Positions 1 to 64,000 of a DNA stretch of 64,000 nucleotides are shown here, one piece after another. Source of the stretch: Pandoraea pneumonica (GTDB lineage Bacteria; Pseudomonadota; Gammaproteobacteria; Burkholderiales; Burkholderiaceae). The position numbers and the translations under genes are program-made. Below the pieces are notes generated by a model that saw only the letters and a list, made by a program, of their open reading frames with translations, was not told the origin of the DNA and searched no databases. The first letter of the stretch is position 1. The number at the start of each line of letters is the position of its first letter. The DNA lies in NCBI RefSeq assembly GCF_902459645.1, contig NZ_CABPSK010000003.1, forward strand, positions 124,001 through 188,000. Direction: 5' to 3'.

Positions 1-7
1 GCATCAT
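1..7 (-). other. Possible start codon of a divergent gene cut by the window edge
   Basis: On the minus strand an ATG at 7-5 (followed by a second ATG) is preceded at good spacing by a GGAG-type ribosome binding site (plus-strand ctcc near 17-20). Almost nothing of the coding region is inside the window. MocR regulators are often transcribed away from their target gene, so a divergent partner would be expected here, but the product cannot be read. Confidence 0.3.
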
Positions 8-151
8 GATTCTTGTCTCCGTTAAAGGTCGGAAAACACCGCTGACGTCGGCCCGCCATCTGGGTGCCGATGCCGCCTGCGCTGTGCGTCGATGGATGCA
101 ACGATACGGGCTCTTGGCCCCCTTCGGAAGAGCCAAAACAGAATAGAATCG

Positions 152-172
152 GTAGGCCAAAAAGTAGGCCAA
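152..172. promoter_or_regulatory. Direct repeat GTAGGCCAA x2, candidate MocR operator
   Basis: Two identical 9-base copies of GTAGGCCAA lie at 152-160 and 164-172, 12 bases start to start, in the leader of the regulator gene and within the possible divergent promoter region (8-211). MocR-family regulators such as PdxR are known to bind direct repeats near their own gene. Binding here is inferred. Confidence 0.4.
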
Positions 173-211
173 TCCACCCGAGATGCCGGTGCCTTAGCGG
201 AGCCCCCTCAC

Positions 212-1840
212 ATGTCTGATTCGTCCAACGTGTCCGAAAGGTCCGAAAGATCAGAAAGCTCCGACCTCAGCGCCCTGCACCTCGGCGACGCCGCACACGC
301 GACCGGCATGCCGACCTATCGCGCGCTGTACGAGCGAATTCGCGAAGGCATTCTCTCCGGCAAGCTCGCCCCGTCGTCGCGCTTACCGTCCACACGTGCG
401 CTGGCGAGCGAACTAGGCGTGGCACGCGGCACCGTCGAGGCCGCCTACGAGCGGCTCGTTGCCGAAGGCTTCGTGATCGGACGCGGCGCGGCTGGTAGCC
501 GCGTCAATCCCCAACTCAGCGCGGCCCGTCTGGACGCTGCCGCCAAGGTACTGACCAGCGATGCCGGTCGGCGCAAGGGTGTCGGCGCTAACGTCCCCAA
601 CAGCGCCCCCACTAGCGCCCCCAACAGCGCCGCCCTGCCGCCGTCGGTCTCGGCACGCACAAAGGACAGCCCACCGGCCCCAGGCCCCACCGCCGAGAGC
701 CCGAGTCACGTGCCGCTCAGCGCACACGGCACGCCAATGCCGCTGCAAAACGGCATGCCAGCATTCGACGAGTTTCCCCGCAAGCTCTGGGCGCGACTGG
801 CAGCGCGGCATGCCCGTCATCTCCCGTCCGACGCCTTGAGCTATCAAGACGCCGCCGGTATCGCCCCCCTTCGAGAGGCCATCGCAGGCTATCTGGCGAT
901 CGCGCGCGGCATTCACTGCGATCCGGCCCAAGTCATCGTCACCACCGGCTTTCAAGGCGCACTCGCGCTGATCACCCGCGTACTGCTCCAACCGGGCGAC
1001 GCCGTGTGGTGTGAAGATCCCGGCTACTTCCGGGCGCATGAAGCCCTGCGGATGGCGGGTGCGGCGTTGGTACCGGTGCCCGTCGACAACGATGGCCTCG
1101 ACGTTGCCGAGGGAGAGCGCCGAGCCCCGAATGCGCGGCTCGCCGTCATCACGCCATCGCACCAGTCGCCGCTGTCGGTCGCGCTGCCGCTTGAACGGCG
1201 TCTCGCCTTGCTGGCGTGGGCGCAGGCCAATCAAGCGTGGATCGTCGAAGACGACTACGACAGCGAATTCCGCTACACGGGCGCACCGCTGCCCGCGCTC
1301 AAGAGTCTGGATGGCGGCGAGCGCGTGCTTTATGCGGGGTCGTTCGGCAAGGTGTTGTTTCCTGGGTTGCGGCTCGGCTATCTCGTCGTGCCACCTGAGT
1401 TGTGCAACGCATTTATCGCGGCGACCGCCCTCCTCAGCCCCGTGCACGGATGGATCGAGCAGGCCACGGTTACCGACTTCATGACGCAAGGGCATTTCAG
1501 CCGCCACATCCGGCGCATGCGCCAGCTTTACGGCGAGCGTCGCGCCGCGCTGGCTGACGCGCTGCGACAACATCTCGGCGGCCGGATCGAGCTCGCGCAA
1601 CAAGCGGGCGGCATGCATTTGCTGGGCTGGATCGAACCGCATCGCAACGATCGGGCGGTATCCCGTGCGGCCCACCCGCATGGTCTGGCGCCCGGGGCGC
1701 TGTCGTATTTCCGTATCGAGCGCGAGTTGCCGCCAGCGCTCGTGATGAGCTTCACCAATGTGCCCGTCGCCAGCGCAGACGACGTCGCGAAGCGGCTCGC
1801 CCGCGCCTTCGACGACGACGAAAAATTCCGCCTCGTATGA
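212..1840 (+). CDS. MocR-family transcriptional regulator (GntR HTH + aminotransferase-like domain)
   Basis: This 542-residue protein has the MocR/PdxR architecture. An N-terminal winged helix (about residues 30-105, with the GntR signature around LPSTRALASELGVARGTVE) is followed by an Ala/Pro/Ser-rich linker and a fold-type I aminotransferase-like domain. The domain keeps the PLP site: a VEDDYDSEFRY segment and SFGK with the Schiff-base lysine near residue 380. Such proteins are cytoplasmic regulators that sense PLP or an amino-compound adduct rather than act as transaminases. An in-frame ATG at 92 would add 40 uncharged, low-complexity residues. I prefer 212, which has a GGAG upstream and begins near the HTH. 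The target is unknown because no pdxST-like gene is present; a divergent gene off the left edge is the natural candidate. Confidence 0.85.
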   Translation: MSDSSNVSERSERSESSDLSALHLGDAAHATGMPTYRALYERIREGILSGKLAPSSRLPSTRALASELGVARGTVEAAYERLVAEGFVIGRGAAGSRVNPQLSAARLDAAAKVLTSDAGRRKGVGANVPNSAPTSAPNSAALPPSVSARTKDSPPAPGPTAESPSHVPLSAHGTPMPLQNGMPAFDEFPRKLWARLAARHARHLPSDALSYQDAAGIAPLREAIAGYLAIARGIHCDPAQVIVTTGFQGALALITRVLLQPGDAVWCEDPGYFRAHEALRMAGAALVPVPVDNDGLDVAEGERRAPNARLAVITPSHQSPLSVALPLERRLALLAWAQANQAWIVEDDYDSEFRYTGAPLPALKSLDGGERVLYAGSFGKVLFPGLRLGYLVVPPELCNAFIAATALLSPVHGWIEQATVTDFMTQGHFSRHIRRMRQLYGERRAALADALRQHLGGRIELAQQAGGMHLLGWIEPHRNDRAVSRAAHPHGLAPGALSYFRIERELPPALVMSFTNVPVASADDVAKRLARAFDDDEKFRLV

Positions 1841-1944
1841 CGCAGCGCACCATTTTTCGGATGTCGCATCGGAACAATTTTCGGATGGTTTTCGGGACAC
1901 ATCGCGCTTGTGTTCGCCCGTCATGTCGGTGTATCGTTGCCGCA

Positions 1945-2030
1945 AAGCTAGCGCAGGGGTCCTGCAACGTGAGTTGTGGGTGAGAAATACCCTTAGAACC
2001 TGATCTGGATAATGCCAGCGCAGGGAGCGT
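1945..2030 (+). promoter_or_regulatory. TPP riboswitch (THI element)
   Basis: The stretch contains the strongly conserved TPP aptamer blocks in order: GGGGTCCTG near 1956, GGGTGAGAAATACCC at 1978-1992, then GAACCTGATCTGGATAATGC ending at 2014 and CCAGCGCAGGGA at 2015-2026. It lies about 90 bases upstream of thiC. Known TPP riboswitches lower expression of thiamine genes when thiamine pyrophosphate is abundant, usually by hiding the ribosome binding site in proteobacteria. The AGGAGA site ahead of thiC would be the controlled element. Confidence 0.95.
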
Positions 2031-2032
2031 AG

Positions 2033-4033
<2,001 letters not shown>

Positions 4034-4063
4034 AGCCCACGGCTTTGATAGCTTGCGTATGAA

Positions 4064-4097
4064 AAACGCGCCCGGAGCGATCCGGGCGCGTTTTTTT
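4064..4097. terminator. Intrinsic terminator, probably bidirectional
   Basis: A perfect stem of ACGCGCCCGGA and TCCGGGCGCGT around a GCGA loop is followed by seven T on the plus strand and preceded by five A. It can therefore end thiC and also the convergent minus-strand gene that stops at 4133. Confidence 0.93.
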
Positions 4098-4132
4098 ATG
4101 CAGCGTTAAATGGTGGCGGTGTCGGTGCCAGA

Positions 4133-5227
4133 TCAGGCATCGGGATATTCGTAAGACACTTCGTCTTCATCCCCGCTCAGCGCACGCTGCGTTGGCACCC
4201 CCAGCGCCGTCATCTCGTTGCGTAGCCGCAGGCACGCCACCTCGGGGCGCAGCGACGTATGCATCGACGTCGCCAAGGCCATGAACGACGGCGTGTTGGT
4301 TTGCGGCAGCCGTGCCGACTGCATGACGTCGGTGTGGCGCATCCCCCAGTGCGCGTCGCCGGTCTGTTCGATACCCAGCGCCAGCTTCGCCCAGTCGTTG
4401 GAACACACCGCGACAGTTGCCGGAAGATCGGTACGCGCCATCGCTTGTTGCATCGGCGATCCGGTGGAAAGCGCCACGCGCAGCATCCACTCGGTGGCGT
4501 CGGCAGCCGGCAACGTACGCTTCCCCTCATGCAAGCGCTGATTGACCTGACTCACGAACGAATGCACCGGCTCGCGCACCAGACAGGCCCGTTCCCACTC
4601 CTTCTTGCCGACCAGATCGGGTTTGCCGGTCCAGCGGCGTGCCGTATCGCCAACCGTCTTGGCAACATCGGAACGAACGACCTCATAAACCGAAGTGCCG
4701 TTGCGTCCGTCCGTGCCGATTAGCGAGCCGCCCACGACGTCGTTGCATACCTGCCCGCGTTCGCTGCGTGCGTCCGGCATCAACACCGGATGATTCGCAA
4801 ACTCCGTCGCCGCCGGGCGTGGCGATCCCACGGCGGGTCCGGCACAAACGTACAAGGTTTGCACCGACGACGGACACAGGACGGGCACTGCGCGCTGCGT
4901 GCCGTTTTTGGGGGCCTGCGCCGCAAACCCATCGCTCACACCGGAAAGTTGGCTCGCGCTCGATGCGTAGTCCGCACGAAACGCATCGCGCAGGGCACTG
5001 ATTGACGGGCGGGCCGCTGCCAACGCCAACGCGCTTCCCAGACGCGCAAAAATCGGACGCCCGCCTTCGATGTTGCTCACGCCGTCCAACGCCGCGTCCG
5101 TCATGCGTTCCGGCGAAGGCGCCTGGGGCGAGTGAAAGGGAACCGGCGCAGGCGCGCCGGAAGCTTGCCCAAGGGCATTCCCGCCAAGTCCGCCATGTCC
5201 GCCCGGAAAAGCTTGTAAGCCATTCAT
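4133..5227 (-). CDS. Hypothetical protein of unknown function
   Basis: I do not recognise a family for this 364-residue protein. The start at 5227 (MNGLQAFPGG) is chosen over an upstream ATG because a GGAGGG site precedes it by nine bases. The first 60 residues are rich in Gly, Pro and Ala, with no signal peptide or membrane segment. The rest is a mixed, soluble-looking sequence with scattered cysteines and an acidic C-terminus (GDEDEVSYEYPDA). It stands alone between thiC and a membrane-protein gene. A disordered small-residue N-terminus without a Sec signal resembles type III effectors or other specialised cargo, but that is only a guess. Confidence 0.65.
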   Translation of the reverse strand: MNGLQAFPGGHGGLGGNALGQASGAPAPVPFHSPQAPSPERMTDAALDGVSNIEGGRPIFARLGSALALAAARPSISALRDAFRADYASSASQLSGVSDGFAAQAPKNGTQRAVPVLCPSSVQTLYVCAGPAVGSPRPAATEFANHPVLMPDARSERGQVCNDVVGGSLIGTDGRNGTSVYEVVRSDVAKTVGDTARRWTGKPDLVGKKEWERACLVREPVHSFVSQVNQRLHEGKRTLPAADATEWMLRVALSTGSPMQQAMARTDLPATVAVCSNDWAKLALGIEQTGDAHWGMRHTDVMQSARLPQTNTPSFMALATSMHTSLRPEVACLRLRNEMTALGVPTQRALSGDEDEVSYEYPDA

Positions 5228-5701
5228 CGTGAAACCCTCCATCAGTGCGGTGAACGTGGTGATCGACCACGGCCCCGACATGGTGTCGAAGCGGCGTTCA
5301 CGATGCCCGACGGCGCTGAGCAACATTATCGGTTCTGCACGCCGCCCCGCTCAACTTGCGCAAGCCACCGCTCGTCAGGCGACAGTCAACGCCCGTCGGG
5401 AAACAGGAGGGGCGGCGGGAGGGGCGGCGGGTTGCCGCTGTCGGGGCGACACGGACTTATGGCATGCTATCGGTCAGCGGCACAGCCGACGCGGCTGCTG
5501 CGCTCCCGAGGATTCGCATTGCGCAACGCTTCCCGGGGACGCGCTTTCCGCACCCCAGCCCGAAGGCATCTCAAAATGACGGCCGTCCGGCCTTGTTTCG
5601 AAATGTCTCCGCGCAACCGGTCAAACCTCAGTTCCGAGGCGCGACCGCCTTGCTCCCGTCGCTGCTGTGCGCCTGACTTTGTACTTACAGGTGACAACAA
5701 T
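5228..5701. other. Intergenic region with tandem G-rich repeat (possible G-quadruplex)
   Basis: About 470 bases separate two divergent genes. The region holds two tandem copies of GGAGGGGCGGCG (5406-5417 and 5418-5429). The plus strand therefore has four G-runs of three or four (5409-5412, 5417-5419, 5421-5424, 5429-5431) with short loops, matching the usual G-quadruplex pattern. Both promoters must lie here; I could not assign clear -35/-10 pairs. A reading frame runs through it ahead of the CorC-like gene but shows no protein-like features. Confidence 0.5.
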
Positions 5702-7039
5702 ATGAGTGGTTACGGCTTTCTTTTCAGTATCTTGTTGCTGGTTCTGGCGAGCGCCTTCTTTTCCGCCGCCGAAATTTCCCTGACCGCCGCCAAGCGCACC
5801 AAACTTCAGGTGCTCATGGAAAAGGGCGACCAACAGGCGATCAAAGTGCTCGCACTCAAGGAGCAACCCGGCAACTTCTTCACCGTCGTACAGATCGGCG
5901 TGAACGCGGTCGCGGTGCTGGGCGGTGTGCTCGGCGAGAGTTTTCTGACCGGCTATCTGTTCGACTGGCTCTCGTCCTTCACCGATCAGGCGATGGCCCT
6001 GCGTCTCGCAGGCATCGGTTCGTTCCTGTTCATCACGATTGCTTTCATTCAGTTTGCCGACCTGATTCCGAAACGGCTCGCCATGGTCAACCCGGAGCGC
6101 GTGGCGATGGCGATCATCGACCCGATGCTGCTCTGCCTGAAAGTGCTTCGCCCGCTGGTGTTCATCTTCAACGGCATCGCCAACATGTTTCTGCGCATTT
6201 TTAAGCTGCCGACGCATGCCATCGAAAACATCACGTCCGAGGACATTGCCGCTATGGTCGGTGCCGGTGCCGAAGCTGGCGTCCTGCGCAAACAAGAATT
6301 GCACCTGATCGAGAACGTGTTTGAGCTCGAATCGCGTACCGTCGGCTCGGTGATGACGTTTCGCGACGACGTGGTGTATTTCACCATCGCGGAAGAAGAG
6401 CGCAGCATTCGCCAGAAGATCACCGAAAGCCCGCATTCGAAGTATCTCGTGTGCCGCGGCGAAATCGACAACGTGCTGGGCTATGTCGATTCGAAAGACT
6501 TGCTCCAACGCATTGCCAGCGAAGATTTGTCGAGCGTGATCCGCAATCTGGACCGCCTCTACGCGAAAAAACTGCTCGTCATTCCCGACACACTCAACCT
6601 CTCGGAAGCGCTGGCCCGCTTCAAGGAAACCCGTGAGAGCTTTGCCGTCATCATCAACGAATACGGCATGGTGGTGGGCGTGGTCACCCTCAACGACATC
6701 GTCGGCGCGCTCATGGGCGACGTGGTCCACCCGGCGGACGAAGACCAAATCGTGCAACGCGACGAGCACTCATGGCTCGTCGACGGCGTGACCTCGGTCG
6801 AAGACGTGAAGAAGGCGCTCGATATCGACGAACTGCCCGGCGAGGGCGATTACGAAACCATCGCTGGCTTCATGATTTATCAGCTCAAACGCATTCCCAA
6901 GAAGTCGGAAGCGACAGAAGCGATGGGCTATAAGTTCGAAGTGGTCGACATCGATAACTACAAGATCGACCAGTTGCTCGTCACCCGTCTCGGGTCGCTC
7001 GCCGAAGCGGCGATTGCCGCGCAAAAGCAGACGTCCTGA
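5702..7039 (+). CDS. CorC/HlyC (CNNM) family membrane protein
   Basis: This 445-residue inner-membrane protein has a DUF21/CNNM transmembrane domain (about residues 1-190, with AEISLTAAKRTKLQ after the first helix), two cytoplasmic CBS domains (about 200-330) and a C-terminal CorC_HlyC domain (about 350-430). The family includes YfjD/CorB-like proteins tied to Mg2+/Co2+ efflux or resistance; the exact substrate cannot be read. The reading frame extends upstream to 5303, but that part is Arg/Gly-rich and non-conserved. The ATG at 5702 starts directly before the first membrane helix. Confidence 0.9.
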   Translation: MSGYGFLFSILLLVLASAFFSAAEISLTAAKRTKLQVLMEKGDQQAIKVLALKEQPGNFFTVVQIGVNAVAVLGGVLGESFLTGYLFDWLSSFTDQAMALRLAGIGSFLFITIAFIQFADLIPKRLAMVNPERVAMAIIDPMLLCLKVLRPLVFIFNGIANMFLRIFKLPTHAIENITSEDIAAMVGAGAEAGVLRKQELHLIENVFELESRTVGSVMTFRDDVVYFTIAEEERSIRQKITESPHSKYLVCRGEIDNVLGYVDSKDLLQRIASEDLSSVIRNLDRLYAKKLLVIPDTLNLSEALARFKETRESFAVIINEYGMVVGVVTLNDIVGALMGDVVHPADEDQIVQRDEHSWLVDGVTSVEDVKKALDIDELPGEGDYETIAGFMIYQLKRIPKKSEATEAMGYKFEVVDIDNYKIDQLLVTRLGSLAEAAIAAQKQTS

Positions 7040-7051
7040 CGAACGCGCGGG

Positions 7052-9100
7052 TCATGAGGGTATCGCCTCGATGACCTGCGCCAGTCGATCGGTCAAACCA
7101 CCATCGCGCTGTGTCGGGCGCAGAATCGCCGACGCGATCACTTGCCACGGCGCATACAGCCACGCCTGACGCCGCGCGCGCGTCACGCCGGTATAGATCA
7201 ACTCACGCGACAGCACGCGGCTCGACTGTTCGGGCAGCACGATCGCCACGCGCTCGAATTCAGACCCTTGCGACTTGTGAATCGTCATCGCAAAGGCCGT
7301 CTCGTGCGCTGGCAGGCTCGCCGGTGAATATAGCCGGTACCCGCCGTCCGGCGTTGCAAACGCCACGCGCAACGCACCACCGGGCCCCAGCGGCAGTGCG
7401 ATGCCGATATCGCCGTTGAACAGATTGAGTGCGTATTCGTTCTGCGTGATCAGTACCGGACGCCCCGCAAACCACGCACCGCCCCCGGCATTGAGGGCGA
7501 CACCCGCGCGGCGCGCCAGTAACGCGGTGAGTTGCGCCCCAAGGAATTCAACGCCACGGCGTCCGCCTCGGGTCGCGCACAACACCCGGAACTGACCGAA
7601 CGCCACGAAGACCGGCTGCGCCACCATGGCGATGTCGCCTGCCGTGGCCGCTCCCGGGTCACCGAGTTGACCGATCAGCGTGACAGCGTCGGTCAACGCG
7701 TCGAGGTACGCGCCGTAACCGTCGGCAAGTGCGTTGAGGTTCGCTGTGGAAAGTTGCACGCCGCCGTCTTCGCTCAAGCTCACGCGATCGGGTGCGGATG
7801 TCGACGACGCGCAATCGGTGGAAAACGCTTTGCGCGCGTCGGTCGCGCGTCCTGTTTTGATCGCCGTTGCCAATCGACCAATCGCCGAGTTCTCGCCGAA
7901 CCGGTACGTACGCTCCAGCCAGACCACGGCATCTTCCAAACCGCGCGACGTGCTGCCTTGCGCACTGGCGGCTAATGGCCCCTGCACAGGCGGTGTCGCT
8001 TGCGGCCAGCCCAAGGCACCCAACAACTGCTCGCGCATGTCGGCAGAAAACACGCGTTTGGCACTCAACTCCCCGAACACGGCGCCCGCTTCGACGGCGG
8101 CCAACTGATCCTTATCGCCCAGCAGAATCAAGCGCGCGCCATCGGGCACCGCTTCGAGCAATTGCGTTGCCATCGACAAATCGATCATCGAGGCTTCGTC
8201 GACGACGATCAGATCGTAAGGCAGCGGATTGCCCGCGTGATGGCGAAAGCGGCGACCGACTTGCTCGGCCGACTCGGGTAGCACCCCCAGCAGGCGGTGG
8301 AGCGTGAGCGCCGCTTCCGGCAACGCCTGACGTACCGCTTCTGGTAGGTCCTGACGTGCAGTGAGGGCCTCCTGCATCCGCTGCGCCGCTTTCCCTGTGG
8401 GCGCGGCCAGCGCCACGCGCAAATTGGCATCACGTTCGAGCAGGCACGCGAGCAGGCCCACCACCGTCGTCGTTTTCCCCGTTCCCGGCCCGCCGCTGAG
8501 CACCACGAGCGAGCGTTGCAACGCCAATGCTGCGGCAGCCATCTGCCAATTGGGTTCGGGTTGACCGTCTGGCGAGGTAAGCACCCCGTCACCGAAATAC
8601 TTGCGCAGGCGGGCGCGATCCTGTGCGGTGACAGGCGTCGTTTCCGAACTCGCCAGCTTGCGGCCTAGCGCTGCCGCAAGACGCGCTTCGTAGACGTAGT
8701 AGCGCGCAAGATAGAGGCGATCTTTCTCATCGAGCAAAAGCGGCCACGCGTCGGATTGCGCATCACTGGCCAACGTCAACGCGAGGTCGGCAGGTGCACA
8801 CAGACCGCTGGCGAACAGCGCATCGCGCCAAACCGACAGCGAAGGTGCGTCGTCCGGAAACAGTTCGCCGCTCGCCTGCGCGTCGAGAAAGTTGTCGAGC
8901 GGCACGCACACATGCCCTTCGGCCGTTGCCAGACTGACCGCCAAGGCGGCACGCCAAACGTACCGACAAGTCGATTCGTCGGCTCCCCGCCCACGGGCGA
9001 GCATCGTCATGCGGCGCGCAAAACCCTGCGCTAGCCTAACAACGCCAGTGTCCGCGAGTGTGCTCGCTGCTGGATCGTTTTGATGGAGGACTTCGCTCAT
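7052..9100 (-). CDS. recD: RecBCD subunit RecD (exodeoxyribonuclease V alpha)
   Basis: This 682-residue SF1B 5'-to-3' helicase is part of RecBCD double-strand-break repair. It has an N-terminal domain (about 1-160), a Walker A GGPGTGKT near residue 205, a Walker B/DEA motif (VVDEASMIDL), helicase motif III (LLGDKDQLAAVEAG), and a C-terminal UvrD-like block with TIHKSQGSEFE and YTGVTRAR. Its ATG overlaps the recB stop as ATGA, so translation is probably coupled. It is the last gene of recC-recB-recD. At 682 residues it is somewhat longer than E. coli RecD. Confidence 0.96.
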   Translation of the reverse strand: MSEVLHQNDPAASTLADTGVVRLAQGFARRMTMLARGRGADESTCRYVWRAALAVSLATAEGHVCVPLDNFLDAQASGELFPDDAPSLSVWRDALFASGLCAPADLALTLASDAQSDAWPLLLDEKDRLYLARYYVYEARLAAALGRKLASSETTPVTAQDRARLRKYFGDGVLTSPDGQPEPNWQMAAAALALQRSLVVLSGGPGTGKTTTVVGLLACLLERDANLRVALAAPTGKAAQRMQEALTARQDLPEAVRQALPEAALTLHRLLGVLPESAEQVGRRFRHHAGNPLPYDLIVVDEASMIDLSMATQLLEAVPDGARLILLGDKDQLAAVEAGAVFGELSAKRVFSADMREQLLGALGWPQATPPVQGPLAASAQGSTSRGLEDAVVWLERTYRFGENSAIGRLATAIKTGRATDARKAFSTDCASSTSAPDRVSLSEDGGVQLSTANLNALADGYGAYLDALTDAVTLIGQLGDPGAATAGDIAMVAQPVFVAFGQFRVLCATRGGRRGVEFLGAQLTALLARRAGVALNAGGGAWFAGRPVLITQNEYALNLFNGDIGIALPLGPGGALRVAFATPDGGYRLYSPASLPAHETAFAMTIHKSQGSEFERVAIVLPEQSSRVLSRELIYTGVTRARRQAWLYAPWQVIASAILRPTQRDGGLTDRLAQVIEAIPS

Positions 9101-12100
9101 GCGTTCGTCTCCCCGGCATCGACGTCATCGCTACCATTACGGCCGTCCAGGGCCAGCGCCTCGGCCAACGCGGTGTTCTCGCCCGCAGAGAACAACCCGT
9201 CAAGCGCATCCACCATCTCGCGCGACGGCTTATCGAAGTACACCCCCGGCACATGGTCCTCCAACTGATTGGCCTCGGCCCAATCGGGGCGCACACCCCG
9301 CACAAAAAGGTAAAGACTTCCCGCCATATCGCGGTCGTAATCGTAGTCAGGCAAGCGGCGGCGCAAATAGCGATGCAACGCCAGCGTATAGAGCAGGTAT
9401 TGCAGGTGATAACCGTGATCGGCCATGGCTTCGCGCAGGCCGTCCGGACCGTAGTTCTCGGGGGCGGTGCCCAGATAATTGGACTTCCAGTCGAGAATCC
9501 ACCACTGCCCGTGATGACGAAACACCAAGTCGATGAAGCCCTTCAGATAGCCGCGTAATACCGTGGCGTCGAGCGGAAGATCGGGGTAACCGTGCTGACG
9601 CAGCAGACCGCGCAAGGCGTCGAGCGACACCGCGTCGGCCGGATACGTGAACTCCATTTCCGTGAGCCGCTCGGTCGTCGCCACGTCGGCCAGCCGAACA
9701 CCTGGGCGAAGCGGTGTGGCCAATGTGTCGGCCAGCATGTTCATCATCATCGCCCGCCAGAGATCGTTCTGTTCCGCACCGCGCCCGGGGGGGCGCTCGC
9801 GCAACGCACGTGTGACGGCCTGCGGCCATTGGCTGCGCGAGGTGAAATCGGCCAGCTCGAACACTCGGTGCAAGCTTTCGCCCGCCGCCGGGCCACGGGG
9901 AAACCGCAGAATATCGTCGGCAGGCGGCCAGGTATCGTCGCCCTCGGGCGGTAGTGCAAACGTCGGGCCTGCGTTGGCTTGCGCATCGTAATCGGGGCGG
10001 GTGCGCTCTGGCGCACTGAGTTGACCGCCGCCCAATTGTGGTCCGGTATGCATGCCCGCCAACAAACCCGAGAAGCTGCCGATACGCCACACTTCCCGTA
10101 GCGCGCGCGTACTCGTGCGCGTGGCAAGCTCGGGAGCGGCATCGTGCCCAATGCGCTCGCCAGCCCCCAACGCGTCGCCGACAGGCAGCGGAATCACGTC
10201 GATGGGTCCACCGGCAAGGGCGGTCCATGCGGTGCGAATCGCGTCGACGCGTGCATCGGCATCGACGGTCGTGGCAATCCAATCGTCAAACGATGTGCCC
10301 TGCCCTGCGGCCAGCCAGTTGAGCATGCCGCCGCACGCCTCTTTCACGCTACGCCGCGAAGTGTAGATGCCCGCAGCGAGATAACACCGATAAACCGCCC
10401 GGGTGAGTGCCACGTACAACAGCCGTGCTTGTTCGGCCGATTGCTCACGTCGTAGCGCGGCATGGGCTGGCGAGCCCTTGGCGCCCGCTTCGGTGAAATC
10501 GATGACGGCATCCGGCCCGTCGTGATACTCCAGCCCGTCGAGACCGCCGCTGTCTCGCACCGCGCCGTCCCACAGGAATGGGCAGAACACGACACCGTAT
10601 TCCAAGCCCTTCGACTTGTGGACCGTCACGATCTGCACGAGGTTTTGATCGGACTCGAGACGCAATTGCGCTTCTTCGCCGCCACTGCCGTTGCGCTGCG
10701 AGGCCAGCCAACGCAGCAAGGCGGGCATGCCGGGCTGCTCGGCCCAGCGGGCTTGCGCCAACTCGGCCAGATGCATGAAGTTGGTCAGACGGCGCTCACC
10801 ACCGGACTGCGCCACCAGCCGCGCGGCCAGCCCAAGTTCGCGCATGAGCGTGCGCCACATCGCCGAGAAGCCGCGCTCGATCCACAACTGCCGATAGCGT
10901 TGCAGCCGTTCGATCCAGGCGATAGCCTCGGCGTCGGACGCGTCGCTCGTCTGCATACGGAACAGTGCCATGGCGTCGAGGCCGAACAATTCCGTAGCGA
11001 GCGCCGCGCGCAATGCGCGCACATCGCCCGGCGACTCCACGGCACGCAGCACGCGCAGCAGCGTTTCAGCCTCGTCGCTGGCGAACACGGAGTCCTGCGT
11101 GAGCTCGACGCTGCCTACGGCGTGTTCGGCAAGCATTGCCTTCATCAGCGCGCCCTGCCGGTGCGTTTGCACGATGACTGCGATGTCGCCCGGCGCTAAC
11201 GCATCGTTGCCGATGAGGACATCACCGCGCGACGCATCGCCAAGCAAGCGTGCGACTTCAGCCGCCGTGGCCCGCGCGCAGGCTTGCTGTGCTTCGTCCT
11301 TGGACAGCGGGCCATCGCCTTTGCCTTCGTCACCGCTCTCGCCTTCCGGAAGCCACCATACGGTGAAGTCGGCTACCGCGCGCCCGTCGGTCAGCGGTTC
11401 CCGGCGGCGTTGCCCCGGACGTACCGGTGGATACTCAAGCCCGTCGAGCACAAACGCCCGGTCGTTCGCGCCGAACAATCGGTTGCCCGCTTCGATCATC
11501 GCGGGTGTCGAGCGTTGATTGACGGCAAGGGTGTACGCCGCGTCGGCATTCTCGCGCGCGGACAGATACGTGTGAAGATCGGCGGCGCGGAAGCTGTAAA
11601 TCGCCTGCTTCGGATCGCCGACCATGAACATCGGGCCACTGCCGCCCCGCTCGCTTTCGGCGCTTTCGGCGCTTTCGGCGCTTTCGGCGCTTTCGGCGCT
11701 TTCGGCGCTTTCGGCGCTTTCGGCACGGTACACCGCGTTGAAGATGGCAAATTGCAGCGGGTCGGTATCTTGGAACTCGTCGATCAGCGCGCACGGATAA
11801 CGAGTGCGCAGGGCTTCGGCCAAGTCGGGATGTTGCGTGAGCGCGCGCGCAATATTGCCCAGCAGATCGTCGAACGACACCACGCGCAGTTCGCGTTTTC
11901 GCTGTGCCAGTTGATCCGGCGCCTGCATCAGCCATTCACGCAAGATACGAAGCCACGCCATTGCATAGCGTTCGTCGGCGTCGGCGCGTGCCTGTACCAG
12001 CACGTCGGCCAGCCCGAAGAACCGGTGATCGGGCGGTGTCTCGCCTTTCTTGATGTCCTTGGCCAAGCGCGTCGTCGTCAGCAACTCAGCCTTCGCGTGA

Positions 12101-13026
12101 AGCAACGCACCGACATCCTGCGCATTGAGATACCGCTGCCACGCGGACACCGCCTGTGCGAGCGACGCCTCGTGATAGATATTCTTCTTGAACGACGGCA
12201 ACGCCTTGCGCATCAATTCGGCAATACCCTGCGCGTCGGCCTCCCAGCACTCGCGAGCGTCCGCGTAGGTTGCCAGCAACGCGGCATCTACCGCCGTCGT
12301 CGCATCGGCTTGCACGGCTTCGGGCCAACGCAATGCCGACATGGGCTTCTTCAGACGCCGGGCCAGCTGATCGGTCAACGTCCCCGGCGAGCGCTTACGA
12401 TCCACCAGCCACGCGGCGAACCCGTCGTCTTCGGCGGCCAGCGGCTCTACCACACGACGCCAGAACTCCACGGCCAAATCGTGCCGCACACCGTTATCGT
12501 CCGGCACCAATTCGTAAGCAAACGGCAAGCCCGCCGCAAAAGGCACTTCGGCAAGCGCCCGCTGGCAGAAGCCGTGAATCGTGTGAATCGACGCCTGATC
12601 GAAACCGCGCAACGCCGCTTGCAGGCACTCGCGAATCTGCTTCACGGACATCTCGCCGCGCTCGATCAACCCGGCAATCATTACCGTGAACAGCGGATCG
12701 TCGCTTGCATGGGGATCGAAGTCGGGAAAGTCATCGTCTCCGTCGGCTTCATCCTCGCCCGCGCCGTCATCCGCCGCATCGAACATCGGTGCCATCGCAG
12801 CGACCAGCCCCGACAACCGGCCGCGAATGCGCTCGCGCAGTTCGGCCGTCGCCGCATTGGTAAACGTCACCACGAGGATCTGCTCGACGGTGAGATTTCG
12901 CTCGAGCAAGAGCCGCACATAAAGCGCGCAGATATTCCACGTCTTGCCGGTCCCGGCCGACGCTTCGATCAGGCAGACCCCATCGAGATCGCAGTGAAAG
13001 ACGTCAAGATCGATAAGCTGCGTCAT
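9097..13026 (-). CDS. recB: RecBCD subunit RecB (exodeoxyribonuclease V beta)
   Basis: This 1309-residue 3'-to-5' helicase/nuclease has a Walker A (ASAGTGKT, residues 22-29), a UvrD-type motif II (LIDEFQDTDPLQF), motif III (VGDPKQAIYSFR), motif V/VI (VTVHKSKGLEY, LLYVALTRA), and a C-terminal RecB nuclease with GFIDLVF and DWKSNYLG (near 1178). The start at 13026 follows a GGAGGG site and overlaps the recC stop (ATGA); the longer frame to 13125 lies inside recC. Oddity: an (Ala-Glu-Ser) run of eight units at about residues 435-458 sits between helicase motifs II and III. Confidence 0.96.
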   Translation of the reverse strand: MTQLIDLDVFHCDLDGVCLIEASAGTGKTWNICALYVRLLLERNLTVEQILVVTFTNAATAELRERIRGRLSGLVAAMAPMFDAADDGAGEDEADGDDDFPDFDPHASDDPLFTVMIAGLIERGEMSVKQIRECLQAALRGFDQASIHTIHGFCQRALAEVPFAAGLPFAYELVPDDNGVRHDLAVEFWRRVVEPLAAEDDGFAAWLVDRKRSPGTLTDQLARRLKKPMSALRWPEAVQADATTAVDAALLATYADARECWEADAQGIAELMRKALPSFKKNIYHEASLAQAVSAWQRYLNAQDVGALLHAKAELLTTTRLAKDIKKGETPPDHRFFGLADVLVQARADADERYAMAWLRILREWLMQAPDQLAQRKRELRVVSFDDLLGNIARALTQHPDLAEALRTRYPCALIDEFQDTDPLQFAIFNAVYRAESAESAESAESAESAESAESAESERGGSGPMFMVGDPKQAIYSFRAADLHTYLSARENADAAYTLAVNQRSTPAMIEAGNRLFGANDRAFVLDGLEYPPVRPGQRRREPLTDGRAVADFTVWWLPEGESGDEGKGDGPLSKDEAQQACARATAAEVARLLGDASRGDVLIGNDALAPGDIAVIVQTHRQGALMKAMLAEHAVGSVELTQDSVFASDEAETLLRVLRAVESPGDVRALRAALATELFGLDAMALFRMQTSDASDAEAIAWIERLQRYRQLWIERGFSAMWRTLMRELGLAARLVAQSGGERRLTNFMHLAELAQARWAEQPGMPALLRWLASQRNGSGGEEAQLRLESDQNLVQIVTVHKSKGLEYGVVFCPFLWDGAVRDSGGLDGLEYHDGPDAVIDFTEAGAKGSPAHAALRREQSAEQARLLYVALTRAVYRCYLAAGIYTSRRSVKEACGGMLNWLAAGQGTSFDDWIATTVDADARVDAIRTAWTALAGGPIDVIPLPVGDALGAGERIGHDAAPELATRTSTRALREVWRIGSFSGLLAGMHTGPQLGGGQLSAPERTRPDYDAQANAGPTFALPPEGDDTWPPADDILRFPRGPAAGESLHRVFELADFTSRSQWPQAVTRALRERPPGRGAEQNDLWRAMMMNMLADTLATPLRPGVRLADVATTERLTEMEFTYPADAVSLDALRGLLRQHGYPDLPLDATVLRGYLKGFIDLVFRHHGQWWILDWKSNYLGTAPENYGPDGLREAMADHGYHLQYLLYTLALHRYLRRRLPDYDYDRDMAGSLYLFVRGVRPDWAEANQLEDHVPGVYFDKPSREMVDALDGLFSAGENTALAEALALDGRNGSDDVDAGETNA
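11652..11723. repeat. Tandem 9-base repeat x8 inside recB
   Basis: Eight perfect, contiguous copies of CGCTTTCGG (plus strand) fill 72 bases. Read in the recB frame they encode repeated Ala-Glu-Ser. Because the unit is a multiple of three, gain or loss of copies keeps the frame. The copies are identical, which suggests recent expansion by slipped-strand mispairing. Confidence 0.97.
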
Positions 13027-16000
13027 GCGCCCTCCACGAGTTCGAGATGGGCGACCAACGGGCCGAAAACGGTATTCGCGAGCAGATCGAACGGCGAAGC
13101 CAGCGGATCTTCCACGCCTCGCCACACCAACCGGGTGTAGGGGTCATCGGCATCGCCGCGGGCAAATGCCGACCCCTCCCACTGGCTCTGCGCGTCGCTC
13201 GGCTTACCCGTACTTGCCAATTTCCACGCACTGCGTGCAAAGAACGGCAGCGGCCGCGTTTGCCCAAGCCGGTACAACGCGACCAATTGACCGAGCAATG
13301 TCTCGGCGTTCTCCACGGGGCGCAGCGCAAACGTATCGTCCTCGCCGTACCAAAGCGTGCGTGCCGCCACATCCAGCCCGGCGTGCTCCGGCTGCTGCAA
13401 ATGGGCGCACAGCGCGAGGTGAGATAACCACGCCGCCAACAAATCGCTCGGCCGCAGGCTGCCGTAGCGGTACATCACCAAACCGTAACGCGACACGGGC
13501 GCGAGCCGTCCTTGCAACAGGCACGGTGCCGAAAGCGTCGCATCGCCGTGCCATGCTGCCCCGGTCGCCGCCTCCCATCCCTCAGGCAGCGCAGGTGCCA
13601 CCGGCAACATCGTCAAGATCTCTTGCGTGCCTTCCGCCTGCGCTTCACGCACTTGCGAAGCCAACGCACGCAAGCCGCCCAGTTCCCGACGACGCCATAC
13701 GGCACCCGTCGCGCCTCCGGGTAGTTCATGGCTGACGCGCGCAATGCGCTCAATCGCGTCGGCGCGCATTCTTGCGTCGCCATCTTCGGCACGCAGCAGG
13801 CGCGGTAAAAGCCGCGCCGCCAATGCGTCGCGTCCCGCCCAGTCGAGGACGAACGGTTCGTCGTCTTCGACTTCCGTGAGCACGTCACCCAGCGTGAGGC
13901 CCAGCCGGTCACGCGCCCACGCCCGCCCGGGATGCCGCCAGAAGCGCAGCAAATCATCGAGCGTGAGGTGCGTTTGCGCGACCGCCGGTAGCGGCTCGCT
14001 CACAAATGGGGCAGCCGGGGCTTCCGGTGCTGGCGCGGCCATTTGTGCCGCCAGTTGCCGCGCGGCTTCACCGTTGGAGACGTCGTAGCTGTATAGCGAC
14101 GGATGCTGGCCGTCGAAATATGCGGGCGAGAACGGCTGCAACGGGTGCAGCACAACCAGCCGCTCGCGAGCCTCGCGTTGCTCGTCCGCATGAAACCCTT
14201 GCGACGCCGGAGCTAGCAGTTGCGCCGTGAAGTCCAGCAACTCGTCCACCGCTGTCGACGGCGGCAATGGGGCGTTGTCGCGCACACTGCGTCCGGTGTA
14301 GGTGACCAAGAAGCGGTCCTGCGCACACAGCAGCAGATCGAGAAAGAGATTGCGCTCGTCGTCGCGCCGCTGGCGGTCGCCACGTTGCGGCAATACGCGC
14401 ATCAGGTCGAATTCGTCGGCTCGCACGCGTCCCGGCAACACGCCATCGTCCATCCCGAGCATGCAAACGACACGGTATGGCAGCGAGCGCAGGCTGGGAA
14501 TCGCGGCGAACGTGACGCGCCCGGACGGCACACCGCCGCGCGTCGGGTCGTCCAAGGCGTCGGCCAGCACGCGGGCGACCACCTCCACGGGCACGCGCAC
14601 TTCCGGCGCGCCGTCGGCAATGGCCGAGCCGATTTGCTCGATCGCCATGCGCACTTCCGCCACGTCGTCGGCAAAGCGCGAATCGTCGGAGAAAAACTGC
14701 TCCAACATGGCGAGCAACTGATCGCGCCATGCCAGCCCCGTGCGCTCGGTTTGCAGCGCCACCGCCGTGGCATCCAGATCGTCGATCAGACGCGCCAACT
14801 CCCCCAGCAATTCCGCACGGCCGCCTTCGATACCGCCCACCGGCAACCAGTCGTCGACCGGCAGCGCATCGTCCGGCAGGGCATAGCCGAGGAACAATCG
14901 CATCATCGCGTCGCCTAGCGTGTGGCGCTCCAAGGCGGGGGTGGCGGTTGGCACATCGGGCCCTGCTTCCTGCTCCCTCGCCCCTCCCATGCCCCGCTGC
15001 GCGCCCTGTGCGTCCAACCGCAACAGCGCATCGCCGCGCCAGCCGCGTCGCGCGCCAGCCGCGTGCAACCAGTTCTGAATCGAATCGAGCACATTGCCCG
15101 CGAGATCGTAGCGCTGTGCCACGGCTTCCGTGCGCGCCAACTCCACGAGATCGGATGCTGCCACGCGCAATTGCGGCAACGCCAAGATCGAAGCGAATGC
15201 TCGGGCAACGGGGTTGGTACGGGTAGGCGGCAGCCCGGTCACCAGATAGGGGATGCGAGGCGTCGCCGTGCCGAAAACGGCATCGATCAGCGGCGCGGCC
15301 TTGCCTAGATCCGGCACGGTAATCAGTACGTCGTCGGGGCGAAGGTCCGGTATCTCGTCAAAACACGCCAGCAGACGGTCATGAAGCACCTCGATCTGGC
15401 GCGCGAGGCTATGGCAGACGTGCACTTGCACCGAGCCATCCGCACTCACGCCTTCCGGCACCCCGTAACGCCCGTCGTCGAGCGTCAGCATGCCGTTTTG
15501 CAGCGCGGCGAGCAGCGTCGGCGCAGGATTCGGCTGGAACAGCGCACGGTCTTCGACCGCCTGCTGGGCAAGATCGGCATACAGCGCATCGATGTGCGAC
15601 TGCGTCTGTCGCCCCCACTCGGCCAGCAGCGGGTGACCGACCTCGCGGTGCGCCGTGCCGTCGCGCCGCTTCAAATAGGACAAACGTGACGGCGGCACGA
15701 TATCGAACCAGTAGCTCTCGCACGGGTTGAGCACGTACAAATGCACGTCCATCAGGCGCGACATCGCCTTGAGCATCACCATCGAGAGCGGCGGCATCGA
15801 CGACAGCGCGAATACCGACACACGCGCAGGCCAGCCGGATGGCAACGTCTCGGGGGTCAATTGTTCGATCTGGTCGATGGCGCGCAGCGTCGGGTGGCGC
15901 TCACGAATATTCAAGTGCTGCAACGCGCGCCGCCACAAGTCGCTCTGCCAGATTTCGTCGTCTCGCTGAACATCGCCCCAGCCAGCCGCCCCGCCGACGG

Positions 16001-16454
16001 GAATCTTGTCGCCCGTCTGCCAGCGCTCGAGCCAGTTCGGCCGGTAGGTCAGATATTGATCGTAGATGTGGGCCAGCCGCTCGGCCAACTCAAAGCGCAT
16101 AACGTCGTCGGCTTCAGCTAGATAGCCTGCCAGCCGAGGGGATGTTTTGACCCACGGCTGGGCAAGACATTGGTAAAGCGGCCAGACAAGGCGGTCCGGC
16201 GCGAACGGCGAGCTCTCGGGCACCGTCAGCAGCTTGCCCGCCATGTCCCACAACCATTGCGCCAGATAGGTCAGACGCACGTTCGCGCACACGCCGAACA
16301 CGTCGGCATAGTCCAGTTCGAGCCGACGGCGTACCGCCACACTTGGCACGACGATGGTTTCCGAATGCAACGGATCTCCCGGCGCCTGCGCGAGATCGCG
16401 CAACAGGGCAGCTTCAAGCGTGGTGAACCGGTTAGAAAAGAATAGATGGAGCAT
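13023..16454 (-). CDS. recC: RecBCD subunit RecC (exodeoxyribonuclease V gamma)
   Basis: This 1143-residue RecC holds the complex together and reads Chi as single-stranded DNA passes through. The N-terminus MLHLFFSNRFTTLEALL-type block and later DDVLITVPDLGKAAPLIDAVFG and LPYRVVCMLGMDDGVLPG segments are typical. Length matches the family (about 1100-1150). The frame could start as far up as 16550, but the ATG at 16454 aligns with the conserved N-terminus; its ribosome binding site is poor. It is the first gene of the operon and overlaps recB by four bases. Chi recognition in this organism cannot be read from the sequence. Confidence 0.95.
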   Translation of the reverse strand: MLHLFFSNRFTTLEAALLRDLAQAPGDPLHSETIVVPSVAVRRRLELDYADVFGVCANVRLTYLAQWLWDMAGKLLTVPESSPFAPDRLVWPLYQCLAQPWVKTSPRLAGYLAEADDVMRFELAERLAHIYDQYLTYRPNWLERWQTGDKIPVGGAAGWGDVQRDDEIWQSDLWRRALQHLNIRERHPTLRAIDQIEQLTPETLPSGWPARVSVFALSSMPPLSMVMLKAMSRLMDVHLYVLNPCESYWFDIVPPSRLSYLKRRDGTAHREVGHPLLAEWGRQTQSHIDALYADLAQQAVEDRALFQPNPAPTLLAALQNGMLTLDDGRYGVPEGVSADGSVQVHVCHSLARQIEVLHDRLLACFDEIPDLRPDDVLITVPDLGKAAPLIDAVFGTATPRIPYLVTGLPPTRTNPVARAFASILALPQLRVAASDLVELARTEAVAQRYDLAGNVLDSIQNWLHAAGARRGWRGDALLRLDAQGAQRGMGGAREQEAGPDVPTATPALERHTLGDAMMRLFLGYALPDDALPVDDWLPVGGIEGGRAELLGELARLIDDLDATAVALQTERTGLAWRDQLLAMLEQFFSDDSRFADDVAEVRMAIEQIGSAIADGAPEVRVPVEVVARVLADALDDPTRGGVPSGRVTFAAIPSLRSLPYRVVCMLGMDDGVLPGRVRADEFDLMRVLPQRGDRQRRDDERNLFLDLLLCAQDRFLVTYTGRSVRDNAPLPPSTAVDELLDFTAQLLAPASQGFHADEQREARERLVVLHPLQPFSPAYFDGQHPSLYSYDVSNGEAARQLAAQMAAPAPEAPAAPFVSEPLPAVAQTHLTLDDLLRFWRHPGRAWARDRLGLTLGDVLTEVEDDEPFVLDWAGRDALAARLLPRLLRAEDGDARMRADAIERIARVSHELPGGATGAVWRRRELGGLRALASQVREAQAEGTQEILTMLPVAPALPEGWEAATGAAWHGDATLSAPCLLQGRLAPVSRYGLVMYRYGSLRPSDLLAAWLSHLALCAHLQQPEHAGLDVAARTLWYGEDDTFALRPVENAETLLGQLVALYRLGQTRPLPFFARSAWKLASTGKPSDAQSQWEGSAFARGDADDPYTRLVWRGVEDPLASPFDLLANTVFGPLVAHLELVEGA

Positions 16455-16684
16455 TCGGAGGTGGGCTGGGGAGACTGTTCGCAAGCATAACAAAAGGCCC
16501 GTGCCAAAGCCCATCGGAGCGGTCCGAAAACTCGGGCCGGTCGGCGTCACAGCACACGGCGGGCAGGCATGTAACCGGCAGTATCCCCTCTTCGCGCTAC
16601 GCGGGCGTTCGGCTAGACTCCTGTCTGCGCCGTGCGCTACCCGCCGCGCGGCCGGCTTTGCAGCGGAACCCTCGCACCCGACGC

Positions 16685-18907
16685 ATGGACTACCAGACCG
16701 ATATCAAGAAGTTCCTCTATAGCCACTACTTTTTCACCGGCACCCGCCAAGCCTTGGGTGTCGTCTTGCCTGCGCTCGTATTGTTCTGGGGGCTGGATCA
16801 GCACCTGCTCGGCATCGAAGTCGCCTCGGGCGCGTTGTGCGCCAGCGTCGTCGACATCAACGGCCCGCTGCGCCACAAGCACACTGAATTGCTGAGTTGC
16901 ACGCTGCTGGGCGCCCTCACCGTGCTCATCACCGGCATGGCCACCGCCGCCCAGCCGTGGCAACTCTGGCTCACCACGCTGATCCTCACGTTCGGCCTGT
17001 CGATGCTCGTGGTCTATGGCTTTCGCGCGTCGCTCGTGAGTTTTGCCTGCCTGATGATGATGGTGCTCAACGTCGAGGCCGATCTCACCCGCCATCAGGC
17101 CGTGCTCGATGCTGGCGCGGTGCTGATCGGTGGGCTTTGGTACACCTATTTCAGTCTGGTGGTTTGTCGTGTCTGGTGGTTTCGCATCGAGCAGCAAACG
17201 CTGGCCGAATGCTTCTTCGTCACCGCTCAGTATCTCGAAGCGAAAGCGGCGTTCTACGACTCGACGACCGATATCGACGAATGCTACCGAAACCTGATCG
17301 CCGCGCAGGTCAATGTCGTCGAGAAGCAGCAAGCCGCACGCGAAATCATTCTGCGCAATCTGCCCCGGCTGCGCACCGGCAGGCTGGAGCCTCGCCGCAC
17401 GATGCTGTTCAATCTGTTCATCAACATCGTCGACCTGCATGAGGTGGTGGTGTCGGTGCACACCGACTATCCGATGCTGCGCCGCGAGTTCGCCAATCAG
17501 GACGTGCTCGTCTTCTTCCGCGACATGATTCGCAAGATCGCCGTCGAAGTCGATGCCATCGGCTACGCCATCGCGACCAATGAGCCGTCGCGCGCGCAGC
17601 GCAGTTGGCGCGCGGAATTCCGCGCTATCGAGTATGAAATCGACGCGATGCGCAAGCAGCAGTTGCCGCAGCAGGCACCCGAGGCGTATCAAGCCGTCAC
17701 CAGCACGTTCCGGCGGGTGTGGAGCGCCACACGTGTGCTCGAGCGCATGCATCGCAATACGAACATCACGACCGCCGCCTCGGCCACGGAAATGCAGATC
17801 GATCAGGCGCTCGTGCGATTCACGTCCCGGCAGAGCTTCTCGCCCAAGCTGCTGCGCAAGAACCTGACATTCGCTTCACCGAGTTTTCGCCACGCGTTGC
17901 GCGTGACAATCGCGATCACCGCGGGCCTCATCATCTGCGAGAACTGGTCGTTACTCGCTGGGCAAGCCCATAGCTATTGGGTGCTGCTCACGATCATCGT
18001 GATTTTGAAGCCCGGCTTCAGCCTGACGAAGCAGAAGAACGCCCAGCGTCTGACCGGCACGCTGCTCGGGTGCGTGAGCGTGCTCGTCATTCTGTCGTTC
18101 GTGCACAAGCCGTGGGTGCTGTTCGCGCTGATGTTCTTCTGCATGGTGATGGGCAACAGCCTCTCGCTGTTCAACTACGGCTTGTCTGTGGTGTTCATGT
18201 CGTCGTACGTGCTGCTGCTGTTCCACTTCCTGCTACCGGGCTCGTTGTCGGTCGTGGGCGAGCGCGCTATCGACACGTTGATCGGCTCGGCGGTCGCCTT
18301 GGTGTGTTCGTATCTGTTCCCCTACTGGGAATACCGCCTGATGGGGCCGTTGATCCGGCAAGCGGTGCAATCGACGCGAACTTATCTGGAATCGTGCGTC
18401 GGTCGTGACGGCGTACGCGACGATCTGGCGTATCGCATGGCGCGCAAGGACATGCATATTGCGTTCGGGAATTTTGGGGCGGCGTTCAAGCGGATGATGC
18501 TCGAACCCAAGTCGAAGCAAGTGTCCGTCGGTGAGCTCAACGACTTGCTGGTGCAGAACCACGTCATGGCGTCGTACATCACCGGCATCTCCGACGTGCT
18601 GCCGCGTCAGATCGCTGCCGACAAGAGCGGAGAGCTTGGGCAAGTCGTCTCGGCCATCAGCGACTTGCTTTCGCAGGCGGTCGCGGCCCCTGCCGCCTCG
18701 GTGCCCACCGACGCGCAAGCGGCCAGCGAGGCGATGCGCGACTACACGCGCCGTCTGGACGCACTCGTCGTCACGCAAGAGCAGCAAGCCGACGCCCCCG
18801 ACGCCAGCGTGCAAGAACTCAAGCAAGTGGTGCATCAACTCAAACAAATGCTGCGCGCGGGCGAGCTGATTCTGCGCGATATGCGAGGTATTCGGCTGCC
18901 CGCTTGA
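16685..18907 (+). CDS. FUSC-family inner-membrane protein (YccS/AaeB-like)
   Basis: This 740-residue protein has two membrane bundles (about residues 15-165 and 405-540) separated by a large soluble domain, the duplicated half-structure of the fusaric-acid-resistance/YccS family. The C-terminal tail has helical Gln/Lys-rich coiled-coil-like sequence. The family includes aromatic-acid efflux proteins that usually need a periplasmic adaptor. None is adjacent, so this is more like stand-alone YccS/YhfK. The first Met of the conserved part, MDYQTDIKKF at 16685, is taken as the start. It is divergent from recC, with about 230 bases of shared upstream DNA. Confidence 0.88.
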   Translation: MDYQTDIKKFLYSHYFFTGTRQALGVVLPALVLFWGLDQHLLGIEVASGALCASVVDINGPLRHKHTELLSCTLLGALTVLITGMATAAQPWQLWLTTLILTFGLSMLVVYGFRASLVSFACLMMMVLNVEADLTRHQAVLDAGAVLIGGLWYTYFSLVVCRVWWFRIEQQTLAECFFVTAQYLEAKAAFYDSTTDIDECYRNLIAAQVNVVEKQQAAREIILRNLPRLRTGRLEPRRTMLFNLFINIVDLHEVVVSVHTDYPMLRREFANQDVLVFFRDMIRKIAVEVDAIGYAIATNEPSRAQRSWRAEFRAIEYEIDAMRKQQLPQQAPEAYQAVTSTFRRVWSATRVLERMHRNTNITTAASATEMQIDQALVRFTSRQSFSPKLLRKNLTFASPSFRHALRVTIAITAGLIICENWSLLAGQAHSYWVLLTIIVILKPGFSLTKQKNAQRLTGTLLGCVSVLVILSFVHKPWVLFALMFFCMVMGNSLSLFNYGLSVVFMSSYVLLLFHFLLPGSLSVVGERAIDTLIGSAVALVCSYLFPYWEYRLMGPLIRQAVQSTRTYLESCVGRDGVRDDLAYRMARKDMHIAFGNFGAAFKRMMLEPKSKQVSVGELNDLLVQNHVMASYITGISDVLPRQIAADKSGELGQVVSAISDLLSQAVAAPAASVPTDAQAASEAMRDYTRRLDALVVTQEQQADAPDASVQELKQVVHQLKQMLRAGELILRDMRGIRLPA

Positions 18908-18963
18908 GTCTGATGCGTGAAAGGTGTGGATGGGTTGCTGTGAGTGAGCGAGCGGGCGTCGAA

Positions 18964-19602
18964 TCAGGTGATGCCCGTTCGCGTTGCGTAGTGATAGAGA
19001 TCGACATCGCGATCCAGCCCGAGCTTGCGCATGGCGTTGGTCTTTTGCGAGCTGACCGTCTTCACGCTGCGGCTCAGTTTGAATGCGATTTCGCTGATCG
19101 TCAGGCCCGAGACAAAGAGCCGCACCACTTCCACCTCACGCCCCGAGAGTTTCGACGCGTCGGCTTCGGCATCGTCGACCACCGAGTCATGTAGTCGTGT
19201 GGCCAACCCGGCGGGAATGTAGCGGCTGCCGTCCGCCACCACGCAGACGATATCGGCAATCGAACTCTGCTCGTCGAGCTTCGAGAGAATCGAATGCACG
19301 CCCAGTTTGAGCATGCCGCGCAAGATCGCCAGATTCTCCAGCATCGTGACGACGATGATCTTGATGTTGGGAAAGTACCGGCGCACGTAGCCGATCAGAA
19401 ATAGCCCGTCTTTGAAGTGACCGCCGGGCATCGAGAAATCGGTGACCAGAATGTCGCACGGGGCCTTGGCCAACAAGGTCACCAACTCCGACGAGTTGGA
19501 CGCCTCCCCTACCAGCTGAATCATCTCCCGCTCTTCGAGCAAGCGGCGTATTCCGTAACGCACAATCGGATGGTCATCTGCGACCACAACGTTGATTGTC
19601 AT
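18964..19602 (-). CDS. NarL/FixJ-family response regulator, RcsB-like
   Basis: This 212-residue regulator has a receiver domain (1-125) with acidic pocket DD at 9-10, phospho-acceptor D55 (ILVTDFSMPG) and conserved Lys in SKLDEQ, followed by a LuxR-type HTH (about 145-205, LSGREVEVVRLF, KTVSSQKTNAM). The receiver resembles RcsB and BvgA-class regulators (ADDHPIVRYGIRR, SMPGG, GLFLIGYVRRYFP). Start 19602 has a GGAGGG site upstream. There is no histidine kinase beside it, so it is an orphan whose phospho-donor lies elsewhere. It is convergent with the FUSC gene. Confidence 0.9.
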   Translation of the reverse strand: MTINVVVADDHPIVRYGIRRLLEEREMIQLVGEASNSSELVTLLAKAPCDILVTDFSMPGGHFKDGLFLIGYVRRYFPNIKIIVVTMLENLAILRGMLKLGVHSILSKLDEQSSIADIVCVVADGSRYIPAGLATRLHDSVVDDAEADASKLSGREVEVVRLFVSGLTISEIAFKLSRSVKTVSSQKTNAMRKLGLDRDVDLYHYATRTGIT

Positions 19603-20008
19603 AGCGGCCCCCTCCTTGTTGTCATCTGGCAGAACTGCCGCAGCAACACGGCGCTTCGCGCCTGCCATCGCAGCGAAGTGGGGCCATTCTGGCAAAAGGG
19701 ATTGGCGCGCCCCGCTGGGAGATTGCCCATAGGCAATTCACCAAAGCACGCTTGCTACGCGGTGTGGTCAACGCGCGGAATGTCCGGCCGCTGCCTCATA
19801 GAGCGGGCACTGCGGGCGAAAGGCTTGATTTCATTCGCTCGAACGTGAAAACACTCATGCCCGCCGGTGGCCGCTTTGTGCTACTCGCGTCACAGGGCGT
19901 CAGACGATTCGCGGCATGGGCTGCCGCGATTCTGAGCGCGAACTTCGGAATTAGCTTAAACACCAACGCGGAAAAAGGTGATCCCCCCCGCAGGTACTCG
20001 GAAACGGA
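19603..20008. other. Intergenic region, about 400 bases
   Basis: This gap lies between the start of the RcsB-like regulator and the 3' end of the RND outer-membrane factor gene, both on the minus strand. It must hold the regulator promoter. I see no convincing hairpin with a T-run to end the pump operon and no supported gene; open frames here lack ribosome sites and protein-like composition. Confidence 0.5.
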
Positions 20009-21742
20009 TCAGCCCGCCGACGCCCCCGAAGCCGTCGCGGGGGGATTCGGTGGGACGGCACCGTCCGGCGGCGTCGATGCACTCGGCGCGCTCGGCCCGC
20101 CGTCTTCCGGCGGCAAGCCATGCCAGCCACCGCCCAGCGCGGTCACCAGCAACACGTTCGCCGTGAACTGACGGCCAAGAATCGTCAGCGACGTACGTTC
20201 CGTGCTGTACGCCGTGGCTTGCGCCGTCAGCACGTTCTGAAAGCTGACCGTACCCGCCTTGTATTGATTCAGGATGAGTTGCAGCGCCTCGCGCGACGAT
20301 TGCACGGCCTGCGTCTGCACCGTCGCCTCGCGGCCCAAATAGTTCAGCGCCGCCAGATTGTCTTCGACCGACTGGAACGCCGTGAGCACCGTTTGACGAT
20401 AGGTCGCCACCTGCGCGTCGTAGGCCGCGATGGCCGCGTCGGTCTGCGCGCGACGCAGTCCGCCGTCGAAGAGCGTTGCGGCCAATGCCGGGCCCACCGA
20501 CCAGAAGCGGCTCGGCAGCGTCAGCCAGTTGGCGAAGCTGCTGCTCTGGAAGCCACCGGAGGCGGAGAGCGAGAGCGTTGGGAAGAACGCCGCCTTCGCC
20601 ACGCCGATCTTGGCATTCGCCGAGGCCACTGCGCGCTCGGCCGATGCGATATCCGGGCGACGCTCCAACAGTTGCGACGGCAGGCTGCCCGGCACCGTCG
20701 GCAACGCCGCACGCAGCGGGGCCACGCTCAGCGAGAACGCCGCGGGCGCCTTGCCGACCAGCAGCGCGATGGCGTGTTCCAACTGGGCGCGTGTCACCTC
20801 AATGTCGATGGCCGACGCCTGCGCCGATTGCAATTGCGTTTGCGCTTGAATCACGTCGGAGCGCTGCGCCACACCGACGGCGTACTGATTCTGCGTGAGC
20901 TTGAGCGTTTGCTCGTAGGCCGTGACGGTGCGATCGAGCAACGCCTTCTGGGCATCGGTTACGCGCAGATCGAAGTAGTTCTGTGCGAGCAGGGCTTGCG
21001 CAGACAAGCGCGCGTTCGCCAGATCGGCCGCACTGGCCGCCGCACTCGCGTCGCCCGCTTCGACCGAGCGGCGCACGCTGCCCCAGATGTCCGGCTCCCA
21101 GCTTGCCGTGCCCGACACGCTATAGCTATTTGACAGACCGCCTGCACCGGAGCCGCTCACCGCCGTGTTGCTCACACGCGAGCTGCTGCGCGTCACGCTG
21201 GAACTCGCGCCGATGGTCGGGAAGAACGCCGAGCGCGCCTGCGATGCCACTGCCAACGCCTGTCGGTAGTTCGCCTCGGCCACCTTGATGTTCTGGTTAT
21301 TGACGTCGACCTGCGCCATCAACTCGTTCAGTACCGGGTCTTGATAGATCGCCCACCATTCGCCCTTGGCAGCGGCGTCGTTCGGCTCTGCGAGCTTCCA
21401 ATCGCCGGTTTCCTTGAACGCGGCTGGCGTATCCATCTCCGGGCGCACGTAATCGGGCCCGACCGCACAACCCGCCAGCCAGAGCACCGCGCTCGCGGCC
21501 AGAAACGCGGCAGTACGGCGCGTGCGCAGCGATGCACCGGCACGTCCCGTGGCGGGGTGGCGGGCAGCGTTGACTTGACGATTCAGAGTACGGGACATGG
21601 CACGAGCCGGCTCATTGGCCGGGGCAATAGAGTCAAATTCGGGAACGGCCGCCGATGTGGCAAACCCGTCGGCAGGCAAGCGCGGTGTGGCCGGTGAGGT
21701 CAGCGACGCCAGTGACGTCGGTAACAAGCGACGATCAGCCAT
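20009..21742 (-). CDS. RND efflux outer-membrane lipoprotein (NodT/OprM family)
   Basis: This TolC-type channel completes the pump encoded upstream. The lipobox LAGC gives a mature lipoprotein starting [15 protein letters not shown], followed by two OEP repeats and a C-terminal Gly/Ala/Pro-rich tail. The start is uncertain. The ATG at 21742 overlaps the end of the inner-membrane pump gene by eight bases and has an excellent GGAGGTGAG site, but puts about 75 residues before the signal sequence. The ATG at 21598 gives an ordinary lipoprotein signal but a weak ribosome site. The gene is the last in an adaptor-pump-pump-channel operon like MuxABC-OpmB of Pseudomonas. Confidence 0.92.
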
Positions 21743-24700
21743 GGCTCACCTCCGCATCGCCGTGGCCGCGGGCACGCCAGCGCGCCCAGCGCAGCCGCAC
21801 GCGGTCGAGATACAGGTAGACCACCGGCGTCGTATAGAGCGTCAGCACTTGGCTCACGAGCAGGCCGCCCACGATCGAGATACCGAGCGGCTGACGCAGT
21901 TCTGCGCCGTCGCCCGTGCCCAATGCCAGCGGAATCGCGCCGAGCATGGCGGCCATCGTCGTCATCATGATCGGGCGGAACCGCAGCAGACACGCGTGAT
22001 AAATCGCATCGCGAGGCGCCATGTTCTGTCGCCGTTCCGCGTCGAGCGCGAAGTCGATCATCATGATGGCGTTCTTCTTCACGATACCGATCAGCAGAAT
22101 CACGCCGATGAGCGCGATGATGCTGAACTCCGTGTTGAACAACAGCAGCGCCAGCAGCGCGCCCACGCCCGCCGAGGGCAGCGTCGAGAGAATGGTGAGC
22201 GGATGGATGTAGCTCTCATAGAGCACGCCCAGCACGATATACACCGTGAGCAACGCCGTCAGAATCAAGAACGGCTGCGACGAGAGCGCCGACTGGAACG
22301 CCTGCGCCGTGCCTTGGAAGCTGCCGTGCACCGACGTCGGCATGCCCAGACGCCCCACCGCATCTGCGATGGCCGCCTGTGCCTGCGACAGCGACACGCC
22401 CGGCGGCAAGTTGAACGAAATCGTGCTCGCCGCAAACTGCCCCTGATGCGAGACGCCCAGCGCCGTGTTCGTCGGCCGGTACTTCGCAAATGACGAGAGC
22501 GGCACTTGCGCGCCTGCCGAGGTCACGACGTAGATGTCTTTGAGCGACTCAGGGCTCTGCCACCACTGCGGCGCCACTTCCATCACCACCTTGTACTGAT
22601 TGAGCGGGTTATAGATGGTCGACACCTGCCGCTGGCCGAACGCGTCGTTCAGCACGTTATCGATCTGGCTCATCGTGAGGCCAAGGCGCGAGGCCTGATC
22701 GCGATCGACATCGAGCGTGGTTTGCAGCCCCTTGTCCTGCTGATCGGTATTCACGTCGGCCAGAATCGGCAGCCGCGAGAGCGCGTTACGCACCTTCGGC
22801 TCCCACTCGCGCAGTTCCTGTAAATCGTCGGCCTGCAACGTGTATTGGTATTGCGCGTTGCTGGAACGCCCACCCACGCGGATGTCCTGCACTGATTGCA
22901 GATAGAGCTGCGCGCCCGGCTCTTTGGCCAGTTTCAACCGCAAGCGCGCAATGATCTGGTCGGCGGAGAGCTTGCGCTCGGACAACGGCTTCAACGTCAC
23001 GAACATCGAGCCGCCATTGCGATTCGAGCCGCCGGTGAAGCCCGTGACCGTCGCAACAGCGGGGTCGGCCTGCACGATCTTGATGAAGTCGGCGAGCTTC
23101 TTTTCCATCGCCTGGAACGAGATCGCCTGATCGGCCTGAATGAAGCCGATCATGCGCCCGGTGTCCTGTTGCGGAAAGAAGCCCTTCGGCACCACGGTAT
23201 AAAGCCAGACGTTCAGACAGATGGTCGCGAACAGAATGATCAGCATCAGCGGCCCGTGGCGCAACGCCCACGACAGCGAGCGCTCGTACTCGCGCAGCAT
23301 CGCGGCGAACATGTGCTCGGTCCAGTCACCCATGCGAGTCCAGATCGACGGACGGCGTGGCGCTTCGGTAGCCAGCGGTGCAGCGCCTTGCGGCACGCCC
23401 GGCGCCGGTTTCCCCTTGAGCAAGCGCGCGCACATCATCGGCGTGGTAGTGAGCGACACCACCAGCGACACCATAATTGCCGCCGAGAGCGTCACCGCGA
23501 ACTCACGGAACAGCCGCCCGACAATGCCGCCCATGAGAAGCAGCGGAATGAACACGGCCACCAGCGAGATACTCATCGACAGCACCGTGAAGCCCACTTC
23601 GCGCGTGCCCTTGAGCGCCGCCGCAAAGGGACTTAAGCCCTCTTCGATATGGCGAGAGATGTTCTCCAGCACGACGATGGCATCGTCGACCACGAAGCCT
23701 GTCGCAATGGTCAGCGCCATGAGCGACAAGTTATCGAGGCTGAAGCCGCACAGATACATCACGCCGAACGTGCCGATCAGCGAGACCGGCACGGCCACGC
23801 TCGGAATCAACGTCGCGCGCCAGTTCCGCAGGAAGAGGAACACCACGCCGATCACGAGCGCAATGGAGATCAGCAACGTGCGCTCGACTTCACGCAGCGA
23901 CGCGCGAATGGTCGGCGTGCGGTCCATCACCACATCGAGGTTGATGGCCGCAGGAATCGACGCCCGCAAGTTCGGCAGAATGGCGTTGATGCCGTCGACC
24001 GTCTCGATGATGTTTGCGCCCGGTTGCGTGGTGATCACCAGCAGCACGGACGGCTTGCCGTTGGCCGAACCCGCGTTGCGCAGATCTTGCACGGAGTCAA
24101 CGACATCGGCGATATCGGCCAGACGCACCGGGCGACCGTTCTGATAGCTCACGATCACCGGCAGATATTCCTTGGCCGTCTTCGCCTGATCGTTCGCGAG
24201 AATCTGCCAGCGGCGGTCGCCGTCTTCGAGCGCGCCCTTCGGCCGGTTTGCGTTCACCGCCTGAATCGCCGTGCGCACCGTCTCGATGGGGATCTGATAC
24301 TTATTGAGCGCAGTCGGATTGAGTTCGACACGCACGGCAGGCAACGAACTGCCGCCCACGGTCACGTCGCCCACGCCTTCGAGCTGCGAAATCTTCTGCG
24401 CGAGGATGGTCGACGCCGCGTCGTACATCTGGCCGCGCGTCATGCTCTCGGACGTGAGCGCGATGATCATCACCGGCGCGCTGGCCGGATTCACCTTGCG
24501 GTACGTCGGATTGCTCGGCAGCCCCGTCGGCAGCAGGCTGCGGGCGGCGTTGATGGCGGCCTGCACGTCGCGCGCCGCACCGTTGATGTCTCGGTTCAGA
24601 TCGAACTGCAACGTGATGCGCGCCGAGCCGAGCGAACTGCTCGACGTCATTTCCGTCACCCCGGCAATGCGCCCGAGCGAGCGTTCGAGCGGCGTCGCCA

Positions 24701-24887
24701 CGCTCGCTGCCATCGTCTCGGGGCTGGCGCCCGGCAGCGAGGCCGAGACGGAGATGGTCGGGAAGTCCACTTGCGGCAACGGCGAGATCGGCAGCAGGCC
24801 GAACGCGACAATGCCCGCGAGCGTGACGCCGATCGTCAGCAGAACGGTGGCGACCGAGCGCCGGATGAAGACGGCCGATAAGTTCAT
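21735..24887 (-). CDS. mdtC: RND multidrug efflux pump, MdtC-like inner-membrane subunit
   Basis: This 1050-residue RND transporter has 12 predicted membrane helices and two large periplasmic loops. Family blocks seen include [20 protein letters not shown] at the N-terminus, the proton-relay Asp pair in [14 protein letters not shown], and the repeat-half [21 protein letters not shown]. Its ATG overlaps the stop of the preceding pump gene (ATGA). MdtB and MdtC form a heteromultimeric pump. Substrates of the family include bile salts, novobiocin and other amphiphiles; the specificity here is not readable. I assign the C role from gene order and the N-terminus. Confidence 0.93.
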
Positions 24888-27800
24888 CGCGTCTGACCGT
24901 CCGGGGTGTCGACGACGCTCGGGCCGCCATGACCACCATGGTCACCGTCGTCCGACGGGCCAAAGCGTCGCTCGCGCCACGCACGGGCGCGCAGCGCCAG
25001 ACGATCGAACCACAGGTAGATCACCGGCGTGGTGAAGAGCGTCAGCACCTGACTGACCATCAAGCCGCCGACCATCGTGATACCGAGCGGCTGGCGCAAT
25101 TCGGAGCCGACGCCCGAGCCGAGCATCAGCGGCAGCGCGCCCAGCACGGCCGCCATCGTCGTCATCAGAATCGGGCGGAAGCGCAGCAGACACGCCTGAT
25201 AAATCGCCTCGCGCGGCGCCATGCCGTGCTCGCGCTCGGCCTCCAGCGCGAAGTCGATCATCATAATGGCGTTCTTTTTCACGATACCGATCAGCAAGAT
25301 AATGCCGATGATCGCGATGATGCTGATGTCGTTGCCCGAGACCATCAACGCGAGCAGTGCGCCCACGCCAGCCGACGGCAGCGTCGACAAAATAGTAATC
25401 GGGTGGATATAGCTCTCATAGAGCACACCCAGCACGATGTACATCGTTACCACGGCAGCAAGAATCAGCCACAGCGTGTTCGATAACGACGCCTGGAACG
25501 CCTGCGCCGCCCCTTGGAAGGTCGTCTGCGTGCTGATCGGCAAGCCGATGGACGCTTCGGCGTCGGTAATCGCCTTGACGGCATCGCCGAGCGATGCGCC
25601 CTTCGCCAGGTTGAACGAGATCGTGGCCGCCGGGAATTGGCTCTGGTGGTTGATCGCGAGCGGCGTGGGTTTCTCGATAATCGTCGCGAACGATGCGATC
25701 GGCACCTGCACGCCGGTGGTCGAGGCCACGTAGATGCCCTTCAACGCATCGGGGCCGCGCTGGAAGTCGTCGGCCACTTCGAGCACCACACGGTATTGCG
25801 AGGCCTGCGTGTAGATCGTCGAAATGAGGCGCTGACCAAACGCGCTGTACAACGTCTGATCGACGGCCGCAGGCGTCACGCCCAGACGGCTTGCCGTGTC
25901 GCGATCGATCTCCACGTACGCCTGCAAGCCATTGACCTGCAAGTCGCTCGTCACGTCGGCCAGTTGCGGCACGTGCTTCAACTTGTCGACCAGCTTCGGC
26001 ACCCAAATGCCCAGCGTGTCGAGGCTCGGGTCTTGCAGCGTGAATTGATACTGCGTGCGGCTGATGCGGTCTTCGATGGTCAGATCCTGCACCGGCTGCA
26101 TGTAGAGCGAAATGCCCGGCACGCGCGCCACTTCGGGTTGCAGGCGGCGGATCACTTCCGAAGCGTCGAGCCCGCGCTCGCCCTTCTCTTTCAGGTTGAT
26201 GAGCAAGCGGCCGCTATTGAGCGTGGAATTCACACCATCCACGCCGATGAACGACGACACGGATTCGACGGCTGGGTCTTTGAGCACTTCCGACACGAGC
26301 GCCAATTGCCGCTCACCCATCGCGGCGAACGAAATCGACTGCGGCGCTTCGGAAATCCCCTGAATCACGCCGGTGTCCTGCACCGGGAAGAAGCCCTTCG
26401 GCACCCACATATAGAGCAGCACCGTGAGCACGAGCGTGCCGAGCGCAACAAACAGCGTGGCGGTCTGACGGTCGAGCACCCACGTGAGCCACTCGCCGTA
26501 CTTCGCGATGATGCGGTCGAACATCTCGCCGGTCTTGCGATAGAACTTGCCCTGCTTCTCTTCCGGCACGTGGCGCAGCAGCTTCGCGCACATCATCGGT
26601 GTGAGCGTGAGCGACACCACCGCAGAAATCAGGATCGAGACCGCCAACGTGACCGCAAATTCGCGGAACAACCGGCCCACGACGTCGCCCATAAACAGCA
26701 GCGGAATCAGCACCGCGATCAGCGAGAACGTGAGCGAAATAATCGTGAAGCCGATCTGCTCGGCACCCTTGAGCGCGGCCTGTAACGGTTTCTCGCCCTG
26801 CTCCATATATCGTGCGATGTTCTCGATCATCACGATGGCATCGTCGACCACGAAACCGGTCGCGATGGTCAGCGCCATCAGCGTGAGGTTATTGATCGAG
26901 AAGCCTGCGAGATACATCACGCCGAAGGTGCCAATCAGCGAGAGCGGCACGGCCACACTCGGAATGATGGTGGCCGAGACGTTACGCAAGAAGACGAAGA
27001 TCACCATCACCACGAGGGCGACGGCGAGCACCAGTTCGAATTGGACGTCGGAGACCGAGGCGCGAATCGTCGTCGTGCGGTCGGTCAGCAGTTTCATGTC
27101 GATGCTGCCCGGCAGCGAGCCCTGCAACTGCGGCAGCAACGCCTTGACCTTGTTGACCGTCTCGATCACGTTGGCGCCCGGCTGGCGCTGCACGTTCACG
27201 ACGATGGCCGGCGTGGTATCGGCCCACGCGGCCAGCTTGGTGTTCTCGGCACCGTCGATCACATCGGCGATGTCGGACAAACGAATCGGGCCGCCGTTCT
27301 TATAAGCGATGACGAGATTGCGGTACTCGTCGGCCGACGCCAGTTGATCGTTCGCGTCGATGGTCGATGCGCGCAGCGGGCCGTCGAAACTCCCCTTCGC
27401 CTGATTCACGTTGGCCGCGGCAATCGACGTGCGCACGTCTTCGATATTCAGCCCGTACGACGTAATGGCGCGCGGGTTGACCTTGATACGCACCGCCGGG
27501 CGCTGCCCGCCCGAAATGCTCACCAGACCGATGCCCGGCAACTGCGAGATCTTCTGCGCCACCCGCGTGTCGACCAGATCCTCCAGCTTGGGCAGCGGCA
27601 TGGTCTTCGACATGATCGCCAGCGTAATGATCGGGGTGTCCGCCGGATTCACCTTGCTGTAGATCGGGGGCATCGGCAAATCGCTGGGCAGCAGGTTGCT
27701 GGCGCTATTGATGGCCGCCTGCACCTCCTGCTCCGCAACGTCCAGGCCAAGATCGAGCGAGAACTGCAATGTAATCACCGACGCGCCGCCCGAACTCGTC

Positions 27801-28045
27801 GACGACATCTGATTGAGGCCCGGCATCTGACCGAACTGGCGCTCGAGCGGGGCCGTGACCGACGACGTCATCACATCGGGGCTAGCGCCCGGATACAGCG
27901 TGACGACCTGAATGGTCGGATAGTCGACCTCCGGCAGCGCCGAGAGCGGCAGCAGCCGGTAGGCGACGAAACCGGCGAGCAGAATCGCCAGCATCAGCAA
28001 CGATGTGGCAACCGGTCGGAGAATAAACGGGCGGGACGGATTCAT
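24884..28045 (-). CDS. mdtB: RND multidrug efflux pump, MdtB-like inner-membrane subunit
   Basis: This 1053-residue RND protein is paralogous to the next gene along most of its length. It has [20 protein letters not shown] at the N-terminus, the Asp pair in [14 protein letters not shown], and [23 protein letters not shown] in the second half. The C-terminal tail is His/Gly/Asp-rich after the last helix. It follows the adaptor gene after 123 bases and overlaps the following pump gene by four bases. Having two RND genes in tandem with a single adaptor is the diagnostic MdtABC/MuxABC layout. The ribosome site ahead of its ATG is weak. Confidence 0.93.
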
Positions 28046-28168
28046 TGGCAGCGTCGGGGGTGCTTCTCTATGGGCGGCGTGCGCACGGGTGCCGGGCTCT
28101 GCATCGCGTGCGCTGTGTCGGTCAGGAGGGCGGGCAGGAGGGTGAGCAAACTCACGCCCGATCGCCCC

Positions 28169-29542
28169 TTAGTGCGCCTGACGGCGATTGCCGCCATTGC
28201 TGTTGCGCTTCTCGCCCGGCTGACGCGGTGCGGTCGCCGCCGCGCGGCTCTCCGCGGTAATCACTTCCACCTTGGCGCCATCGCGCAGCTTGTCCATGCC
28301 GTCGATCACGAGCTTCTCACCCGGCTCGATGCCCGATTCCACAGCAACATTGGTGCCGTCGGTGGGTCCGAGCTTCACGGTCTTGAGCTTGACGGTCTGG
28401 TCCGCCTGCACCGTGTACACAAAGCTGCCTTGCGTGCCGCGCTGCACTGCGGCGCTCGGCACGAGCGTGGCGTCCTTGAGCGTGTCGACCAGCATCTTCA
28501 CGTTGACGAACTGGTTAGGGAACAGCATGCCTTCGGTGTTCGCGAACGCCGCCTTGAGCTTGACCGTGCCGGTCGTCGTATCGATCTGATTGTCGATGGA
28601 GGCGAGCTTGCCGCTGGCCAGCTTGATCTTGCCGGCGCGGTCGAAGGCTTCCACCGGCAGGGTTTCCCCGGCGCGCGTGCGCTTGACCACGCGCGGCAGA
28701 TTGTCTTCGGGGATGGTGTAGACGACTGTGATCGGCGTGACTTCGTTGATGATGACGATGCCGTTGGTGTCCGAAGCGTGGATGATGTTGCCCGGATCGA
28801 CCTGACGCAGGCCGGCCAGCCCCGAGACGGGGGCCGTGACGCTGGCGTAGCTCAATTGCAGGCGGGCATTGTCCAACTGCCCCTGATCGGCCTTGACGGT
28901 GCCTTCGTATTGTTTGACGAGCGCGCGCTGGGTATCTACGGTTTGGGAAGCGATCGAGTCTTGCTTAAGCAGCGTCTCGTAGCGCGCCAGATCGAGCTGC
29001 GCATTCTTGAGCAGTGCTTGATCGTGGGCCAACTGCCCTTCTTGCTGCGTCACCACCACTTGGAACGGGCGCGGGTCGATTTCAGCGAGCAACTGGCCTT
29101 CCTTGACCATGTCGCCTTCTTTGAAATGCACCTTCATCAGTTGGCCGTCCACGCGCGAGTGCACGATGACGCTGCGCGTCGGCGTGACCGTACCCAGTCC
29201 GTTGAGGAACACCGGCAGGTCGCCCTTCTTGGCCTCGATCGCCGTCACCGGCGTGGCTGGCATGCCTGCTGCCCCCGGCGCCCCGCCCGGCGGGCCACCC
29301 CGGCGGCCGCCCTGCTGGGCCGGCCCTTGGGCATTTTGATTGTGCACGCGGTAGTAAACACCCCCAGCGATGAGCACCACGATCAGCCCGATCACGCCCG
29401 GCACGAGCCAGCGGCGCTTGCGCGAGGCCGGTGGGGTCGCCCCCATGTCGCGGCGCGCCCCGGCGGCGGGGGACGTGGGCGGCACTGACGAACGACCGGA
29501 ATCGTTCGGTTGGTCGGAACCGTGGGGACCGTGCTCGGTCAT
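28169..29542 (-). CDS. mdtA: RND efflux periplasmic adaptor, MdtA-like
   Basis: This 457-residue membrane-fusion protein has a cytosolic N-terminus and one membrane anchor (about 45-63, RRWLVPGVIGLIVVLIAGGV). Then come Gly/Pro-rich linker, lipoyl halves and alpha-hairpin (TATPVTAIEAKKGDLPVF-like block, QQEGQLAHDQALL, then GLAGLRQVDPGNII), beta-barrel and membrane-proximal domain, and a basic C-terminal tail. A GAGGAAG site precedes the ATG at 29542. It is the first gene of the pump operon and divergent from an OmpR-type regulator, which is the natural candidate to control it. Confidence 0.93.
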   Translation of the reverse strand: MTEHGPHGSDQPNDSGRSSVPPTSPAAGARRDMGATPPASRKRRWLVPGVIGLIVVLIAGGVYYRVHNQNAQGPAQQGGRRGGPPGGAPGAAGMPATPVTAIEAKKGDLPVFLNGLGTVTPTRSVIVHSRVDGQLMKVHFKEGDMVKEGQLLAEIDPRPFQVVVTQQEGQLAHDQALLKNAQLDLARYETLLKQDSIASQTVDTQRALVKQYEGTVKADQGQLDNARLQLSYASVTAPVSGLAGLRQVDPGNIIHASDTNGIVIINEVTPITVVYTIPEDNLPRVVKRTRAGETLPVEAFDRAGKIKLASGKLASIDNQIDTTTGTVKLKAAFANTEGMLFPNQFVNVKMLVDTLKDATLVPSAAVQRGTQGSFVYTVQADQTVKLKTVKLGPTDGTNVAVESGIEPGEKLVIDGMDKLRDGAKVEVITAESRAAATAPRQPGEKRNSNGGNRRQAH

Positions 29543-30086
29543 GACTTCCTCGTAACAACGGAGTGTTTAGCGGATTCGTCCGGTGCGGACGACGTTATTT
29601 TTTCTGATTGCTGCGGCGCGGCAAACCGGCTGGGAGAATGCCCAGCCCCATGCCTTGCCGAAATCGGCTGATCAGCATAGCAGACGGACATGACACCTTT
29701 GTGCGGCGATACCAAAAAGCGGTCAACGCCGTAAGTGACCCGGCACACGGGAGATGGTTCGATGTCTGGCGATGCTTCGCAGACCTGTCTATTCTCGTGA
29801 GCCGCGCCTTGCAATGCCTGACCGCAGCGTTCTCGTCATGCGTCTGTCGCAGGCTTGCCATGCGTGTGAAGCGGCATGCAAGCGGCGTACAGCGGCATTT
29901 AGGCCGAGAAAGTGCGGCTGGGTGTGCGTGGAAGTGGTGATGCGCAGACAGTGCGAAGCTTAAAGGATGGGCGCGGATTTCGTGCGCCGATAGGACAGGC
30001 TCTATTATTACGCATGATTACAGGTGACCAACACTGTAATGCCCGGAAACAAAACGCGTGCAAAGCCGCACGGGGAGGCCACTATC
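29543..30086. promoter_or_regulatory. Divergent promoter region between RND pump and two-component system
   Basis: About 540 bases separate mdtA (minus) and the OmpR-type regulator (plus). The end nearest the regulator holds a perfect dyad: ATTACAG at 30017-30023 and CTGTAAT at 30034-30040, 10 bases apart. No supported gene is present; the short frames inside lack ribosome sites. The dyad is a candidate operator for the adjacent regulator. Confidence 0.5.
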
Positions 30087-30833
30087 ATGACGACACAACC
30101 TGTCAAAGCGAATATGAAGATTCTTGTTGTCGACGACGATCCCGATTTGCGTGACCTGCTGCGTGAGTATCTCAGCCGTCACGGCTTCTCTGTGGCTGTG
30201 ATGCACGACGGCGACGGACTGGCCGCACGTCTCGAGCGCGAACGCCCTGCGCTGATCGTGCTTGACCTGATGATGCCCAAGGTCGATGGTCTGACGGCGC
30301 TGCGCGATTTGCGCGCTCGCAATGACGACGTGCCCGTCATTCTTCTCACCGCGCGCAGCGACGAGATCGACCGCATCGTGGGTCTCGAGATCGGTGCCGA
30401 CGATTATCTCGGCAAGCCGTTCAGCCCGCGCGAGCTGCTCGCACGCATCAATGCCGTCTTGCGCCGTCGCAAGTCGCCCGATGCCGCCGTGCCCGAGCAG
30501 CGCGAGAACTACACCTTCGGGCCGTTCGTTCTGGACTTCCGCAGCCGCACGCTCACGCGCGACGCGCAGTTGCTCACGCTCTCCGACGGCGAATACGGGT
30601 TGCTGCGTCTGCTGGTGAATCACGCCATGCAGGTGCTCTCGCGCGAACGCATCATCGAATTGCTTTACGGCGCCGACAGCGACGTGAACGATCGCGGTAT
30701 CGACGTGCAGATCTGGCGCCTGCGCCGCCTGCTCGACGAAGACGCACAAAGCCCGCGCTTTATCCAGACCGTGCGCGGGCGCGGTTACATCTTCGTACCC
30801 GACGGCCAGCGCGCCGATATGGCTGCCGGCTAA
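30087..30833 (+). CDS. OmpR-family response regulator
   Basis: This 248-residue regulator has a receiver domain (about 9-125) with DDD at the acidic pocket, phospho-acceptor D60 (LIVLDLMMP) and the conserved Lys (LGKPFSP), and a C-terminal winged helix (about 145-240, ending in RFIQTVRGRGYIFVPDG). I choose the ATG at 30087 because GGGGAGG lies just before it; upstream GTG (30024) and ATG (30039) codons fall in the dyad region. It pairs with the kinase gene 137 bases downstream. It lies divergent to an MdtABC-type pump, as BaeR is linked to mdtABC in E. coli, so control of the pump is likely but inferred. Confidence 0.93.
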   Translation: MTTQPVKANMKILVVDDDPDLRDLLREYLSRHGFSVAVMHDGDGLAARLERERPALIVLDLMMPKVDGLTALRDLRARNDDVPVILLTARSDEIDRIVGLEIGADDYLGKPFSPRELLARINAVLRRRKSPDAAVPEQRENYTFGPFVLDFRSRTLTRDAQLLTLSDGEYGLLRLLVNHAMQVLSRERIIELLYGADSDVNDRGIDVQIWRLRRLLDEDAQSPRFIQTVRGRGYIFVPDGQRADMAAG

Positions 30834-30883
30834 CACGCCGCGGCCCGGGTCGGTTGTGACACCGGCGTCGTACGCTATTTCCC

Positions 30884-30907
30884 GAAGCCTCTTATTAGAG
30901 AGGCTTC
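30884..30907. promoter_or_regulatory. Intercistronic hairpin between response regulator and kinase genes
   Basis: GAAGCCTCT at 30884-30892 and AGAGGCTTC at 30899-30907 form a perfect 9-base-pair stem with a 6-base loop. No T-run follows, so it is not a classical terminator. It may stabilise the regulator transcript or lower kinase expression relative to the regulator. Confidence 0.6.
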
Positions 30908-30970
30908 GTCCATCGGTCTGGCAAGGACTCCGGCAATGCTGTTTAACCCGGGCCACATGCGGAGCCCCGC

Positions 30971-32245
30971 ATGAAAGGCCGTTTCGATACGCTGTTCGGC
31001 CGTCTGGCGCTGCTCATCATTGCCGCGCTGGTCATCAGCCATTTCTCTTACTTGACGATCCTGCGCAGCGATCACGACGATACGCGCGTACAGAACGCCG
31101 CCGAGCAGATGGCGTTCATCATCAAGGCCGCCGCCGAGGTCCATGAAGGACACTCGGAACTCATGCTGCCCGATCTCGTGCAGGTGGTGCCCGCCACGTT
31201 CGCCCATGGCGATGTGTTCGAACCGCCGACCAAGACGGCGAGACTCACGACCGAACTAGCCCGCCGCTTGCCGGCCGGCACGCAGTTGCGCGTGGAGCGC
31301 ACGCCGCCGCCGCGTATCTGGGCGCGTCTGCCGGGTCGCGATTACTGGATTGCCACGCCGGTGCTTTCGGTGCGCAACCCGCCTGGCACCGCCACGATCC
31401 TGCCCGGCCTCGCGGCAGTGCTCGGGATCACGGTCATCTTTGCCCTGTTCGCCGCCTGGCAATTGCAACGGCCCGTGCGCGATATGGCCGCCGCCGCCGA
31501 ACAACTGGCCACCCATCGCATTCGCACGCCGGTCAAAGAGCGCGGTCCGCTGGAAGTGCGCCAACTCACCGAGCGCTTTAACCGGATGAGTCACGACATC
31601 GTGCAAACCGATCGCGAGCGCAATACGATGCTCGCCGGGATCGCCCACGATCTGAAGACGCCGCTCGCACGGCTGCGGCTGCGCGCCGAGATGCTCGACG
31701 ATGTGCAGATGAGCGAGGGCATCACGCGCGACGCTGAATCGATGACGCGCATCGTCGACCAGTTCCTGCTGTTTGCACGGGGAATCGAATCGGATAGCGC
31801 CGCCTCGCCGGTAGAGGCGCGCATGCAGTCGTTGATTCAGCCGTTCCTCGATCAGGGCTATGCGATCGAACTGGATCTGCAAGCGGGCCCCAGCTTCAAG
31901 CTCAAGCAGACGTATCTCGAGCGCATCGTCAATAACCTGCTCGATAACGCCGTGACTTATGGGCGCGCACCGATGGCGATTCGCACGTCGCAGGACGCGA
32001 GCGGCTGGCAGTTGGTCGTGGAAGATAGCGGCCCGGGCATTCCCAACGAAGACATCAACCGAATCATCCGCCCCTTCGTGCGGCTGGACCCGGCGCGCGG
32101 CGGCAACGCGCACTGCGGGCTGGGATTGGCGATCGTCGACAAGCTCACGCAACAACTGGGCGGACGCGTTTCGTTTAGTAATCGCCCCACAGGCGGGCTG
32201 CGGGTGACGCTGATGTTCCCGCCGGACGATCCGGGGGCGCAGTAG
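30971..32245 (+). CDS. Sensor histidine kinase, EnvZ type
   Basis: This 424-residue inner-membrane kinase has a first membrane helix (about 12-33), a periplasmic sensor (about 34-140), and a second helix (about 142-162). HAMP (about 163-215) follows, then the H-box GIAHDLKTPLARL with phospho-acceptor H226, N-box (VNNLLDNAVTYG), G1 (EDSGPGIP) and G2 (GHCGLGLAIV). It is the partner of the regulator just upstream. A terminator closes the unit after the stop codon. Confidence 0.94.
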   Translation: MKGRFDTLFGRLALLIIAALVISHFSYLTILRSDHDDTRVQNAAEQMAFIIKAAAEVHEGHSELMLPDLVQVVPATFAHGDVFEPPTKTARLTTELARRLPAGTQLRVERTPPPRIWARLPGRDYWIATPVLSVRNPPGTATILPGLAAVLGITVIFALFAAWQLQRPVRDMAAAAEQLATHRIRTPVKERGPLEVRQLTERFNRMSHDIVQTDRERNTMLAGIAHDLKTPLARLRLRAEMLDDVQMSEGITRDAESMTRIVDQFLLFARGIESDSAASPVEARMQSLIQPFLDQGYAIELDLQAGPSFKLKQTYLERIVNNLLDNAVTYGRAPMAIRTSQDASGWQLVVEDSGPGIPNEDINRIIRPFVRLDPARGGNAHCGLGLAIVDKLTQQLGGRVSFSNRPTGGLRVTLMFPPDDPGAQ

Positions 32246-32310
32246 CCTGCGAAACGTCGCACGTCGCACGACGCGCTCGGGGCAGACGTCCCATTTGAAC
32301 CGCCCATGAA

Positions 32311-32344
32311 AAAACCCGCCGTCCAAGACTGGACGGCGGGTTTT
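32311..32344 (+). terminator. Intrinsic terminator of the two-component operon
   Basis: AAAACCCGCCGTCC and GGACGGCGGGTTTT pair perfectly around AAGACT. The stem ends in a T-run on the plus strand and is preceded by A residues, so it could also act on minus-strand transcripts. Confidence 0.92.
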
Positions 32345-32563
32345 GTTCATTACGGGCACTGCATCACATCAAGCCACAGCCAGGCGATCCGGGTTGGGGG
32401 GCAATGCGACTACTGGGCTGCTGCTTTACTGCTCTCAGGGACACGGCGAAGATGGCGCAGCGCGACGTAAGTGACAACATCGGCACAACGTCGCATCCGG
32501 CTCCCCGTTCCGCCTTCCCTGGCATGTGACCGGCAATGCCAGTCCGGCAACTACACCGGCTTA

Positions 32564-32854
32564 TTACTTGATCAGGAACTTCTCTTTGTTCTTGCCAATC
32601 CACTTCGGTGCGCGACCACGGCCCGACCAGGTTTCACCCGTCGCCGGATTTGCGTATTTGGCGGCGAGCGGTGCGCGCGTTGCGCGGCGACGGCCATCGG
32701 TCGTGGCAAGGCCAAGATCCTTGGCGGTCAACTCGTACTCTTGAATCTTTTGCTTCAGTTCCGCGATGACCTGCGAAACTTCCCGTGCGCGAGCTTCGTC
32801 GGCTTGCTTCTCGAGCTTTTCGATCTGCGCGCGAATTTCCTTATAGTTTGCCAT
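32564..32854 (-). CDS. H-NS family nucleoid-associated protein
   Basis: This 96-residue protein has an N-terminal charged coiled coil for oligomerisation (about 1-50) and the C-terminal H-NS DNA-binding core (about 68-96). The core carries the betaproteobacterial form YANPATGETWSGRGRAPKWI. It belongs to the short HvrA/Bv3F-type group that binds and silences A+T-rich DNA. Start 32854 (MANYKEI) has an AAGGAC site; an upstream ATG would add 12 unconserved residues. It is preceded by the most A+T-rich stretch in the window, consistent with autoregulation. Confidence 0.95.
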   Translation of the reverse strand: MANYKEIRAQIEKLEKQADEARAREVSQVIAELKQKIQEYELTAKDLGLATTDGRRRATRAPLAAKYANPATGETWSGRGRAPKWIGKNKEKFLIK

Positions 32855-33799
32855 CTGGCGTGTCCTTACATTGTTAAAATGGATCGCCACTTAAAATAGC
32901 ACGAGTTTTAATAAATTGAAAACAGCATTTCCGAAGAATGAGTCTGCGAGCGCACAAATCGCATTGAATTCCTGGCACTCAACTTCGGAATATGCACAGA
33001 ATCAGGGCATGAATCCCAGAATTTCCCCAGCATTCCTCCCCTCCATTACCCGCCACTAATGTTCTGCAATGCCGCGCATTCCGGCAGAAATACCGATGCC
33101 GGTCGTCAGGACTCCGCATTTCCTGAGACTTGTCCGCCGTATTACGCAACATTCGGCAAGACTTCGTAAGGATTCGCAACAAACATCGACGTGAAGCAAC
33201 GCAGATCGGCGTCAGCAATAAAACACCGCGCCAAAATATACGATCACAAATATTTAAGTGCAGTCCGATTAGTCTGTTATCCAAAACACTACCGACATTC
33301 GGGGATTTCACATCGGAGTACCGCAATTTTCGGATAAGCGCTACGCAGAATTTACGCAAGCGATTGGACGGCATTCAGGCCACGCGTGATGCGTGACATG
33401 GGAAAGTTCCTCACTCGTTCAACTAAATGAACACCCGTGCAATATCCCCGTATATCTCCCTGGAATTGGGTGGCAAACGATGCTGCATCGCGGCATCGAT
33501 AAATCGGGACCGAAATTATTTCGTTAACGTATACGTCAATTCGCTATTGCGCAGCCATGCGTCAATGTCATTTCCCCATGCCGTCCGGTTTCCGTAAGAT
33601 GGGAATATCCGTCTATACCGATTCACCTTGAAAATCGCCCAAAGCCCCGTCAGGCGGGGCACAGCGCCCCCTCAAAGGCGTAAGATCGGGGCATCCGGAA
33701 TTAAGCAATTGACGAATTGCCGCTCTCGCTCCGGCTTCGGTCCGGTTTCAGTCACTCCGCAACGCAATTACACCGCCGTCATTGAATCGCCCAATTCGC
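32855..33799. other. Long A+T-richer noncoding region upstream of hns-like gene
   Basis: About 945 bases have no supported gene. Composition shifts visibly: runs such as AAAATATACGATCACAAATATTTAAG near 33232-33257 (quoted only as position cues) are absent elsewhere. An open frame of 131 codons on the minus strand (32979-33374) is Cys/Arg-rich, has no ribosome site and no recognisable domain. A short hairpin (GCCCCG/CGGGGC, 33644-33660) lacks a T-run. The region must carry the hns promoter and the promoter of the acetyltransferase. Confidence 0.6.
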
Positions 33800-34411
33800 A
33801 TGCCAACTTTGCCCGCCCCCTCGGAATCGCCCGAACCTCGTGATGTGACGCCGGTCACGCTTACCACCGATCGCACCGTGCTCAGGCCATGGCGCACGGA
33901 AGACTTACCCGCCTTTGCCGAGCTCAATGCCGACCGGGAAGTCATGCGTCACTTCCCCACGACACTCGACCGCGCGCAAAGCGACGCGGTGGCCGAACGC
34001 CTGCGTAACCATATGCGCAAGCACGGCTTCGGTCCGTGGGCGCTGGAGATTCCGGGCGTCACGCCATTTGCGGGGTTTGTCGGGCTGATGCGCGTCGGCT
34101 TCGACGCGCCGTTCGTGCCGGCGGTGGAAATCGGCTGGCGGCTGGCCCGCCCTTGGTGGGGAAAGGGATACGCGAGCGAAGCCGCACGGGCGGCCGCTCG
34201 ATTCGCGTTCGACGTTCTGCAACTCGATGAACTGGTGTCGTTCACCGCCCCCGCCAACGCGCGCTCGCGTGCGGTCATGACACGCATCGGTATGCGCCAC
34301 TGTCCCGACGAAGACTTCCTGCATCCGCTCATTCCGCCGGGCCACCGGCTGCGCCGTCACGTGCTGTACCGGTTGAGCGCCGAGGAACTGGCTCGCGCGA
34401 CACCCGCCTGA
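33800..34411 (+). CDS. GNAT-family N-acetyltransferase, RimJ/RimL type
   Basis: This 203-residue cytoplasmic protein has the Acetyltransf_3 pattern: LTTDRTVLRPWRTEDLPAF at the start of the domain, EIGWRLARPWWGKGYASEA as the acetyl-CoA loop (motif A), and FTAPANARSRAVMTRIGM (motif B). Relatives acetylate ribosomal protein N-termini or small amines; the substrate here is unknown. I use the ATG at 33800; a TTG at 33782 is in frame but less likely. It is followed 58 bases later by an exporter gene and may be cotranscribed. Confidence 0.88.
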   Translation: MPTLPAPSESPEPRDVTPVTLTTDRTVLRPWRTEDLPAFAELNADREVMRHFPTTLDRAQSDAVAERLRNHMRKHGFGPWALEIPGVTPFAGFVGLMRVGFDAPFVPAVEIGWRLARPWWGKGYASEAARAAARFAFDVLQLDELVSFTAPANARSRAVMTRIGMRHCPDEDFLHPLIPPGHRLRRHVLYRLSAEELARATPA

Positions 34412-34469
34412 TATTGGCGGCGCACACGCCATCGGCGTCGTCTTAGCGATTGAAGGCGGTGCGCGCGTT

Positions 34470-35894
34470 ATGGGACAATCTAGCTCTTTGCGCCAGCCGT
34501 CCCCCCCCATTGTGTCGCGCGCCGTCATTATTCCGCTCATCATCGCTTGCGCCCTGTTCATGGAGAACATCGACGCCACGGTGATCACCACCTCGCTGCC
34601 AGCCATGGCACGCGATCTGCACCAAGACCCTATTTCGCTAAAGATGGCCCTCACGGCCTACGTCGTGGGGCTGGGTATTTTCATTCCGATCTGCGGCTGG
34701 GTCTCCGACCGTTTCGGCGCACGAAACGTCTTTCGCACCGCCATCGGCATCTTCATGGCCGGCTCGATCCTGTGCGCGCTGTCGTTCTCGCTGCCGACGT
34801 TTGTATTTGCGCGATTCCTGCAAGGTGTGGGCGGCGCGATGATGGTGCCGGTCGGCCGACTCGTCATCTTCCGTGCCGTACCGAAGCATGATTTGGTCAA
34901 AGCCATCGGCTACCTGACCATGCCCGCGCTGCTCGGCCCGGTGATCGGGCCGCCGTTGGGCGGTGCCATCACGGCGTATTTGCATTGGCGCTGGATCTTT
35001 TTCATCAACATCCCCGTCAGCCTGCTGGGCATCTACCTCGCCGGGAAGTACATCGACAACGACCGCGGCGGCGATGCGGGCAAGCTCGACACGGTCGGCT
35101 TCGTGCTATCGGCGTTGGGCAGCGGCCTGTTGATGCTGGGACTCGCGATGATTGGCGAGCATCAGGTCGCCGACAGTGTCGTGATCGTCATGTGCGTTTT
35201 GGGCGCGGTGTTTCTCTATGCCTATTGGTGGCATGCCAATCGCACCGAAGCGCCGCTGCTCGACTTTCGGTTGCTGCGCATTCCCACGTTCCACGCGAGT
35301 GTGATCGGCGGTTCGCTCTTTCGTATCGGTTTAGGCGCTGTGCCGTTTCTGCTGCCGCTGGCGTTGCAGGAAGGCCTGCACATGGACCCGTTCGAGTCCG
35401 GCATGATCACCTGCGCCTCGGCCTTCGGCGCCATTTTCATGAAAGCCATCGCGCAGCGCGTGCTGGCGCGCTTCGGCTTCCGGCAGGTGCTGATGGTCAA
35501 CGCGGCGCTCGCAGGTCTGGCGCTGGCGTCCTATGGGCTATTCACGCACAACACGCCGGTGTTGGTGATGCTGGGCGTCGTGGCCTTCGGCGGCTTCTTC
35601 CCGTCGTTGCAGTTCACGTGTCTGAATTCGATCGTCTATGCCGACATTGCCAGCGAAGACGCCAGCCGGGCCACGAGTCTGGCGAGCGTCGTGCAGCAGC
35701 TGTCGCTGGGCCTTGGGGTGACGATTGCCGGGATGGTCTTGCAAGCAAGCAGCCGCCTCGCAGGTCACACACAACTGACCGCGGGCGATTTCCTGCCCGC
35801 GTTCCTCGTCATCGGCCTGTTCTCATGGCTCTCGATTCCGATCACGCGCCGCCTACCTGCCGACGCAGGCACTGAACTGGCAAGAAAACACTGA
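34470..35894 (+). CDS. MFS transporter, DHA2 (EmrB/QacA) family
   Basis: This 474-residue inner-membrane proton-driven exporter has about 13-14 predicted helices. The first carries the DHA motif FMENIDATVITTSLP. Motif A is in GWVSDRFGARNVFR between helices 2 and 3, and motif C is represented by ALLGPVIGPPLGGAI in helix 5. Substrate is not readable; drugs or organic anions are usual. No adaptor (EmrA) or outer-membrane gene is adjacent, so it likely works alone. The ribosome site is weak. Confidence 0.9.
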   Translation: MGQSSSLRQPSPPIVSRAVIIPLIIACALFMENIDATVITTSLPAMARDLHQDPISLKMALTAYVVGLGIFIPICGWVSDRFGARNVFRTAIGIFMAGSILCALSFSLPTFVFARFLQGVGGAMMVPVGRLVIFRAVPKHDLVKAIGYLTMPALLGPVIGPPLGGAITAYLHWRWIFFINIPVSLLGIYLAGKYIDNDRGGDAGKLDTVGFVLSALGSGLLMLGLAMIGEHQVADSVVIVMCVLGAVFLYAYWWHANRTEAPLLDFRLLRIPTFHASVIGGSLFRIGLGAVPFLLPLALQEGLHMDPFESGMITCASAFGAIFMKAIAQRVLARFGFRQVLMVNAALAGLALASYGLFTHNTPVLVMLGVVAFGGFFPSLQFTCLNSIVYADIASEDASRATSLASVVQQLSLGLGVTIAGMVLQASSRLAGHTQLTAGDFLPAFLVIGLFSWLSIPITRRLPADAGTELARKH

Positions 35895-35948
35895 CACGGC
35901 TGAGCGGGCGGCGGCGCATCGCGCTTCGCCGCTCGTGCGTCCCTACGC

Positions 35949-36374
35949 TCAGGACTTCGCCGCCCGTGCAGGCAGCATTGCGTGAATTGCCATACCTGCA
36001 AGCATCGCCAAGACGAATATCAGCCCCTTGCCCGACCCTGCACCGAGCAACACGAGCGCCGGCCCCGGGCAGATACCGGCAACACCCCATCCGACGCCGA
36101 AGAGCAACGCACCGAGTACCAGACGCTTATCGAGCCCATGCAGGCTCGGCCACGCGCGCGGCTCGCCGGTCCACGCCATCGGCTGCGCGCGAGCGAGTCG
36201 AAAGCCCACGAGACCGACGGCAATCGCACCGCCCATCACAAACGCGAGCGACGGGTCCCACCGTCCAGCGATATCCAGAAAGCCAAGTACCTTCGCCGGA
36301 TTCGCCATGCCCGCGAGAATCAGACCGAGGCCGAAGATCAGCCCGCCAACGAACGCCAGTGCGAGCTTTTTCAT
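35949..36374 (-). CDS. YeeE/YedE family membrane protein (DUF6691 half)
   Basis: This 141-residue inner-membrane protein has four predicted helices. It carries the family Cys motif GICPGPA with C102 and an N-terminal [16 protein letters not shown] block. It is the second half of a split YeeE/YedE sulfur-compound transporter. The real start is 36374, inside a longer frame, and overlaps the preceding gene by four bases (ATGA). Thiosulfate or sulfide-related transport is known for YeeE relatives; the context with a persulfide sensor and dioxygenase supports this. Confidence 0.9.
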
Positions 36375-36817
36375 GCGGCACCTCCCACATGCAGTACATG
36401 GCGCACGACGAACACGGTAAGAAAGCCTGTCGCCATAAAACACAACGTGGCGGCCAGCGAACGCCACGACAGGCGTGACAACCCGCAAACACCGTGGCCG
36501 CTGGTACACCCCGACCCCAACCGAGTCCCGAAACCGACAAGCAGCCCAGCACCGACGAGCATGGCGAAACTGGCATCGATTTGGGCTTCGGGCACCACGG
36601 CAAACGCGCGGTATGCCCACGGTGCCGCCATCAGCCCGACGATGAACGCGAGCCGCCAGCCAATGTCGCCCGACCGTGGGCGCAGCAAGCCCCCGACGAT
36701 GCCGGAGATACCGGCAATGCGCCCGTTGGCAAGCATGAGCCAGACGGCGGCCACACCAATCAGTACACCGCCAGCAAGCGCGGTCCACGGCGTGAAATGC
36801 AGGGTATCGAAGGTCAT
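36371..36817 (-). CDS. YeeE/YedE family membrane protein
   Basis: This 148-residue inner-membrane protein has the YeeE signature [12 protein letters not shown], with C104 and C111 in a membrane-embedded loop. Conserved cysteines of this family pass or bind thiosulfate/sulfide species in characterised homologues. Start 36817 (MTFDTLHF) is preferred to 36835. It forms a two-gene unit with the overlapping downstream half-gene and follows the ArsR-type repressor gene by 45 bases, so all three are probably one transcript. Confidence 0.9.
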
Positions 36818-36862
36818 GAGCGGTCGGTCAAACAAAAGAACACGGAAGGCGGCAACGCGCCG

Positions 36863-37261
36863 TCACGGCTGAGGGCAAAACTGGTCGTAGAGGCAAGAAA
36901 GCACGGCGAGCAGCGACGCATCGCCGACGGCGTAGTAGATGCGTTTGCCATCGCGCCGCGTGCTGACGAGTTGCTCGGCGCGCAGCACGGCGAGCTGCTG
37001 CGACAGGGTCGGCTGACGGATATCGAGCTGCGCCTCCAACTCCCCAACCGACAACTCGCCCTGCGTGAGCTGGCACAGAATCAGCAGCCGATCTTCATTC
37101 GCTAACGCCCGCAGCAGCTTGGTGGCGTCGCGCGCAGCGCTACGTAAGCGCGTGACGTCGAGCGGCGCAGCCACAGCGCCGCCGGGCGAACTATCGGGCG
37201 TGGCGGCGGGGATGGGTTCGAGGGCGTCGTCGCGCATAGGTGACGAAGTGGCTCGTGGCAT
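36863..37261 (-). CDS. bigR: ArsR-family repressor, BigR/SqrR-like persulfide sensor
   Basis: This 132-residue winged-helix regulator has a Pro/Ala-rich N-terminal extension and an HTH (about 70-100, LSVGELEAQLDIRQPTLSQQL). The wing is RRDGKRIYYAV. The two cysteines that define BigR/SqrR are placed as expected: C63 in ILCQL before the HTH and C129 near the C-terminus (LYDQFC), with an extra C123. In known members these form a tetrasulfide link when persulfide is present, releasing DNA. The start is ambiguous (37261 or 37237). The divergent dioxygenase-like gene is the likely target. Confidence 0.85.
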   Translation of the reverse strand: MPRATSSPMRDDALEPIPAATPDSSPGGAVAAPLDVTRLRSAARDATKLLRALANEDRLLILCQLTQGELSVGELEAQLDIRQPTLSQQLAVLRAEQLVSTRRDGKRIYYAVGDASLLAVLSCLYDQFCPQP

Positions 37262-37368
37262 GGCAGGATCGAGGCAATTCGGGAAAGGGATGGAATTGGT
37301 GAAAGTGGCGCAAATCGTAGAAAGCGATGCGCGACGCTTTGTCACGCATATCGCGTACACTTTACTCG

Positions 37369-37391
37369 TTTATAATATATCAATCGATAAA
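37369..37391. promoter_or_regulatory. Promoter -10 and overlapping dyad, candidate BigR operator
   Basis: A perfect TATAAT lies at 37371-37376 for the divergent plus-strand gene. It is embedded in an A+T-rich dyad with outer arms TTTAT (37369-37373) and ATAAA (37387-37391). BigR operators are A+T-rich dyads overlapping the -10 of the bigR-blh promoter, so this position fits. Binding is inferred. Confidence 0.55.
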
Positions 37392-37410
37392 CTTTTGCTG
37401 GAGCCCGGTC

Positions 37411-38280
37411 ATGTCTGCTACATCAGCCCACATCGAAGCCTTCTTCGACAAAGGCACCTCGACGGTGACCTACGTCGTGTTCGATGCGCCGGGCGGTCGC
37501 GCGGCGATCATCGACCCGGTGCTCGACTACGACCCGAAAGCCGGTCGCACGCACACTGGCTCCGCCGAACGCGTGCTGGCGTTCCTCACGGCCCAAAAGC
37601 TGACAGTCGACTGGATTCTGGAAACGCACGCCCACGCCGACCACCTGTCGTCGGCACGCTGGCTTAAGGAGCGTGTGGGCGGGCTGATCGCCATCGGTGC
37701 GCATATTCGCGACGTGCAGCACGTGTTCAAGAAGCTGTTCCATCTGGGGGCTGACGTGCCGCCCGACGGTTCGCAGTTCGACCACCTGTTCGACGATGGC
37801 GAGACGTTTGCCATCGGCAATCTGCAAGCCGAGGCGATGTTCGTGCCGGGCCATACACCGGCCGATATGGCGTATCGCGTGGGCGACGCGGTCTTTGTCG
37901 GCGACACGCTGTTCATGCCCGACGTCGGCACCGCGCGATGCGACTTTCCGGGCGGAAATGCCCACACGCTGTATCGCTCGATCCGACGCCTTCTGTCGCT
38001 GCCGGAAGACACTCGCCTGTACATGTGCCATGACTACCCGCCCGCGAGCCGCGCGGTGAACTGGCAAACCACGGTGGGCGAGCAACGCCGCGCGAACATC
38101 CACGTGCACGACGGTATCGACGAAGACACGTTCGTCGCGATGCGCGAGGCGCGCGACCGCACGCTCGACATGCCCACACTGATCTTGCCCGCGGTACAGG
38201 TGAACATCCGTGCAGGCGACATGCCCGCGCCCGAATCGAACGGCACGCGTTATCTGAAGATTCCGCTAAACGCGATTTGA
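37411..38280 (+). CDS. Metallo-beta-lactamase-fold hydrolase, persulfide dioxygenase-like (Blh/ETHE1)
   Basis: This 289-residue soluble protein has the metal motif HAHADH (H73, H75, D77, H78), a further His in VPGHTPADM, FVGDTLFMPDVGTARCDFPGG, and a C-terminal CHDY motif. This layout matches Blh/ETHE1-type persulfide dioxygenases, which oxidise glutathione persulfide to sulfite using one Fe(II). Start 37411 has a TGGAGC site. It is divergent from the BigR-like repressor and YeeE genes, together resembling the Xylella/Agrobacterium bigR hydrogen-sulfide detoxification operon. Confidence 0.9.
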   Translation: MSATSAHIEAFFDKGTSTVTYVVFDAPGGRAAIIDPVLDYDPKAGRTHTGSAERVLAFLTAQKLTVDWILETHAHADHLSSARWLKERVGGLIAIGAHIRDVQHVFKKLFHLGADVPPDGSQFDHLFDDGETFAIGNLQAEAMFVPGHTPADMAYRVGDAVFVGDTLFMPDVGTARCDFPGGNAHTLYRSIRRLLSLPEDTRLYMCHDYPPASRAVNWQTTVGEQRRANIHVHDGIDEDTFVAMREARDRTLDMPTLILPAVQVNIRAGDMPAPESNGTRYLKIPLNAI

Positions 38281-38336
38281 GCGGCTTGGCTTAGGCCCGA
38301 TTTAGGTTCGGCGCCGATCCGGCTTAAGCCCTCTGC

Positions 38337-39248
38337 TTAGTTGAGCGCTGTTGGCGCGGCGAGCTGCGACGCCAGCGCTTGGCGCGCCTGTGTGACCCAG
38401 TCGGGTTCACCGCGACGCGCCGGGAGCAAATGAAACTCCGCTTCCGGCAGCTTCGGCAAACGACGCCCTTTCACCAGCTTCTCGATGCGCATGAGCGACG
38501 GCCCCGCAGCCGACGCATTCAGGCACGCCACCCCGAGTCCCGCACTCAACGCCAGTTGTAACCCCGCCACCCCCGACGCCACATGCGCGATGGTGTACGG
38601 CACGTGATGCGTGTCGAGCCATTGCGTCGTGAATCGATGGAGCGCACACGTGTCCGGCAACACGAGCAATGGCAGCGGCGCGCCGGTATCGAGGACGAAA
38701 TCGGGTGCGGCCACCCAGTCGAGCGTTTCGCGCGATAGCGCCTGCGTCCCCGCAACCCCTTCGCGCGCCATCGACTTCCCGAGTATTCGCATCGACACCC
38801 CGATATCGAACTCGCCGGTGTCGTAACCGGTTTCGATAATGCCGCTCTTGAGAATCGTCACGTGAATGCGCAGCGCTGGATACACCACACCCAAATGCCG
38901 CAGCATGCGCGCGACATCGCCGGGGCGGAAGTAGTCGGTAATCGCCAGCCTCAATTCGCCCGAGAGCGAGAAACCCCGCACGTCGTGCCACGCCTGCTCG
39001 CTCTGCGCGAGCAATTGCCGCGCGTGGCCTAGCAGACGATCGCCCGCCGCCGTTGTCGCCACGCCCAGCTTGCCGCGCGTGAACAGCGACACCCCGGCCC
39101 GCGCTTCAAGCTTGCGAATCTGCTCGCTCACCGACGATTGCGAGAGAAACACCAGCGGGGCCGCCGCCGACAAACTGCCCGCGTCTGCGACCGCGACGAA
39201 CGTACGCAACTGATCGAAATCGAATCCCGGCGCCATGATGTTATCCAT
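38337..39248 (-). CDS. LysR-family transcriptional regulator
   Basis: This 303-residue regulator has an N-terminal winged HTH (about 8-68, LRTFVAVADAGSLSAAAPLVFLSQSSVSEQIRKLE-type pattern) and a type 2 periplasmic-binding-like effector domain (about 95-295). The effector is unknown. It is divergent from a small tautomerase-like gene, the usual sign of a LysR regulator and its target. Two starts are possible: 39248, which sits inside the candidate operator, or 39236 (MAPGFDF) four codons later. Confidence 0.9.
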   Translation of the reverse strand: MDNIMAPGFDFDQLRTFVAVADAGSLSAAAPLVFLSQSSVSEQIRKLEARAGVSLFTRGKLGVATTAAGDRLLGHARQLLAQSEQAWHDVRGFSLSGELRLAITDYFRPGDVARMLRHLGVVYPALRIHVTILKSGIIETGYDTGEFDIGVSMRILGKSMAREGVAGTQALSRETLDWVAAPDFVLDTGAPLPLLVLPDTCALHRFTTQWLDTHHVPYTIAHVASGVAGLQLALSAGLGVACLNASAAGPSLMRIEKLVKGRRLPKLPEAEFHLLPARRGEPDWVTQARQALASQLAAPTALN

Positions 39249-39270
39249 TTGATAAACCGATGGATCAAAT
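39247..39270. promoter_or_regulatory. 24-base dyad ATTTGAT-N10-ATCAAAT, candidate LysR operator
   Basis: Perfect 7-base arms at 39247-39253 and 39264-39270 overlap the start of the lysR gene and lie about 120 bases upstream of the divergent tautomerase gene. Size and symmetry suit a LysR recognition site that represses its own gene and activates the neighbour. Inference from symmetry and place. Confidence 0.5.
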
Positions 39271-39390
39271 CGTATATTCCCGCTTTTCCGATGTCAATCG
39301 ACTCCCTAAACTGATGTCGTGGTTAGCAACAACCGTGCGCTGGCGATCCATGTTTCGCGGCGTATCCTTCACGACTTCAGGAGTTTCGTC

Positions 39391-39789
39391 ATGCCTCATC
39401 TCGTTCTGCAACTCTCCGGCACGCCCAACGATGCCCTCTCGCGCGACGCCGTGCGCGCCGTCTCGCAACTCACGGTAGACGTGCTGCACAAAGCGCCCGA
39501 AGTGATCGCCGTCACCGTCGAGTACATTCCCCACGAGCGTTGGTTCATCGGCGGCGCGCCGCTCTCCGAGCAGGGGAAAAACGCCTTTCATCTCGATATC
39601 AGCGTGACCGACGAGACGAACACCAAGGCCGAAAAAGCGCAGTACATTGCGCAAGTGTTCGAAGCGCTCTCGGGCTTGCTTGGCAATGTGCACGCGTGCT
39701 CGTACATCCACGTGATCGACGCGCGTGCCGCGGCTTACGGGTACGGCGGGCGCACGCAGGAATTCCGTCATCAACGCGCCGGTCAGTAA
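39391..39789 (+). CDS. Tautomerase-superfamily protein (4-oxalocrotonate tautomerase-like)
   Basis: This 132-residue cytoplasmic protein begins MPHLVLQLSG, so the catalytic N-terminal Pro typical of the tautomerase superfamily is present after Met removal. Start 39391 has an AGGAG site; the longer frame from 39319 is rejected because it would bury that Pro. The sequence has the beta-alpha-beta feel of the family (VTVEYIPHERWFIGG, FHLDISVTDETNTKAEKAQYI). At 132 residues it is longer than the 62-residue 4-OT monomer. Its substrate is unknown. It is probably controlled by the divergent LysR regulator. Confidence 0.8.
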   Translation: MPHLVLQLSGTPNDALSRDAVRAVSQLTVDVLHKAPEVIAVTVEYIPHERWFIGGAPLSEQGKNAFHLDISVTDETNTKAEKAQYIAQVFEALSGLLGNVHACSYIHVIDARAAAYGYGGRTQEFRHQRAGQ

Positions 39790-40003
39790 TTCGCACGCAA
39801 GCCCGTGCATCCGGGGGGCCGATCGGCAATCCCGACCGCCTTCTGGTTTCCCGGAATGCTGCCAAAGCCGCTGTCCACGCGGCTTTTCGGCCAACAGAAC
39901 GAAACAATTCGAACACTTTCTTACGACTATTTGTTTCGTGATTTGCCGGTTCACCTCGTACGATGAAAGCGCATTCAAAGACATCGCTTTCAAGGGGGCG
40001 AAC

Positions 40004-40390
40004 ATGAAAAAACTGACTCTTACCATCGCGCTCGTTGCCGCCACGCTCGGCGGTATTGCTGTAGCACCGGCCCACGCTCAGGTGGGCGTATCGATCAGCA
40101 TCGGCGCACCGCCGCCGCCGCGTTATGAAGTGGTGCCGCCGCCGCGCGTCGGCTATGTGTGGGCACCGGGCTTCTGGGATTGGGACGGCCATCGCCACGT
40201 GTGGAACGGCGGTCACTGGGAACGTGAGCGCCCGGGCTACGCCTACCGTGCGCCGGAATGGCACCAAGGCCCGCATGGCTGGGCGCTCGATCGCGGCGGC
40301 TGGGGCCATGGCGGCCCGGACCGTCATGACGACCGTCACGACAACCGCCACGATGACCATCGCGACGACCACGACCGCTATCACGGATAA
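40004..40390 (+). CDS. Exported YXWGXW-type protein with His/Asp-rich tail
   Basis: This 128-residue protein has a clear Sec signal peptide (about 1-25, cleavage after AHA). Next is a Pro-rich stretch, two or three W-rich repeats (GYVWAPGFWDWDGHRHVW, GHWERERPGYAYRAPEWH), and a C-terminus of alternating His, Asp and Arg. Short Trp-repeat exported proteins of this type are common in betaproteobacteria and of unknown function. The tail could bind metal ions. AAGGGGG precedes the ATG, and a terminator follows the gene, so it is a single-gene unit. Confidence 0.88.
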   Translation: MKKLTLTIALVAATLGGIAVAPAHAQVGVSISIGAPPPPRYEVVPPPRVGYVWAPGFWDWDGHRHVWNGGHWERERPGYAYRAPEWHQGPHGWALDRGGWGHGGPDRHDDRHDNRHDDHRDDHDRYHG

Positions 40391-40457
40391 CCCCCGGTCG
40401 ATGCTGCGCGCGTGCGCATGACCTCGCTCGCAGCAGATCTCCGCTTCAATATCTCCG

Positions 40458-40487
40458 AACGCCGGCGCTTATCAGCGCCGGCGTTTT
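40458..40487 (+). terminator. Intrinsic terminator
   Basis: AACGCCGGCGCT and AGCGCCGGCGTT pair perfectly around TATC, followed by TT and a short T-run. It closes the YXWGXW-type gene. Confidence 0.85.
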
Positions 40488-40663
40488 GCTAAGGAAAATC
40501 GATTGGTTGGGCGCGCGCCAGTGCCCCGTTATCTTGTGAAGCTCGCGTGTGAAACCCGCTCGCCGCTATCCGTAGCGAGCCTCCGCCGAACCCTGTCCGG
40601 CTTACTTCCGGCGGTATCGAGTGAAGGTTTCATGCGTTTCACAAAAACGGAGCCCATCAGGCC

Positions 40664-41509
40664 ATGCAAAACATCCATCGCACACCACGCGCACAACGGG
40701 TTGGTTCGATCTTCGCCGCCGCCCTCTTTTCCGCCGCCGCATTGCTGCCGCTCGCAGCGCACGCCGACAAACTCGACGACATCAAGAAAGCGGGCGTGCT
40801 GCGCGTCGCCACGTTCGACAGTAATCCGCCGTTCGGCTATGTCGACGCCAAGTCGCACAAGATCGTCGGCCTCGATGTGGACTACGCCAAGGCGCTCGCC
40901 GACAAGCTCGGCGTGAAGCTCGAACTGCAACCGACGAACCCCGCCAATCGCATTCCGTTCCTGACGTCGAAGAAGGTCGACCTCGTGCTCGCCAACTTCA
41001 CGATCACCGACGAACGCGCCAAACAGATCGACTTCAGCATTCCGTACTTCTCTTCGGGCCAGCAATTCCTCGCGAAGAAAGGCACGCTTTCGTCGCCCGA
41101 TCAGTTAAGCAAGCTGCGCGTAGGCGCCGATAAGGGCACCACGAACGAAATCACGCTGCGCGAGAAATTCCCGAGCGCGACCATCGTCGCCTTCGACGAC
41201 ACGCCGTTTGCTTTTGCAGCATTGCGCGCGGGCACCGTGCAAGCGATTACGCAGGACGGCCCGAAGCTGGTCGGCCTGCTCGCCAACGTGCCTGACAAGC
41301 AGAACTACGAAATCCCTGCATTCACCATCTCGAACGACTACATGGGTGTGGGCGTGCCCAAGGGCGAGGAGCGCCTGACGGCCTTCGTGAACGACACGCT
41401 GCGCGGGCTGGAGAAGGACGGCACCGCCGCCAATATCTACGACCGCTGGTTCGGCCCGAAAACGGCACAGCCGCTGCCGCGCCTGTTCAAGATCGGCGAT
41501 AAGGCGTGA
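40664..41509 (+). CDS. Amino-acid ABC transporter substrate-binding protein
   Basis: This 281-residue periplasmic protein has a Sec signal peptide (about 1-34, cleavage after AHA) followed by the SBP family 3 fold (VLRVATFDSNPPFGYVD, ANFTITDERAKQIDFS, AALRAGTVQAITQDG). Family members bind polar amino acids such as glutamate or aspartate; the ligand cannot be fixed from sequence. Two permease genes follow after a terminator-like hairpin. No ATPase gene is present in the cluster. Confidence 0.93.
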   Translation: MQNIHRTPRAQRVGSIFAAALFSAAALLPLAAHADKLDDIKKAGVLRVATFDSNPPFGYVDAKSHKIVGLDVDYAKALADKLGVKLELQPTNPANRIPFLTSKKVDLVLANFTITDERAKQIDFSIPYFSSGQQFLAKKGTLSSPDQLSKLRVGADKGTTNEITLREKFPSATIVAFDDTPFAFAALRAGTVQAITQDGPKLVGLLANVPDKQNYEIPAFTISNDYMGVGVPKGEERLTAFVNDTLRGLEKDGTAANIYDRWFGPKTAQPLPRLFKIGDKA

Positions 41510-41569
41510 GGCGTGAGGCTTGGGCGCTAAAGCGACGCATTGAGTCCGCTTAGCGTTATTAGCCTGCCA

Positions 41570-41613
41570 GCCGGGGCACAAGAGGGAACCACCTCGTGTG
41601 CCCCGGCGTTTTT
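41570..41613 (+). terminator. Intrinsic terminator between binding-protein and permease genes
   Basis: GCCGGGGCACA (41570-41580) and TGTGCCCCGGC (41597-41607) form an 11-base-pair stem extended by GAGG/CCTC, followed by GTTTTT. It ends only 18 bases before the permease ATG. It would let the binding protein be made in excess, with permease made by read-through. Confidence 0.88.
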
Positions 41614-41631
41614 GCTTGGATACACCGCGTC

Positions 41632-42354
41632 ATGATCGATTGGCTCGCCCCGAAGTACCTCAGTTGGTTGTTCCATGGTTTCGTCGTGACCATCGCGCTG
41701 GCGGCGGTGACGAGCGCCGCCGCCACGTGGTTGGGCTTCGGGCTCGCACTGGCACGCAACTCCCACAGCGCAGTATTCGCGCGCCCTGCCGCAGCGTTCG
41801 TCGCCGTCATGCGCAATACGCCGCTGCTGGTGCAACTGTTCTTTTGGTATTTCGGCGTCGCCGCGCTGTTGCCGACGAGCGCCGTCGAATGGCTTTCACA
41901 GCCGCACGCGTGGCATCTGGTGCTGTTCGATATCCGCTGGCCAGCGCTTGAGACCCTCGCCGGATTCGTCGGCCTCACGCTCTACACCACGGCATTCATC
42001 GGTGAAGAAATTCGTGCCGGGTTGCGCGGCGTTGCCGCCGGTCAGACGCAGGCCGCTGCCGCACTGGGGCTCAGCCGCTACGCGATCTTCCGTCACGTGG
42101 TGCTGCCGCAAGCCGTGCGCATCGCGTTGCCGCCACTGTTCGGGCAGTACATGAACGTAGTGAAGAACTCGTCGCTCACGATGGCGATCGGGTTGGCCGA
42201 ACTCTCGTATGCGTCGCGTCAGGTCGAGACCGAAACGTTCAAGACGTTTCAGGCGTTCGGCATTGCCACCCTGCTCTACGTAGGCGCGATCGCGCTGATC
42301 GAAGCCGTGAGTCTTGCGACGACGCACCGCCATGCCGCCGCCCCTTCCCGCTGA
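41632..42354 (+). CDS. Amino-acid ABC transporter permease (HisM/GltJ-like)
   Basis: This 240-residue inner-membrane protein has about five helices. The EAA loop that docks the ATPase is EEIRAGLRGVAAGQTQAAAALGLSR (family position), and RNTPLLVQLFFWYFG is the typical polar-amino-acid permease block. I choose the ATG at 41632; a GTG at 41596 lies within the terminator hairpin. It works as a heterodimer with the next gene. Confidence 0.92.
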   Translation: MIDWLAPKYLSWLFHGFVVTIALAAVTSAAATWLGFGLALARNSHSAVFARPAAAFVAVMRNTPLLVQLFFWYFGVAALLPTSAVEWLSQPHAWHLVLFDIRWPALETLAGFVGLTLYTTAFIGEEIRAGLRGVAAGQTQAAAALGLSRYAIFRHVVLPQAVRIALPPLFGQYMNVVKNSSLTMAIGLAELSYASRQVETETFKTFQAFGIATLLYVGAIALIEAVSLATTHRHAAAPSR

Positions 42355-42377
42355 CTGCTGACCGCTTGGCGCTGACC

Positions 42378-43223
42378 ATGAACTTCTCTGCCGTTCTCGA
42401 TAACCTGCCCTACCTGCTCTGGGGCGACTTCCCCGAGGGTCCGCTCTCGGGCGCCGCGCTCACGCTGGTACTTGCCAGCACGAGTGCAGTGGCATCGGGC
42501 CTGCTCGGGCTAGCGGGCGGCATTGCGCTCGCGATGCTCAACGGTCCAGCGCGCTGGGCACTCACGCTCGTCATCGGCTTCTTCCGGGCGATTCCGGTGC
42601 TGATGCTGATCTTCTGGACTTACTTCCTGCTACCGATCCTCTTCGGCGTGAACGTCCCCGACCTGGCGACCGTGGCGTGCGCACTCTCGCTCATCGGCGG
42701 CGCGTATCTCTCGCACACGGTCTATGCCGGAATTCGCGGGGTGGGCACGGCGCAGTGGCAAGCGGGCATGTCGCTCGGCCTCACGCGCGTGCAAACGCTG
42801 CGGCATGTGGTGCTGCCGCAGGCGCTGCGCATGATGGCGCCGTCGTTCGTGAACCAGTGGATTTCGCTCGTGAAAGACACATCGCTCGCCTACATCGTCG
42901 GTGTGGCGGAGCTGTCGTTTCTGGCGACGCAGGTCAACAGCCGGTTGATGGTGTATCCGGCGGAAGTGTTCGCCTTCGTCGCGCTGATCTACTTCGCGAT
43001 GTGCAGCACGCTCGAATGGATTTGCGGGAAGGCGTTCGGGCAGGCGGTGCCGGGAAAGAACGCCCAAATCAAAACGCAAACGCCCCGACGCGGCTGGCAG
43101 CGCATCAAAACGATACGTCTGCCCAGCGTGCCGGGGCGTTTGCGCCGACGCTCGGCGCCGGGGGCTTTACCTACCCCCGAGCGCGAGCGCCGCGTCGACT
43201 TCAGTCACGATTGGCCTGGATGA
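42378..43223 (+). CDS. Amino-acid ABC transporter permease (HisQ/GltK-like) with long basic tail
   Basis: This 281-residue permease has the family block FFRAIPVLMLIFWTYFLLP and the EAA loop (AGIRGVGTAQWQAGMSLGLTR). The recognisable domain ends near residue 225. About 55 further residues are rich in Arg, Lys and Pro and look unlike a domain. They are encoded across the terminator structure at 43078-43141 and antisense to the last 23 bases of maeB. The tail probably reflects loss of an earlier stop codon. The start is the ATG at 42378 rather than an in-frame TTG at 42366. Confidence 0.9.
   Translation: MNFSAVLDNLPYLLWGDFPEGPLSGAALTLVLASTSAVASGLLGLAGGIALAMLNGPARWALTLVIGFFRAIPVLMLIFWTYFLLPILFGVNVPDLATVACALSLIGGAYLSHTVYAGIRGVGTAQWQAGMSLGLTRVQTLRHVVLPQALRMMAPSFVNQWISLVKDTSLAYIVGVAELSFLATQVNSRLMVYPAEVFAFVALIYFAMCSTLEWICGKAFGQAVPGKNAQIKTQTPRRGWQRIKTIRLPSVPGRLRRRSAPGALPTPERERRVDFSHDWPG
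43078..43141. terminator. Large inverted repeat, probable terminator of maeB
   Basis: AAACGCCCCG (43078-43087) and CGGGGCGTTT (43132-43141) pair, with an inner stem of GCTGGCAG (43093-43100) and CTGCCCAGC (43119-43127). On the minus strand the outer stem ends in GTTTGCGTTTTG, suiting transcription coming from maeB. The structure lies inside the reading-frame tail of the convergent permease gene. Confidence 0.65.
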
Positions 43224-45489
43224 CCGTGAGCGCCGTCATGTTGATGATGCGTCGCACGGTCGAGCTGGAGGTCAGCACGTTGACCGGTGCACCCACGCCC
43301 AGCAGGAACGGGCCGACGGCAACGTTGCTGCCCGCGCCCGTCTTGAGCAGGTTGTAGGCGATGTTGCCCGAGTCCACGTTCGGGCACACCAGCAGGTTGG
43401 CGGCACCCTTCAGACGCGAATGCGGCAGGATACGGCTGCGCAGCGCTTCGTCGAGTGCGCAGTCGCCGTGCATTTCGCCATCGATTTCCAGATCCGGCGC
43501 TTGTGCCGACACCATCTCCAGCACGCGGCGCATCTTGGTACCCGACGCGGCGCTGCCCGAGCCGAAGTTCGAGCGCGAGAGCAGCGCGACCTTCGGGTTG
43601 AGGTTCAACCACGACATCTGCTTGGCAGCCGCCAGCGTGAATTCGGCGATCTGCTCAGCGGTCGGATCGTCGTTGACGTGCGTGTCCACCAGCGCCACGG
43701 TGCGCTTGTCGAGCAGCAGGATGTTCATGGCCGCGTAGGTATTCGCGCCCGCTTGCTTGCCGATCACTTCGTCGACGAAGCGCAGGTGGTCGTGATACGC
43801 CCCTACCGTGCCGCAGATCATGCCGTCGGCGTCGCCCAGACGCACCATCATTGCGCCGATGAGCGTGAGACGGCGGCGCATTTCCACGCGTGCCATTTCC
43901 TTGGTGATGCCGTCGCGGCAACGCAGTTCCCAGTAGTTCGTCCAGTACTGGTGGAAGCGCTCGTCGTAGTACGGGTTGGTCACTTCGACGTCTTCGCCCA
44001 GACGCAGGCGCAGACCGAATTTCTCGATGCGCGCAAGCAGCACTTCCGGACGGCCCACGAGAATCGGACGTGCCAGCTTTTCGTCGACGATCACTTGCAC
44101 GGCGCGCAGCACGCGCTCTTCTTCCCCTTCGGCGAACACGATGCGCGCTTTGCCGCCGTCGCGCACGAGTTGCTTAGCCGCCGAGAAGATCGGCTTCATG
44201 AACGCGCCCGAGTGGTACACAAACTGCTGCAACTGGTCGGCATACGCGCCGAAGTCGGTGATCGGACGCGTCGCCACGCCGTCTTCCATGGCGGCACGCG
44301 CCACGGCCGGTGCGATACGCACGATCAGGCGCGAATCGAACGGCTTCGGAATCAGGTATTCCGGCCCGAACGAGAGGTCATAGGCGCCGTAGGCGGTCGC
44401 CACGGAATCGTTCGGTTCTTCCTGCGCCAAACCGGCAATCGCGTGCACGGCAGCGATTTCCATGTTGCGCGTGATGGTGGTCGCGCCAACGTCCAGTGCG
44501 CCACGGAAAATGTACGGGAAGCACAGCACGTTGTTGACCTGATTCGGGAAGTCCGAACGGCCCGTGGCCAGCACCACGTCGTCGCGAGCTGCACGCGCGT
44601 CTTCCGGGAAGATTTCCGGCGTCGGGTTGGCAAGCGCCAGAATCAGCGGGCGCGGGCCCATGGTCTTCAACATTTCCGGCTTGAGCACACCACCGGCCGA
44701 CAGGCCGAGGAACACGTCGGCGCCTTCGATCACTTCGGCGAGCGTGCGCTTGTCGGTCTTCTGGGCGAAGCGCGCCTTGTCCGGGTCCATGCCGACTGCG
44801 CGGCCTTCATAGACGACGCCGTCGATGTCGGTGGCCCACACGTTTTCGATGGGCAGGCCGAGATCGACCATCAGGTCCAGACACGCCAGGGCAGCCGCAC
44901 CGGCGCCCGAGGTCACGACCTTCACTTCCTTGATGTCTTTGCCCACGACCTTCAGGCCGTTGATGAACGCGGCCGAGACGGTGATGGCGGTGCCGTGCTG
45001 ATCGTCGTGGAAGACGGGAATCTTCATGCGCTCGCGCAGCTTGCGCTCGACGGTGAAGCACTCGGGGGCCTTGATGTCTTCGAGGTTGATCCCGCCGAAG
45101 GTGGCTTCGAGGCTGGCGATGATGTCGACGAGCTTATCGGGGTCGCTTTCGGTGACTTCGATGTCGAAAACGTCGATCCCGGCAAATTTCTTGAAGAGGA
45201 CGGCCTTGCCTTCCATCACCGGCTTGGAGGCGAGCGCACCGATATTGCCCAGACCCAGCACGGCCGAGCCGTTGGTGATCACGCCCACGAGGTTGCCGCG
45301 CGCGGTGTAGTTGAACGCCTTGGCGGGGTCGGCCGCAATTTCCTGACACGGGATGGCAACGCCCGGGGTGTAGGCGAGCGCCAGGTCGCGCTGCGTGACG
45401 AGCGGCTTGCTGGCCGTCACGGAGATCTTGCCCGGCGTGGGGAACTGGTGATATTCCAGGGCGGCCTGGTGATCGTTGTTGTTGCTCAT
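43201..45489 (-). CDS. maeB: NADP-dependent malic enzyme, MaeB hybrid type
   Basis: This 762-residue cytoplasmic enzyme decarboxylates malate to pyruvate with NADPH formation. An N-terminal malic-enzyme domain (about 1-430; [17 protein letters not shown]-like [25 protein letters not shown]) is fused to a C-terminal phosphotransacetylase-like domain (about 435-760; [19 protein letters not shown]). In MaeB the latter is regulatory, sensing acetyl-CoA, rather than catalytic. A GAGGACG site precedes the ATG. It is divergent from a LysR regulator. Confidence 0.97.
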
Positions 45490-45705
45490 GGGCGTGTCGT
45501 CCTCGTTGGATGTCGTCTCTCTCGCGCGCCGTCCGGCCGTTCTATTCGACGGTTGCCGCCCGGCGCACCTGATTGCGAAGCCATTCTAGGCAGCCGCTAT
45601 TGGCACGCGATTCTGAATTACTATGGGGCCATCATGTTTTCGTTATGAGCGTACGTTCCCCGCCCGGCGGGGGCTGGGCGCTCGCAGGATTCGGGGATTC
45701 AGGGG

Positions 45706-46677
45706 GTGGGAGTGGTGCCTTTCGATACGGGCGAGGTGGTGCGGCGTCTGACGACGCGGCTCAAGATGCGCCATCTGGTGCTGTTATTGCAGATTCAGCA
45801 GCATGGCTCGCTCACGCGCGTAGCGGAGCATATGGCGACCAGCCAGCCAGCCGTCACCAGCGCGCTCGCCGAGCTGGAAAGCATGCTGGGCGGACCGCTC
45901 TTCGACCGCACGCCGCGCGGCATGACCCCCACGCCACTGGGCGACGTGGTGCTCGCCCGAGCGCAGGCGATGGTGCACGATCTCGACCACCTGACCCGCG
46001 ACATCGAGGCCGTCATGGCCGGGCACGCAGCGCGCCTGCATGTCGGGGTGATTCCGTATATCTCGGGCAAGACGCTTGCCGCCGCCATTCAGCAAACCCT
46101 CGCGCAGTTGCCGCAACGGCTCACCGTCACGCTGCACGAGGGCACCAGCGAGGCCCTTATGGCGCAGTTGCGCGATCACACGCTGGATGTCGTGATCGGG
46201 CGCGCCGCCGCCAGTGTCGATCTCACACAAGTGCAATTCGAAGTGCTGCATCACCAGATGCCCCGCGTTGTGGCCAGCCGCCGGTTAGCGGCGCGTCTGG
46301 GCCGAAGTGCCCCGGTTTGGGCGCAACTCGCCGAGCTGGACTGGGTGATGGGTGCGCCCAACACGCCGCTGCGCGATCAACTGGCCGATTTGTTCCTGCA
46401 CGCGGGTGTGGTGCCGCCGGTGCCGATCGTCGAGAGCTTTTCGTCGCGGCTGACCGGCGAATTGCTCGCCAGCAGCGAGCGCGCCGTGTCGCTGCTGCCT
46501 GCCGACATTGCCGAGGAACTGGTGCGTGTGGCGGGTGTGGCCGTGGTGCCGTGGTCGCTGACGTGGACGTTGCCGCCGGTGGCGATGTTCACCCGCCGCG
46601 AGAACCCGCGTGAGACGCATCAACGCTTCACGCAAGCGCTGCGCACCCAATATCAGGCGATGACGGGTGCGGGGTAA
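45706..46677 (+). CDS. LysR-family transcriptional regulator
   Basis: This regulator of about 323 residues has an N-terminal HTH (RHLVLLLQIQQHGSLTRVAEH, then SQPAVTSALAELE) and an LysR substrate-binding domain (about 105-310). It resembles the GbpR/CbpR-like subgroup that begins with LTTRLKMRHL. The start is uncertain: GTG codons at 45706 and 45712 follow a G-rich stretch and no good ATG is present before the HTH. It lies divergent from maeB, about 215 bases away, and could regulate it; no operator is clear. Confidence 0.87.
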   Translation: MGVVPFDTGEVVRRLTTRLKMRHLVLLLQIQQHGSLTRVAEHMATSQPAVTSALAELESMLGGPLFDRTPRGMTPTPLGDVVLARAQAMVHDLDHLTRDIEAVMAGHAARLHVGVIPYISGKTLAAAIQQTLAQLPQRLTVTLHEGTSEALMAQLRDHTLDVVIGRAAASVDLTQVQFEVLHHQMPRVVASRRLAARLGRSAPVWAQLAELDWVMGAPNTPLRDQLADLFLHAGVVPPVPIVESFSSRLTGELLASSERAVSLLPADIAEELVRVAGVAVVPWSLTWTLPPVAMFTRRENPRETHQRFTQALRTQYQAMTGAG

Positions 46678-46693
46678 GTAAGGCATCGAAAGG

Positions 46694-46709
46694 GTTTTCG
46701 GCCGAAAAC
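46694..46709. promoter_or_regulatory. 16-base perfect palindrome
   Basis: GTTTTCGGCCGAAAAC is fully self-complementary and sits 17 bases past the lysR stop and about 80 bases ahead of the heptosyltransferase-like gene. It could be an operator or, as RNA, a short hairpin. No T-run follows. Confidence 0.5.
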
Positions 46710-46711
46710 AC

Positions 46712-46743
46712 CGGCAAAATCGCGAAATAACCGCCTTTTGCCG
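46712..46743. promoter_or_regulatory. Inverted repeat CGGCAAAA-N16-TTTTGCCG
   Basis: Perfect 8-base arms at 46712-46719 and 46736-46743 follow the palindrome directly. The TTTTGCCG arm could also form a terminator-like stem for the upstream lysR gene. Together the two dyads fill most of the intergenic DNA before the next gene. Confidence 0.5.
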
Positions 46744-46790
46744 TGTTTGTCCGCCGATTGCCTCCCGGGTGCCAGAAGTAAGGTAAGGGC

Positions 46791-48074
46791 ATGAACGATG
46801 CCGTCCCTCCCCATACCCTCTCAGTCAACGCGCCCGCCGTCGCGCCGTTTGCCCAATCCCCGCGCCAGATCTTTCTCGCCCCGGCGTTGCTGCCGACGCA
46901 GGTCGGTCCGGCCGGGTTGCGTTTCGATTTCAACGATGGCGCACGGGTCGTCATTCCCGACTTCGGTCAGCCCCTGCCGTGGCGCGTGCGGCTATTCGAC
47001 ACGCGCAACGACGCCACGCTCATCGAGACCGAGTTGTCCTCGGGTGTCGTTCGCAGCCCGGCCAAGTTCTTCGTACCGTATGGCATCACGATCTGGCTGA
47101 ACAACGTGGTGGTGTTCGAGCATCGTTTTGAGGTCCGCGATCAGTACGTGCTCGTACAGTTTCCGCTGGCGGCCTTGGGCGACGTTCTCGGCTGGCTGCC
47201 TTATGCGCTGCGTTTCGGCCGCGAGCATGGCTGCCGTTTAGCCTGTGTCGTCACGCCTGCCGTCGCTGCGCTGTTTCGGGACGCCTACCCTGAGGTGGAC
47301 TTTGTCGCGCAGGAGAACGTTGAGCGGCGCAAGTATTACGCGACTTACAACGTCGGACTCTTCTTCGACGATTGGGACCTGAAGCAGCAACCACGCGATT
47401 TCCGCCAGACGGGGCTGCATCGCACGGCTGCACACATTCTCGGCGTGGACGACGCGGAGGCCACGGCCACGCTCTGTTTGCCCGATGACTCTCGCCCGCT
47501 CGCGGAGCCTTACGTCTGCATCGCTGTGCAGAGTACGGCGCAGTGCAAATACTGGAATCGCCCTGAAGGCTGGGAGACGGTGGTTGCCGCATTGCGTGCG
47601 CGCGGCTTCCGGGTGATTTGCATTGATCAGAAGGCGCGCCATGGCAAGGGCGACTTTTGCCAGGAAATTCCGGCAGGTGCCGAAGATATGACCGGCGATT
47701 TGCCGCTCATTGAGCGCGCGCGCTGGTTGCGGCACGCGAGCGCCTTTATCGGCCTGTCGAGCGGGTTGTCGTGGCTGGCGTGGACGGCAGGCACCCCGAC
47801 CGTGCTGGTATCGGGATTCACGCTGCCGCATAACGAGTTCTCGACGCCTTATCGCGTCAGTGCGCCGGAACGTACGCCGGAAGTCTGCACCGGCTGCTGG
47901 CACGATCCGGCCTTGCCCTATCGCCACGATGACTTCCACTGGTGCCCGCGCCACCACGGCACCCCGCGCGCGTTCGAATGCTCGCGCGAGATTACGCCGG
48001 AACAAGTGCTGGAGGCGGTGGATCGGATTTCGGGGATCAGTTCAATTGCTTTCGCAGCGCGGCGCTCGATATAG
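46791..48074 (+). CDS. Autotransporter heptosyltransferase-like protein (TibC/BAHT family)
   Basis: This 427-residue cytoplasmic glycosyltransferase has an N-terminal beta-rich domain (about 25-118), a GT-B catalytic core (about 118-345, with GLSSGLSWLAWTAGTPTVLVSG), and the iron-finger that defines BAHT enzymes. The finger cysteines are C366, C369, C385 and C397 (EVCTGCW, HWC, FECSRE). TibC-type enzymes transfer heptose from ADP-heptose to serines of autotransporter adhesins before secretion. No autotransporter gene is next to it, which is unusual. Its 3' end overlaps the convergent hipA-like gene by 38 bases. Confidence 0.88.
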   Translation: MNDAVPPHTLSVNAPAVAPFAQSPRQIFLAPALLPTQVGPAGLRFDFNDGARVVIPDFGQPLPWRVRLFDTRNDATLIETELSSGVVRSPAKFFVPYGITIWLNNVVVFEHRFEVRDQYVLVQFPLAALGDVLGWLPYALRFGREHGCRLACVVTPAVAALFRDAYPEVDFVAQENVERRKYYATYNVGLFFDDWDLKQQPRDFRQTGLHRTAAHILGVDDAEATATLCLPDDSRPLAEPYVCIAVQSTAQCKYWNRPEGWETVVAALRARGFRVICIDQKARHGKGDFCQEIPAGAEDMTGDLPLIERARWLRHASAFIGLSSGLSWLAWTAGTPTVLVSGFTLPHNEFSTPYRVSAPERTPEVCTGCWHDPALPYRHDDFHWCPRHHGTPRAFECSREITPEQVLEAVDRISGISSIAFAARRSI

Positions 48075-49383
48075 CGTCGATATGGCGAAACGCCGGCGCG
48101 ATGCGGTCGATGTCGGCGGCACCGACCGAAAACTCGTCGAAGAACACTCGCCATTCGCGCACGACTCGCCAAACGTCGTCGATCAACTGGCAAGCATCAC
48201 GCCGCGACAGCGTAAAGCGCTCATGTGATTCGAGCGCATTGTCGAGCGTGGCCAGTCGTCCTTGCGGCCCCACGCCAAGATGCAGGACTCGCTCATGCGC
48301 CGCACTGCTGCGAGGCATCACATCGTAAAGCGGACTGAGACGCCAGCCGCCAAGGTGTGCGTCCCAAAGAAATCCGTGATTGCGCAGATGATCGTCGTCG
48401 TTGCTCACGAAGATGTTGTAAATCATCCGCTTGAAGAGTTCTGCATTGTCGCGCCGGATAACGCTCGTATGACAGTAGCGTCGCACGGCATCGGCAAGAT
48501 CCGCATAGGCCTTCGTGTGCGATTCGGTTTCGTCGCAGCCTACGAACGTCAAACCACTGACAAACGGGATGCGCCGTTCGACATGCCCCTCTTCCGGTCC
48601 AACGCAGGAAAGTGCGGCATCGGCACGGGCGTCTTCGTCGGGCCCCGCCCAGAACCGGTCAAAGCGACGAATCAACATCACTTGACGCTCCCCCAACTGA
48701 CGAATATGCACCGCTGGCACCGTCAATCCAGCACGCTCAGCTAGGCGTAAGGTCGCACACTCTAGGATCGGCACGCTAAACGGGTCATTGCGGCTGGGAA
48801 ATTTGGCAAGCCACAACACCCCGGTTTCATCTCTCACGGAAGCCTTGGGACGCGCGCCACCAAGCGCAGAGCCATCGACAAAAATGGCGTCAAGATGCGC
48901 GGGCACGGGCAACCCCGCCTCGATCCGGTCAGCCGCCTCCACCAGATACGCCAGCGATTTCACGCCAGTCACGCCCGCCGATGGCGCGTCGTCCAAGGTA
49001 CGCCGCACGTCGAGCGCGCCAACACGTTCGCTGCCCGCGTGGAGCAAATAGGCCGATTCCGGCAAGCTATTGGCGGGCACCTTGAGTTTTGCCTCGATCA
49101 CACGCCGCCCCCACGCGTCGGGCGCCGCATCACGAATGCCGCCGAACGCGGTCAACTGATTGTGAGGAAACAAACGCCTCGCGGCCACGTTCTCGCGCTC
49201 ACCAATCCCAAGACTCACCGGATCGACTTCGACGGCGTCTTTGCGACGCAGGTATTTCAGACCATACGCAAACGCTGACGCCATCAACGTAGGCCCAGAT
49301 TCAGTGAGATCGAGCTGACCACACGGTGCCCACCCTTGCGTCAGATGCGCGAAAACGGTGAGCCGAGTCGTGGCCTCTGCCAT
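48037..49383 (-). CDS. hipA: HipA-family serine/threonine kinase toxin
   Basis: This 448-residue protein has the HipA N-terminal couple domain (about 5-105) and kinase core. The Gly-rich P-loop is SALGGARPK (172-180), followed by LAKFPSRND; the catalytic loop is SNDDDHLRNH (327-336), and SPLYDV (350-355) is the DFG-like metal site. All kinase motifs look intact. Known HipA kinases phosphorylate aminoacyl-tRNA synthetases (GltX, TrpS) and slow translation, giving persistence; the target here is not known. The antitoxin gene lies just upstream. A second ATG at 49392 is possible. Confidence 0.93.
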   Translation of the reverse strand: MAEATTRLTVFAHLTQGWAPCGQLDLTESGPTLMASAFAYGLKYLRRKDAVEVDPVSLGIGERENVAARRLFPHNQLTAFGGIRDAAPDAWGRRVIEAKLKVPANSLPESAYLLHAGSERVGALDVRRTLDDAPSAGVTGVKSLAYLVEAADRIEAGLPVPAHLDAIFVDGSALGGARPKASVRDETGVLWLAKFPSRNDPFSVPILECATLRLAERAGLTVPAVHIRQLGERQVMLIRRFDRFWAGPDEDARADAALSCVGPEEGHVERRIPFVSGLTFVGCDETESHTKAYADLADAVRRYCHTSVIRRDNAELFKRMIYNIFVSNDDDHLRNHGFLWDAHLGGWRLSPLYDVMPRSSAAHERVLHLGVGPQGRLATLDNALESHERFTLSRRDACQLIDDVWRVVREWRVFFDEFSVGAADIDRIAPAFRHIDAISSAALRKQLN

Positions 49384-49442
49384 GGTTCGCATTCCAAGAT
49401 AAGAGATAAGTGACTGACTTCCCCGGCGTTTTTTGCGTCACA

Positions 49443-49784
49443 TCAGAAATCGAGCGCCTCAAGATCGGCGCTCGACAGATCACGCACCCGCCGGGTTTGC
49501 TCCCGCAACGTCAATGCAGCCAATGCGGGATCCGATTCAGCATACAGATCCTTGAGCGTTGCGCCGGGGGCGACGGCATCGAGATAGCGCAGGATTTGCC
49601 CGAACGCGAGCCCCGGGTCGCCATGTTCGAGGCGATAGATGGTGTTGCGAGACAGCCCGGCGCGGGCCGCCACGTCCGTCTGCTTTAGCTGCCGCGCCTT
49701 CCGCAGTCGGGCCAACAGCTGGCCAAGTTGCGCGGCTTCGGCCTGCAACGTCGACGAGATCGAATCGCTTTGGGAGATTTTCAT
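49443..49784 (-). CDS. hipB: HipB-family antitoxin, XRE-type DNA-binding protein
   Basis: This 113-residue protein has an XRE HTH (about 17-70; LGQLLARLRKARQLKQTDVAARAGLSRNTIYRLE in the family pattern) and a C-terminal region ending in LEALDF. It neutralises HipA and represses the operon. The start at 49784 sits exactly at the edge of a palindromic operator. The longer frame to 49847 would translate through the operator and is rejected. hipA begins 60 bases downstream. Confidence 0.93.
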   Translation of the reverse strand: MKISQSDSISSTLQAEAAQLGQLLARLRKARQLKQTDVAARAGLSRNTIYRLEHGDPGLAFGQILRYLDAVAPGATLKDLYAESDPALAALTLREQTRRVRDLSSADLEALDF

Positions 49785-49830
49785 GATCGTAAAATCACAC
49801 ATTAACGGCTTAATGATTGATTTTACGATC
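49785..49830. promoter_or_regulatory. hipBA operator O1: 46-base near-perfect palindrome with promoter
   Basis: Arms GATCGTAAAATCA (49785-49797) and TGATTTTACGATC (49818-49830) are perfect inverted repeats. Between them CATTAA and TTAATG form a second inner dyad, so all but two base pairs of the 46 are symmetric. A minus-strand -10 TAAAAT (plus 49820-49825) inside the outer arm lies 16 bases from TTGTCT (plus 49842-49847). A bound HipB would block this promoter. Confidence 0.75.
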
Positions 49831-49854
49831 AATTCTGAAAAAGACAAGGCTATG

Positions 49855-49906
49855 AATGCTCGTAAAATCGAGCAATACAGACTTAATGTTCGATTTCACG
49901 AGCATT
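49855..49906. promoter_or_regulatory. hipBA operator O2: second palindrome with the same core
   Basis: AATGCTCGTAAAATCGA (49855-49871) and TCGATTTCACGAGCATT (49890-49906) are 17-base inverted repeats with one mismatch and an 18-base spacer. The core TCGTAAAATC is shared with O1, giving four half-sites near 49787, 49819, 49860 and 49891. The site ends 16 bases before the stop codon of the upstream channel gene. Confidence 0.72.
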
Positions 49907-49921
49907 ACGCGGTGAGCGCAG

Positions 49922-50947
49922 CTACTCCGGCCGCCGCCGAAATGCCCACCAACCGGCAGCCGCCGTGCCCGTCGCGACAATCGCGACCAGCACCCAGAAC
50001 CCGTGCGGGTGCTCGGCCAGTGGAATGCCGCCGACGTTCATGCCGAAGAAACCCGCCACGATGTTGATCGGCAACGCCAGCACCGTCACCACCGTCAGCG
50101 TGTAAATCGTGCGGTCGGTGCGCTCGCTCACCATCGCCGCAATCTCCTCCTGCAACAACTTGATGCGCTCTAGCAGCGCCGACAAGTCGTTGAGCACCAC
50201 GGCAAACTCTTCCGTCGCCTGCCGGAATTCCTGCACATCCTCGGCATGCCCCCACGCAGGCGGGCGGCTCAACAACCGGAACAGCGCCGCCGGCTCCGGT
50301 GCCAGCAGCCTTTGCAGTCGCACCAGCACCCGCCGCAGCGACCCCAGATCGGCCCGGTTGCTCTCGATACGCTGCTGGAGCAATCGGTCCTCCACGGTGT
50401 CGACTCGACGGCTCGTTTCGCGCACGATGCGCTCCAGCACGTCCGCCTGATCGCGGAACAAGTGCACCAGCAACGCCAGCGGCGAACGAAACACCTCGCC
50501 ACGTTTGACCGACGCCCGCAGCTTGTCGATCGAACGCAACGGCTTCACCCGCCCCGTCACGAGTAAGCGGGCATTGGCCGCGACTCGCAACGTCGAAATT
50601 TCGGACTGCGCAATATCAAACGCGAAGATCACATCGTTGATCACCGCCAGCAACCAGTCGTCGGAATGTTCGATGCGTGTGGAGCGCGAGCCTTCGGTCA
50701 GAGAGTCGAAGAACTCCTCGGGCAAGTGCATGTGCTGTTGCAGCCACTTCTCGCACGCCGCATGCGCGAAATTGAAGTGCAGCCACAAAAACCCGTCGCC
50801 CCCTTCACCACGGCCCGCCTTGGCCAGCCACGCCAATGCCTCGCCAGAATCGACCGGTTCAGGCGGCGCACCGTCGGTAAAGCGATAGCCATAGATCAGA
50901 CCAGCCTGATCGCAGCCGTAAGCGTTATGAGCAAGGTCGGCGAACAT
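49922..50947 (-). CDS. CorA/ZntB-family divalent-cation channel
   Basis: This 341-residue protein has a soluble N-terminal alpha/beta domain and long helices (about 1-270), then two C-terminal membrane helices. The selectivity motif at the end of the first helix is GMNVGG, which is CorA-like GMN followed by a ZntB-like position. ZntB relatives import Zn2+ with protons, and CorA imports Mg2+/Co2+; the overall N-terminal sequence (VRMFADLAHNAYGCDQ) fits the ZntB branch better. Start ATG at 50947 is preferred over an in-frame TTG at 50965. It shares strand with hipBA but is probably separate. Confidence 0.88.
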   Translation of the reverse strand: MFADLAHNAYGCDQAGLIYGYRFTDGAPPEPVDSGEALAWLAKAGRGEGGDGFLWLHFNFAHAACEKWLQQHMHLPEEFFDSLTEGSRSTRIEHSDDWLLAVINDVIFAFDIAQSEISTLRVAANARLLVTGRVKPLRSIDKLRASVKRGEVFRSPLALLVHLFRDQADVLERIVRETSRRVDTVEDRLLQQRIESNRADLGSLRRVLVRLQRLLAPEPAALFRLLSRPPAWGHAEDVQEFRQATEEFAVVLNDLSALLERIKLLQEEIAAMVSERTDRTIYTLTVVTVLALPINIVAGFFGMNVGGIPLAEHPHGFWVLVAIVATGTAAAGWWAFRRRPE

Positions 50948-51022
50948 GCGCACTGTTGGAGCCAAACGTGGGAAGACAAAACACCGGGAAAGCCACGCCG
51001 GAATCGGGTGGGACCGACCATC

Positions 51023-51035
51023 ATGACAATGTCAT
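51023..51035. promoter_or_regulatory. Palindrome ATGACAATGTCAT and nearby PHO-box-like sequence
   Basis: A 13-base perfect palindrome lies in the divergent region between the channel gene and PPK2. Beside it, minus-strand CTGTCAC-ATAA-AAGACAT (51037-51054) partly fits the 7+4+7 PHO-box layout, with a good first and poor second half. PPK2 handles polyphosphate, so phosphate control is plausible but weakly supported. Confidence 0.35.
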
Positions 51036-51211
51036 ATGTCTTTTATGTGACAGTCATAAAGCCGTTGCGCGTACCAATCCCCTTTGCACCACGGCCCTCG
51101 CCAGCGCCATCCGGGTGTCATAGAATCGTCGCATACTCAGTCGCCCGACTCTATCGTCGCGTCCCGCCCGCTTTTTCGTCCCAATCTCCGCCCTGTACTG
51201 AGACCGTCGCC

Positions 51212-52132
51212 ATGACCAAATTCGATTCCGATGCCGACCACGACGCCTCGCTGGCGCGTCGTCTGCAAGATGACCTCATCGACAGCTACGACGAAGAAAT
51301 CGAGATGGAAATCGATGATCTTCGCCTGCCCGGCCTGAACGATCTGACCGACGCCGCGCGTGGCGAGCGCCTGCAATATTTCCGCGAATTGTTCCGCCTG
51401 CAAGGCGAACTCGTGAAGCTGCAAGACTGGGTGATTCGCAGCCGCCATCGCCTCGTGGTGATTTTCGAAGGCCGCGACGCCGCAGGCAAAGGCGGCGCCA
51501 TCAAGCGCATTACGCAACGCCTGAACCCGCGTGTGTGCCGCGTCGCCGCTCTGCCCGCGCCCAACGATCGCGAACGCACGCAATGGTATTTCCAGCGCTA
51601 CGTGCAGCATCTGCCCGCCGCAGGCGAGATCGTGCTGTTCGACCGCAGTTGGTACAACCGCGCCGGTGTCGAGCACGTCATGGGGTTCTGCACGGAAGAC
51701 GAATACGAAGAGTTTTTCCGCTCGGTGCCCGAGTTCGAAAAAATGCTCGTGCGCAGCGGCATCCAAATCGTCAAGTACTGGTTCTCGATCTCGGACGAAG
51801 AGCAAGAAGCGCGCTTTCTCGCCCGTATCCAAGATCCGCTCAAGCAGTGGAAGCTGAGCCCGATGGATTTGGAAAGCCGCCGCCGTTGGGAGAGCTACAC
51901 GCGCGCCAAGGAAGTGATGCTCGAGCGCACGCATATTCCCGACGCGCCGTGGTGGGTGGTGCAGGCCGACGACAAGAAGCGCGCGCGGCTGAACTGCATT
52001 CATCACTTGCTCGCACAAGTGCCCTATCACGACGTGGAACGCACACCGGTGCTGTTGCCCGAGCGCGCCCGCAGCGAAGACTACATGCGCCACCCGGTGC
52101 CCGACACGATGATCGTGCCGGAGATTTATTGA
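51212..52132 (+). CDS. ppk2: Polyphosphate kinase 2, class I
   Basis: This 306-residue cytoplasmic kinase transfers phosphate between polyphosphate and nucleoside diphosphates. It has a Walker A GRDAAGKGG (87-95), a Walker B/lid DRSWYNRAGVEHVM (from 144), and the single-domain length of class I PPK2. The acidic N-terminal extension (about 1-45) is typical. Class I enzymes phosphorylate ADP/GDP; the preferred direction is not readable. The frame is open upstream to 50666, but the ATG at 51212 matches the conserved N-terminus. Confidence 0.95.
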   Translation: MTKFDSDADHDASLARRLQDDLIDSYDEEIEMEIDDLRLPGLNDLTDAARGERLQYFRELFRLQGELVKLQDWVIRSRHRLVVIFEGRDAAGKGGAIKRITQRLNPRVCRVAALPAPNDRERTQWYFQRYVQHLPAAGEIVLFDRSWYNRAGVEHVMGFCTEDEYEEFFRSVPEFEKMLVRSGIQIVKYWFSISDEEQEARFLARIQDPLKQWKLSPMDLESRRRWESYTRAKEVMLERTHIPDAPWWVVQADDKKRARLNCIHHLLAQVPYHDVERTPVLLPERARSEDYMRHPVPDTMIVPEIY

Positions 52133-52172
52133 GGGAAAGGCCCCGCCTGGACGCGCCTAGGGTCGGTTTGCC

Positions 52173-52205
52173 TTAGTGCGATGTTAGTGCGATGTTAGTG
52201 CGATG
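52173..52205. repeat. Three tandem copies of TTAGTGCGATG
   Basis: The 11-base unit is repeated perfectly at 52173, 52184 and 52195. The last copy supplies the stop codon and final residues (Thr-Ser-His) of the minus-strand kinase gene. The 11-base unit is one helical turn but not a multiple of three, so copy changes would alter only DNA beyond the stop. Confidence 0.9.
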
Positions 52206-53616
52206 TAAGCGGGGCTACCGCCTGGACGATGGGCAGGCACATCGTGACGCGCAGGCCGCCGTCCGGCGACGTCGCCAGACGCACCGAGCCGCCGAGCCCT
52301 TCGACCAAACGCCCCACGAGCGATAAGCCAAGGCCGCAATGGCCTTCGCCGCCACGCGATGCGTCCAGACGCACGAACGGACGCATCGCCAGCGCGACCT
52401 GATCCTCCGGGATGCCTGAGCCGCAGTCGCTCACTTCGATAAACCCCACATCGTCCTCGCGCCACGTCGCCAAACGTACCGGCGGCTCGCCATGCTCCAG
52501 CGCATTGTCGACAAGGTTCGACATCACCCGATCGAGTAACGTGCGCGGCAACAGGAAACCGGGGCCCGCACGCAGGTCGCAGGTGAACAACGGCACACCC
52601 GCACATGACGGGGTCATGCCCGCGTGCGCGGCGTCGCTAGCGTCGCCTGCCCCGCCATCGCCGCCATCGGCAAGGGCCAGCGCTTCGACGGCCATCTCGG
52701 TGGTCATGAGCTCCATGGCCGCCGCGCCGCACACGTCTTCACTCGGAAACTGCTCGCTCAAGAAGGCATCGACGCTCACCAGCGGGCTGGTATCCGCCTC
52801 GTCGCGGGCATACGCGAGGAATTGCTGAACGATATGGTTGATCGAGGCAATATCGCGCACGAATCCGTCGCGCGAGCCTTCGTTATCGATCAGGTCGGCG
52901 CGCAGACGCAGGCGCGTGAGCGGCGACTTCAGATCGTGGGCAATACCGGCGAGCATGATCGCCTGATTGTCTTCCGCCTCGGCAAGACGCTTGGCCATGT
53001 CGTTGAACGCATGGGCCAGATCGCGCAACTCGTGTGGACCTTGCTCGGGCAGCAGCGCCGGGCGACGTCCTCGCGCGATCACGCGCGCCGCCTGCGCGAC
53101 ACGCGAGATGGGACGCTGCATCTGCCACGCCATCAGCAACGCCAGCAGCACCGCCCCAATGAGAATGCCAACGGTCTCGCGCACAAAGGGAGGCATTGGC
53201 GGCAGATCGAGCGGGATGACAATCCACTCGTCGTGCTTGGGCAGCAACACCCACAAGCTGCCGCGCTTCGCGTCTTCGCGCACATGCAATTGCGTGCCTG
53301 GCGGCAGCTTCGAGAGCAGCTCGTTTCTCAAATGCGAGGCGCGTTCGTCGCCCGTCGGATCGGCAAAGACCGGTGCCTGTGCCACCGGCACCCGCCGCAA
53401 GCCGTGCGGCGGTGCCAGGCTGCCCGGGTCGACGGCGCGCTGATCCACGCTTTGAATTGCGATGAGCAAGCCGCGGGCGAACCCGTCGACTTGCTGGCGA
53501 GGCCGCTGGTAGAACACCAGCGCGCTCCACACCAGATGCATCACCAACAAAACGCCGATGCCGAGCAGCGCCATGCGCCCGAACAACGTGTCACGCAGCC
53601 GCCAACGCAGTTTCAC
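52195..53616 (-). CDS. Sensor histidine kinase, EnvZ type (second copy)
   Basis: This 473-residue inner-membrane kinase has a first helix (about 11-36), a periplasmic sensor (about 37-145), a second helix (about 147-166) and HAMP (about 167-220). The H-box GIAHDLKSPLTRL carries H227, followed by N-box (MSNLVDNALEHG), G1 (SDCGSGIP) and G2 (GHCGLGLSLV). A Gly/Ala/Asp-rich insert (about 318-345) separates the helical and ATPase domains and is absent from the similar kinase at 30.9 kb. The start overlaps the regulator stop (ATGA). Confidence 0.94.
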   Translation of the reverse strand: MKLRWRLRDTLFGRMALLGIGVLLVMHLVWSALVFYQRPRQQVDGFARGLLIAIQSVDQRAVDPGSLAPPHGLRRVPVAQAPVFADPTGDERASHLRNELLSKLPPGTQLHVREDAKRGSLWVLLPKHDEWIVIPLDLPPMPPFVRETVGILIGAVLLALLMAWQMQRPISRVAQAARVIARGRRPALLPEQGPHELRDLAHAFNDMAKRLAEAEDNQAIMLAGIAHDLKSPLTRLRLRADLIDNEGSRDGFVRDIASINHIVQQFLAYARDEADTSPLVSVDAFLSEQFPSEDVCGAAAMELMTTEMAVEALALADGGDGGAGDASDAAHAGMTPSCAGVPLFTCDLRAGPGFLLPRTLLDRVMSNLVDNALEHGEPPVRLATWREDDVGFIEVSDCGSGIPEDQVALAMRPFVRLDASRGGEGHCGLGLSLVGRLVEGLGGSVRLATSPDGGLRVTMCLPIVQAVAPLTSH

Positions 53617-54467
53617 GCAACCGACTCCCGCCAGCCACGCACCGCGCGCTTCACCACGGGCGCCACCGATGCGACCGGTGCCACCGCGAGCGCCGGGCCG
53701 TCATCATCGGCACCCGCGGCACCCGCGTCGTGTTCGCGCTCGCTGGCGGCGGCATCGGCCGACAACTCGCCCCCCGGCACGAAAACGTATCCCTTGCCGC
53801 GAATCGTCTGGATATAGCGCGGCTCGGACGGGTCGGCTTCAATCAAGCGACGCAAACGCCACACCGGCACGTCGAGGCTGCGATCCCGGAACGAGATGCC
53901 GTCGCCATACAGCATGGCGTGCAGCTTCACCCGGGGCAGCACCTGCATCGGATGCTGCGTGAAAGCCTTGAGCATCGCAAATTCGGTATCGCGCAGCGGC
54001 AAACGCTCGCCCTCGCGCTGCAACGTGCGCAGCGAAAAATCGAGCTCAAACGGGCCGAATCGATACGGCGCACGGGCGTCGGGCGCGCTCGCCGCCACCG
54101 GGCCACGACGGCGCAGCACCGCATGAATGCGGGCGAGCAACTCGCGCGGATCGAACGGCTTGGCGAGATAGTCGTCGGCGCCCAGCTCAAGACCGAGCGC
54201 CCGGTCGAGCGGACCGCCCCGTGCCGAGAGCATGATCACAGGGATATCCTCCCCGGCCGCACGCAAGTCCTGCAAGGCACGCAGGCCGTCGCGCTCGGGC
54301 ATCATGATGTCGAGCAAAATCACCGACGGGCGTTCGAGTTCGAGCCGGCGCAGCAACGACGCGCCGTTGTGAAGTACCGAGACCTGCATACCGTTGGCAT
54401 GCAGCAGCTCACGCAGCAGGTCGCGCACGACGGGATCGTCGTCGACCAGAAGAACATGCAGACTCAT
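53613..54467 (-). CDS. OmpR-family response regulator (second copy)
   Basis: This 284-residue regulator has a receiver with DDD at 9-11 and phospho-acceptor D53 (VILLDIMMPE), Lys in AKPFDP, and a winged helix (about 140-230, RYIQTIRGKGYVFVPGG). A 50-residue Ala/Asp/Val-rich C-terminal tail follows, longer than usual and probably disordered. It is similar in arrangement to the regulator at 30.1 kb. It is followed by its kinase with overlap and preceded 18 bases earlier by a small unknown gene. Confidence 0.93.
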   Translation of the reverse strand: MSLHVLLVDDDPVVRDLLRELLHANGMQVSVLHNGASLLRRLELERPSVILLDIMMPERDGLRALQDLRAAGEDIPVIMLSARGGPLDRALGLELGADDYLAKPFDPRELLARIHAVLRRRGPVAASAPDARAPYRFGPFELDFSLRTLQREGERLPLRDTEFAMLKAFTQHPMQVLPRVKLHAMLYGDGISFRDRSLDVPVWRLRRLIEADPSEPRYIQTIRGKGYVFVPGGELSADAAASEREHDAGAAGADDDGPALAVAPVASVAPVVKRAVRGWRESVA

Positions 54468-54485
54468 GAAGGAATTCTCGCTAAT

Positions 54486-54749
54486 TTAGGCTCGGCCCAA
54501 CTCACGCAGGGAAGCCGAACTTTGAACTGCCGCCACGGCAGGGTCTTGCGCTGTTGGCGCCGATGCCGCTGCCGCAGCAGGCTCGCGCACCCCGGAGAGC
54601 GATCGCAGCGCATTCGTGAAACGGTCGGGCGATGCGTTAGCCCGGTGAGTGCCGACGGTGCCGGCCGCGCCTTGCCCCGGCAAACGCCAGGCCCGATGTA
54701 GCGCCGCACCCGGCGCGCCAATGCCTAAGGACATGGTTTGTGCTCCCAT
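54486..54749 (-). CDS. Small hypothetical protein ahead of a two-component system
   Basis: This 87-residue Ala/Gly/Ser/Arg-rich protein (from MGAQTMSLGIG) has no signal peptide or membrane helix that I can see. It lies 18 bases upstream of the response-regulator gene on the same strand, so the three are probably cotranscribed. The start is uncertain: ATGs at 54749 and 54734 are in frame, and the frame extends to 54821. Its ASPDRFTNAL segment faintly recalls PSPERMTDAAL in the hypothetical protein at 4.1-5.2 kb. No function is proposed. Confidence 0.5.
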   Translation of the reverse strand: MGAQTMSLGIGAPGAALHRAWRLPGQGAAGTVGTHRANASPDRFTNALRSLSGVREPAAAAASAPTAQDPAVAAVQSSASLRELGRA

Positions 54750-54823
54750 GGTGTCGAGATACACCGAAGTTTGCGCGCCCGTCCAGTTACGCGTTGGCCG
54801 AAGCATCCAATAAAATGGCACTC

Positions 54824-54845
54824 AATCCTTATTTCAGAAAGGATT
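54824..54845. promoter_or_regulatory. Inverted repeat AATCCTT-N8-AAGGATT
   Basis: Perfect 7-base arms lie in the A+T-richer 260-base divergent region between the small gene/two-component operon and the exported protein gene at 55014. A candidate operator for the adjacent response regulator; evidence is position and symmetry only. Confidence 0.4.
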
Positions 54846-55013
54846 CGTAAGGCGGCCTGATGCGCGACTCAACCGTTCGCGAGCATCACACACCGGAAAA
54901 ATGCAAAATTGAGCGACGTTGCGAGAGATAGCGCGAAATTATAGCCACCTTATCGCCCGCACGCTGGTTTCAACAGGTGCCGCACTCACCCCGCCTTTCC
55001 CGTGGGAGGCCGT

Positions 55014-55646
55014 ATGCGCCGCGCAATCTTCACACTGTGCAAACACGTTGCCGCCGGACTAACCGCCACCGTCGTGACGACAGCCGCGGCCTTTGCCGCC
55101 CCGGCAGCCTTGCCAGGCGGGGCTTCCCCGTCACCGTCGGCGCCCCCGGCATCGACCGCCCCCGACGCCTTACGCAATTTCGGCAACGATCCGTTTCTCC
55201 ACATTTCCTCGGCGGTTGCGGACTGTCCCTTACCCCTTGGCCCGCTAATGCGCGAATCTGACTGGCTCGCCGACGCCCATCACCGCATCGAGAAAGGCAA
55301 CCACTGCTGGTTCGAAGGCCGTTGCCGCCTGTCCAACAGCTATCGCTACGACGGCGACATTGCCGAGAGCGCACAGCGGCGGCTCTCCGCCGTCGCCGCC
55401 GACATCCCATGGAAGACGCAGACGTCGCTCTGGCTGACGTTCCAGCGGCGCATCATCGTCGTGCAGGGCTGCATGGCACCGGGCTTCCCACTGGCGAAAT
55501 TCATCAAGGCGCTCGGCGAGACGGCGGACGTCGAGGCCGTCGTCGATCAGGTCGTCACGCGCCGCGCCGGTGCGCCAATGCCCGCGCTGACGTATCCCAC
55601 GCCCGATCATCCGCAACTCCCCGCAGGCGCCCATCCGCTGCCGTGA
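55014..55646 (+). CDS. Exported BON-like domain protein
   Basis: This 210-residue protein has a signal peptide (about 1-29, cleavage after FAA), a Pro/Ser/Ala-rich linker, and a domain with four cysteines (DCPLPLG, HCWFEGRC, QGC) that suggest two periplasmic disulfides. The segment from DIAESAQRRLSAV to VEAVVDQVVTR has the BON pattern: helix, then a strand ending in VQG, then a helix and closing valines. BON domains bind membranes or phospholipids. A GGGAGG site supports the ATG at 55014. It is a plausible envelope partner of the flanking two-component system; inferred. Confidence 0.7.
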   Translation: MRRAIFTLCKHVAAGLTATVVTTAAAFAAPAALPGGASPSPSAPPASTAPDALRNFGNDPFLHISSAVADCPLPLGPLMRESDWLADAHHRIEKGNHCWFEGRCRLSNSYRYDGDIAESAQRRLSAVAADIPWKTQTSLWLTFQRRIIVVQGCMAPGFPLAKFIKALGETADVEAVVDQVVTRRAGAPMPALTYPTPDHPQLPAGAHPLP

Positions 55647-55810
55647 TCGAACGCAAGGGCACGCAAATCGACCGAAAACAACGTAAAACCACATCCGGTC
55701 AACTCTGTTCACAAAGTCGCAACAACTGAAAACAGTTTGCTGCGCACCCTTTGATTAGGATCGCCACATGTCTGCACATCGGTGCGGATTCGGTGCTTAT
55801 TTCCTGATCA

Positions 55811-56977
55811 ATGACGCTTTCCAGCAAGTTCCGCCTCCCCGCCCTGACGCGCCGCCGCAAGATCGGCGTGGCCGTAGTTCTCGCGCTGTGCGCGCTCACC
55901 GCGTGGCAATGGCCGCATGCAAAGCCTCCCGCTTATCTCAGCGCTAAAGTCGCGCGCGGCGATCTGGAAGATGCAGTGCTCGCTACCGGCGTGCTCCAGC
56001 CCATCAAACAAGTGGAAGTCGGCTCGCAAGCCAACGGACAGTTGCGCTCGCTCAAGGTGGTGCTCGGCGACAACGTCACGAAAGGCCAATTGCTCGCGGA
56101 AATCGACCCTACGCTCAGCGAAAGCGACCTGCGCGACGTGACGGCTGGCCTGAACACGCTGGCCGCCGACCGCCGCGCCAAGGCCATTCGCCAAGCCCAG
56201 GCCGAGCGCGAGTTAGCCCGCCAACGGCAGATGGCGCGCGATGAAGCCACCTCGCCGCGCGATCTCGAAAAGGCCCGCATGGAGTACGAGGCGCTCACGG
56301 CAGAACTCGCCTCGCTCGACTCGCAAATCAGCCAGCAGAACGTCAAGGTCGATAAAGCCCGCACCAACTTGTCGTACACGCGCATTACCGCGCCGATCTC
56401 GGGCAGCGTGACGCTCATCAGCACGCAGGAAGGCCAGACCGTCACGGCGATTTATCAGATCCCGACGATTCTCAAGATTGCCGATCTGTCGAAGATGACG
56501 ATCAAGGCACAGGTTTCCGAAGCGGATGTGGTGCGCATTCGAGAGGGTCAGCCCGTGTATTTCACGATTCTGGGCGCGCCGCAGACACGCTACGAAGGCA
56601 AGTTGCGTGTGATTCAGCCCTCGCCCGAAAAGATCAACAACGCGATCTTCTTCAACGCGCTGTTCGACGTGCCGAACCCGAACGGCGTGCTGCGCCCCGA
56701 CATGACCGCGCAGGTCTCGATCGTGCGCGAGCGCATCGCGAACACGTTGACGTTTCCGTCCGTGGCACTCGGCGAGCAGCGCGCAGACGGCCGTTATAAG
56801 GTTCGCGTACTCGACGCAAAGGGCAACGCGCACGTTCGCTGGGTCAAGGTCGGACTCGACAATCGGCTGACGGCGCAAGCGCTCGACGGTCTCGCAGAAG
56901 GCGAGCGTGTGGTGACGGCCGACCCGGCCGACGCACCGCCGCCCGGCAGCGGCGACAACGGAGGGGCTTTGCTGTGA
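55811..56977 (+). CDS. macA: MacA-like periplasmic adaptor of an ABC exporter
   Basis: This 388-residue membrane-fusion protein has an N-terminal anchor (about 18-36), lipoyl halves (GVLQPIKQVEVGSQANGQL and ISGSVTLISTQEGQTV), and a long alpha-helical hairpin (about 100-190). Beta-barrel and membrane-proximal domains follow. It links the MacB ATPase-permease to an outer-membrane channel. Its end overlaps macB (GTGA). Confidence 0.93.
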   Translation: MTLSSKFRLPALTRRRKIGVAVVLALCALTAWQWPHAKPPAYLSAKVARGDLEDAVLATGVLQPIKQVEVGSQANGQLRSLKVVLGDNVTKGQLLAEIDPTLSESDLRDVTAGLNTLAADRRAKAIRQAQAERELARQRQMARDEATSPRDLEKARMEYEALTAELASLDSQISQQNVKVDKARTNLSYTRITAPISGSVTLISTQEGQTVTAIYQIPTILKIADLSKMTIKAQVSEADVVRIREGQPVYFTILGAPQTRYEGKLRVIQPSPEKINNAIFFNALFDVPNPNGVLRPDMTAQVSIVRERIANTLTFPSVALGEQRADGRYKVRVLDAKGNAHVRWVKVGLDNRLTAQALDGLAEGERVVTADPADAPPPGSGDNGGALL

Positions 56978-59091
56978 CGCACACGCTCCCGCCGCGCGAT
57001 CGGTCGATGCCGGAAGGTGCTGCCGCACCGGTGCCCGTCACCGATACGGGCGCGCCCCCGCTGCTGCATCTCACGGGCGTGGGTCGTTCGTTCGGCGAAG
57101 GCGTGAGTGCCGTGACCGTATTGCGCGATGTCGAGCTCACCATCCGTTGTGGCGAAATGGTCGCGATCATGGGGCCGTCGGGTTCGGGTAAGTCGACGCT
57201 AATGAACGTACTCGGCTGCCTCGACCGCGCAAGCCACGGGCGCTACGAGATCGATGGACGCGATGTTGCCTCGCTCTCCGACGACGATCTCGCCGCGTTG
57301 CGCCGCGAACACTTCGGATTCATCTTCCAGCGCTATCACCTGATGGGCCATCTCACGGCGCAAGGCAATGTGGAAGTGCCCGCCGTGTATGCCGGTACGT
57401 CGAAGCCAGCGCGCGCGCAACGCTCGGCAGCATTGCTCGGGCGGCTTGGGCTCGGGGGACATTTAACGCATCGTCCGTCGCAGATGTCAGGCGGCCAGCA
57501 GCAGCGTGTGAGTATTGCTCGCGCGCTGATGAATGGCGGCGACATCATCCTCGCGGACGAGCCGACCGGTGCACTCGACAGTCGCAGCGGGCTCGAAGTG
57601 ATGCAGATTCTGTGCGAGCTGCACGCGCGCGGGCACACCATCATTCTCGTCACGCACGACCCCGGCGTTGCCGCGTGGGCGCAGCGTGTCATCGAAATTG
57701 CCGACGGCCGCATCGTGCGCGACCGCGTGAACGAGACGCCGCGCACCGCTGAACTTGCGGCGCTCACGCGGGAACGAACACAGGAAAGTGCTCACGCCAG
57801 CGCGCAAGAACACCCCGTCGGGCAGCGCATCGACGAGGATGCGCGTGTGTCCCGAGCTACGATCGCACCCCGCTCGCGTGGTTGGTTTGCGGGTTGGCCG
57901 AAGTTCTCGGAAAGCCTGTCGATGGCGTGGCACGCGCTCGCCTCGCACCGGCTGCGCACGGGTCTTACGATGCTCGGCATCATCATCGGCATTACCTCGG
58001 TGGTCTCGCTCTCCGCCATTGGCGAAGGCACCAAGCGGCGCGTCCTCGACGATATCGGCAGCATCTCGCCGAACACCATCACCGTGCTGCGCGGTAAAGA
58101 CTTCAACGACGACAAAGCGGCCGAGATTCGCACGCTACTGCCGCGTGACGCCGACCTGCTCGCTGCACAGCCCTACACGGACAGCGTCTCGCCGCAAATT
58201 AACGCGCGCACGGTGCGCGTGCGCTTCGGGCGCATCGACACCGACGCGCAAGTGCATGGCGAAGGGGCCAACTTCCTGCGCGCCAATGGGCTGAAACTCG
58301 CGCGCGGCCGAAGCTTCGACGCCGCCGAAGTCGCGCGGCAAGCGCAGGTCGTCGTCATTGGCGAAAACGCGCTGAAAAAGCTGATGCCGAACGGCGGCGA
58401 CCCCATTGGGCAGATCGTGCTGGCCGGTTCGCTTCCGTTGCGCGTGGTCGGCGTAGTGCGCGACCGCTCGTCGATGTTCGTGAGCCGCTCGCTCAATCTC
58501 TTCGTGCCGTGGAGCACTGCCGCGAGCCGTCTCGCCGGACAACAGCATCTGGAAGCGATCACGGTGCGCATCATCGACGGACATCCCCCGTCGGCAGCCG
58601 AAGCAGGCATCGTGCGCGTGCTCACGCGCGCCCATGGCAACAAAGACTTCTTCACGTTCAACATGGATACGGTCGTGAAGTCGATCTCGCGCACCAGTCA
58701 GATGCTCACGCTGCTGCTGTCGTTTGTCGCGCTGATCTCGCTAGTGGTCGGCGGCATCGGTGTGGCGAACATCATGCTGGTGTCGGTGACCGAGCGCACG
58801 CGGGAGATTGGCATTCGCCGTGCCATCGGCGCACGACGGCAAGACATCCTGCGCCAGTTTTTGATCGAAGCCGTGCTGGTCTGCCTGATGGGCGGCGCCG
58901 TCGGTGTGGTGCTGTCGTATGCCATCGGCCAATTGGTCGCGTTTGCCGTGCCGCAAGTGGCCGTCGTGTTTTCCGTTCATACGTTCGCCGCTGCCGTGAT
59001 GTGCGCCAGCGTGATCGGCGTGGCCAGCGGCTGGTGGCCGTCGCGTAGTGCCGCGCGGCTCGACCCAGTCGACGCCCTTGCCCGCGAGTAA
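56974..59091 (+). CDS. macB: MacB-like ABC exporter (ATPase + permease)
   Basis: This 705-residue protein is a fused half-transporter. The N-terminal ATPase has Walker A GPSGSGKST, the signature LSGGQ variant MSGGQQQRVSIARAL, Walker B IILADEPTGALD and the switch His in VTHDP. A linker is followed by one membrane helix, a large periplasmic domain and three C-terminal helices with the GIRRAIGARRQDIL coupling loop. MacB uses ATP to push substrates (macrolides, toxins, lipopeptides) from periplasm to channel. The GTG at 56974 couples to macA; an ATG at 57007 is an alternative. Confidence 0.95.
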   Translation: MTHTLPPRDRSMPEGAAAPVPVTDTGAPPLLHLTGVGRSFGEGVSAVTVLRDVELTIRCGEMVAIMGPSGSGKSTLMNVLGCLDRASHGRYEIDGRDVASLSDDDLAALRREHFGFIFQRYHLMGHLTAQGNVEVPAVYAGTSKPARAQRSAALLGRLGLGGHLTHRPSQMSGGQQQRVSIARALMNGGDIILADEPTGALDSRSGLEVMQILCELHARGHTIILVTHDPGVAAWAQRVIEIADGRIVRDRVNETPRTAELAALTRERTQESAHASAQEHPVGQRIDEDARVSRATIAPRSRGWFAGWPKFSESLSMAWHALASHRLRTGLTMLGIIIGITSVVSLSAIGEGTKRRVLDDIGSISPNTITVLRGKDFNDDKAAEIRTLLPRDADLLAAQPYTDSVSPQINARTVRVRFGRIDTDAQVHGEGANFLRANGLKLARGRSFDAAEVARQAQVVVIGENALKKLMPNGGDPIGQIVLAGSLPLRVVGVVRDRSSMFVSRSLNLFVPWSTAASRLAGQQHLEAITVRIIDGHPPSAAEAGIVRVLTRAHGNKDFFTFNMDTVVKSISRTSQMLTLLLSFVALISLVVGGIGVANIMLVSVTERTREIGIRRAIGARRQDILRQFLIEAVLVCLMGGAVGVVLSYAIGQLVAFAVPQVAVVFSVHTFAAAVMCASVIGVASGWWPSRSAARLDPVDALARE

Positions 59092-59152
59092 GTTTGCATC
59101 GCCCCCCAACCGTCCCGCTGCGCCCCCCCCTCAGGCACGGGATGGATTTATA

Positions 59153-59191
59153 CCCCGCGCGCGATTCGGTGTCGCGCGCGGGGGTCTTTTT
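59153..59191 (+). terminator. Intrinsic terminator between macB and its outer-membrane factor gene
   Basis: CCCCGCGCGCGA (59153-59164) and TCGCGCGCGGGG (59172-59183) form a perfect 12-base-pair stem around TTCGGTG, followed by GTCTTTTT. It ends ten bases before the next ATG, so outer-membrane factor expression would depend on read-through or a separate signal. Confidence 0.88.
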
Positions 59192-59200
59192 GCTGATTCG

Positions 59201-60694
59201 ATGACCCGCCCATTGCCCCGCCTTCCGATGTCTTTGCCGTCGCTGTCTGCTCGATCTGTCTCGCGCGCTTTTCCGCGACTTTTTCCGCGCTATTTCTCGT
59301 TCTCCGTGCTGAGCGCCGCGATGCTGCTCGCCGGATGCGGCCTCACGCGCACCGATTACGAACGCCCGGCCCTGCCGGTGCCCGCCCAATACCGTACGCC
59401 GATCGACGCGCCCAGCCACGTCGTCGCGACTGATGAGACCGCAGCTATCGATCCATGGTGGCGAGGTTTTGCCGAACCCGGCCTCGATGCGCTGGTCACG
59501 CGCGCACTGGCAGGTAACCCGGGGCTCGCGCTCAAGTCGCTGCAAGCGGACCGCGACGCGCTTCAGGCGGGCCTCACCGGCGCGAACCGCTGGCCGCAAT
59601 TCTCCGCTTCGATCGCGGGCGCAAAGTCGCGCGCACTCGATGGCCGCAACACGGTCATCGCCCCAAACGGACAGACGAGCTCCGGCACGAATGCGAGCAT
59701 CAGCTACGAGGTCGACCTGTGGAACAAGCTGGCCGCACAACGCGACGCGGCGCAGTGGCAAGCGGCGGCCAGCGCGTGGGATCGCCGCGCCGCGGCGCTC
59801 ACGTTGTCGAGCGATGTCGCGTCGTTGTACTGGCGGCTTGCGTATCTGAACGACAACGTGCGCAGCGCGAAGGAGGACTTGGCGTCCGCCGAAAAGATCG
59901 TGGCGCTGGTCGACGCGCGCCGTCGTGCCGGTGCCGTGTCGGCGCTTGACCCCGTACAGGCACAGCAGGATCGCGACGCTGTTGCGGGCGCGCTGGCCGA
60001 CTGGGAGCGTCTGCGCGACATCGCCCGGCATGCGTTAGCCAATGCCCTTGGCGAGCCAGCACAAACGCGCTTCGCCGAGCGCGAAACGCTGGCCGACGCC
60101 ACGCTCCCCGAGGTCGCGCCCGGCCTGCCTGCGGAGTTGCTGGCTCGCCGCCCGGATCTCGCTGCGGCTGAAACCCGTATGCGCGCACGATTGGCTGACG
60201 TCGATGCAGCGCGTTTGTCGTTCTATCCATCGCTCACGCTCACCGGATCGACGAGCACGACCAGCGATTCGCTGTCGCGGTTGCTCGCGAATCCGGTCGG
60301 CACGCTTGCCGCGACGATTGCCATGCCGTTCCTGCAAGTGCAGACGGCGCGATTCACCACAGCGCTCGCTCGCAACGATTTCGAACAGTCGGGTGTGGCG
60401 TTTCGCAGCACGCTGCTCACCGCGTTAAAGGAAGTCGAGGATGCGCTCGCAACGCGCGAACGCACGTCCGTGCAATACGAAGCGCTGGCGCGCGCGGCCA
60501 CACTGGCGCAGCGGGCCGCCGCGTTGTCCGGAGCGCGTTACCGTGCGGGCGATATCGACGTGCAGTCATGGCTCGATACGCAACGGCTTGCGCGTCAGGC
60601 ACGCCGCAATGCCGCGCAGTCGCGCCTCGATCAGATCGACGCGACGCTCACGCTCATCAAGGCGTTAGGCGGATCGACGAATGGCGATGTGTGA
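59201..60694 (+). CDS. Efflux outer-membrane lipoprotein (NodT/OprM family)
   Basis: This 497-residue TolC-type channel has a basic N-terminus and a lipobox (MLLAGC) giving mature CGLTRTDYERPALPVP. It has two OEP repeats with family blocks such as LLARRPDLAAAETRMRA. It likely completes the MacAB exporter encoded just upstream. Start codons at 59201 and 59228 are both possible; the frame extends upstream to 59048 across the terminator and that part is rejected. Confidence 0.92.
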   Translation: MTRPLPRLPMSLPSLSARSVSRAFPRLFPRYFSFSVLSAAMLLAGCGLTRTDYERPALPVPAQYRTPIDAPSHVVATDETAAIDPWWRGFAEPGLDALVTRALAGNPGLALKSLQADRDALQAGLTGANRWPQFSASIAGAKSRALDGRNTVIAPNGQTSSGTNASISYEVDLWNKLAAQRDAAQWQAAASAWDRRAAALTLSSDVASLYWRLAYLNDNVRSAKEDLASAEKIVALVDARRRAGAVSALDPVQAQQDRDAVAGALADWERLRDIARHALANALGEPAQTRFAERETLADATLPEVAPGLPAELLARRPDLAAAETRMRARLADVDAARLSFYPSLTLTGSTSTTSDSLSRLLANPVGTLAATIAMPFLQVQTARFTTALARNDFEQSGVAFRSTLLTALKEVEDALATRERTSVQYEALARAATLAQRAAALSGARYRAGDIDVQSWLDTQRLARQARRNAAQSRLDQIDATLTLIKALGGSTNGDV

Positions 60695-60745
60695 TGTTGA
60701 TCGTCGCTCGGTCGCGCGAATGTCTGCATGAGGTCTGCGCGAACG

Positions 60746-61282
60746 TCAGCGTGCCGGGTAAGGCTCGCCGAGATCCCAACGAGATTGCCAGTGCTCGACG
60801 TACTGCCGCGCAATCTCGGGGGCATTGCGAATCACGACCACGTTCTCGGAGTTGGTCGTCTCAGCCGACTTCGCGAAATTGAACGAGCCGGTTTCCACCG
60901 TTTCGCCGTCGACGATGATCGTCTTGTCGTGATGGATATTGAAGTGGTCGTTAGTGCGCAACGCTACGCCGTGGCTCGTCACGAAATCCATCGCCGCCCG
61001 GCTCGTTTTGCCGGTGTTGCGTCGCTTGTCGATCACGACGCGCACGTCCACACCGCGCTTTTTCGCATCGACCAGCGCCTGCATGATATCGGGCGCCTGA
61101 AACGAGTACGCGAGCATTTGAATGCTGTGCTTTGCGCTGGCAATGGTCTCCAACACCAGCGTTCGGGCCGAGCCTTCCGGGGAAAAACCCGCCTGAATGG
61201 TGGGTTCGGCGTGCGCCAGCGAAGACGACAGCGGCGCGACGCTCAGCAACACCGCCAGCGCGAAGGTTCGAAGGGTTTTCAT
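60746..61282 (-). CDS. Exported phospholipase-D-family nuclease-like protein
   Basis: This 178-residue protein has a signal peptide (about 1-25, cleavage after AHA) and a single PLD/HKD motif (HHDKTIIVDGETVETGSFN; H, K and D present). It therefore resembles the small periplasmic endonuclease Nuc, which works as a homodimer with one HKD from each subunit. DNA degradation in the periplasm is the likely role; phospholipid hydrolysis is less likely at this size. Its ATG overlaps the stop of the SDR-like gene upstream by four bases. Confidence 0.88.
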   Translation of the reverse strand: MKTLRTFALAVLLSVAPLSSSLAHAEPTIQAGFSPEGSARTLVLETIASAKHSIQMLAYSFQAPDIMQALVDAKKRGVDVRVVIDKRRNTGKTSRAAMDFVTSHGVALRTNDHFNIHHDKTIIVDGETVETGSFNFAKSAETTNSENVVVIRNAPEIARQYVEHWQSRWDLGEPYPAR

Positions 61283-62340
61283 TTCGTCAGTGTCGCCAAT
61301 AGCGCCGCCACGTCCGGATACTTCAGCCGGTAGCCAAGTTCGCGCTTGAGCCGGGTATTGTCCAGGCGCCGCGACTCCGACATGAACGAGAGCAGCGTCG
61401 GCGGAAGTTCTCGCTCAGCGACTTCGCGCGAGATTCGGGCCGGGCGTGTCATGCCCAGCGCATCGGCCACGCGGTCGAAATATTCGCCCATGCGCCACTC
61501 GGTATCGTCGCTCGCGTGCACGACGCGTTGCGGCTTGCCGCGCCACATCGCCCGGATCAGAATCGCCGCCAGATCATCGGCGTGGATATGGTTCGTGTAC
61601 ACGTCGTCCGATTCGCGCAATGCCGGAGTGCCGCGCTCCAGCCGGGCCGTCGGCAACCGGTCAGCCGCGTAGATCCCGGGAATGCGCACGATCGACGCGC
61701 GCCAGCGCACGCGCAAATGCTCCGCCTGCCGCCATCTCGGGCGCGCACCCGCTACGCTCGAACCGCTCGCTGGCGAAATCGTTCGCGCGGGCCCGGCCAG
61801 CCAATCGCGCCGGGCATTGCGCGCGTGTTTCGACGGCCGTCCCAACGCGCGCAAGGTGCGCTCGGCGTCCACACGCCGCTGCCCGCGCGGTGAACGTGCG
61901 CGCGGCGTGCGAGTCTCATCGACCAGCGCACCGCCACAATCGCCGTACACCCCGCTGGTGCTGGCGTAGACCAGGATGCGGCGCGCGGGGCCCAGGCCCC
62001 CCTCGGGTACAATATTGGCCTTCGACGGGTGCAAAAGGGCGGCCCTCAGACGGCGCGTACGAAGGTCGCGCGTGCCACTACCGGCCACCCCGTCGGGCGG
62101 CGCCAGATGCAACACGCGCGGGGCCAGATGGGCGATACGCGCAAGGCTCGCACGGTCATCGAGATTGGCCGCAACGGGCACGGCGCCCGCGGCCCGTAAC
62201 GCCGCATGACGCGCGTCGCTGGACGTCACGGCATAGACGCGAAAGCGTTTGACCAGTGTCGGCAGCGCACGCATGCCGACATCGCCGCAGCCCACGACAA
62301 GCAGGCGCGGGCGACCAAGGGATTTGGACGGATTTTTCAT
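61279..62340 (-). CDS. NAD-dependent epimerase/SDR-like protein (YeeZ-like) with basic insert
   Basis: This 353-residue cytoplasmic protein has an atypical Rossmann fold. The N-terminal dinucleotide motif is LLVVGCGDVGMRAL, YASTSGVYGD carries a Tyr near the SDR active site, and RIPGIYAADRLP matches YeeZ-type epimerase-like proteins. Unusually, about 45 Arg/Ala-rich residues (about 167-213) sit before SIVRIPGIY, where relatives are contiguous; a shorter insert lies near 105-117. Substrate is unknown. It is cotranscribed with the PLD gene and is only 15 bases from the divergent reductase gene. Confidence 0.83.
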   Translation of the reverse strand: MKNPSKSLGRPRLLVVGCGDVGMRALPTLVKRFRVYAVTSSDARHAALRAAGAVPVAANLDDRASLARIAHLAPRVLHLAPPDGVAGSGTRDLRTRRLRAALLHPSKANIVPEGGLGPARRILVYASTSGVYGDCGGALVDETRTPRARSPRGQRRVDAERTLRALGRPSKHARNARRDWLAGPARTISPASGSSVAGARPRWRQAEHLRVRWRASIVRIPGIYAADRLPTARLERGTPALRESDDVYTNHIHADDLAAILIRAMWRGKPQRVVHASDDTEWRMGEYFDRVADALGMTRPARISREVAERELPPTLLSFMSESRRLDNTRLKRELGYRLKYPDVAALLATLTK

Positions 62341-62355
62341 TTTTCGGATTGTAGT

Positions 62356-63390
62356 ATGGCTTACAACGTTTCCCTCGTGCCGAGCGGGCGCGAGTTCCAG
62401 GTGGAAGACGGCGAGGCATTGCTCTCGGCCGCGCTGCGTCAGGGCATCGGCCTGCCTTACGGCTGCAAGAACGGCGGCTGCGGGTCATGCAAGGCAAAGC
62501 TCGTCGAGGGCACCGTCGAACACGGCGCACACTCGGCCTCGGCGCTCACCAAGGACGAAGAAACGCGCGGCTTCGCGCTACTGTGCTGCGCACACGCCAA
62601 GAGCGATGTGGTCATCGAGAGCCGTGAAGTCAAAGGTATCGGCGACATTCCGGTCAAACGCCTGCCCTGCCGCGTGAACGCGCTCACGCGCCTGGCCGAC
62701 GACGTGATCGTCATGCGCTTGCAACTGCCCGCCAACGAACGCTTCCAGTATCTGGCCGGCCAATACATCGAGTTCATCCTGAAAGACGGCCGCCGACGCA
62801 GCTATTCGATGGCCACCGCGCCGCACGAAGAAGGCTTCATCGATCTGCATCTGCGTCATATGCCCGGCGGCGTGTTCACCGATCACGTCTTCAACACGAT
62901 GAAAGAGCGCGAAATTCTGCGCTTCGAAGGCCCGCTCGGCACGTTCTTCTTGCGTGACGATTCGGAGAAGCCCATCGTGCTGCTCGCCTCGGGCACCGGC
63001 TTCGCGCCGATCAAGGCCATCGTCGAACATGCCGTGCACAAGGGACTGAACCGTCCGATGACGCTTTATTGGGGCGCACGGCAATTGAAGGACATCTACA
63101 TGCGCGATCTGGCCGAGCAATGGGCGCGCGAGATTCCGAATTTCACTTTCGTGCCGGTGCTCTCGGAAGCTGCGCCGGAAGACCAGTGGTCGGGCCGCAC
63201 GGGCTTCGTGCACCGCGCCGTGGTCGAGGATCTGCCGGATCTGTCGGGCTACGAGGTGTACGCGTGCGGTGCGCCAGTGATGGTCGAATCGGCCCGCCGC
63301 GACTTCATTGCGCACCACCAGTTGCCGGAAGACGCGTTCTTCGCCGACGCCTTCACCACCGAGGCCGACGACCCGGGGGCCGCGACCTGA
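62356..63390 (+). CDS. Iron-sulfur flavoprotein reductase (CDP-6-deoxy-delta-3,4-glucoseen reductase-like)
   Basis: This 344-residue electron-transfer protein has an N-terminal plant-type 2Fe-2S ferredoxin domain with C37, C42, C45 and C77 ([10 protein letters not shown], then LLCC). The FAD domain carries RSYSMATAP, and the C-terminal NAD(P) domain has [14 protein letters not shown] and ending motif [11 protein letters not shown]. This is the AscD/MmoC-like layout. In betaproteobacteria such stand-alone copies are often named AscD but lack a dideoxysugar cluster, as here, so the partner oxygenase or acceptor is unknown. The frame extends upstream, but ATG 62356 starts the ferredoxin domain. 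Confidence 0.92.
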
Positions 63391-63473
63391 TCGACGGGGG
63401 AATGCTTCGGACTCGCCGGACATGTCGCCAAGGCGCGACAGATGCAGATGTGAGACAAGTTCACGCATTCCCT
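63391..63473. promoter_or_regulatory. Region upstream of the argD-leader promoter, with dyads
   Basis: TGTCGC (63423-63428) and GCGACA (63435-63440) form a small hairpin after the reductase gene. GTGA-N7-TCAC (63450-63464) lies just upstream of the candidate -35 and could be an activator or repressor site. It does not match the A+T-rich ARG-box pattern. Confidence 0.35.
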
Positions 63474-63503
63474 TTGACAAGCGCCGCATCATCGACTTAT
63501 TCT
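63474..63503 (+). promoter_or_regulatory. Candidate sigma-70 promoter TTGACA-N18-TATTCT
   Basis: A perfect -35 TTGACA lies at 63474-63479 and a fair -10 TATTCT at 63498-63503. Transcription would start about 63510-63511, right at the ATG of a short arginine-rich reading frame, so that frame would be translated from a leaderless message. Confidence 0.6.
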
Positions 63504-63510
63504 TGCCGAC

Positions 63511-63597
63511 ATGAACCTGATTGCCATCGCCTCGATCCGACGTCGCCGTACGCTGCCCCTCCCGGGATGCCGCGCGGCGCGCTATGGACTGCGATAA
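63511..63597 (+). CDS. Candidate arginine-rich leader peptide (28 residues)
   Basis: ATG at 63511 to TAA at 63595-63597 encodes 28 residues. Seven are Arg: residues 10-13 in a row (codons CGA CGT CGC CGT), then 21, 24 and 28. It is followed 23 bases later by an intrinsic terminator and then argD. This order (promoter, short frame with regulatory codons, terminator, biosynthetic gene) is that of ribosome-dependent attenuators such as those of his and leu. No Shine-Dalgarno site is seen; translation may be leaderless. I found no clear antiterminator helix. Confidence 0.45.
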
Positions 63598-63620
63598 CAA
63601 GCGAGTTCTCAAGCACAGCA

Positions 63621-63650
63621 AAGCCACGGGCAAACCCCGTGGCTTTTTTT
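63621..63650 (+). terminator. Intrinsic terminator in the argD leader
   Basis: AAGCCACGGG (63621-63630) and CCCGTGGCTT (63636-63645) pair perfectly around CAAAC, with seven T in a row ending at 63650. It lies 40 bases upstream of the argD start, where it would stop transcripts from the leader promoter unless relieved. Confidence 0.93.
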
Positions 63651-63689
63651 ATTCCTCGTCTCTTTACCTTTCGCCCTTCGGAGACCGTT

Positions 63690-64000
63690 ATGTCGCTTGC
63701 TTCCCAATCTGCCGCCTCGTCATCGTCAACCGCCTCGAGCGCTAAAACTTCCGCCGACGCGAAGTTCGCCGAGTTCGCCACGCACGCCCTGTTGCCGATC
63801 ACGTCGCGCCCGGATCTCGTATTCACCCACGGCAAAGGTGCCTGGCTGTACGACCACGACGGCAAGCGATATCTCGACTTCATCCAAGGCTGGGCCGTCA
63901 ACAGCCTGGGCCACTGCCACCCGGTGATGCGCGACGCGCTCGCCACGCAATCCTCGCAGTTGCTCAACCCGAGCCCGGCGTACTACAACCTGCCGATGAT
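63690..64000 (+). CDS. argD: Acetylornithine aminotransferase-like protein, N-terminal part (cut by window end)
   Basis: The first 103 residues are present. They are a Ser/Ala-rich start, then [19 protein letters not shown] and [19 protein letters not shown], which are characteristic of class III aminotransferases of the acetylornithine/succinylornithine group. The enzyme would use PLP to make N-acetylornithine in arginine synthesis, or act in reverse or on succinylornithine. The PLP lysine lies beyond the edge. A GGAG site precedes the ATG at 63690. Its leader holds a candidate arginine-codon attenuator. Confidence 0.88.

Follow-up and report, generated by a model that had tools for sequence, protein, structure and literature searches.

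A candidate arginine attenuator with a predicted leaderless leader ORF upstream of argD in Pandoraea pneumonica and other Burkholderiales

At the 3′ end of the window, by which we mean the whole 64,000-nucleotide stretch of Pandoraea pneumonica DNA analyzed here, lies a forward-strand gene (63690..64000, continuing beyond the window; contig positions 187690-188955) that raises the question of how its expression is matched to the supply of arginine. Its 422-aa product is the acetylornithine transaminase ArgD, which scores 683.9 bits with NCBIfam NF002985 (cut-off 568), in agreement with the assignment made in an earlier sequence-only reading of this DNA. That reading also started from the premise that arginine genes in proteobacteria are mostly under ArgR control, which fails here. 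Profile searches with PF01316 found no ArgR in the P. pneumonica genome and no match above the cut-off in 120 genomes of the family or in 150 of the order, where there was one sub-threshold match; the same profile was positive in controls, among them the genomes of E. coli and B. subtilis. According to passages of PMC5343134, gammaproteobacteria conserve ArgR and the other classes of proteobacteria lack it. Because ArgR exceeded its cut-off in none of the sampled Burkholderiales, the matching of arginine synthesis to supply in these bacteria needs another explanation. Our results offer a concrete candidate answer for one gene: argD is very probably controlled by a ribosome-mediated transcription attenuator that would read arginine supply through charged tRNA-Arg.

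The anatomy of the region ahead of argD is that of such a device. A sequence scan of the forward strand identified a promoter with the −35 hexamer TTGACA (63474-63479) and the −10 hexamer TATTCT (63498-63503), which are separated by an 18-nt spacer and together match 10 of 12 consensus letters. This is the sole promoter-like site within 62500-64000, where shuffled sequences lead one to expect 0.3. The −10 hexamer lies 7 nt from an ATG at 63511, and transcription is predicted to start at 63510/63511, in line with the earlier proposal of a perfect −35, a fair −10 and a start at or next to the ATG. The ORF that begins there, 28 codons long (63511..63597, +; ORF reading and frame comparison), would then be leaderless. 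The missing Shine-Dalgarno site had been listed as a weak point; its absence stands, and it is explained by a start codon at the predicted 5′ end of the RNA. As described previously, the frame contains four consecutive Arg codons and three more, at codons 10-13, 21, 24 and 28 (7 in total). The RRRR run at codons 10-13 is encoded by the putative control codons CGA CGT CGC CGT (63538..63549). A terminator stem begins 22 nt past the stop codon of the leader ORF and consists of 11 pairs and a 5-nt loop (63620-63630/63636-63646, +), with seven T at 63644-63650, placing a Rho-independent terminator between the leader ORF and the structural gene. The presence of this terminator and its seven T agree with the sequence-only reading, which had given the stem 10 pairs and the distance as 23 nt.

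The upstream neighbour of argD is a ferredoxin-reductase-like gene that ends at 63390 and passes no NCBIfam equivalog cut-off. Among six ORFs tested 3′ of argD, one was nameable (a GNAT acetyltransferase) and none matched an arginine gene. Inspection of the regions upstream of argG, argF and argC in the P. pneumonica genome revealed no such leader. Elsewhere in the same window, a TPP riboswitch (1945-2043, +) scores above the Rfam gathering score.

In the comparison across genomes that the earlier reading had called for, the short frame, its Arg run and the terminator are conserved as a unit ahead of argD, and this holds well outside the genus. A 371-base query matched 31 of 61 related genomes, namely 30 of 32 Pandoraea genomes (our own included) and one genome of another genus (G033). 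The two Pandoraea misses were G003, a 1.2-Mb genome, and G023; a covariance model recovered G023, leaving G003 as the lone miss among the 32. G017 gave a further BLAST match where a NUDIX-like frame begins, and we discarded it as due to chance. Promoter, ATG and terminator align across the 30 Pandoraea loci, and the Arg run reads RRRR in 27 of them and RRRH or RRRS in the other three (L021, L023, L028). The frame is kept in divergent members as well, with the peptides MNCLQTFIRRRRTLLPPGRRAARLGLR in L029 and MNTAIIRRRARTLLPTGVPRG in G033, each read to its stop.

Within the family, a covariance model (R1) matched 268 of 398 genomes at E up to 0.01, with 13 of the 25 genera represented; 268/398 is an upper bound that overstates the family, as weak matches are other terminators. 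argD lies 3′ on the same strand in 39 of 50 model-match loci examined, a set that combines 21 extracted regions with 29 loci from searches, a few overlapping places being counted twice. All examined R1 matches below E 4e-6 have argD downstream, and the 11 without argD have E values of 4.4e-6 to 0.005. At least 120 stretches were matched in a wider scan, and 32 of the 80 listed lie before argD; among the other listed stretches are chance hits in unrelated phyla as well as at least one true locus (L248, Pandoraea) that is cut off before argD.

We parsed 129 leaders with patterns that demanded a −10-like hexamer at a distance of 4-9 nt upstream of the start; in these, the −10 lies 6-9 nt from the ATG, and the best −35-like hexamer is TTGACA in 61, TTTACA in 49, TTGACT in 11 and others in 8. 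The 129 reduce to 115 distinct leaders, of which 113 were used after dropping L088, whose ATG has become ACG, and L097, which has an N in its start codon. The leader peptides are diverse, for example MNRIQSELRRRRSPLP in Paraburkholderia and MNRFLSALRRRRSPLRPDAAGSSRTRA in Burkholderia (both read to the stop), and range from 16 to 31 aa, the mutated L088 aside. Family leaders share a core, GCCGC..GGC, and an apical hairpin, CCC..GGG. In the two dropped loci, from genomes of about 4.2 Mb (L088, G206) and 3.8 Mb (L097, G147), the leader seems decayed or unclear: the ATG reads as ACG in the former, and the latter combines the N at its start with a broken Arg run.

Several features of the 113 leaders argue that the frame itself is under constraint. 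In a search blind to frame, the first CGACGY after the ATG was found 9, 18, 21, 24, 27, 30 or 33 nt away, a multiple of 3 in every leader (113/113); the 9-nt distance, in L120, is due to an additional early Arg pair. The distance from the run to the terminator is 0, 1 or 2 modulo 3 in 49, 27 and 37 leaders, respectively. As far as the last codon of the run, the leader frame is free of stops in all 113 leaders, as against a stop in frame +1 in 103 of 113 and in frame +2 in one. All three codon positions ahead of the run vary alike, and the lack of a third-position bias indicates that conservation does not extend to the peptide itself.

CGA opens the run in all 113 leaders, and it makes up 162 of 621 leader Arg codons versus 5.7% of 1080 in 26 long ORFs of the window, a comparison to be read in light of parsing patterns that favoured CG-type Arg codons. 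CGA, CGU and CGC would be read by one tRNA. Consecutive codons for the end product within a short leader ORF are a property of the family, weakened in several Cupriavidus. In ten leaders of that genus (L116-L119, L121-L123, L126, L168, L171), the run is interrupted (RRSFR, RRSYR); promoter, start and terminator are still kept.

A classical attenuator also requires alternative RNA structures, and the sequence-only reading had seen no clear antiterminator pairing. That judgment is not borne out: by computed pairing, 63569-63578 pairs with 63623-63631, and this pairing beats shuffled controls. In the predicted fold, a 1:2 protector hairpin spanning 63541..63581 (63541-63548/63575-63581, 63551-63556/63569-63574 and 63557-63559/63564-63566, +) includes Arg codons and conceals segment 2, the antiterminator strand predicted with the help of comparison at 63568..63579. 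Segment 3 (63620..63631) would serve both as the 5′ arm of the terminator and as the 3′ strand of the antiterminator, and segment 4 (63636..63650) comprises the terminator 3′ arm and the T run. By computation, the antiterminator is mutually exclusive with both the terminator and the protector hairpin, and this arrangement is conserved. The predicted fold contains in addition a long-range stem, P1, between the start-codon region (63513-63523) and the region after the stop (63598-63608, +); similar long-range stems appear in the predicted folds of L005, L028, L029 and L031, and P1 might gate leaderless initiation.

To represent the ribosome, we masked the RNA to its downstream edge and folded the transcript up to and including the terminator 5′ arm. 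Across the 113 distinct family leaders, the mean computed pairing of the arm with segment 2 was 0.06 with no ribosome; 0.63, 0.79, 0.83 and 0.83 with Arg codon 1, 2, 3 or 4 in the A site; and 0.21 with the stop codon in the A site. The switch score of 13 representatives, which are homologous and so not independent, was 0.605, compared with a mean of 0.078 (sd 0.063, maximum 0.263) for 200 dinucleotide shuffles of each. Individually weak switchers were L095 (0.39 stalled), L098 (0.62 stalled) and L078 (0.46 unmasked), and in leaders of 16 codons the pairing is still about 0.5 with the ribosome at the stop. Measured from where the run begins, the best partner of the terminator 5′ arm lies 28-37 nt downstream in 39 of the 41 leaders tested, 25 nt in L095 and 42 nt in L098. 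Only 5 of these 41 showed arm complementarity at p < 0.05 when each sequence was judged singly against mononucleotide shuffles (p from 0.003 to 0.8), and masked-fold and cross-family tests were needed. Sequential folds run without a control gave no antiterminator in most leaders, in line with the earlier reading. The equilibrium fold of the window's full-length RNA is the terminator even with the stall mask, so that antitermination must be kinetic, as it is in classical attenuators.

Together, anatomy, conservation and the antiterminator support the earlier suggestion of an arginine-codon attenuator, whose specificity fits argD, at the level of leader anatomy. In the model we favour, transcription would begin at the AUG, and a ribosome would initiate at the 5′ end of the RNA with no need of a Shine-Dalgarno site. 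When arginine is ample, the ribosome would clear the Arg codons and cover or pass segment 2, allowing the terminator to form; transcription would then end short of argD and yield a short transcript of about 140 nt. When arginine is scarce, the ribosome would stall on CGA-CGU-CGC-CGU and open the 1:2 hairpin, and the freed segment 2 would pair with the terminator 5′ arm, letting RNA polymerase read into argD. If the leader were not translated at all, 1:2 would form and termination would be the default.

The leader extends beyond the family. Among 300 sampled genomes of the order, 46 carry an argD of this type at E up to 1e-100, and a leader is present before 27 of these 46, in 9 of 11 families, a count for which the leader ORFs outside the family were picked by eye. 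The family of P. pneumonica contributes 5 of 8 with the leader, three members of genus g36 being without it. Outside the family, 22 of 38 argD genes are preceded by an Arg-rich, apparently leaderless ORF and then a terminator. By eye, the leader was seen in all members of some families (f3, 4/4; f24, 4/4; f5, 6/6; f15 and f35, 1/1 each), in part of others (f8, 4/5; f21 and f39, 1/3 each) and in none of f4 (0/8) or f30 (0/3), where L214 of f30, with an Arg-rich frame and no terminator, was counted as negative. The 19 argD genes without a leader are thus the eight of f4, the three of f30, the three of g36 and five others. We also applied a fixed rule (an ATG 5-9 nt past a −10-like hexamer with a −35-like hexamer, followed by 12-45 aa with at least three Arg and at least 12% Arg). 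It scored 15 of 37 order-level argD upstream regions, compared with a mean of 0.55 and a maximum of 4 in shuffles; all 15 are among the 18 chosen by eye, and the other three (L234, L237, L238) fail the rule. The linkage to argD is looser outside the family than within it: of the 12 best out-of-family matches of a second model, R2 (E < 1e-5), six lie before argD and six do not. From position 1501, L185, L187 and L197 each carry another leaderless-looking leader ORF (MNSQSLTLVRVRPVARLHKACRSSFRGRESQR, read to its stop, and relatives) with a terminator; the gene after the L185 leader ORF differs from argD and begins MSLPLAFVSVILIWS. Leaders of this kind are possibly a second attenuator type in Burkholderiales.

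The terminators outside the family differ in sequence (for example, CCGCGC, GGCCGCA, CCACAGG and GGGCCACGG), so that they offer an informative test of the alternative pairing. With a switch score defined as pairing of the arm with anything upstream, mean arm pairing in 22 out-of-family leaders was 0.77 stalled, 0.51 unmasked and 0.36 at the stop; the stall position of L232, whose peptide has no Arg pair, is doubtful in this test. The resulting score was 0.243, versus −0.045 (sd 0.040, maximum 0.069) in 60 shuffles, and 8 of the 22 leaders individually gave p < 0.05 for the stalled state. Exchanging arms among nine families weakened the pairing (p = 0.0045, 29 leaders), with the leader's own arm worse than the average foreign arm in 7 of the 29. 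L225 provides a clear case of pairing, between GUGCGGCC in the leader and GGCCGCAC in the arm.

An RNA homologous to this leader has already been described under another heading. Rfam RF02884, BcKCsr7 (Burkholderia sRNA 7), matches the window full length at 63497-63649 under a relaxed threshold (46.6 bits, E 1.4e-8; gathering score 59), and the model starts within the promoter −10 region. Among 13 other sources from the family, nine match full length at E up to 0.001 and eight reach the gathering score, led by the Burkholderia-type L091 (176.8 bits) and with L067 below gathering; L031, L078, L095 and L098 gave no match. Portions of the review PMC6321483 state that Bc_KC_sr1-7 have been confirmed as expressed in B. 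cenocepacia KC-01, give conditions for sr1-4 only, and mention neither argD nor a leader peptide. The sequence-only reading had offered an independent small RNA of about 140 bases as its alternative; Rfam does hold such an RNA, which supports a short transcript in a relative, and we take it as the terminated argD leader.

It could be argued instead that BcKCsr7 is an independent trans-acting sRNA that merely lies beside argD, its ORF being incidental or the RNA having a dual function. The RF02884 matches and the confirmed expression would fit this explanation, as would the very high nucleotide conservation of the Pandoraea loci, synonymous sites included. A pure sRNA, however, would not explain an in-frame Arg run at varying distances from the ATG, every confident family match examined is upstream of argD, and a scan of the 43 nt that separate the terminator stem from argD found nothing promoter-like. 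We consider an independent sRNA unlikely, although the terminated leader may act in trans as a by-product. An Arg-rich peptide ahead of an arginine gene would also be expected if the signal were not tRNA charging and the nascent peptide itself, from within the exit tunnel, sensed free arginine or ornithine, in the manner of SpeFL or of the arginine attenuator peptide of fungi, and passages of PMC6386406 describe a response of Salmonella orf34/speF to arginine and ornithine. Yet those same passages attribute the arginine effect in Salmonella to Arg codons, neither the sequence nor the length of our leader peptides is conserved outside the Arg run, and five of them gave no Pfam match (E up to 1, the SpeFL/DUF2618 peptide family included) and no NCBIfam match, which makes peptide sensing very unlikely here.

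The conserved core and apical hairpin, together with a folding z of −3.0 for 63509-63655, could also suggest an RNA that binds a ligand or a regulatory protein to control the terminator, with the ORF as a relic. However, the 1:2 and 2:3 pairings themselves require this core, the spacing upstream of it changes by whole codons, and the leader has no match to a riboswitch or T-box family in Rfam, either at gathering or at E up to 1, where BcKCsr7 is joined by weak, sub-gathering hits to Phe_leader, STnc400 and SR1. We regard control by a ligand- or protein-binding RNA as extremely improbable.

The preferred reading, ribosome-mediated attenuation, has implications for arginine regulation in these bacteria. 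It is likely that an attenuator found across much of Burkholderiales stands in for the missing ArgR at argD, with a 5′-terminal AUG that allows immediate initiation by the first ribosome, a rare CGA codon at the head of the run for sensing tRNA-Arg charging, and BcKCsr7 as the terminated product. A possible function is thereby suggested for an orphan Rfam sRNA, and a predicted leaderless start is placed within a classical attenuator layout. A literature search, mostly of open-access sources and largely at listing level, surfaced no description of an attenuator for arginine in these bacteria. Leaderless mRNAs are reported in Burkholderia and Cupriavidus in portions of PMC4603805 and PMC7563307, and a term search of the main text of these two papers and of PMC2965389 did not find argD.

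Finally, the argD leader can be compared with known systems, beginning with RNAs that respond to arginine. The arginine T-boxes named in part of PMC1262725 resemble the proposed device in that an RNA regulates arginine genes in response to tRNA charging. In Salmonella, the speF leader orf34 is similar in that consecutive Arg codons alter RNA folding with arginine supply, but according to the relevant passages of PMC6386406 it encodes a DUF2618 peptide and acts on polyamine synthesis by way of RNase G, Rho and access to the RBS. The argD leader, by contrast, has an intrinsic terminator, precedes an arginine biosynthesis gene and encodes peptides with no Pfam match. BcKCsr7 is a homologous RNA, but is filed as an sRNA. 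T-boxes bind tRNA directly, and the argD leader, having no T-box match, differs from them.

The his, trp, leu and phe attenuators of proteobacteria combine a leader ORF rich in codons for the end product, 1:2, 2:3 and 3:4 pairing and a Rho-independent terminator. The argD leader is like them in its leader ORF, its alternative pairing and its terminator before the structural gene, and differs in having arginine as the amino acid, argD as the controlled gene, antiterminator strands 44 nt apart in the window and a predicted leaderless ORF. For this last feature there is a parallel in mycobacteria, where leaderless poly-Cys short ORFs act as attenuators (Canestrari 2020, as cited in PMC9031893): both systems have a leaderless ORF with contiguous codons for one amino acid, although the mycobacterial one concerns cysteine, and the citing text mentions translation of downstream genes. 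Judged by anatomy and comparison, the argD leader would thus be a classical attenuator with a new specificity and a predicted leaderless leader ORF, distributed over 9 of the 11 sampled Burkholderiales families that carry this argD.
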